DNA from: a virus
DNA length: 25,772 nt
Direction: 5' to 3' (one strand)
IMG/VR virus record: IMGVR_UViG_3300042455_001217
Coordinates: 1 to 25,772 of that record
A program made the translations under genes and the position numbers. The notes beneath the pieces are model-generated. The model was given only the letters and a program-made list of their open reading frames with translations. It ran no database searches and was not told where the DNA came from. Below are positions 1 through 25,772 of the stretch, piece by piece; the stretch's first letter is position 1, and each line of letters starts with the position of its first letter.

Positions 1-2
1 AT

Positions 3-470
3 GAATTCAAACTGTTTCTCAAGAACAGAGGCATTGAAGTAGCTGCCAATTTGTTTGAATTGGCATTTATGCCACCACAGAGCTTCAGTGAATATAGAAA
101 AATGGCTCTGGATAGTGAACGTGCCAATTTGTTCAACACTGTCATGGGCGGAGATGCTGTCAAATACATGAGCAAAAGATGGGCCATGGAACGCTATCTG
201 GGTCTCACAGAGGGCGACATCCTGGAAAATGAGCGCATGTGGAAAGAAGAAAACGCCAAGAGAGTCAAAGACAGAACAGGCACAAGTCCGCTAGAACAAG
301 ATCAAGTAGGTCTGGGAGCATTGGGAGTCAAACCAGAGATGGGACCAGAATTTGAGCCCATACCTGGCGCTGAACCAGGTGCGGAGACACCACCAGAAGC
401 ACCACCACCCGCAGCACCAGAAGCCGCTGCGCCTGCCCCGGCTGCTCCACCTCCTGGCGCGCCAGCATAA
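3..470 (+). CDS. 20: Portal vertex protein gp20, C-terminal fragment
   Basis: This is the C-terminal end of a T4 gp20-like portal protein, the dodecameric ring at the special capsid vertex through which DNA is packaged and to which the neck binds. The frame is open to the left edge, so the true start lies outside the window. The visible part contains the segment FSEYRKMALDSERANLFNT followed by KRWAMERYLGLTEGDI, which fits the conserved gp20 C-terminal region. The last 40 or so residues are a Pro/Ala/Glu-rich low-complexity tail ending PPPGAPA, probably disordered. An internal TTG at 51 is not a credible start because the homology continues upstream of it. The gene ends 35 nt before a virion-fibre gene, unlike T4, where gene 67 follows. 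Identification rests on recalled family motifs and on the downstream 67-21-22-23 order. Confidence 0.85.
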   Translation, partial: EFKLFLKNRGIEVAANLFELAFMPPQSFSEYRKMALDSERANLFNTVMGGDAVKYMSKRWAMERYLGLTEGDILENERMWKEENAKRVKDRTGTSPLEQDQVGLGALGVKPEMGPEFEPIPGAEPGAETPPEAPPPAAPEAAAPAPAAPPPGAPA

Positions 471-493
471 TTAACCAGGCAGTTATAGGATAG

Positions 494-501
494 TTTAAAT
501 A
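494..501 (+). promoter_or_regulatory. Late promoter TTTAAATA
   Basis: TTTAAATA resembles the T4 late promoter box TATAAATA. It lies only 4 nt (CCAC) upstream of the ATG at 506. If transcription starts 5-7 nt after the box, as in T4, the mRNA would begin at or inside the start codon. No Shine-Dalgarno sequence fits in the gap. Confidence 0.55.
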
Positions 502-505
502 CCAC

Positions 506-2290
506 ATGACAAATTTCAACATCCGAACCACTCGCAATCAGCCCGACGGGCCCATATTGGCTAGCATACCTCCTGGTGAAAGCAACAGTACAAGAACAAG
601 TTTGATATTGTTTGGTAAAAATTTCGCCAATTACGGCACGGCTTTGAATGAAGATCTTGTTCATATAACAGAAAATTTTGCCAATATCAGTCCTCCGGCC
701 AATCCTCTAGAAGGTCAATTGTGGTTTGATATCACAAACCAAGCTCTCAAAATTTATCAACGAGCTGCCCAGGGAGGATTTGAATGGGCTATTGTCAATG
801 CCAGCAGTTTGCAAAGCATTGCTGAGAGCCTGGTTCCCAATCGCATATATGTGAGTAAAAACGGTAACGATAGCAACAGTGGTCTCAGTTGGTATTCTGC
901 CAAAAAAACAATAAAAGGTGCTTGTGATAGTGTTGCTCAGTTGATACTGGGAGGCACCTTTGAAGAAGGTCATGTTACCATTCTAGTTGCCAGTGGAGAT
1001 TATGAAGAAGTCACCCCCATCAGTGTGCCTGCAGGAGTCAGCATAATTGGTGATAATCTGCGTAGTGTTACTGTGCGTCCCAGAGCTGATTTGGCTACGC
1101 AAAATGTTTTCTATCTGGACAGTGGAACATATGTGTATGGTATAACAGTGAGAGATCACAAACTGGAACCCAGTGCACTGGATATCACTCCCATACCTGA
1201 TACTCTGGATCCCACTGTATATGCCAATGCCAGTGGAAGGAATTTGCCGCGCAACACAGAGCAAACTGGATTTGCATTTGCATTTTTGCCAGGCAGTACC
1301 ATCAATGTCAGTCCTTATATTCAAAATTGCAGCAGCATCAGCGGTGATCCAGGCACAGGCAGCGGTGTTTATCCTGGAGGAGGCGGCGTGCTTGTTGACA
1401 GCAATAAAATCAACAATCAAACCAGCAGATTGCACAGCATAGTAGTAGATGCATTCACACAGATAAATTTGGGTGGCATAGGCGTCAAAGTAGTAGGCAA
1501 AGGTTATATGCAATTGGTGAGCTTCTTTGTGAATTTCTGCCAATTTGGGATCCTGTGTGTGGATGGCGGACATGTTACTCTGCTCAACAGCAATTGCAGT
1601 TTTGGCAATTACGCACTCTGGAGTGAAGGTTATAGATTTTTAGATAATGCCCCCTACGGAGGTGCGCCAGGAAGTGTCAACCAAACCTGGCAAGTTTCCA
1701 GTGCCAATCAATTAACCTGGACCACCGATCCCAATTACAAAGCCTATAATGATCAGTTGAGTGATCTCACTGTTACAGTCACTCCTGCCACTGCCACAGT
1801 GTATCGTGTTGAATCCATTGCTGATGGTAGCAACAACAACAGCATTCTTACTCTAAATGTAGCACCCCCACCATCAAGCCAATTGCAAATACGTACAAGA
1901 TTTGGTAGCTTGGTTGAAGCAAGCAGTTATACCATGAGCTATGCTGGAGCCGGCCTGGATTACCACAGTTTAAGTGCCAGCCAAGGCGGCACAGGCAGAT
2001 CAGATCCCAATAAATATACTATTGCCAAAAAACAAGCAAGTATTGAAAGTGCAACTACTTTGGCAATCTACGGTAGAATTTATCACACAACCACTGATGA
2101 AAGTGGAGATTTTTATGTGGGATTAATAACTCCTGGAGAGTTTAACAGCCTCACACAAATACAATCATCAGCTAGGCCAAGTTTTAGAATTAACCAGAAA
2201 AAAGGTGCTATTGATGGTAGAGCATTTTACCAGAGCATTTTTGGATTTATGGCACCATTCATACTAGCATTGACACGACGCGGAAAATAA
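506..2290 (+). CDS. Virion fibre-type protein with pectate-lyase-like beta-helix
   Basis: A 594-residue structural protein, probably part of a tail or head fibre. The N-terminal ~90 residues (LILFGKNFANYGTALNEDLV, then NPLEGQLWFD) look like the attachment domain shared by fibre-type proteins of marine T4-like phages. From about residue 113 a segment YVSKNGNDSNSGLSW followed by KTIKGAC matches the entry strand of right-handed parallel beta-helix proteins (pectate-lyase fold, 'NGNDSNxG...KTI' type). Many short Val/Ile/Gly-rich strands follow to about residue 370. Such helices occur in tailspikes and depolymerases, but no catalytic residues could be assigned. The start is the ATG right after a late-promoter box. 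It lies between gp20 and gp67, where T4 has no fibre gene, so it is an accessory insertion into the head cluster. The exact virion location is unknown. Confidence 0.7.
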   Translation: MTNFNIRTTRNQPDGPILASIPPGESNSTRTSLILFGKNFANYGTALNEDLVHITENFANISPPANPLEGQLWFDITNQALKIYQRAAQGGFEWAIVNASSLQSIAESLVPNRIYVSKNGNDSNSGLSWYSAKKTIKGACDSVAQLILGGTFEEGHVTILVASGDYEEVTPISVPAGVSIIGDNLRSVTVRPRADLATQNVFYLDSGTYVYGITVRDHKLEPSALDITPIPDTLDPTVYANASGRNLPRNTEQTGFAFAFLPGSTINVSPYIQNCSSISGDPGTGSGVYPGGGGVLVDSNKINNQTSRLHSIVVDAFTQINLGGIGVKVVGKGYMQLVSFFVNFCQFGILCVDGGHVTLLNSNCSFGNYALWSEGYRFLDNAPYGGAPGSVNQTWQVSSANQLTWTTDPNYKAYNDQLSDLTVTVTPATATVYRVESIADGSNNNSILTLNVAPPPSSQLQIRTRFGSLVEASSYTMSYAGAGLDYHSLSASQGGTGRSDPNKYTIAKKQASIESATTLAIYGRIYHTTTDESGDFYVGLITPGEFNSLTQIQSSARPSFRINQKKGAIDGRAFYQSIFGFMAPFILALTRRGK

Positions 2291-2310
2291 CACAAACAGT
2301 GAGCTGAACA

Positions 2311-2727
2311 ATGGCAACACCGCCCATCTTTAAATTTAAAAATATCAAAGTAAAACTTACAACAAGTGATACCCCCACATTCATATATGGCGTCAATTCA
2401 TATGTGGCAGGCAACAACACTCTGGACAGCGGAATTGCACCAGCTGATATTACCAGCGTGGTGTTGACTGTGCAAATCAGCAATTTACTGTCTAATAATG
2501 TATTAGTTGATGTATTAGTTCAAAATTCTCAGTCACTCACGTTCAACTCTGCTAATGCGTACTACCTGGTGAAGGCCTATCCAGTGGTACCAGCCAATGC
2601 GTTTGACCCTTTGAGTGGCAATCTCTCCTTGGGCGCAAATGATCAAATTTGGGTCAAACCCAGCCAAGCTAACGGATGTGATGTTGTGGTAAGTCTTCTA
2701 GAAATTGCCAATGCAACAGCCAGCTAA
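2311..2727 (+). CDS. Small virion-type protein
   Basis: A 138-residue protein 20 nt downstream of the beta-helix gene and in the same transcription unit. It is rich in Val, Ser and Asn with alternating hydrophobic residues, as in all-beta virion proteins. The C-terminal half reads VKAYPVVPANAFDPLSGNLSLGANDQ and ends VVSLLEIANA, a pattern I associate with small head- or tail-decoration proteins in marine T4-like phages ('pick a constant, state its quantum, avoid zero' style beta domain that ends in SLLEI). There is no signal peptide or membrane segment. Its position between two fibre-type genes suggests it belongs to the same appendage. The function is not established, and I do not know a T4 homologue. 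Confidence 0.6.
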   Translation: MATPPIFKFKNIKVKLTTSDTPTFIYGVNSYVAGNNTLDSGIAPADITSVVLTVQISNLLSNNVLVDVLVQNSQSLTFNSANAYYLVKAYPVVPANAFDPLSGNLSLGANDQIWVKPSQANGCDVVVSLLEIANATAS

Positions 2728-2745
2728 CACAAGGATAAGATAACC

Positions 2746-4362
2746 ATGCCCAGATTACTTGATACACGATTGATTGGTTATGACATTGCAGATGTGAAAT
2801 CCCGTTCATATGGTAATGCATCTCCTGGTCAAATTTTAAGAGTATCTCAGGATGGCCAGAGTATGGAACTGGGTACAGTGAATCAAGCTGCTATTACTCC
2901 TCTGAGTTTAGACAGTGTGCAGACCAGAACAGGATTGAGTATTCAACAATATTTGGCATCAACTTGGGTGGATATCACGCCAGGAACAATGTTCAGCACC
3001 ATTTATGGTATAACATATGGTGCAGGAACCTTTGTTGTGGTGGGAGAAAGTGCTGGCCAAGCCAGGATAGCTGTGGGATTTATGAATCCAGATACGTCAG
3101 GGTTTGGGTTTACTGCTGTGCCTTTGACTGATTATTTGAATGGTGGTAATCCATTGGTACTTGGATCAGCAGTGTATGGTGTTATTTTCGCAGAAGATCA
3201 ATTTATAGCATGTGGTGCTGGTGGGTCCATTATCTCCAGTCCAGACGGATTCAACTGGACGCAAAAACGATCTGGCGGCACTGAGGTATTTTTTAGGGCA
3301 GCGTATGCCCCAGATATTGGGTATGTGTTTGTGGGAATGACCAATCTTAATACCACTGCAGAACCAGGAATCACTGTGTTCAGCTCTGATCTTGTTCAAT
3401 TTAATACTTTGGCTACAAGCGCTCTGGGTGCTGGTGTGCCTGTATATGGGGTATCTTGGGGCAATGGGACCTTTATAGCAGTTGGTGGCGTTGTGTCCGA
3501 ACCTGCTCAATTTGGTGCTATTTTTGAGAATCATATTGCCACCAGTCCTGATGGACAAACATGGACTCTCAGGCAAACTACCCCGGTCAAAACAAACAGG
3601 GCACATTACACTGTGACGTATGGAAATGGCAGATGGATAGCAGGTACCAGCCATAGCCCTAGTGCCAGTGAATCCTGTATAATTGTTAGTCGTAATAATG
3701 GAGTAAGTTGGGAACTGCAAGACACCCTGGATATAGGTAATAGTGTACAAACAATATCATATGGTAATGGACTGTTTGTATCAGGTGCCATTAACAAGAT
3801 AGGATACAGTCCAGATGGACTCAATTGGGCGCCCGTTACACCTCCTGATACTTTTTGGAGTAGTTTGGCAGCAGGTGATCTTTATATCTCGGCAGGAGCA
3901 TGGGGTAATGGTATTTTCTTACTAGCCAATCGCGGGGGACGAATAATAAGATCACAGACAATTGTGGAAAGGTTTGTAACTAGCGGTGGCGGTGGTGGCG
4001 GTGGTGGTGGTTCTACTGGACCATTGCCAGTGGGCACTATACCTTTTGTGCCCAATCCAGGTGATGTGGGATCGTATACGCTGGCTGTGGCCTACGATGA
4101 AAATAATGGAGGCATACAAACAGCCTACCCAGGTACAACCAAGGAAGCAAATCAATTGAGATTGGCTGGAATAATTCCTGTGAGTGACTCATCTGGAACT
4201 TTGAATACCATGGGCACCTACAATAGTGAGGGAAATTTAGTGGCTACGTGGACTGGAATTTGGAAAAACATGGGAACAGCCTGCGGAGAAGGTTTGACCA
4301 TCGCCCAGGGAGACACTAACAAGACGTTGATAGTATGGGGTCTATGGATGAGAATTTCCTAA
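2746..4362 (+). CDS. Propeller-like fibre/adhesin with poly-Gly hinge
   Basis: A 538-residue probable fibre or receptor-binding protein. After an N-terminal stretch including SPGQILRVSQDGQ, a motif of the form YGxxxGNGxFxAxG...SPDGxxW recurs about seven times between residues ~85 and ~400. Examples are YGITYGAGTFVVVGE, YGVSWGNGTFIAVGG, VTYGNGRWIAGTS, ISYGNGLFVSGA and AWGNGIFLLANRGG, with SPDGFNWT, SPDGQTWT and SPDGLNWA. This repeat number and layout suggest a seven-bladed beta-propeller (BNR/Asp-box-like). A run of about ten glycines (near 3985-4010) then forms a flexible hinge to a ~120-residue C-terminal domain ending in VWGLWMRIS, a typical fibre-tip ending. The start at 2746 is preceded by AAGGATAAG as ribosome binding site. 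It forms one unit with the two upstream genes. Carbohydrate binding is an inference. Confidence 0.65.
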   Translation: MPRLLDTRLIGYDIADVKSRSYGNASPGQILRVSQDGQSMELGTVNQAAITPLSLDSVQTRTGLSIQQYLASTWVDITPGTMFSTIYGITYGAGTFVVVGESAGQARIAVGFMNPDTSGFGFTAVPLTDYLNGGNPLVLGSAVYGVIFAEDQFIACGAGGSIISSPDGFNWTQKRSGGTEVFFRAAYAPDIGYVFVGMTNLNTTAEPGITVFSSDLVQFNTLATSALGAGVPVYGVSWGNGTFIAVGGVVSEPAQFGAIFENHIATSPDGQTWTLRQTTPVKTNRAHYTVTYGNGRWIAGTSHSPSASESCIIVSRNNGVSWELQDTLDIGNSVQTISYGNGLFVSGAINKIGYSPDGLNWAPVTPPDTFWSSLAAGDLYISAGAWGNGIFLLANRGGRIIRSQTIVERFVTSGGGGGGGGGSTGPLPVGTIPFVPNPGDVGSYTLAVAYDENNGGIQTAYPGTTKEANQLRLAGIIPVSDSSGTLNTMGTYNSEGNLVATWTGIWKNMGTACGEGLTIAQGDTNKTLIVWGLWMRIS

Positions 4363-4413
4363 CGGGGTGAGGATGTTAGAGTCAACAAACATCACGCTTG
4401 TGTGAACAAGTAC

Positions 4414-4419
4414 TAAATA
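4414..4419 (+). promoter_or_regulatory. Late promoter CTAAATA
   Basis: The TAAATA core lies 5 nt before the ATG at 4425, in the same close arrangement as at 496-501. Confidence 0.45.
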
Positions 4420-4424
4420 TTTCC

Positions 4425-4649
4425 ATGAAGATTTTCGAAGTAGAAGCCGCTTATTATACACCTGAAGATGACAAGTATAGCCAATTGCAATTGGATGATA
4501 CTCGTCGTCCCAGAATAACTCTTGCACACCTCAACAAGCTTAAGAAAATGCGAGCAGCTAGACAGTTGGAAAATCTAGTACGTAGAGATGTACTGGAATT
4601 AATTTATGGAGCCCCTGCAGAAGAAGCAGGAGGCATGCCAGGTCTATAA
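4425..4649 (+). CDS. Conserved small protein between portal and prohead core genes
   Basis: A 74-residue protein that begins MKIFEVEAAYYTPEDD and continues with a basic central helix (LNKLKKMRAARQLENLVRRDV) and a Gly/Ala-rich end. The ATG at 4425 is chosen over the in-frame TTG at 4398 because the TAAATA late-promoter core lies just upstream of it and the residues before it look non-coding. I recognise the general pattern from the 20-67 interval of marine T4-like phages, but I cannot assign a T4 gene. It could be a prohead core or assembly component because everything downstream is prohead core. No enzyme motif is visible. Confidence 0.7.
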   Translation: MKIFEVEAAYYTPEDDKYSQLQLDDTRRPRITLAHLNKLKKMRAARQLENLVRRDVLELIYGAPAEEAGGMPGL

Positions 4650-4688
4650 GATTTCTCACTGAAATCATACTAGATATCAAACCCTACT

Positions 4689-4694
4689 TAAATA
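4689..4694 (+). promoter_or_regulatory. Late promoter TTAAATA for the prohead core gene
   Basis: The TAAATA core is 37 nt before the gp67-like ATG at 4732. This leaves room for a leader carrying the ribosome binding site AGGAG at 4721-4725. An ATG at 4696 falls too close to the box to be transcribed, so it is rejected as the start. Confidence 0.55.
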
Positions 4695-4731
4695 TATGTT
4701 GAGTCTGACCACTTTACCAAAGGAGACACTC

Positions 4732-5673
4732 ATGGCAAATGCAAAGCTGATGAAGGTAATGGAATACCTCATCAATGAACAAGAAGACAAAGCCCAAGAA
4801 TTGTTGCATCAAATTTTCCTGGAAAAAGCTCGCGCTATCCATGAAGAAATGATGAGCCACGAAGACATGGAAGAAGACATGTTGGGTGGCAACAAAGGCG
4901 ATCACTGGGCTCATGATATTGAAGATAACCAAGACGAAATCAACGCTGAAGAACACTATGCTCCCATGGAAGGCATGGACACGGAAGAAGACACTGACGA
5001 TGCTGTGGATGATCTAGGCGATGAGCTGGAAGTCACAGACATTGACGATGTTGATGACATGGATGCCGATGACGAAGATGAAGAAATTGAAGTGGACATG
5101 GACGATGAACATGACACGGACATGGACTCAGAGCATGCAGACGGCGATGAAGAAAGAATTTCTGACCTAGAAGCTGCTATCGAAGAGCTCAAGGCAGAAT
5201 TTGAAGCCCTCAAGCACGAAGAATCTGGTGAACAAGAACATCACGACGAAATGGACGCTGATACAGAGGTTGAAGAAGCCTGGGAAAGCGACATGGATGA
5301 AAGTGACGATTTTGATGGACTGAGCGAAAACGTTGACCTAGATGTTGTGCATGCAGCAAAGGGTGGAGAAGTAGGCAGTGGCAAATTTGCCCGTGCAGAA
5401 ACCAACACCAAGAGTCCAGTTCCCACCAGCCAGAAAGACACTATGGGTGCCAAGCCTGTGGTCACAGGCAAGGGTGCCAAGCACACTGGTTATGACCTGC
5501 AAGGTGCTCCCAGCAGCGATAGCATGGGTGCCAAGGCCAACCGCAGGAAGGCAACTGATGGCATGAGCGCTGTCAGCAAGGAAGGCAACAGCAAGGCCCT
5601 GCTAAACAAAGATCGTAGTGAAGGCTTTGGTGCTGGAAACCCCAAGAGCCCCATCAGCGGAAGGGTTCGCTAA
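4732..5673 (+). CDS. 67: Prohead core protein, gp67-like with long acidic extension
   Basis: A 313-residue internal scaffold protein of the prohead core. The first ~45 residues (KLMKVMEYLINEQEDKAQEL, then FLEKARAIHEEMM) match the helical start of T4 gp67, which is only about 80 residues long. A very acidic stretch follows (about residues 50-150, almost only D, E and M) and then a short coiled coil (ISDLEAAIEELKAEFEALKH). The last ~100 residues are basic low complexity with repeated units such as DTMGAKP / DSMGAKA and TKSPVP / PKSPIS. The protein may combine the roles of gp67 and gp68, because no separate gp68 follows. Many Leu-x-Glu-type sites would allow cleavage by gp21, as happens to T4 core proteins. 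The start is set by AGGAG at 4721-4725. Confidence 0.75.
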   Translation: MANAKLMKVMEYLINEQEDKAQELLHQIFLEKARAIHEEMMSHEDMEEDMLGGNKGDHWAHDIEDNQDEINAEEHYAPMEGMDTEEDTDDAVDDLGDELEVTDIDDVDDMDADDEDEEIEVDMDDEHDTDMDSEHADGDEERISDLEAAIEELKAEFEALKHEESGEQEHHDEMDADTEVEEAWESDMDESDDFDGLSENVDLDVVHAAKGGEVGSGKFARAETNTKSPVPTSQKDTMGAKPVVTGKGAKHTGYDLQGAPSSDSMGAKANRRKATDGMSAVSKEGNSKALLNKDRSEGFGAGNPKSPISGRVR

Positions 5674-5683
5674 CAATTGAATT

Positions 5684-5718
5684 AAAACTGCCAGAAATTA
5701 TCCATTTCTGGCAGTTTT
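5684..5718 (+). terminator. Strong intrinsic terminator after gp67
   Basis: A perfect 15-bp inverted repeat (5684-5698 with 5704-5718) closes a 5-nt loop, TATCC. The 3' arm ends in TTTT. It separates the gp67 unit from the gp21 unit. The AAAA...TTTT ends make it usable in both directions. Confidence 0.88.
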
Positions 5719-5771
5719 GTTCAAAATCACAGGTTTTGGTAGCTAACTCATACAGATAACCAAAACACTTT

Positions 5772-5777
5772 TAAATA
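5772..5777 (+). promoter_or_regulatory. Late promoter TTTAAATA for gp21-22-23
   Basis: The TAAATA core lies 30 nt before the gp21 ATG, with a ribosome binding site CCAAGGA at 5795-5801 between them. No similar box is seen before gp22 or gp23, so these three genes are probably co-transcribed from here. Confidence 0.55.
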
Positions 5778-5807
5778 ACTGTGATATTGTAATGCCAAGG
5801 AAAACAA

Positions 5808-6440
5808 ATGGCTCTAATTTTACAAGAACACCTGAGATTTGATGATGCTGGATTCAAACTCCTGACCGAAGGTCAGGAAGATGGATCCAAGAAGCTATTC
5901 ATGGAAGGCATCTTCATCCAGGGTGGAATCAAGAATCACAACGGGCGTGTTTATCCCGTGGATCAAATCCGCAAGGCTGTGGAGACGATCAACCATTGCT
6001 GTAATTCAGACAATGGAGTTCCAGGTGAATTGGATCATCCCCAAGAACTACAAATTCATTTGGACAGAGTGAGCCACAATATTGTCAAAATGTGGATGGA
6101 TGGCCCCAACGGCATGGGCAAGCTCAAGCTGCTGCCCACTCCCTGCGGTCAAATCGCAAAAACGTTGCTGGAAAGTGGAGTCAAATTGGGGGTTAGCTCT
6201 CGTGGATCTGGCAATGTGGACGACCTAGGCAATGTTTCAGATTTTGAAATGTTGACCGTGGACATAGTGGCCAAGCCCAGTGCCCCCAGTGCATATCCTG
6301 TTCCAGTATATGAAGCACTGCAACACAGAAAGTTTGGCAACAACATCATGGATCTGGCCGAAAGTGTGCGTCACGATGCTACTGCTCAGAAGTATCTCAA
6401 GCAAACACTGCTACGCTGGGTTGATGAGTTGAAGATTTAA
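5808..6440 (+). CDS. 21: Prohead core protease gp21
   Basis: A 210-residue serine protease of the T4 gp21 family (herpesvirus-assemblin-like fold). It cleaves scaffold, internal and capsid proteins when the prohead matures. The conserved N-terminal block NHNGRVYP is at residues 43-50. The catalytic His lies in GELDHPQ (H77) and the catalytic Ser in GVSSRGSG (S130/S131). The segment TVDIVAKPSAPSAY is also family-typical. The length agrees with T4 gp21 (212). The gene is followed 18 nt later by gp22, its main substrate, with AAGGAG before the next ATG. Confidence 0.93.
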   Translation: MALILQEHLRFDDAGFKLLTEGQEDGSKKLFMEGIFIQGGIKNHNGRVYPVDQIRKAVETINHCCNSDNGVPGELDHPQELQIHLDRVSHNIVKMWMDGPNGMGKLKLLPTPCGQIAKTLLESGVKLGVSSRGSGNVDDLGNVSDFEMLTVDIVAKPSAPSAYPVPVYEALQHRKFGNNIMDLAESVRHDATAQKYLKQTLLRWVDELKI

Positions 6441-6458
6441 CAAGGAGATCCCAATCCT

Positions 6459-7670
6459 ATGGAAAAGAACCTACAAGAACTTCTTGAGAGTGAAGTCCTG
6501 GGCGAGGAAACTCGCACAGCACTACAAGAAGCATTTGCCCAAAAGCTCAAGGAAGCAGAGCACAAGCTGGAAGAAAGCTATGCTGTGCGTTTTGAGCATG
6601 AAAGAGCAGTTCTTGTGGAAACCATGGACACAATGTTGAACAATGTCATCCGCAAAGAACTAGATGAATTTGCCGAAGACAAACGTTCAGTTGCTGCACA
6701 AAAAGTCAAATTGGCAGAAGCCAACAGACGTGCTCGCAAAGTTTACGAACAAAAGCTGGCCAAGAATGTACAAGTCTTGGAAAATTTCATGCTCAAGCAA
6801 ATTGCTGGTGAAATAACTGAGTTCAGAGACGACCGCAAGCAGTTGGCAGAACAACGTGTCCAAATGGCCCAAGAACTTAATGAAAGCCGTGCAACAGCAC
6901 AACAGGCATTTCAAGATAAAATCACAAAGCTGGAAAATTTTGTGCTCAAGCAATTGAGTGAAGAAATTTCTGAATTTGTTGCTGACAAGCAAGCACTGGT
7001 AGAACAGCGTGTGAAGTTGGCTGCTCAAGCCAAGGCAAAGTTGGATGAAACACGCCAGAACTTTGTAAACAGAGCAACAGCAGTTGTTGACAAGACCCTG
7101 AACGAAGTAATTCGCAAGCAGTTGGTAGAATGGAAAGATGATATCAAAATTGCTCGTGAAAACAACTTTGGTCGTAAAATCTTTGAATCAGTGGCAGCTG
7201 AATACATGAGCTCATATTTGAGTGAAGGTACCACCACCAAGAAACTGCAAAAACAATTGCAAGAGATAACTCAACAATTGCAAGAGGCTCAAACCCATCT
7301 ACAACAAACCACTGTCTTGGTGGAGAGTGAAAGAAGGGCTGCAACTATTGCTCGCGAGCGTACTCAGAGAGTGGAAGTTCTCAACGAACTACTCAGTCCC
7401 CTGAGAGGCGACAAGCGTGCAGTGATGGAAAATCTTTTGACTGATGTCAAAACCACCAATCTCAAGGAAGCTTTCCATCGCTATATGCCCAGTGTGCTCA
7501 ACAATCAAGCACCAGCCCCTAAAAAGGCATCCAATGCTGGATCCACACGCACAGTGGCACACTCCGGAGACCGAGTCAGTCTTGTGGAGCAACAGACACC
7601 CAAAATTGAAGATGATCAAGATCTTCAAAACATTTTGTATTTGGCAGGCATGACTGCCAAAGCACACTAA
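6459..7670 (+). CDS. 22: Prohead core scaffold protein gp22 with internal repeats
   Basis: A 403-residue scaffold protein that forms the core around which gp23 assembles. It is later degraded by gp21. It is almost all alpha-helix/coiled coil, and very rich in Gln, Glu, Lys and Ala. Four related units spaced about 51 residues apart are visible: starting near residue 60 (LNNVIRKELDEFAEDK), 109 (NFMLKQIAGEITEFRDD), 160 (NFVLKQLSEEISEFVADK) and 213 (TLNEVIRKQLVEWKDD). The first three are followed by an (E/A)QxVxxA(E/A/Q) segment. A Gln-rich coiled coil follows (residues 260-300), then a conserved segment containing LLSPLRGDKRAVMENLL, and a disordered C-terminus. AAGGAG precedes the ATG. It is longer than T4 gp22 (about 270), largely because of the repeats. 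Confidence 0.9.
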   Translation: MEKNLQELLESEVLGEETRTALQEAFAQKLKEAEHKLEESYAVRFEHERAVLVETMDTMLNNVIRKELDEFAEDKRSVAAQKVKLAEANRRARKVYEQKLAKNVQVLENFMLKQIAGEITEFRDDRKQLAEQRVQMAQELNESRATAQQAFQDKITKLENFVLKQLSEEISEFVADKQALVEQRVKLAAQAKAKLDETRQNFVNRATAVVDKTLNEVIRKQLVEWKDDIKIARENNFGRKIFESVAAEYMSSYLSEGTTTKKLQKQLQEITQQLQEAQTHLQQTTVLVESERRAATIARERTQRVEVLNELLSPLRGDKRAVMENLLTDVKTTNLKEAFHRYMPSVLNNQAPAPKKASNAGSTRTVAHSGDRVSLVEQQTPKIEDDQDLQNILYLAGMTAKAH

Positions 7671-7683
7671 GGAGAACGACCCA

Positions 7684-8886
7684 ATGAAAGGCAATCTTTT
7701 TGAAGCCAATTGGAACCTCACTAAACAAGCCCTTTGCGAAGGCCTAACTGGTAACCGCAAAAAGGTTATGGATGTGGTTCTAGAGAACACCAAGAGAGAC
7801 CTCAGCAGCCGTGCTGGAGTACTGCTCGAAAATGCAACCCCTGGTGCAACCAGCAGCGGCAACGTGGCAACCCTCAACAAGGTTATCCTGCCCGTTATTC
7901 GCCGTGTGATGCCCACTGTTATCGCTAACGAAATCATTGGCGTGCAGCCCATGACTGGCCCAGTGGGTCAGATCCACACTCTGCGTGTGCGTTATGCCGA
8001 CAACTTTGGTGCCCCTGCTCCTGGTGTTGTGGCTGGTTCAGAAGCCCTGAGCCCATTTGATATTGCTCGCTTCTATGCAGGCAATGGCAACACTGCCAAC
8101 CCCCGTGGTGCTGACACTCAGGTTCTTGAAGGCACTGCCGGCAAGAGACTGAACATCCAGATCCTCAAAGAAACTGTGGAAGCCAAAAGCCGCAAGCTCA
8201 GCGCCCGCTGGACCTTTGAAGCTGCTCAGGATGCTCAAGCTCAGCAAGGCATTGACATTGAAGCCGAAATCATGGCTGCTCTAGCTCAGGAAATCACAGC
8301 TGAAATCGATCAAGAAGTCCTCAACAGCCTGCGCACACTGGCTGGTATCACCCTAACCTACGACCAAGGTGCTGTCAGCGGCACTGCCACATTCGTGGGT
8401 GATGAACACGCTGCTCTAGCAGTGCTGATCAACCGTGGTGCCAACTTGATTGCTGCCCGCACACGTCGTGGTGCTGGTAACTGGGTAGTTGTGAGCCCCA
8501 CCGCTCTCACCGTCCTGCAAAGCGCAACCACTTCAGCTTTTGCTCGCACAACTGAAGGAACCTTTGAAGCCCCCACCAACACCAAGTTCGTTGGCGTGCT
8601 CAACAACTCAGTTCGCGTTTACGTTGATCAGTATGCTGCTGACAACACACCTGTGTTGGTTGGTTACAAGGGCCCTGGCGAAATCGACGCTGCTGCGTAT
8701 TACTGCCCATATGTGCCATTGACAAGCAGTGGTGTGATCATTGATCCCAACACCTTTGAACCAGTGGTTAGCTTCATGACACGATATGGTTACTTGGAGC
8801 TGAGCAACACTTCAAGCTCTCTGGGAAATGCAGCCGATTACCTTGCTGGTATAGCAATTAATACGGCTAATTTGAAGTTCCTATAG
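7684..8886 (+). CDS. 23: Major capsid protein gp23
   Basis: A 400-residue HK97-fold major capsid protein that builds the hexamers of the head. The T4-family motif MTGPVGQIHTLRVRY is clear, as are an LPVIRRVMPTVIANEIIG segment before it and the C-terminal VSFMTRYGY. The protein is short: T4 gp23 has 521 residues and many marine relatives about 450-470. The missing length lies between the core motifs, so the surface insertion domain is probably reduced. The N-terminal propeptide probably ends at LLE49-N50, which fits the (I/L)xE cleavage rule of gp21. LFE7 and LCE19 are other possible sites. A good ribosome binding site (AAGGAG) lies 14 nt after the gp22 stop. A strong hairpin terminator follows. 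Confidence 0.93.
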   Translation: MKGNLFEANWNLTKQALCEGLTGNRKKVMDVVLENTKRDLSSRAGVLLENATPGATSSGNVATLNKVILPVIRRVMPTVIANEIIGVQPMTGPVGQIHTLRVRYADNFGAPAPGVVAGSEALSPFDIARFYAGNGNTANPRGADTQVLEGTAGKRLNIQILKETVEAKSRKLSARWTFEAAQDAQAQQGIDIEAEIMAALAQEITAEIDQEVLNSLRTLAGITLTYDQGAVSGTATFVGDEHAALAVLINRGANLIAARTRRGAGNWVVVSPTALTVLQSATTSAFARTTEGTFEAPTNTKFVGVLNNSVRVYVDQYAADNTPVLVGYKGPGEIDAAAYYCPYVPLTSSGVIIDPNTFEPVVSFMTRYGYLELSNTSSSLGNAADYLAGIAINTANLKFL

Positions 8887-8930
8887 GATATAATTGTTGG
8901 ATTGTCAATATCCAAGAATTACTTCATAAA

Positions 8931-8958
8931 GAAAAGCCTGGAGAAATCCAGGCTTTTC
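8931..8958. terminator. Bidirectional terminator between gp23 and endonuclease gene
   Basis: An 11-bp perfect stem, GAAAAGCCTGG (8931-8941) with CCAGGCTTTTC (8948-8958), has the loop AGAAAT. The A-run and T-run ends let it terminate gp23 on the + strand and the convergent endonuclease gene on the - strand. Confidence 0.88.
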
Positions 8959-8962
8959 CCAT

Positions 8963-9817
8963 TTAAAATTCAGTAAATCCTTGGTCCTCTAGTATTTGGT
9001 ACCAATCGGCTGGTAAGTGTTGTCCCACAGGCATTCTATAAACCAAATATCCAGCATCTCTGGCCATCCTATCCTTATGGCGGTCTCGTTCTATAGTATG
9101 CAGGAGTTTTGATATTTTGTCATCGTCTGATGCATCTGTACGGATATACATACCCAACCTTCTATGGTATGGGCCGTCTATTTCAATAAGGATATTACTA
9201 CCAATTTTGAAGTCAAAAACTCTATTACCAATATGCACACTTTTGGAGAATGTTATATTGCGTGCAACCAGCTCTTTTTCAAATTCAAGTTCAGGCACAG
9301 TATTGAACAATTTTCTACCTAGTTTGTCAGGATTCTCAATCATAAATTTGATTCTACCTGCGCTATAATTCTCACGCTGTTTAGGTGTAGCCTTGCTGCC
9401 GCGACGAGCCTCCCACATCTGCTCAATCTTTTGTTGAACCAATTCTGGAGGACGATTAAGGGCAACCTCACTCATGCGAGCCTTGAACTCATCACTTCTC
9501 TTGTATCCTTTTTGTGGAGATCCACCATTCTCTTGGAGAAATTTACTGTAGCTGATTCTCCATTTATCAATCTCTTGAGCAGTGCGTTTCTTGCCCTTGT
9601 GTTTAGCACCTATCTTGGCTTTGGCTTGGGGGCTATGCTTCTTGCCGGTTCGGCTAGCAGACATTCGAGCTCGAGTTTCGACACTAACTGGCTTTTCTTC
9701 ACGAGTTTGATGTCCAGGAAATTGTTCTCGATATTGTTCGGCAGTGATATTGTGATTTTTGAGATGTTTGCCGCTCAAGGCACCAAACATTCGTTTACAG
9801 ATTTGACATTCAATCAT
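8963..9817 (-). CDS. EDxHD-type homing endonuclease with zinc finger
   Basis: A 284-residue probable free-standing homing endonuclease inserted directly after the capsid gene. The N-terminus is a C2H2-type zinc finger, C4-x2-C7-x10-H18-x3-H22 (CQICKRMFGALSGKHLKNH). Residues ~50-160 hold several NUMOD3-like DNA-binding units (SRTGKKHSPQAKAKIGAKHK, YKRSDEFKARMSEVA). The C-terminal domain has the layout of the Vsr-like EDxHD nucleases: E176/E178 in PELEFE, D202 in FDFKI, the strand IEIDGPYHR with D214 and H218, and D245/D249 downstream, then GYLVYRMP. The likely target is a neighbouring gene such as gp23 of related phages. It has its own TATAAATA promoter and shares a terminator with gp23. The family assignment is from motifs, and the DNA target is not visible. 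Confidence 0.8.
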   Translation of the reverse strand: MIECQICKRMFGALSGKHLKNHNITAEQYREQFPGHQTREEKPVSVETRARMSASRTGKKHSPQAKAKIGAKHKGKKRTAQEIDKWRISYSKFLQENGGSPQKGYKRSDEFKARMSEVALNRPPELVQQKIEQMWEARRGSKATPKQRENYSAGRIKFMIENPDKLGRKLFNTVPELEFEKELVARNITFSKSVHIGNRVFDFKIGSNILIEIDGPYHRRLGMYIRTDASDDDKISKLLHTIERDRHKDRMARDAGYLVYRMPVGQHLPADWYQILEDQGFTEF

Positions 9818-9844
9818 TGGGCATATCTCTATTAAAGTTTGTAG

Positions 9845-9852
9845 TATTTATA
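9845..9852 (-). promoter_or_regulatory. Late promoter TATAAATA for the EDxHD gene
   Basis: This is the exact T4 late consensus TATAAATA on the minus strand, 27 nt upstream of the ATG at 9817. Confidence 0.7.
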
Positions 9853-9891
9853 GCGATATGTCAAATCCAGTATCAAATAAGACTACGACAA

Positions 9892-9915
9892 AACCCCAGG
9901 AGAAATCCTGGGGTT
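9892..9915 (-). terminator. Terminator of the Hef-like endonuclease gene
   Basis: A 9-bp perfect stem, AACCCCAGG (9892-9900) with CCTGGGGTT (9907-9915), has the loop AGAAAT on the + strand. Read on the minus strand it is followed by TTTTG. The loop and the inner GG-AGAAAT-CC are identical to those of the hairpin at 8931-8958. Confidence 0.8.
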
Positions 9916-9922
9916 CACTCAT

Positions 9923-11614
9923 CTATAGAATGATCTTCCATTTAATCTTACCGCAATCCCAAATACGATCATAGCCTAAAGATTGTAAGATCTGCCATTC
10001 GGTTTGATTAGTATTAATGGTTGGGTAAGACTCCAATAACTTTTGTTTACCAAGGGCTAATTTGTGATATCTCATGCTGTAGTCCTTAACATAAGATTGC
10101 ATAGGGGGCACATCACCATCATGCACAAACCCCAGTTGTTTATACAGGTTACCTTCACTAAATCTATTATCACTGAAACTCACAATGTGTGTGACCAGAT
10201 TATTTTGAATGAACCTCTTGAGTAGCCTGCTGGCTGCGCCCACCACATGACCATGTGTGGCGAATCTGTTTAGTTCATATGATGTGCCTTCTGTGTTTCT
10301 GAATGTCATGACAGCACATAATTCATTGTTGTGATATAATCCACCAGCCCAGCTTACACGCTGTGGTGCACCTATTATGTGATGATCCTTTAAATAATCT
10401 CTAGCTGTATCATGTGATATTTGATTAAACACACACTTGCGAGCATACACACTCTGTGACTGTTTGTGCAACAGCACCTTGATGTATTGTTTGACCAGAT
10501 CTTTGCGATTTAACCATTCATCACTAAACAACGTGATCAAACGCACATGTTTATCTTGAGCAGCCTTAAACTTTCGATAATGATAATTCCAGGTCTTATG
10601 ACCACTCAGTTCACTATGCCAATATAGACCACAGTATTCAAAGGCCAAGTTTAACTCTGGGAGCAGAATATCAATCTCATAAGGATTAATTAATCTTCTG
10701 TCACCACTTATGATGTGACCTGTATAAATGGACTTGATATAATCTAATAATTCCATTTCCTCATTACTTTTGTAGATGATCTCTGTGGGGTTGCAAACTC
10801 TGCAAATGGGTGGGCTTGCATAGTCGAACCTCTTCTCAAATTGAGTGGCACACTTAATGCACTCAAACGCCATGCTGGGCCTAGTTTGAACACCTATATA
10901 TTCTGATTCAGGTATCAAGACCTTGACCCCAAAGTTCTCTATAATCATGGTGCAGAACCTGGGATAATTTTGGCGTGCTAGGTGATGTGGCTCATAGTTC
11001 TCTTTACGAGTTTTAACTGACTGGGCTGCAATAACAGGATTACTCATGGCATTAACAGACCCATATTTGTGCATGTTGGTCTGTTGTGCTTTGTGTTTCA
11101 CAGACTCCACTTGCATGGGATTTTTGACACCATATTTGTGCATATTGGTCTGTTGAATCTGATCCACAATCAGCCTAACCTTTTGGGCATCTGCATATAC
11201 CTCCTCATGTGCTTTGCGTGCATGATATGTTTGCCCTGTGTTTGTGACACCGTACTTTTCCAGATTGGTTTGTGCTCTTTTTTGATTGGTTACCTGTTGT
11301 TCTGAATCACTCACAGTTTTTTTGGTGGCACTCACACTTGCACTCACACTTTGTCTGGCGCAATCACATTCCCAAGCTCTTCCGCAGAAGCCGAATCCTT
11401 CCTGCATGCTCTTCCATAATTTGGGTTGACTACTCACATCACAAATAGGATTATCTTTGTGCAGAATGCATCTGACTCTTTGAGTGAGATTGAGATGTGG
11501 CCATAGATCAGTCTCTTTCATGATCCAGGCCTGTAGCTTGACATCACGCTTGATGGCGTGTCCCAAATGTTTGGCAGATGTTTTTTCAACCAATATTTTT
11601 AATTGTGATTCCAT
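9923..11614 (-). CDS. Hef-like homing endonuclease (PD-(D/E)XK/EDxHD type)
   Basis: A 563-residue endonuclease of the phage family that carries EIDILLPE...FEYCGLYWHSE, here at residues 313-335. Its acidic/His layout (E285/E286, D315, E326, H333, then a downstream Asp in SDEW) fits a PD-(D/E)XK- or EDxHD-related nuclease. Before it are three repeats of the type NxxKYGxxN (residues 117-125, 157-165, 180-188; for example NMHKYGVKNPMQ), common in phage homing endonucleases, and a zinc ribbon with C252-x2-C255 and C271-x2-C274. The C-terminal part (SYELNRFATHG, then GYDRIWDCGKIKW) is also typical of this family. A second C-terminus of this type occurs as a remnant at 11775-11879. It has its own late promoter and terminator, so it forms an independent cassette. 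The target is unknown. Confidence 0.82.
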   Translation of the reverse strand: MESQLKILVEKTSAKHLGHAIKRDVKLQAWIMKETDLWPHLNLTQRVRCILHKDNPICDVSSQPKLWKSMQEGFGFCGRAWECDCARQSVSASVSATKKTVSDSEQQVTNQKRAQTNLEKYGVTNTGQTYHARKAHEEVYADAQKVRLIVDQIQQTNMHKYGVKNPMQVESVKHKAQQTNMHKYGSVNAMSNPVIAAQSVKTRKENYEPHHLARQNYPRFCTMIIENFGVKVLIPESEYIGVQTRPSMAFECIKCATQFEKRFDYASPPICRVCNPTEIIYKSNEEMELLDYIKSIYTGHIISGDRRLINPYEIDILLPELNLAFEYCGLYWHSELSGHKTWNYHYRKFKAAQDKHVRLITLFSDEWLNRKDLVKQYIKVLLHKQSQSVYARKCVFNQISHDTARDYLKDHHIIGAPQRVSWAGGLYHNNELCAVMTFRNTEGTSYELNRFATHGHVVGAASRLLKRFIQNNLVTHIVSFSDNRFSEGNLYKQLGFVHDGDVPPMQSYVKDYSMRYHKLALGKQKLLESYPTINTNQTEWQILQSLGYDRIWDCGKIKWKIIL

Positions 11615-11641
11615 AGATACAATAACCTTTGAGCTTATGGT

Positions 11642-11649
11642 TATTTATA
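11642..11649 (-). promoter_or_regulatory. Late promoter TATAAATA for the Hef-like gene
   Basis: An exact TATAAATA on the minus strand, 27 nt before the ATG at 11614. AAAGG lies in the leader as a possible ribosome binding site. Confidence 0.7.
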
Positions 11650-11669
11650 CCAGAAAGGTGAGAGTTAAA

Positions 11670-11717
11670 TCAAGATATGTAGAAACCAACTTTGGTGTCA
11701 TGTTCATTTAGTTGCAT
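11670..11717 (-). pseudogene. 5' stub of a duplicated copy of the 71-aa gene
   Basis: Fifteen codons starting at the ATG at 11717 read MQLNEHDTKVGFYIS and then TGA. They closely match the start of the intact gene at 12999 ([15 protein letters not shown]), at both DNA and protein level. The similarity stops at about codon 15. The promoter of the Hef-like gene begins about 20 nt further on. This looks like the 5' end of a second copy whose remainder was replaced by the endonuclease cassette. A functional 15-residue peptide is possible but less likely. Confidence 0.65.
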
Positions 11718-11732
11718 AAATATTGTTATAGT

Positions 11733-11786
11733 GAACTACCACGGAGCAAGCTCTCGCGGGCTTCCGCGTGAAGGCTAAAAAAGTTC
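11733..11786. other. Compact multi-hairpin element, IS200/IS605-end-like
   Basis: A short segment with dense pairing: GAACT (11733-11737) with AGTTC (11782-11786) as an outer stem, GAGC-AA-GCTC (11744-11753), and CGCGG-GCTT-CCGCG (11755-11768). The order GAACTACC, imperfect GC-rich hairpin, GGCTTCC resembles the sub-terminal ends of IS200/IS605-type elements. That resemblance is from memory. It could equally be a small RNA structure. No transposase or TnpB gene is present nearby. Confidence 0.4.
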
Positions 11787-11879
11787 TCCTTGTCTCAGGA
11801 CTATGTTAACTCTCATACAGAGTGGCAGATTATGCAAGATTTAGGTTATGATTTTTGTGAAATAACTGATCGAAAATAA
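11775..11879 (+). pseudogene. C-terminal remnant of a second Hef-like endonuclease
   Basis: The + strand frame ending at the TAA at 11877-11879 contains [18 protein letters not shown]. This corresponds to the end of the intact Hef-like protein (NQTEWQILQSLGYDRIWDCG). The residues before it (LKKFSLSQDYVN) align loosely with LGKQKLLESYPTIN. No start or nuclease core precedes it, so only the last ~30 codons of a former gene on the opposite strand survive. It overlaps the 3' end of the convergent decarboxylase gene by 34 nt. Confidence 0.65.
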
Positions 11880-12787
11880 TCTATGGTGGCTTGTAAGCCA
11901 TCATGCAAGTTGACTGTGGGCTGCCAATCAAGTATTTCTCCAGCCTTGGTGATATTGGGTTGACGCCTTCTGGGGTCATCCTTGGGCAATGGTAAACTGA
12001 CAATTTCACTGTTGCTGCCAGTAAGATGTTTGATGGTGTGTGCCAATTCCTTGACTGTGATTTCATGTGGATTGCCCACATTGATGGGGCCCAGATCAGT
12101 GTCTTGATTCATGAGACTCATGAGGGCCCTCACAGTATCATCAACAAAACAAAAGCTTCTGGTTTGGCTTCCATCTCCATAAATGCTGATGGGTTCTCCC
12201 CTCAAAGCTTGCACAATAAAGTTGCTCACCACTCGTCCATCGTTCTCGTGCATTCTGGGACCATAGGTATTGAATATTCTAGCCACCCTGATATCCACAT
12301 TGTATTGTCTGTGATAATCAAAAAACAGTGTCTCAGCACATCGTTTGCCTTCATCATAACAGCTTCTCAAACCAATGGGATTGACATTGCCCCAATAGTT
12401 TTCGGTTTGAGGATGTTGCTCAGGATCTCCATAAACTTCGCTTGTGCTGGCTTGAAGTATTTTGCAATTCAATTGCTGTGCCAAATCCAGCATGTTCATG
12501 GCCCCTTGCACACATGTCTTGATAGTTCGCACAGGATATTTTTGATAATGCACGGGACTTGCAGGGCAGGCTAGATTGTAGATCTGATCACATTCTATGT
12601 GTATAGGATCAACAATATCATGACGGATAATCTCAAATCTGGGATTATTCAACAATAGGGCAAGATTTTGTTTGTTGCCTGTATAAAAATTGTCAATACA
12701 CAACACTTCGTGACCTTGAGATATCAGCTTTTCGCTCAGCCAACTGCCTATGAATCCAGCGCCGCCAGTGATGACTATTCTACTCAT
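11846..12787 (-). CDS. uxs: UDP-glucuronate decarboxylase (UDP-xylose synthase)
   Basis: A 313-residue extended short-chain dehydrogenase/reductase that should convert UDP-glucuronate to UDP-xylose and CO2 with bound NAD. The N-terminal Rossmann motif is GGAGFIG at residues 8-14. The active site has the STSEVYGDP segment (114-122) and the RSCYDEGKR segment with Y144 and K148, which is the signature that separates UXS from related epimerases and dehydratases. [10 protein letters not shown] and GDGSQTRSF are also family-typical. The full length agrees with bacterial single-domain UXS. Its ATG overlaps the stop of the 71-aa gene (ATGA), which suggests translational coupling. Product use is unknown: glycosylation of virion, DNA base or host surface are options. 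The last codons run into the endonuclease remnant at 11775-11879. Confidence 0.9.
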
Positions 12788-12999
12788 TGATTATCTGGCT
12801 GATTGATGTCAATGAAAAATACTCTGCGTTCTGGGGTTCTGGCTATTCTAGATAGTATCACACAATCTTCCAACAGATCGATTTGTTGCTCTAAGCTTGC
12901 AGCCAGTTCCATATCTCCATCGGCTCTTGCTCTTGCTAATTTGCCTTTGAAGTAGCATATATCAAAATCAACTTTGTCGTCATGGTCATTGAGTTGCAT
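12784..12999 (-). CDS. Small helical protein, coupled to uxs
   Basis: A 71-residue protein of unknown function. The centre ([20 protein letters not shown], then [12 protein letters not shown]) is a charged amphipathic helix or short coiled coil. The ends are polar. AAGGAA lies 7 nt before the ATG and the stop overlaps the uxs start by the ATGA arrangement. A truncated second copy of its 5' end is found at 11670-11717. The real coding status is supported by this duplication and by the tight gene packing. Confidence 0.7.
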
Positions 13000-13001
13000 A
13001 A

Positions 13002-13127
13002 TTATTCCTTGGAATATCTGGTTGTAAACGTAATAGGTGTATTGGCCAGTGTCTCTGAACTGGTGGTTGCAGTCACATCAGTGGAGTCCCATGTCAAGAT
13101 GGTTTGTGTGCATTGTATTTCAATCAT
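13002..13127 (-). CDS. Possible 41-aa protein
   Basis: A small open frame, beginning MIEIQCTQTILTWDS and ending TFTTRYSKE, rich in Thr/Ser and alternating hydrophobic residues as in a beta-strand protein. It fills the gap between the CCA-adding enzyme gene and the 71-aa gene. Its last codons supply the AAGGAA ribosome binding site of the next gene. No clear ribosome binding site precedes its own ATG, and in-frame GTG and TTG codons just upstream are alternatives. I do not recognise it. Confidence 0.4.
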   Translation of the reverse strand: MIEIQCTQTILTWDSTDVTATTSSETLANTPITFTTRYSKE

Positions 13128-13175
13128 CACACAGATTATACCTGATGATCCAATCCTACACAAATTATCTCAAAA

Positions 13176-13940
13176 CTATTCCTCTTCGCAAACAACAAAC
13201 GGCAAATACTGATCCACGCCCAATTTACACATGAGATCCAACACCAACTGTCTGTGGGGACTTTTTTGTATACTGATGAGATTCATCTGCACTCTTTCGT
13301 CATCTTTTGCATCAGCAAGGCGATGCACATTCTTGGCAATGAACTGCAAATCTTCTTTCTTCACATGTGGATGAGCAAACATGCTCACAGCTTTGAAATA
13401 ACGCATGATTCCATTAGGGTCCAGCATCATGGCGTCTTGACTTCCAGGACACATACGGATTATCTGATGTTTGAGATCATACAAGCCAGTTTGGTAATCA
13501 TACACTTTGCCATCAGGATCCATGCTCATGCTGTTGATGGTTATGTCTCTCATTTGGCTGTCTGTTCGCCAATTGTGCGTGCTGCTCACACCCAATCGCT
13601 CACCATGTCTGCGTATTCTATATCCCAGGCTGCTCACATCCACCTTGGTTTCTTGTTTGCCATGTCCAAACACAGCTTTGACAGTGCCATGAATGATTCC
13701 ACCGTAATCTACTGGTATATCATGGCTATCAAATATATAGATTAGAGCAGCAGGATCTGCATCAGCCACCAGATCAATGTCTCTGGGATGTTTGCCCAAC
13801 AACATGTCCCTCACAGCACCACCCACAATCCTCACGGGAATGTGAAATTTTTGCAGCAATTGGATCACTTGTTTGCTGGCAGCATCCAAATTCCTATCCA
13901 CCAATTGTGGACTTATGTGGGTAGTATGAACGTGTGGCAT
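13176..13940 (-). CDS. cca: tRNA CCA-adding enzyme (tRNA nucleotidyltransferase)
   Basis: A 254-residue class II nucleotidyltransferase that should add or repair the CCA end of tRNAs. The polymerase-beta-like head has RIVGGAVRDMLLG (motif GGxVRD at residues 40-45), followed by the metal-binding DID at 54-56 in PRDIDLVAD. The second conserved block RDITINSMSMD is present, as is the DPNGIMRYFKAVSMFA segment of the neck. Bacterial enzymes have about 400 residues. The phage form lacks most of the C-terminal body and tail, as other phage versions do. It would make sense with phage tRNA genes elsewhere, but none is visible here. It sits 7 nt after gp15 and has its own TAAATA box. Confidence 0.88.
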   Translation of the reverse strand: MPHVHTTHISPQLVDRNLDAASKQVIQLLQKFHIPVRIVGGAVRDMLLGKHPRDIDLVADADPAALIYIFDSHDIPVDYGGIIHGTVKAVFGHGKQETKVDVSSLGYRIRRHGERLGVSSTHNWRTDSQMRDITINSMSMDPDGKVYDYQTGLYDLKHQIIRMCPGSQDAMMLDPNGIMRYFKAVSMFAHPHVKKEDLQFIAKNVHRLADAKDDERVQMNLISIQKSPHRQLVLDLMCKLGVDQYLPFVVCEEE

Positions 13941-13944
13941 GTGC

Positions 13945-13950
13945 TATTTA
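13945..13950 (-). promoter_or_regulatory. Late promoter GTAAATA for the CCA enzyme
   Basis: TAAATA followed by GCAC and the ATG at 13940: 4 nt between box and start codon, as at 506 and 15849. It overlaps the gp15 stop-codon region (TAA at 13948-13950 is part of the box). Confidence 0.4.
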
Positions 13951-15849
13951 CAAACTCAGTCGCCAATAACCTGGTCCATAGTCTCCTGTGCTTCCCTTGT
14001 AGGGAAATGCTGTCCAGGTTTGATTTTGCCACTTATACCATTTCTGGCTAAAATTATTTTTCACAAACTGATCAGCCAGTGTGTTGATGCTATCAAATAC
14101 CAGCTGCCAGTTGTTGCCGTCATATTCAATTATATCATTGGGTTCCACAGGATAAACAAATGCAACATTGTTGCCAACATCTGCAAAACAATCCTGAGCC
14201 AGAACAATCTGCCAGCTACCGGCGCTCACAGCTAGTATGCTTGTGACTTGTAGGACCTGAGATGGACTCCCACTAGTCTGTAAAAAGCAGGGTCTATCCA
14301 ATTGCAACTGGGCTGTGGTGAGATTATCAATGGTGATAATTCTGGGATCTGTGGGATGTTTAGCAGCAATTTGGGCATGGGCGGTGGGTCTTGCTGTGAC
14401 CTCTCCCCAGGCAGCACTTGTTACAGCAATCTGATCACTCAGCAAATATCTTTGAGCAAAGGCAGCTGGTGCCAGGCCCTGTCCAGGAAACGCAGACTGT
14501 GGATTGATGATGGCTGTGAGTGGGTTCATGGTGGCTGTGGGCCAGGTGCTGGATATCACAGTCCAGTACATGAGATTTTGGTTAATGGGATGGTAGGCAG
14601 TGGTGCCTTGGATGTCACCACTGCGATCGTCCAGATTGTCACTGGTGAGCAGCATGAGCTCACTGCTGCCTCCTGGGCAATCCACAGTTTTGAGAGTGCC
14701 ATATTGATCTATCAACCTCCACCAGGCCAAGGTGCCACCAGGATAAGTGGTGGCTACAAATCCCAATCCCTCAATTTGGCTGCCAGTGATGTTGGCCAAA
14801 ACCAGGTCACCACCACTTAGGTTGATCAATTGCAGTTTGTTGGCCAGATTGATCAGCACACTGAGATTTTTGCCCTGAAACATGTTGCGCATCACATTGA
14901 TGAGATCATTTATGTTGTTGTTGGGCACTGTGATGGCCACACCGTTGACACTGAATGCAGCACCTGGTTGTAGCTGGGGCACTTGTGATCCTGTTATGAT
15001 GGTGGGCTGATGTTTCTCATCCACATCACTGCCACTGACTGTTCTCAAACTCAGTTCATAAAAGCCGTCACTTACCAGACTCACATGGATTCTGGCATTG
15101 TCAGGTGTGGTGATGTTTCTAGTAAGCAGATCAGTTTCTGTCCATTCCATGGTGGTGGGATCGTATGTGCCCTCATTGATGTTGGTGACAATCTGTTCAA
15201 TCATCTTGCTGTAGGTAACCAGAGCGGGAGGGTTGATCCACACAGGCACCTTGTATTCCACCGTCATGACATCAATGGGATTTTCTGTGCCTATGGGTAA
15301 ATTGCGGCTGGTCCAGGTGATGCCCTGAGGTTCTATTGTGCTGAACAGGGTCCAGTCCAGGGGATTGTTGCTGGTTTGTATGTCCACCATGCCATTAAAC
15401 AACACTTGTGTTTGTTCAAACAATTCCTCTTTTTGATTTAAATTGGTGGTCCAAAAATCCACATTCACACGCAGGGTAAACGGCACAGGCATGTATCTTT
15501 GCACAGTGTATCTGTTGCCTTGTGTGTTGAGATATTTTTGCTGACCTTCATCATAAGTGCGTTCTGCCACGTTCACAGTGCTCACCAGGCTGGGTGCAGC
15601 TCTACGTTCAGGGGCCAATTCCACATTGTTCACATACACACTAATAAAAGGTGCAGTGGGCATTTTGTTCTCACTGTTGCCAGTTATGATGGTTTCAGCA
15701 ATTCTGCTGGAGTCTCCATATCTACAAGGCACTCTCTTGAGACGGGGTGTACCATCATCATTTGTGCCTACACTCACACTGAAGTTGCTGAATGCTCTGA
15801 TAATTTGTATTCTGTAACTGCGCAGTTGGCCTGCAAAAAAATATTCCAT
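13948..15849 (-). CDS. 15: Proximal tail sheath stabiliser gp15, with large C-terminal extension
   Basis: A 633-residue tail completion protein. Residues 1-~225 follow the T4 gp15 layout: start MEYFFAGQLRSY compared with T4 FGYFYNSSFRRY, then RAFSNFSVSV, RVPCRYGDSSR, a MPVPFTLRVNVDFWT segment and VEYKVPVWINPPALV compared with T4 LTFEVNGWMYPPV. In T4, gp15 (272 residues) caps the sheath and tube and joins the tail to the neck. Here about 400 more residues follow, including SGGDLVLANITGSQIEGLGF and a C-terminus ending TAFPYKGSTGDYGPGYW, probably an added surface or decoration domain. It is downstream of gp14 on the same strand. The start is the ATG 4 nt after a TAAATA box, without a ribosome binding site. 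Confidence 0.78.
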   Translation of the reverse strand: MEYFFAGQLRSYRIQIIRAFSNFSVSVGTNDDGTPRLKRVPCRYGDSSRIAETIITGNSENKMPTAPFISVYVNNVELAPERRAAPSLVSTVNVAERTYDEGQQKYLNTQGNRYTVQRYMPVPFTLRVNVDFWTTNLNQKEELFEQTQVLFNGMVDIQTSNNPLDWTLFSTIEPQGITWTSRNLPIGTENPIDVMTVEYKVPVWINPPALVTYSKMIEQIVTNINEGTYDPTTMEWTETDLLTRNITTPDNARIHVSLVSDGFYELSLRTVSGSDVDEKHQPTIITGSQVPQLQPGAAFSVNGVAITVPNNNINDLINVMRNMFQGKNLSVLINLANKLQLINLSGGDLVLANITGSQIEGLGFVATTYPGGTLAWWRLIDQYGTLKTVDCPGGSSELMLLTSDNLDDRSGDIQGTTAYHPINQNLMYWTVISSTWPTATMNPLTAIINPQSAFPGQGLAPAAFAQRYLLSDQIAVTSAAWGEVTARPTAHAQIAAKHPTDPRIITIDNLTTAQLQLDRPCFLQTSGSPSQVLQVTSILAVSAGSWQIVLAQDCFADVGNNVAFVYPVEPNDIIEYDGNNWQLVFDSINTLADQFVKNNFSQKWYKWQNQTWTAFPYKGSTGDYGPGYWRLSL

Positions 15850-15853
15850 GTGT

Positions 15854-15859
15854 TATTTA
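15854..15859 (-). promoter_or_regulatory. Late promoter TTTAAATA for gp15
   Basis: TAAATA, then ACAC, then the ATG at 15849. The 4-nt spacing predicts a leaderless transcript if initiation follows the T4 rule. Confidence 0.5.
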
Positions 15860-15887
15860 AACAGTGTGTCAGCAATCACTGAGAAGA

Positions 15888-16988
15888 TCACACAATGTCT
15901 GGATCCAATTTGGCACCAACAGCAGTGCGAAGGTTCTGCCTCTCTGGTGCTGTGGTGCCATCTGTGTAGGTGGTGGTTGCTTTGTTGTTGATGAAACTGG
16001 CCAGCACTTTACCAGCTGGCAGCCAGTCACTTCTGTAATTGGTTTCCACCTTGGCCCATTTGCTTTTTTCTCTAACAAACAACACAGGTGGCACATAATC
16101 CACTCTCAGGAAATAGTCACCTGTGGCATAATCTGAGGGGAACACTGTGCCACTGGGCACTGGTTTGCTGTCGTTGGGTGGAATTCCATCACTGCTGAAC
16201 ACATCAGGCCGTTTGTTCAGGTCTTTTTGACTCACATAAAAATGCTGACTCTGATAATTTCTAAATGGCACTGCTGATTTTGCCAGGCCCAGAATAGCAT
16301 CGTTTATTTCCAGTTCTTTGTCATATGTGCTGCTGAGATCACCCACTGTGGGGATTTTGCCCATGCTGTCTGCCAACATCCCAGGAATGCCATCACCTCT
16401 GTCTGTGAGTTCCTGATTGAGTATGTCCTGATATTCCTGACTGTTGGTGAGAGGCTGGCATTTGACCCGCCACAAATGTGGCCACCAGGTGGGCCCAAAC
16501 CCTTCTGCTGGCTTGGTGCCTTCATCCACCGCATACCACTTGTTGGTGGGTTTGCCGTCCAGTGTGGTGGTGTCTCTCCAGTGCAGCACCTCAATCACAT
16601 CACCACTCATGAGCCGCCTGCCCAACTGACTTACCATGTCGTTGAGATGGAATGTGATGAATGTGGTATCACTGCTGAGAAACAAGCCAAACTGTTTGAG
16701 GTCAAATTCTGTGTCACTCACCATGTAGTGGCCCTTGAGACTGTAGACATCACCATCATATTTTCTATTGGGAATTTCCATGTTCACAAGATCAGCTATG
16801 GTGAGAACGTTGTCTTCGGGATTGGGAGTGGAGCCATAGGTTTCTGCCGGGCCCAGATATTTGTGGATATAGAATTCCGTGCCACCAATTCTGATGTATT
16901 CACTGGCCACACGATCCAGAAATTTGAAATCCTTGGACCTGGTTGCTGGTCCCTTCCAGAGAGTTAATGGAGGCATTTGTTCACTCAA
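15888..16988 (-). CDS. 14: Neck protein gp14-like
   Basis: A 366-residue virion protein that probably forms part of the neck joining head and tail. The layout agrees with gp14 of T4-like phages: an N-terminal block on residues 25-50 (RVASEYIRIGGTEFYIHKYL), then FDLKQFGLFLSSDTTFITFH and GRRLMSGDVIEVLHWRD, which correspond to the conserved 'KFGL...ITFTV...GDLIYFP' order, and a WWPHLWRVKCQPL strand. T4 gp14 has 256 residues. The extra length is at the C-terminus (proline-rich, with PVLFVREKSKW). The gene is first in the minus-strand run and is followed by gp15, as in T4, which supports the call. Sequence similarity to T4 itself is low, so the assignment is moderate. Confidence 0.65.
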   Translation of the reverse strand: MSEQMPPLTLWKGPATRSKDFKFLDRVASEYIRIGGTEFYIHKYLGPAETYGSTPNPEDNVLTIADLVNMEIPNRKYDGDVYSLKGHYMVSDTEFDLKQFGLFLSSDTTFITFHLNDMVSQLGRRLMSGDVIEVLHWRDTTTLDGKPTNKWYAVDEGTKPAEGFGPTWWPHLWRVKCQPLTNSQEYQDILNQELTDRGDGIPGMLADSMGKIPTVGDLSSTYDKELEINDAILGLAKSAVPFRNYQSQHFYVSQKDLNKRPDVFSSDGIPPNDSKPVPSGTVFPSDYATGDYFLRVDYVPPVLFVREKSKWAKVETNYRSDWLPAGKVLASFINNKATTTYTDGTTAPERQNLRTAVGAKLDPDIV

Positions 16989-17001
16989 TTAGTTTGTGGG
17001 A

Positions 17002-17007
17002 TATTTA
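17002..17007 (-). promoter_or_regulatory. Late promoter GTAAATA for the gp14-gp15 run
   Basis: The TAAATA core lies 13 nt before the gp14 ATG. It directly abuts the inverted repeat at 17008-17040. Confidence 0.5.
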
Positions 17008-17040
17008 CTGGTTTCATATGTTACAATTCTGTGAAACCAG
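17008..17040. repeat. 9-bp inverted repeat between divergent gp14 and pstS
   Basis: CTGGTTTCA (17008-17016) and TGAAACCAG (17032-17040) are perfect complements around a 15-nt spacer. Its left edge touches the gp14 late promoter and it lies upstream of pstS, so it could be an operator or a short terminator-like hairpin. There is no U-run on either side. Confidence 0.5.
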
Positions 17041-17061
17041 AGAAGGAATTTGACTGTGTAT

Positions 17062-17089
17062 TTGATATTCATTTAGGCTTGAGTAGATT
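17062..17089 (+). promoter_or_regulatory. Candidate sigma70-type promoter for pstS
   Basis: TTGATA (17062-17067), 16 nt, TAGATT (17084-17089). It lies 19 nt before the pstS ATG. It does not have the TGC/GG context of the promoters further right, so it is weaker evidence. Confidence 0.3.
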
Positions 17090-17108
17090 ATGTTAACGTG
17101 GAGATATC

Positions 17109-18116
17109 ATGAAATTGAAAAATACGATTTTGGCTGGACTCTTGGTGATAGCCACTTTGCCAGCACAGGCTCAAAGTATAGTAGGGGCTGGAGCAACTTT
17201 TCCCAACCCTTTGTATCAAAAATGGAGCATATTGGCAAAACCATCAGGTATAGATCTCAACTATCAGAGTATGGGGTCAGGTGCTGGTCAGAATCAGATC
17301 AAAAATAGAACTGTGGATTTTGGTGCAAGTGATGCACCTCTCAAGCAGGAAGATTTAACCAAGAACAATCTATTGCAGTTTCCCACAGTGATCGGCAGTT
17401 TAGTCATGGCAATCAACGTGCCTGGCATCAAAAACGATCAATTGAGACTCACTGGATCAATAGTTGCAGACATTTATTTGGGTAAAATCAAACGCTGGGA
17501 CGACCCTTTAATCCAAGCTATCAATCCTGGTATAAATCTGCCCAATCTACTAATAAGCCCCATTTATAGAGCAGATGGCAGTGGCACAACTTATGTTTAC
17601 ACCAGGTATCTTAATAATGTAAGCAAGGAGTGGCAAGAAAAAGTGGGGTCAGCAACTAGTGTCAAGTGGCCCACTGGTAGTGGTGCCAAGGGCAATGACG
17701 GAGTTAGTGCCAGCATCAAACAAGCTCCTGGTAGCATTGGATATGTGGAATTTGCATATGCCAAAATGGGAAATCTTGTTACCACACAGATGCAAAACAA
17801 AGACGGCAATTTTGTCCCCGCATCTGCGGAGAACTTCAGACAGGCGGCCCGTAATGCCAATTGGAATGTTCCAGGTATGGCTCCAGATCTCATCAACCAG
17901 CCAGGTAATACAAGTTGGCCAATTGTGAGTCCCACATTTGTGCTTGTGCCCTTGGATCCCAAAAATCCCATCAAGTCACAGACTGTGTTGAGATTTTTTG
18001 ACTGGGCAATGACACATGGTGATGCGGCTGCCCAAGAGCTGGACTATGTGCCCCTCCCACAGGAAGTCAAAGATTTGGTTAGACACACCTGGAAAGCCCG
18101 GGGTTTGGCCAACTAG
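17109..18116 (+). CDS. pstS: Periplasmic phosphate-binding protein PstS (phage auxiliary gene)
   Basis: A 335-residue phosphate-binding component of the host Pst ABC transporter. Residues 1-21 form a Sec signal peptide (two lysines, LAGLLVIATL core, cleavage after AQA). Phosphate-contacting segments are all present: GAGATFP (26-32), GSGAGQNQ, DFGASDAPL, and RADGSGTTY. Other family blocks are QFPTVIGSLV, YLGKIKRWDD, GSGAKGNDG, GSIGYVEFAYA and the end FFDWAM. The similarity to proteobacterial PstS is high. Cyanophages and pelagiphages carry pstS, which raises phosphate uptake during infection. GGAG sits 7 nt before the ATG. The gene is divergent from gp14. No convincing Pho box could be found, so its control by host PhoB is open. 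Confidence 0.95.
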   Translation: MKLKNTILAGLLVIATLPAQAQSIVGAGATFPNPLYQKWSILAKPSGIDLNYQSMGSGAGQNQIKNRTVDFGASDAPLKQEDLTKNNLLQFPTVIGSLVMAINVPGIKNDQLRLTGSIVADIYLGKIKRWDDPLIQAINPGINLPNLLISPIYRADGSGTTYVYTRYLNNVSKEWQEKVGSATSVKWPTGSGAKGNDGVSASIKQAPGSIGYVEFAYAKMGNLVTTQMQNKDGNFVPASAENFRQAARNANWNVPGMAPDLINQPGNTSWPIVSPTFVLVPLDPKNPIKSQTVLRFFDWAMTHGDAAAQELDYVPLPQEVKDLVRHTWKARGLAN

Positions 18117-18129
18117 CAATAGTTGGCCA
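18106..18129 (+). terminator. Hairpin at the pstS stop codon
   Basis: TGGCCAACTA (18106-18115) pairs perfectly with TAGTTGGCCA (18120-18129) over a GCAA tetraloop. The stop codon TAG lies in the 5' arm and loop. It lacks a U-run, so it may protect the 3' end or act as a weak terminator. Confidence 0.5.
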
Positions 18130-18241
18130 GCTAAACCTATTTGGAAAATGATTTATATTGTAGATGAATAAACCATGCTGGCCCTTTGCGGATGAAAATC
18201 GATTGCATGCTATCCTCAGTGACATGGACATCTAGATGATC

Positions 18242-18526
18242 TCATACTAGAGCACAGAGCAATGGCACACATGCAGGAGTTGTGCCATTGCTCATGCGCA
18301 GTGGCACATAGTGGTGATACCAGGCATGACTGCCTACACTCACATGCTCACCAATCAGGAAATTGTGCAGATGCACACCTGGCTGTGCTAAACCCTGTGT
18401 GATTTTTGGTTTATCAAACCCAGGATATTTGGCTACACAAAGAACTGGCCTGGCATGCAGATTCTGCTCACCAGTCATCAGGATCTTGCTGCTGTGAAAC
18501 TGGTTTACGGTGAATTCATCCGCCAT
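18242..18526 (-). CDS. Doubtful 94-aa hypothetical protein
   Basis: An intact frame (MADEFTVNQFHSSKIL... ending PLLCALV) of unusual composition, with many His and several Cys. There is no ribosome binding site or promoter before the ATG. The frame stays open upstream of the ATG to about 18588. The opposite strand, read in the same codon register, is also protein-like, so one of the two is a mirror of the other. I cannot tell which strand coded. Confidence 0.3.
   Translation of the reverse strand: MADEFTVNQFHSSKILMTGEQNLHARPVLCVAKYPGFDKPKITQGLAQPGVHLHNFLIGEHVSVGSHAWYHHYVPLRMSNGTTPACVPLLCALV
18257..18293. repeat. 13-bp perfect inverted repeat
   Basis: GAGCAATGGCACA (18257-18269) and TGTGCCATTGCTC (18281-18293) flank an 11-nt loop. 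No U-run follows on either strand, so a simple terminator is unlikely. Confidence 0.6.
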
Positions 18527-18600
18527 GTGAGCACATGGGACAGTGAGCAGATGCTGGATTACTGGCAGTTTATCATGCTGAGAAATTTTTCACAAAACGC

Positions 18601-18628
18601 TTGACACACACCCTAGATGTGCTACTAT
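18601..18628 (+). promoter_or_regulatory. Early promoter P1 (sigma70 type)
   Basis: TTGACA (18601-18606), 16 nt, TACTAT (18623-18628), with TGC directly before and GGGC after the -10 box. A start 6-7 nt later coincides with the ATG at 18635. Confidence 0.7.
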
Positions 18629-18634
18629 GGGCTC

Positions 18635-18973
18635 ATGAACAAGCCCACCCGCAAGAAGCGCAGCGACCGCAATCATGTGCTCTACAAGGCCACCGCACCC
18701 AACGGTGACTGCTATGTGGGGCTCACGGTTTGTGATCTCAGCCCCACCAAAAGTGTGCGTCGTCGCTGGATGAAGCACGTAAATCGTGCCTTGAACGACG
18801 GCAAGGATTGGGCACTGTGTGAGGCTATTCGCACCCTGGGTGCTGAGGGCTGGAAGCTGCAAGTGCTTGAGAAAGTTAGGGGAAAGGCTGCTGCCCATGC
18901 TAGGGAAGTTGAGCTGATAGCTCTGCTCAAGCCCTGCCTCAACACTGCCAAAACAGGCAAAAATAAGGGTTGA
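18635..18973 (+). CDS. Small GIY-YIG nuclease-family protein
   Basis: A 112-residue protein with the GIY-YIG layout. The first motif strand is HVLYKATAP (residues 14-22, 'GIY' position), the second is CYVGL (26-30, 'YIG' position). Then RRRW with the catalytic-type Arg (42-45), a helix, a strand WKLQVLEKV, the helix REVELIALL with the catalytic-type Glu (E91 or E93), and the final Asn in CLNTAKTG (N103). It lacks an extra DNA-binding domain, so it is the bare nuclease core. An upstream in-frame ATG at 18617 lies inside the promoter spacer and would not be transcribed from P1, hence the start at 18635, which would give a leaderless mRNA. Its role (homing, host DNA breakdown or repair) is open. 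Confidence 0.72.
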   Translation: MNKPTRKKRSDRNHVLYKATAPNGDCYVGLTVCDLSPTKSVRRRWMKHVNRALNDGKDWALCEAIRTLGAEGWKLQVLEKVRGKAAAHAREVELIALLKPCLNTAKTGKNKG

Positions 18974-18998
18974 CACGCCCCTGAGTTTATGCTAAATT
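18970..18998 (+). promoter_or_regulatory. Early promoter P2 (sigma70 type)
   Basis: TTGACA (18970-18975), 17 nt, TAAATT (18993-18998), with TGC before and GGGC after the -10 box. It overlaps the end of the GIY-YIG gene. Confidence 0.75.
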
Positions 18999-19022
18999 GG
19001 GCTCTTACATGGAGATCACACA

Positions 19023-19208
19023 ATGATTTACAAAACCTTGCTGCTGAATTTTCACCAGATCAAGTATGAGGGCACCAGCCTCAAACAAGCCAAGGCTGAG
19101 GCTATCAGGGCTGGGTTTGAGAGCGTGATCTATCAGGATGAGCAGCCCATTCTCAGCTACAGCCCTGTGGGCGGTTGGCGTGGGTTATCAATGTCATCAA
19201 TGGGTTAG
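19023..19208 (+). CDS. Small early protein, 61 aa
   Basis: A 61-residue protein of unknown function (MIYKTLLLNFHQIKYEG...). The centre has an amphipathic helix SLKQAKAEAIRAGFESV and then a strand-like QPILSYSPVGGW. GGAG at 19011-19014 is 8 nt before the ATG, and P2 lies 25 nt upstream. This promoter-ribosome binding site-ORF order supports a real gene. Confidence 0.65.
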   Translation: MIYKTLLLNFHQIKYEGTSLKQAKAEAIRAGFESVIYQDEQPILSYSPVGGWRGLSMSSMG

Positions 19209-19216
19209 CGTTCCAA

Positions 19217-19315
19217 CAAAATCAACAGGTTAGCTTCAAGAGCCCCATTCTCGTGGGGTTCGTGAAGATCCCTAGTGCTAGGATACTCTTGCCCAGCTGA
19301 GATTTTTTTGGATCC
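19217..19315 (+). terminator. Candidate termination region
   Basis: Short hairpins CCCCA-TTCTCG-TGGGG (near 19237-19252) and CCTAG-TG-CTAGG precede an uninterrupted T run at about 19303-19310. The stem next to the T-run is weak, so the call is tentative. Confidence 0.35.
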
Positions 19316-19328
19316 TGTCTGATTTTGG

Positions 19329-19356
19329 TTGACCAGAAGTCTGAACGTGCTATTAT
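19329..19356 (+). promoter_or_regulatory. Early promoter P3 (sigma70 type)
   Basis: TTGACC (19329-19334), 16 nt, TATTAT (19351-19356), with TGC before and GGC after the -10 box. Confidence 0.75.
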
Positions 19357-19382
19357 GGCATCACTGACAGAGAGTGGTGAAC

Positions 19383-19520
19383 ATGGCCAAGATCAACAAA
19401 TGCGATAAAGCCCGGATGGTGCTGTCGTGGATGGACAGCATGGACGAGCAGGGCCAGTTCACCAAGACCTGGGAGCAGGTGGTTGCTGAAGCCAAGGCTG
19501 CGCCCAAGAAGAAAAAATAA
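19383..19520 (+). CDS. Small early protein with lysine tail, 45 aa
   Basis: A 45-residue protein, MAKINKCDKARMVLSWMDSM at the start and PKKKK at the end. Trp, Met and acidic residues form an amphipathic middle. It lies 27 nt after P3, with only a weak purine-rich ribosome binding site (GAGAGTGGTG). It shares its MAK start and basic end with the next gene and may be a DNA- or polymerase-binding early peptide, but nothing proves this. Confidence 0.6.
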   Translation: MAKINKCDKARMVLSWMDSMDEQGQFTKTWEQVVAEAKAAPKKKK

Positions 19521-19539
19521 GATTCCCAGATTTTTTTGG

Positions 19540-19568
19540 TTGACAGATACCCTGGCCCCTGCTATAGT
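19540..19568 (+). promoter_or_regulatory. Early promoter P4 (sigma70 type)
   Basis: TTGACA (19540-19545), 17 nt, TATAGT (19563-19568), with TGC before and GGCC after the -10 box. A T-run just upstream (19531-19537) may end the previous transcript. Confidence 0.8.
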
Positions 19569-19597
19569 GGCCACATAGAAGCAAGGAGCACTAGACC

Positions 19598-20611
19598 ATG
19601 GCCAAGGTTACTGGCGTTGATCGTAAGCTGACTGAGATCCTCAACGGGGCCAGCAAGCCCAATTTTGCTCTGCTCAACTGCAACAGCGACAACTTCCAGA
19701 GCGATTATGGTCGTGCCCTGGACTGGATCCACCACAGTGTGGAAGATGATGAACTGGTGCGTGAGCTGATCACCTACCTGCAGTTCAGCAACCGCGCTGA
19801 TGATGTGGCGCTGGTGAAGATGCTGGATGGCGTGCAGACCAAGCTTCTGGGCAGCATCGCCTACTGCATCAACCGTGGTGCTGAACTGGCGCCCAAGAGC
19901 CTGCTGCGCATCACCAACACCCTGCAGGAAGCTCGCAACAAGGTTGTGGATGCTCCGGTTGCTGAGGGCTTTGAAGATCTGCCCGAAACTGCCAACAGCC
20001 GCAACATGGAGGCCTACAAGAGCTGCTACAGCCGCCTGGACAACCTGCGTGCCCTGGTGTGCAACGGCAAGCTGGCGCTCAAGGATGTGCATGACGAAGC
20101 CATGAAGATCCTGGAAGCGCATGGCGGCCTCAAGGCCAACATCCGCCGCAAGCTGGTGGACCACTACACGCAGAGCGTGGAAGAGGCGCAGGAAGACAAG
20201 GTGATCAAGACCTGGGTCAAGCCTCTGCAAGCGATCCTCAAGGCTGTGGGTGGTGTGGTCAAGGCTGACAAGGCCAAGAAGACTGCCAAGGCTGTGCCTG
20301 CTGTCAAGGCTGACAAGCCTGTGAAGGCCCCCAAGGTTGCCAAGCCTGTCAAGGGCAAGACTGTGAAGGCCACCAAGGTTGCCAAGAACACCAAGCCCGC
20401 CAAGGGCAAGGCCACCAAGACTGTCACCATCAAGCCCAAGCGCGATGCTGGTGTGCCCAGCGTGGCCAGCCAGGTGCGTGACCTGATCCGTGTGAACAAG
20501 AACAGCACGGACGAGCTGGGCATGGTGGAGATCGTGGTGCGTGAGCTGGGGCTCACCTCGCAGCGGGGCAAGAGCGTGGTGAAGGCATTCTGGGGCAATG
20601 TGAAGGCGTAA
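19598..20611 (+). CDS. Early protein with histone-H1-like Lys/Ala tail
   Basis: A 337-residue protein in three parts. Residues 1-~220 form a mostly helical domain that I do not recognise (for example DWIHHSVEDDELVRELITYL and SLLRITNTLQEARNKVV). Residues ~220-282 are a Lys/Ala/Pro/Val-rich stretch of repeats (KAPKVAKPVKGKTVKATKVA), as in histone H1 and bacterial H1-like proteins, and should bind nucleic acid without sequence preference. Residues 287-337 form a small conserved-looking helical domain (SQVRDLIRVNKNS, then RELGLTSQRGKSVVKAF). AAGGAG at 19583-19588 precedes the ATG and P4 is just upstream. Possible roles are host nucleoid takeover or DNA protection. The codon use is richer in G/C than in the late genes. 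Confidence 0.75.
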   Translation: MAKVTGVDRKLTEILNGASKPNFALLNCNSDNFQSDYGRALDWIHHSVEDDELVRELITYLQFSNRADDVALVKMLDGVQTKLLGSIAYCINRGAELAPKSLLRITNTLQEARNKVVDAPVAEGFEDLPETANSRNMEAYKSCYSRLDNLRALVCNGKLALKDVHDEAMKILEAHGGLKANIRRKLVDHYTQSVEEAQEDKVIKTWVKPLQAILKAVGGVVKADKAKKTAKAVPAVKADKPVKAPKVAKPVKGKTVKATKVAKNTKPAKGKATKTVTIKPKRDAGVPSVASQVRDLIRVNKNSTDELGMVEIVVRELGLTSQRGKSVVKAFWGNVKA

Positions 20612-20717
20612 GCCTTCACCACTCCCTGCACACTCCGTACAACACAAGCTCAAAATCTGGAATCTCTCTCAAGTGCTCTCCGCCTCAAACAACTCGATTA
20701 CCGTAAAGAGGGCCGCC

Positions 20718-20753
20718 ATGACGACTCAGACCACACAAGCGGCCAGCATCTAA
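20718..20753 (+). CDS. Possible leader peptide before the Gp88-like gene
   Basis: A tiny frame, MTTQTTQAASI, has a good ribosome binding site (AAAGAGGG) and ends 11 nt before the ATG of the next gene. No promoter of the P1-P6 type precedes it. It may be a translational leader or chance. Confidence 0.3.
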   Translation: MTTQTTQAASI

Positions 20754-20764
20754 GAGGTTGATAC

Positions 20765-21436
20765 ATGACACTCCTCACCACCAACAATACGAAGCTCCTC
20801 AAGGGTAACGGACGGGGCTACATGAGCTTCGTGCTGCACCTCTCCCCGGCTGACAGCTCGGGCACCGAGGTGTGCCCCAAGCGCTCGCCGGGCTGCACCG
20901 CCGCATGCCTGAACACCGCCGGCCGCGGCATGATGCACAGGGTGCAGGCGGGCCGGCTGCGCAAGACGCGGCTGTACCTCGAGGACCGCGAGGGCTTCAT
21001 GGACCAGCTGGTCTGGGACATCAAGGCCAGCATCCGCCGGGCGGAACGGAACGATGCCATCCCCTGCTTCCGCCTCAACGGAACGAGCGATGTGCCATGG
21101 GAGCGGGTTCGCATCGGAGGCAAGAATGTGTTTCAGCTCTTCCCCGACGTCCAGTTCTACGACTATTCGAAGCTCCATAACCGCAAGGTAGGCCAATACA
21201 AGAACTACCACCTCACGTTCAGCCGGAGCGAGAACAATGACAAGGACGTGGCTAAGGCCATCGCTGCCGGAATGAACGTGGCGGTAGTCTTTCGAGAACT
21301 CCCGGAGACCTACATGGGCCTTCCGGTCATCTCCGGAGACGAGGACGACCTGCGCTTCCTGGATCCGCCCAACCACATCGTGGGCCTCAAGACCAAGGGG
21401 CGGGCACGCAAGGACGCGTCGGGCTTCGTGGTGTGA
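20765..21436 (+). CDS. Gp88-like phage protein with Cys cluster
   Basis: A 223-residue protein of the phage Gp88 / DUF7227-type family, whose function is not established. The hallmark is the cysteine cluster EVCPKRSPGCTAACLNTAG with C37, C44 and C48, which could bind a metal or an iron-sulfur centre. Further family-typical blocks are CFRLNGTSDVPWE (101-113), QFYDYSKLHNR (130-140) and a Gly/Lys end DPPNHIVGLKTKGRARKD. AAGAGG precedes the ATG. The gene is markedly GC-rich with G/C-ending codons, unlike the late genes, and probably arrived from another genome. The family name is from memory of the motif. Confidence 0.65.
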   Translation: MTLLTTNNTKLLKGNGRGYMSFVLHLSPADSSGTEVCPKRSPGCTAACLNTAGRGMMHRVQAGRLRKTRLYLEDREGFMDQLVWDIKASIRRAERNDAIPCFRLNGTSDVPWERVRIGGKNVFQLFPDVQFYDYSKLHNRKVGQYKNYHLTFSRSENNDKDVAKAIAAGMNVAVVFRELPETYMGLPVISGDEDDLRFLDPPNHIVGLKTKGRARKDASGFVV

Positions 21437-21443
21437 TCTTCGG

Positions 21444-21471
21444 TTGACGCTGTTCGCATCCATGCTATAAT
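21444..21471 (+). promoter_or_regulatory. Early promoter P5 (sigma70 type)
   Basis: TTGACG (21444-21449), 16 nt, consensus TATAAT (21466-21471), with TGC before and GGCC after the -10 box. Confidence 0.82.
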
Positions 21472-21492
21472 GGCCCTGCAAGCAAGGAGCTG

Positions 21493-21555
21493 ACGCGGCT
21501 CCTCGAGGACGAGAATCTAGAGGGCTGGGACTTCTACTACCACTCCAGCTGGTAA
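21493..21555 (+). pseudogene. Short ORF behind P5 without a normal start codon
   Basis: A frame ending LLEDENLEGWDFYYHSSW follows the ribosome binding site AAGGAG (21484-21489), but the codon at the start position is ACG. Either ACG is used, or the original ATG was lost, or this is the end of a deleted gene. The leader CCCTGCAAGCA-GGAG is shared with P6. Confidence 0.35.
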
Positions 21556-21570
21556 GGAAAGGAGACAGGC

Positions 21571-21726
21571 ATGGAAGACACGGAAAACAATATGGAGACC
21601 AATGTGATGGACTTCGCCGAATGGAACGAGCGGCTGCGCAAGCAGCGTGCCCTCGAGGAGGCCCAAAAGGCCGCCTTGGACGAGGAGCGGAGGATGAACC
21701 TGCTGTTGCGGGAGTTCCGCTGCTGA
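21571..21726 (+). CDS. Small early protein, 51 aa
   Basis: A 51-residue charged protein (MEDTENNMETNVMDFAEWNE, then RLRKQRALEEAQKAALDEER). It is predicted to be a single long helix/coiled coil and ends LLLREFRC. A strong ribosome binding site (GGAAAGGAG) precedes the ATG, and it is downstream of P5. Function unknown. Confidence 0.65.
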   Translation: MEDTENNMETNVMDFAEWNERLRKQRALEEAQKAALDEERRMNLLLREFRC

Positions 21727-21733
21727 TCCGGTG

Positions 21734-21762
21734 TTGACAGGGCAGGGGCGGCATGCTATGTT
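21734..21762 (+). promoter_or_regulatory. Early promoter P6 (sigma70 type)
   Basis: TTGACA (21734-21739), 17 nt, TATGTT (21757-21762), with TGC before and GCCC after the -10 box. Confidence 0.75.
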
Positions 21763-21786
21763 GCCCCTGCAAGCACGGAGAAGCAA

Positions 21787-21966
21787 ATGGATCGCAAGGC
21801 GCTGCTGCTGAAGCTGGTGGACCAACTCGGTGAGGCCCTGTACCTCATGGAGACCACCGAGGCCAAGCCCGACGATGGCGACGAGGTCTGGTTCGCCATC
21901 AACGAGGCCCACAGCGTGGCCGAGACCAAGCTCAACGAGATCCTCTTCGCGGAGATGAACAAGTGA
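21787..21966 (+). CDS. Small early protein, 59 aa
   Basis: A 59-residue acidic helical protein (MDRKALLLKLVDQLGEALYL ... AHSVAETKLNEILFAEMNK). It follows P6, with CGGAG 6 nt before the ATG. Its stop overlaps the GTG start of the next gene (GTGA), so the two are translationally coupled. Function unknown. Confidence 0.65.
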   Translation: MDRKALLLKLVDQLGEALYLMETTEAKPDDGDEVWFAINEAHSVAETKLNEILFAEMNK

Positions 21967-22184
21967 TCGAGATCAGGGTTCCCGAGGGCGAGAACGCCAG
22001 CATCGCCATCGCTGGCTACACCTTCCTCATCAGCAAGCAGGATGGGCAGGTCATCGTCGATCGATGGATCGACGGGCAGCACCACGGGATCGAGCTTGAT
22101 CCCGTGGTGCATGCCAAGCCCTGGCCGCGCTTTGACGACGTACCGCTCAACCGCAACCTCACCGAGCTGCGGCCCTGGCGCTGA
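21963..22184 (+). CDS. Small early protein, 73 aa, GTG start
   Basis: A 73-residue protein (IEIRVPEGENASIAIAGYTF ..., ending NLTELRPWR) of mainly beta-type pattern. The start is the GTG that overlaps the preceding TGA. A 13-bp perfect inverted repeat lies inside the coding region. It is the last GC-rich gene before the composition changes at about 22220. Function unknown. Confidence 0.6.
   Translation: MIEIRVPEGENASIAIAGYTFLISKQDGQVIVDRWIDGQHHGIELDPVVHAKPWPRFDDVPLNRNLTELRPWR
22079..22110. repeat. 13-bp perfect inverted repeat inside a gene
   Basis: GCACCACGGGATC (22079-22091) pairs with GATCCCGTGGTGC (22098-22110) around a 6-nt loop. It encodes part of the 73-aa protein. It may be a site or an mRNA hairpin. 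Confidence 0.6.
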
Positions 22185-22224
22185 TGGCGGATGGCTGGGC
22201 GGTCGCGCCCGGCAGGGCCGGCGT

Positions 22225-22377
22225 CAATGTCGCATCAACCTGGGTCTGACACCTGATGGCAATGATGGCAATATCGTGAACACAGATGCACTGGCCTATG
22301 ACTATACCTTCATAAAAAATTCACAAGGAGGCTACAAACTCTCTGGTGGTAGTTTTGAGGACCTGGTCAACGTGTAA
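22225..22377 (+). pseudogene. Truncated C-terminus of an unknown late gene
   Basis: The frame ending at TAA 22375-22377 reads INLGLTPDGNDGNIVNTDAL and ends GGYKLSGGSFEDLVNV, with the AT-richer, A/T-ending codon use of the late genes. Upstream of about 22220 the same frame runs into GC-rich sequence that belongs to the early module in another frame and makes no sense as protein. The original 5' part is therefore missing. The gene would have preceded gp13, so it may have been a baseplate, fibre or collar protein. The identity is not recognised. Confidence 0.55.
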
Positions 22378-22380
22378 ATA
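22375..22380 (+). promoter_or_regulatory. Late promoter GTAAATA for gp13
   Basis: The TAAATA core overlaps the TAA stop of the fragment above. It runs into an 8-bp inverted repeat, ATACCTGG (22378-22385) with CCAGGTAT (22393-22400). Confidence 0.45.
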
Positions 22381-22404
22381 CCTGGAAACTATCCAGGTAT
22401 GAAC

Positions 22405-23166
22405 ATGAGCGGAATATTAACTCCCAAACAAGAAATCATAAACGATGTTGGCCGTCTTTTGGGCAATTCAATGATTGATGTGGAATTGGAACCAGGTGAT
22501 TTTGACCTGGCTGTGAAAATTTCATTGGAACGTTATCGTCAACGCAGCTCAAATGCAGTGGAAGAAGCCTACGCTTTCTTACAACTGATGCCCAATCAAA
22601 CTGAATACTATCTGCCTCAGGAGATCGTAGATGTACGTCAGATTTTCCGCAGAGGCTTGGGTGGCACAACTGGTGGCACATACATTGACCCCTTCAGCCT
22701 AGCCTACACCAACTTGTATCTACTGCAAGCTGGTGCTGGTGGTGGTTACACAGCCGGACTCTTGACCTTTGAACTGTTCTACCAATATCAGGAACAAGCT
22801 GGTCGTATGTTTGGTAGAGACATCAACTACAACTGGAACGTGGTGAGCAAAAAACTCACCATCATGAGAATGATCCTGGGTGAAGAAACAGTGTTGGTGT
22901 GGGTCACCAAGGTGAAACCCGACGACATGATCCTGGAAGATCCTTTTGCCAAACCCTGGATCCGCAGCTACACCCTGGCTGTGTGCAAGCAGATTCTGGG
23001 AGAAAGCTACAGTAAATTTGGACAAATAATTGGACCGCAAGGTGGCACCACCATGAAAGGCCCCGAATTAAAATCTGAAGCATTAGCTGAAATAGAAAAG
23101 TTGGAAACAGAACTGTTGCAGTATGTGGACAACGGCACACCCAACAGCTTTGTGATCCTGGGCTGA
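22405..23166 (+). CDS. 13: Neck (head completion) protein gp13
   Basis: A 253-residue head completion protein that closes the portal vertex after packaging and prepares the head for the tail. Family-typical blocks are MSGILTPKQEIINDVGRLLG at the N-terminus, IMRMILGEETVLVWV, PWIRSYTLAVCKQILGESYS and the C-terminal GPELKSEALAEIEKLETEL. It is somewhat shorter than T4 gp13 (309). ATG 22405 is preferred because AGG lies 6-8 nt upstream. ATG 22399 (two residues longer) lies within the hairpin arm and is possible. gp14 and gp15 are on the opposite strand more than 5 kb away. Confidence 0.85.
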   Translation: MSGILTPKQEIINDVGRLLGNSMIDVELEPGDFDLAVKISLERYRQRSSNAVEEAYAFLQLMPNQTEYYLPQEIVDVRQIFRRGLGGTTGGTYIDPFSLAYTNLYLLQAGAGGGYTAGLLTFELFYQYQEQAGRMFGRDINYNWNVVSKKLTIMRMILGEETVLVWVTKVKPDDMILEDPFAKPWIRSYTLAVCKQILGESYSKFGQIIGPQGGTTMKGPELKSEALAEIEKLETELLQYVDNGTPNSFVILG

Positions 23167-23218
23167 GTTTTCCCAAAAATTTGTTTACATTTTGCTCATG
23201 TGCCAGCTAGACTGTGTC

Positions 23219-23884
23219 ATGAGCAAAAGACATATCATAGCCATTGCGGGATTCAAGGGCAGTGGCAAAGACACAATTGGTGAGATCCTCAAAAAGAAAT
23301 ATGGATTTGCCAGCACCAGCTTTGCCAAAAGTCTCAAAAATGCTCTGTGTGCCATGTTTGGTTGGCAACCCTATATGATGGAAGGTATCTCTCCAGAAAG
23401 CAGACAATGGAGAGAACTGCCTGATCCTTACTGGAGCACACAGTTCAGCAGGAACATCACTCCCAGAAACATGATGCAAGAGTTTGGCACAGAGGTAGTC
23501 CGGGGCAATTTGCTGGATACATTCTGGATCAGTGCTACAAAAAAAGACCTGGTGAACATCAGCGATCTCAAGAGTGTGGCTATCACAGATGCCAGGTTCC
23601 GGAATGAATTGGACATGATCAGAAGTTTGAATGGCATTACAATAAGGGTTGTGAGAAACACTGAGCCTGCATGGGTTGCTCAAGCAGAGAGAGTGAACAA
23701 GCACTCTGGCTGGATCAAAAAAGCTTTGTTGTGGATATATCCTCAGGTTAGGAAAATTCACCCCAGCGAACGAGACTGGATTGGTTATGATTTCGATTAC
23801 ATTGTCTACAACAATGGCACACTTGGCGATCTGGAAAAACAGATTGATCACATCATGGATATTTTGAATAAACAATCCAGATAA
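23219..23884 (+). CDS. 1: Deoxynucleoside monophosphate kinase (T4 gp1-like)
   Basis: A 221-residue P-loop kinase that should phosphorylate dNMPs for phage DNA synthesis. The Walker A motif is GFKGSGKDT at residues 11-19. SFAKSLKNALCAMFGW and NMMQEFGTEVVR, followed by ITDARFRNE and VVRNTEP, follow the order seen in T4 gene 1-type kinases. The ATG at 23219 is preferred because the P-loop then lies 10 residues from the N-terminus. Nine further in-frame residues upstream (from 23192) look unconserved. There is no strong ribosome binding site. It is a nucleotide-metabolism gene lying between two structural genes. Confidence 0.82.
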   Translation: MSKRHIIAIAGFKGSGKDTIGEILKKKYGFASTSFAKSLKNALCAMFGWQPYMMEGISPESRQWRELPDPYWSTQFSRNITPRNMMQEFGTEVVRGNLLDTFWISATKKDLVNISDLKSVAITDARFRNELDMIRSLNGITIRVVRNTEPAWVAQAERVNKHSGWIKKALLWIYPQVRKIHPSERDWIGYDFDYIVYNNGTLGDLEKQIDHIMDILNKQSR

Positions 23885-23910
23885 CCTGTTAAACTCATAT
23901 ATTTTGACCC

Positions 23911-23932
23911 TGCTGGATAAATATCTCCAGCA
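23911..23932 (+). promoter_or_regulatory. Late promoter ATAAATA inside a hairpin, for gp18
   Basis: TAAATA (23918-23923) sits exactly in the loop of the 7-bp inverted repeat TGCTGGA (23911-23917) / TCCAGCA (23926-23932). The gp18 ATG follows 33 nt after the box with GAGG as ribosome binding site. Confidence 0.6.
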
Positions 23933-23956
23933 ACGACATACTACTATGAGGTCAAA

Positions 23957-25772
23957 ATGGCAAATCTTGTGAGCCCTGGGGTTCAAGTTCAAATTATCGA
24001 TGAAAGTTTTTATGCTAGCAGTGGTCCTGGCACCATTCCATTTATTATGGTGGCCACACAACAAGACAAGCCACAACCTGGAAATCCAATCAGCATAGCA
24101 CCTGGCACAGTCAAAGCAAATGCAGACAAGCTGTATTTGATGACCAGCCAGAGAGAGCTGTTGCAAACTTTTGGCAACCCCAAGTTTTATACTCAAGGCG
24201 GTACACCACAAAATGGCAACGAACTAAACGAATATGGCCTCTACACTGCATATCAGTATTTGGGTATTGCCAATCGCGCCTGGGTAATGCGTGCTGATAT
24301 GGATCTGGGAGCTCTGGTGCCCACAGCCATTGAACCTTCAGGCATGCCCAGCAATGGCAGCCACTGGTTGGACATGAGCAACACCAGCTGGGGCATGTTC
24401 CGCAGCAACGGTAACACCAACAGCAGCTTGGCTTGGGGCGCAGTTGCTCCCATCAAGATTGACAATGCCAGCCAGCTACAACTGCAAGTGATTGGCAAAA
24501 AAACAACACCTGTATTTGACAGCACTATCTCATCTGTTATCACTGCCTCTGGAAACCTAGTAGTATGTGGTCTAACTGTTCCTTTGACTGCTGGCATGAC
24601 CCTGAGTCAGGTAGTAACCGCCATCAACAGTGCTGTGGATACTTCCACAGATTTGACCAAGAAGACCATCAGGGCAGAAGTTTATGACAGAGTAAGTGCG
24701 TATACCAATACTTCTCCCGATCCTGATATACGTGCTGCAGATACCATGTACAATTTGCGCATTACAGTAAGTGACATTTATCAAACAGGTGCCATCAATT
24801 TCACAAACAGCACAGCAGGAATTTTGACTGATCTAGGCCTTACAGCATTGCCACAGGTACAAATTGTTCCAGTTGACACCCTAGGCAGCAATGGAACACT
24901 GGCCGTAAATGGCGTTGCTTATATTTCTGGCACAAGCACACTCATAACTGGTGTGCAAATGTGCGAAAAAATTGCAGAACTCACAGAGAATGGCACCAAA
25001 GTTCGCTGGCACATCATAGGCACAACTGATGTAGAATGTCCAGGATTTGGATGGAAAGAGGCCACACCCACTGTTGTTGTGGGCACCACAGTCAATCCCA
25101 CTGTATTCCCTGCTAGTGCATCTAGAATTACAATTGATTCAACAGTTGTGAATATCAAGAATATCGATGATGAGTCGAACCCCAGTTATACAACGCTGAC
25201 TTCATATGTTAATTACATTAACGTGGCATTTGCTGCTACCGCTGGTGTAAACGCAGTTGCTAGTGTGGAAACCAACGGACCCAACAATTACTTCAAGATC
25301 ACCAACTATGATGGCACTGATATCAAGTGCCAGGATATTGCTAGCGTAGGAGGAATAGGGCAAATGGCTCTCCTGGGGATTACCACAGGACAAACGTACT
25401 ACAAAGATGTCACCAGCACCAGTGCTGTGGAAGCTATCAAAGGAACTGTGGCTGACGACGCATCTTTGCCTGGATCCCCTGCATTAAATGACCAATATAT
25501 TACCCGAGATGATGGTCAACTTTACAGATGGGCTGGATCATCATGGGCGCCCCAGACCAAATATTTCACAAACAATTATATAACTATCACTGTGGGAGGA
25601 AGCTCGAGCTATCCCATCAATGCTGCTTCAACATCATTCACAGGCAGCTGGTTGACTCAGACAGCTGAATTGATCAATGCAGACAGTGTTGTGGGTAATG
25701 GATTGCTGATTCCCAATGGTAATTTTCCTGCAAGTCCTCCAACCTTTTCTGTCACGCAAGGCGCCAACACAG
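23957..25772 (+). CDS. 18: Contractile tail sheath protein gp18, N-terminal part
   Basis: This is the start of the tail sheath subunit, whose rings contract to drive the tube through the host envelope. At least 605 residues are visible, and the frame runs off the right edge. The N-terminus MANLVSPGVQVQIIDESFYA with PGTIPFIMVATQQDK is the typical start of gp18 in T4-like phages. LNEYGLYTAYQYLGIANRAW and RADMDLGALVPTAIEP are also family blocks. A carbohydrate-binding-like insert NDQYITRDDGQLYRWAGSSW lies near residue 510, within the outer domain. GAGG lies 7 nt before the ATG. The C-terminal domain and any following gp19 are outside the window. Confidence 0.92.
   Translation, partial: MANLVSPGVQVQIIDESFYASSGPGTIPFIMVATQQDKPQPGNPISIAPGTVKANADKLYLMTSQRELLQTFGNPKFYTQGGTPQNGNELNEYGLYTAYQYLGIANRAWVMRADMDLGALVPTAIEPSGMPSNGSHWLDMSNTSWGMFRSNGNTNSSLAWGAVAPIKIDNASQLQLQVIGKKTTPVFDSTISSVITASGNLVVCGLTVPLTAGMTLSQVVTAINSAVDTSTDLTKKTIRAEVYDRVSAYTNTSPDPDIRAADTMYNLRITVSDIYQTGAINFTNSTAGILTDLGLTALPQVQIVPVDTLGSNGTLAVNGVAYISGTSTLITGVQMCEKIAELTENGTKVRWHIIGTTDVECPGFGWKEATPTVVVGTTVNPTVFPASASRITIDSTVVNIKNIDDESNPSYTTLTSYVNYINVAFAATAGVNAVASVETNGPNNYFKITNYDGTDIKCQDIASVGGIGQMALLGITTGQTYYKDVTSTSAVEAIKGTVADDASLPGSPALNDQYITRDDGQLYRWAGSSWAPQTKYFTNNYITITVGGSSSYPINAASTSFTGSWLTQTAELINADSVVGNGLLIPNGNFPASPPTFSVTQGANT

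Follow-up and report, generated by a model that had tools for sequence, protein, structure and literature searches.

Repeated early promoters called PeSLs (promoter early stem-loops) have reportedly been described in RB49/phi1-type phages by Arbiol in 2010 and Comeau in 2014. PeSLs are repeated sigma70 early promoters combined with a terminator stem-loop, and they lie in plastic regions rich in small genes, where units are gained and lost one by one. The PeSL studies are cited in PMC4503421. Early promoters of phage T4 combine UP, -35, TGn and -10 elements (PMC2988021), while seven free-standing endonuclease genes of T4 are described as promoter-less, with mostly repressive regulation (PMC2988022). 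The host takeover module of phage SPO1 consists of 26 genes in operons within a 12.4-kb terminal region (PMC6873191). On the bacterial side, the sigma70 consensus is TTGaCgS / GCtANAWC in Caulobacter (PMC8144410) and CTTGAC-N17-CTATAT in S. meliloti (PMC2873474), both with C at -13.

The window analysed here is a 25,772-base IMG/VR record and a piece of a T4-like jumbo phage; our motif scans of this phage cover that 25.8-kb record. Its capsid protein was 94% identical to that of a 27.7-kb contig (G001) and 89% identical to that of a 452.8-kb relative (G002), and the nearest capsid among cultivated phages was that of Sinorhizobium phage Phosso (469 kb, 78% identity). The PstS protein of the window was nearest to Acetobacteraceae (54-60%). 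These PstS and capsid similarities may point to alphaproteobacterial hosts.

Six sigma70-like sites lie on one strand of the window

A module of predicted promoters and genes was located between PstS (17109-18116) and a head-tail adaptor gene (22399-23166). Its features are as follows.

18601-18628, plus strand: predicted promoter P1, TTGACA-N16(..TGC)-TACTAT; pattern match, 6 nt 5' of the GIY-YIG ATG
18635-18973, plus strand: GIY-YIG family nuclease gene, 112 aa, predicted leaderless; Pfam, PHROG and conserved residues
18970-18998, plus strand: predicted promoter P2, TTGACA-N17(..TGC)-TAAATT; pattern match, ortholog in G001/L217
19023-19208, plus strand: 61-aa gene of P2, ATG 24 nt past the -10; L217 homolog in the corresponding position (55% aa)
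19329-19356, plus strand: predicted promoter P3, TTGACC-N16(..TGC)-TATTAT; pattern match, cassette absent from G001
19383-19520, plus strand: 45-aa ORF of P3, ATG 26 nt past the -10; from the sequence
19540-19568, plus strand: predicted promoter P4, TTGACA-N17(..TGC)-TATAGT, leader GGCCACATAGAAGCAAGGAGC; ortholog at L217 6825
19598-20611, plus strand: 337-aa gene of P4; homolog at the corresponding L217 locus (48% aa)
20765-21436, plus strand: GP88-family gene (PF17338), start of the GC-rich segment; Pfam E=4e-44
21444-21471, plus strand: predicted promoter P5, TTGACG-N16(..TGC)-TATAAT, leader GGCCCTGCAAGCAAGGAG; ortholog after GP88 in G002 at 34083
21489-21554, plus strand: 21-codon ORF behind P5 with AAGGAG and no ATG, GTG or TTG; from the sequence
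21571-21726, plus strand: 51-aa gene between P5 and P6; open reading frame
21734-21762, plus strand: predicted promoter P6, TTGACA-N17(..TGC)-TATGTT, leader GCCCCTGCAAGCACGGAG; pattern match
21742-21770, plus strand: perfect 8-bp inverted repeat round the P6 -10, GCAGGGGC (21742-21749) and GCCCCTGC (21763-21770)
21787-21966, plus strand: 59-aa gene of P6, ATG 24 nt past the -10; 70% aa ortholog at G002 33869-33711
21963-22184, plus strand: 73-aa gene, second behind P6; open reading frame
22225-22377, plus strand: methyltransferase-like gene stump (C-terminal), right edge of the replaced segment; 68% aa to L217 12507-12647

All six sites proposed in an earlier note on this DNA were confirmed, with spacers of 16 nt (P1, P3 and P5) or 17 nt (P2, P4 and P6). 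Each carried TTGAC(A/C/G), TGC directly 5' of the -10 and TANNNT (6/6), and the bases after the -10 were, from P1 to P6, GGG, GGG, GGC, GGC, GGC and GCC. The features of the -35/TGn/-10 class (TTGACA-like element, 16-18 nt spacer, TG at -15/-14, TANNNT) were likewise found at 6/6 window sites. P5 and P6 have the leader CCCTGCAAGCA in common, as previously noticed, and show no clear A/T-rich UP element upstream of the -35.

When both strands of the window were scanned, TTGACN{14,15}TGCTANNNT gave 6 matches, all on the plus strand at 18.6-21.8 kb, and no match beyond the six sites was found on either strand. In the position weight matrix scan within the window, held-out sites scored 17.8-21.7 bits by leave-one-out and all other positions on both strands scored at most 16.1. 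A generic sigma70 scan of 8.9-25.8 kb placed all six sites, all with TG before the -10, in its top ten. The earlier note would have given up its proposal if the motif were equally dense in late regions or in shuffled sequence. This was not seen: 100 dinucleotide-preserving shuffles of the window gave a mean of 0.02 matches and a maximum of 1, and the proposal withstood the test inside the window because the 22 kb outside the island, mainly structural genes, held 0 sites. A chance resemblance in a GC-rich stretch could appeal to the short length of the motif and to nothing else; given the 6 matches versus 0.02 by shuffling and the orthologs at the same places in relatives, its probability is negligible. 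The six sites are most readily read as sigma70-type promoters.

One or two tiny genes had been expected behind each site, which holds in part. P4 precedes a 337-aa gene, P5 precedes first a 21-codon ORF without a standard start and then the 51-aa ORF, and P1 precedes the 112-aa GIY-YIG gene, whose ATG is at the predicted +1. The 51-aa gene had no relatives by Pfam, PHROG or comparison with the loci of relatives, and the 337-aa protein had no match in cultivated phages.

The GC content climbs from about 0.45 to 0.60 at 20-22 kb of the window. An assembly chimera as the source of this jump was ruled out, because five other IMG/VR contigs were colinear with the window at 99.8-99.95% identity and several of them span the promoter module.

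The TGC fits alphaproteobacterial sigma70 promoters

T4 early promoters use host sigma70, as the window family very probably would, with -35, TGn and -10 elements, occur in many copies and serve small early genes. In T4, however, the third base of TGn is free and the -35 is usually TTTAC in 24 matches, whereas here TGC is near-fixed and the -35 reads TTGAC(A/G). These 24 T4 matches were obtained with a similar pattern as a control; the base at -13 was C in 1 and A/G/T in 23, and therefore TGC is not general among phage sigma70 promoters. The earlier claim that TGC goes beyond general sigma70 conservation is borne out in this respect, but C at -13 is part of the published alphaproteobacterial consensuses. 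TGC is fixed in the six window sites, as the earlier note says, but it is not absolute in the relatives: the ortholog of P2 in G001 carries TGT, and 8/64 promoters in G002 depart from TGC.

Alphaproteobacterial sigma70 promoters resemble the window sites in having TTGAC with a weak sixth base and C (or GC) directly before TA, and the phage sites differ from them by adding the full TG and a near-consensus TATAAT. The alphaproteobacterial-type trait (C at -13 beside TA, with a TTGAC -35) was present at 6/6 sites in the window, and 59/64 promoters in G002 had the C. The simplest reading is that TGC would be an adaptation to the host sigma factor. In Phosso, the nearest cultivated relative, most of the best sites had TGT rather than TGC, and therefore lineages differ. 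Full-consensus sites were almost absent from the seven candidate bacterial genomes scanned (Roseomonas, a Baikal Acetobacteraceae MAG, Pseudoroseomonas, two Asticcacaulis, Variovorax and Nitrosomonas), which neither confirms nor excludes a host.

The strict TGC, unlike the TGn of T4 early promoters, might also suggest recognition by a phage-coded or phage-modified polymerase instead of unmodified host sigma70. All elements are nevertheless textbook sigma70 and the C at -13 fits the alphaproteobacterial consensuses, and we regard such a polymerase as very improbable.

A relative carries the promoter family as a 33-kb array

With the window pattern, G002 gave 77 matches, 71 of them on one strand and most packed at 31-64 kb, compared with 2 matches for the reversed-pattern control. 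When the TGC condition was dropped (TTGAC-N-TANNNT), a 38-kb stretch still held 65 sites on the array strand versus 2 on the other. After removal of one decoy with a 15-nt spacer, the G002 set comprised 64 promoters in 33 kb. The median promoter spacing was 463 nt, about one promoter per small gene. An ORF with a Shine-Dalgarno-like site followed 57/64 of these promoters, with the ATG typically about 26 nt past the -10. Stop codons stood right against most promoters, the preceding one usually within about 10 nt of the -35, so that each compact unit runs from a gene across about 8 nt to the promoter and, about 26 nt further on, to the next gene. The promoters had T and G at -15/-14 in 62/64 and 61/64 cases, TGC in 56/64 and C before TA (-13) in 59/64. 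G002 leaders of the form ..TGCAAGCAAGGAG correspond to the leader of P5 and P6. The array was repeated in a second assembly of 170 kb (G034, 63 forward matches); other relatives had fewer such sites, with local clusters in some (G009, G019). The six window sites are a small sample of a predicted phage-wide promoter family.

With about one promoter per gene over 33 kb, G002 differs from T4. Compared by organisation, the SPO1 module likewise packs early genes, mostly small and with strong promoters, into a compact cluster, but its genes are grouped in operons, whereas here there is nearly one promoter per gene. Most host-takeover proteins of jumbo phages are encoded among their early genes, and hardly any are annotated; a sharp promoter signature would mark early genes in uncultivated genomes, with about 64 units in 33 kb of this one relative.

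We favour, with a probability of about 0.87, the explanation that the sites are host-sigma promoters of a phage-wide family, in an island assembled from pieces. Phages use combined -35 and extended -10 promoters to seize host RNA polymerase as soon as infection begins; the sites here would act in this way, and each would yield a short transcript. Transcripts from P2, P3, P4 and P6, and less clearly P5, would begin with about 17-23 nt of leader that includes a Shine-Dalgarno-like site and would carry one or two genes, and P1 would give a leaderless mRNA for the GIY-YIG nuclease. The label 'early promoters' in the earlier note gains from the finding of one host-type family on one strand, far denser than expected by chance and missing among the window's structural genes, and from the single-strand small-gene array in the relative, as would be expected. 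The early timing itself is very probable, judging from promoter type, the G002 array and the small-gene content.

The island matches different relatives in its two parts

The G001 locus contained homologs of the 61-aa (55%) and 337-aa (48%) genes, each with a promoter in the same place. The P2 ortholog (TTGACA..TGTTATAGT; G001/L217 6540) stands before the homologous gene. Between P4 and its ortholog (L217 6825, in G001), TTGAC, TGC-TAT and the leader GGCCACATAG were kept and the spacer had diverged. P1 with the nuclease and P3 with its ORF were absent from the G001 locus. Downstream, where the window continues with the GC-rich segment, G001 carries ORFs judged by eye, from their motifs, to be helicase-like and methyltransferase-like; window positions 22225-22377 matched the end of the intact G001/L217 methyltransferase-like ORF (68% aa).

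The GC-rich segment was syntenic with the G002 early array through GP88 (75% aa), P5 and the P6 gene (70% aa), and the P5 promoter TTGACG...TCCATGCTATAATGG was found in both. The 51-aa gene and P6 had no counterpart in the syntenic stretch of G002. GP88 has its own promoter in G002 and none of its own in the window, and therefore not every gene follows the unit rule.

Because its parts match different relatives (the G001 locus and the G002 array), the island was apparently put together from pieces. It would be a short promoter island set within the late structural region of the window, in which P2 and P4 would be resident units, P1 with the nuclease and P3 would have been added, and an early-array-related segment (GP88, P5, P6) lies where the third phage (G001) has other genes. 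An early-array-type segment may thus have taken the place of resident genes, although the exchange may have gone in either direction. The moderate-GC and GC-rich parts had been taken for one co-adapted module, which did not hold up: the halves differ in relatives and histories, and both carry the same promoter because the phage lineage uses it.

Gain and loss of units (P1 with GIY-YIG and P3 missing in G001, the 51-aa gene and P6 unit missing in G002), the G002-array-related segment in place of other genes and a terminator-like hairpin that abuts the promoter in one related locus (L214) would also suit promoter-like repeats that spread as PeSL-like recombination cassettes, with small-gene shuffling as the main selected role and promoter activity secondary. 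What the window sites share with PeSLs is the repetition of an early-type promoter in a plastic region where units come and go one by one. Most window and G002 sites, however, have no adjoining terminator stem-loop; in the window we found one weak plus-strand terminator-like match near P1 and none at P2-P6, and the inverted repeats here straddle the -10. Membership of the PeSLs was rejected, as the terminator is missing at most sites. Moreover, orthologs have diverged in the spacer but kept the sigma contacts, a pattern in line with selection on promoter function and not on homology. We consider the shuffling of small genes unlikely as the main role, and retain host-sigma promoters in an assembled island.

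P1 is placed for a predicted leaderless nuclease mRNA

The gene behind P1 matched Pfam PF01541 with E=9e-4, below the gathering cut-off; PF01541 matched 5/11 members of the GIY-YIG family, at best with 2e-7. A PHROG homing endonuclease match (2.5e-4) was also obtained, and the GIY-YIG residues Y, YIG, R, H, E and N were conserved. The product is predicted to be a GIY-YIG nuclease, and the PHROG annotation is the one pointer to a homing role. T4 endonuclease II degrades DNA, a role that the product may have instead. The family had no match in the cultivated phage collection, and its profile had none among solved structures. The stop codon (TGA) of the gene sits within the -35 box of P2.

The ATG at 18635 begins 6 nt after the P1 -10. 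If the hexamer occupies -12 to -7, +1 would fall on the A of ATG, so that a leaderless mRNA is predicted, whose 5' end is probably at the A of AUG. Homologs in L011, L015 and L214 had the same 6-nt promoter-ATG spacing, and the ATG stood exactly 6 nt after TANNNT in 76/84 family sequences. These 84 comprise the family scan, the window, L011, L015 and L214; copies of the window's gene recur among them, and therefore 51 unique upstreams and 7 clusters at 70% protein identity are the fairer numbers. Upstream information in the family peaked at TTGACA, TGC, TATAAT and ATG, with little over most of the spacer or over much of the 6-nt gap. Six of the eight exceptions were viewed individually: in most the start lies 24-35 nt past the -10, in several cases together with a Shine-Dalgarno-like site, and in one the ATG is 9 nt past the -10. 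The spacing is not unique to the nuclease, since offsets of 6 and 7 nt were common before other IMG/VR ORFs in sampled matches behind the same promoter type.

The T4 seg/mob genes (PMC2988022), of which the seg group is GIY-YIG, are also small free-standing nuclease genes between phage genes. Seven T4 endonuclease genes of the free-standing kind are described as promoter-less, whereas the GIY-YIG family here has its own strong predicted promoter, placed for a leaderless mRNA. The conserved promoter-to-ATG spacing offers a clean prediction of leaderless translation in phages.

Inverted repeats flank the -10 in part of the family

The P6 arms GCAGGGGC/GCCCCTGC pair perfectly over 8 bp. In G002, exact complementary arms of 7-10 nt in spacer and leader flanked the -10 at 16/64 promoters, compared with 2.4% when spacers and leaders were re-paired at random; the longest arm averaged 4.80, versus 3.86 (sd 0.13) in the re-paired set. 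In fixed registers, 14 G002 promoters reached 7/8 pairs against 3.5 expected; no fixed-register pairing between the region upstream of the -35 and the leader was seen in these promoters. A 5-bp inverted repeat at P4 was taken as chance and was not kept in the G001 ortholog.

The arm sequences differ between promoters, which makes a single binding protein unlikely. We speculate that the repeats act in DNA melting or in read-through RNA; if functional, they would be an unusual promoter feature. A joint reading, possible although we lean against it, is that the P1 unit would be a portable cassette whose strong TGC promoter and leaderless GIY-YIG gene travel together, so that a mobile nuclease would express itself anywhere and seed new early promoters, and that the -10 repeats with their co-changing arms would add a second layer of control at DNA melting or read-through RNA.

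Upstream of the -35, the G002 promoters showed only a short A/T patch about 4-8 nt away, and GG stood 5' of TTGAC in most of them.

Promoters close to start codons and other promoter forms

In IMG/VR, strong predicted TGC promoters (sigma70-type sites, TTGAC..TGC-TANNNT) with an ATG 6 or 7 nt past the -10 were common (loci L381-L620), and the genes behind them encoded exonuclease-like proteins, GIY-YIG proteins and the following product:

L381-L620 (within this set): conserved 139-aa ORF (METEDPFSVNGVLDTAAWARTGTTG)

Early genes with leaderless mRNAs may thus be common among uncultivated phages. Another phage group carried a different conserved promoter (TTGACATGCAAC..GTATAAT) downstream of GP88 (L019, L029, L031, L033). 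Two overlapping divergent promoters formed a near-perfect palindrome (TTGACAATAGCAGAAACACTGCTACTGTCAA) at 69412-69442 of G005, another genome scanned for the promoter pattern.

A repeated unit behind promoters of a 452.8-kb relative

Downstream of six promoters in the array of the relative G002 (L206/L207), we identified a repeated unit of ~75 nt (ATAGGGCARCGAGACACCGGGAGG..GCCGAA..):

~58.8, 57.7, 52.3, 42.0, 31.7 and 31.4 kb, minus strand: promoters followed by the unit

The usual ORF position behind these promoters was mostly without an ORF, and the unit had no match in Rfam. We propose it as a candidate small-RNA family.

Genes within and beside the island

The GP88 gene lay directly downstream of a GIY-YIG gene, each with a separate promoter, at two loci:

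L011, 362-769: GIY-YIG gene beside GP88
L015, 4406-5001: GIY-YIG gene beside GP88

In the window, the two genes were 1.8 kb apart within one island. The phage also encoded a PstS phosphate-binding protein (17109-18116), whose closest relatives were from Acetobacteraceae (54-60% aa identity), and 22225-22377 was the stump of a methyltransferase-like gene with an intact counterpart in G001, a 27.7-kb contig of a relative.
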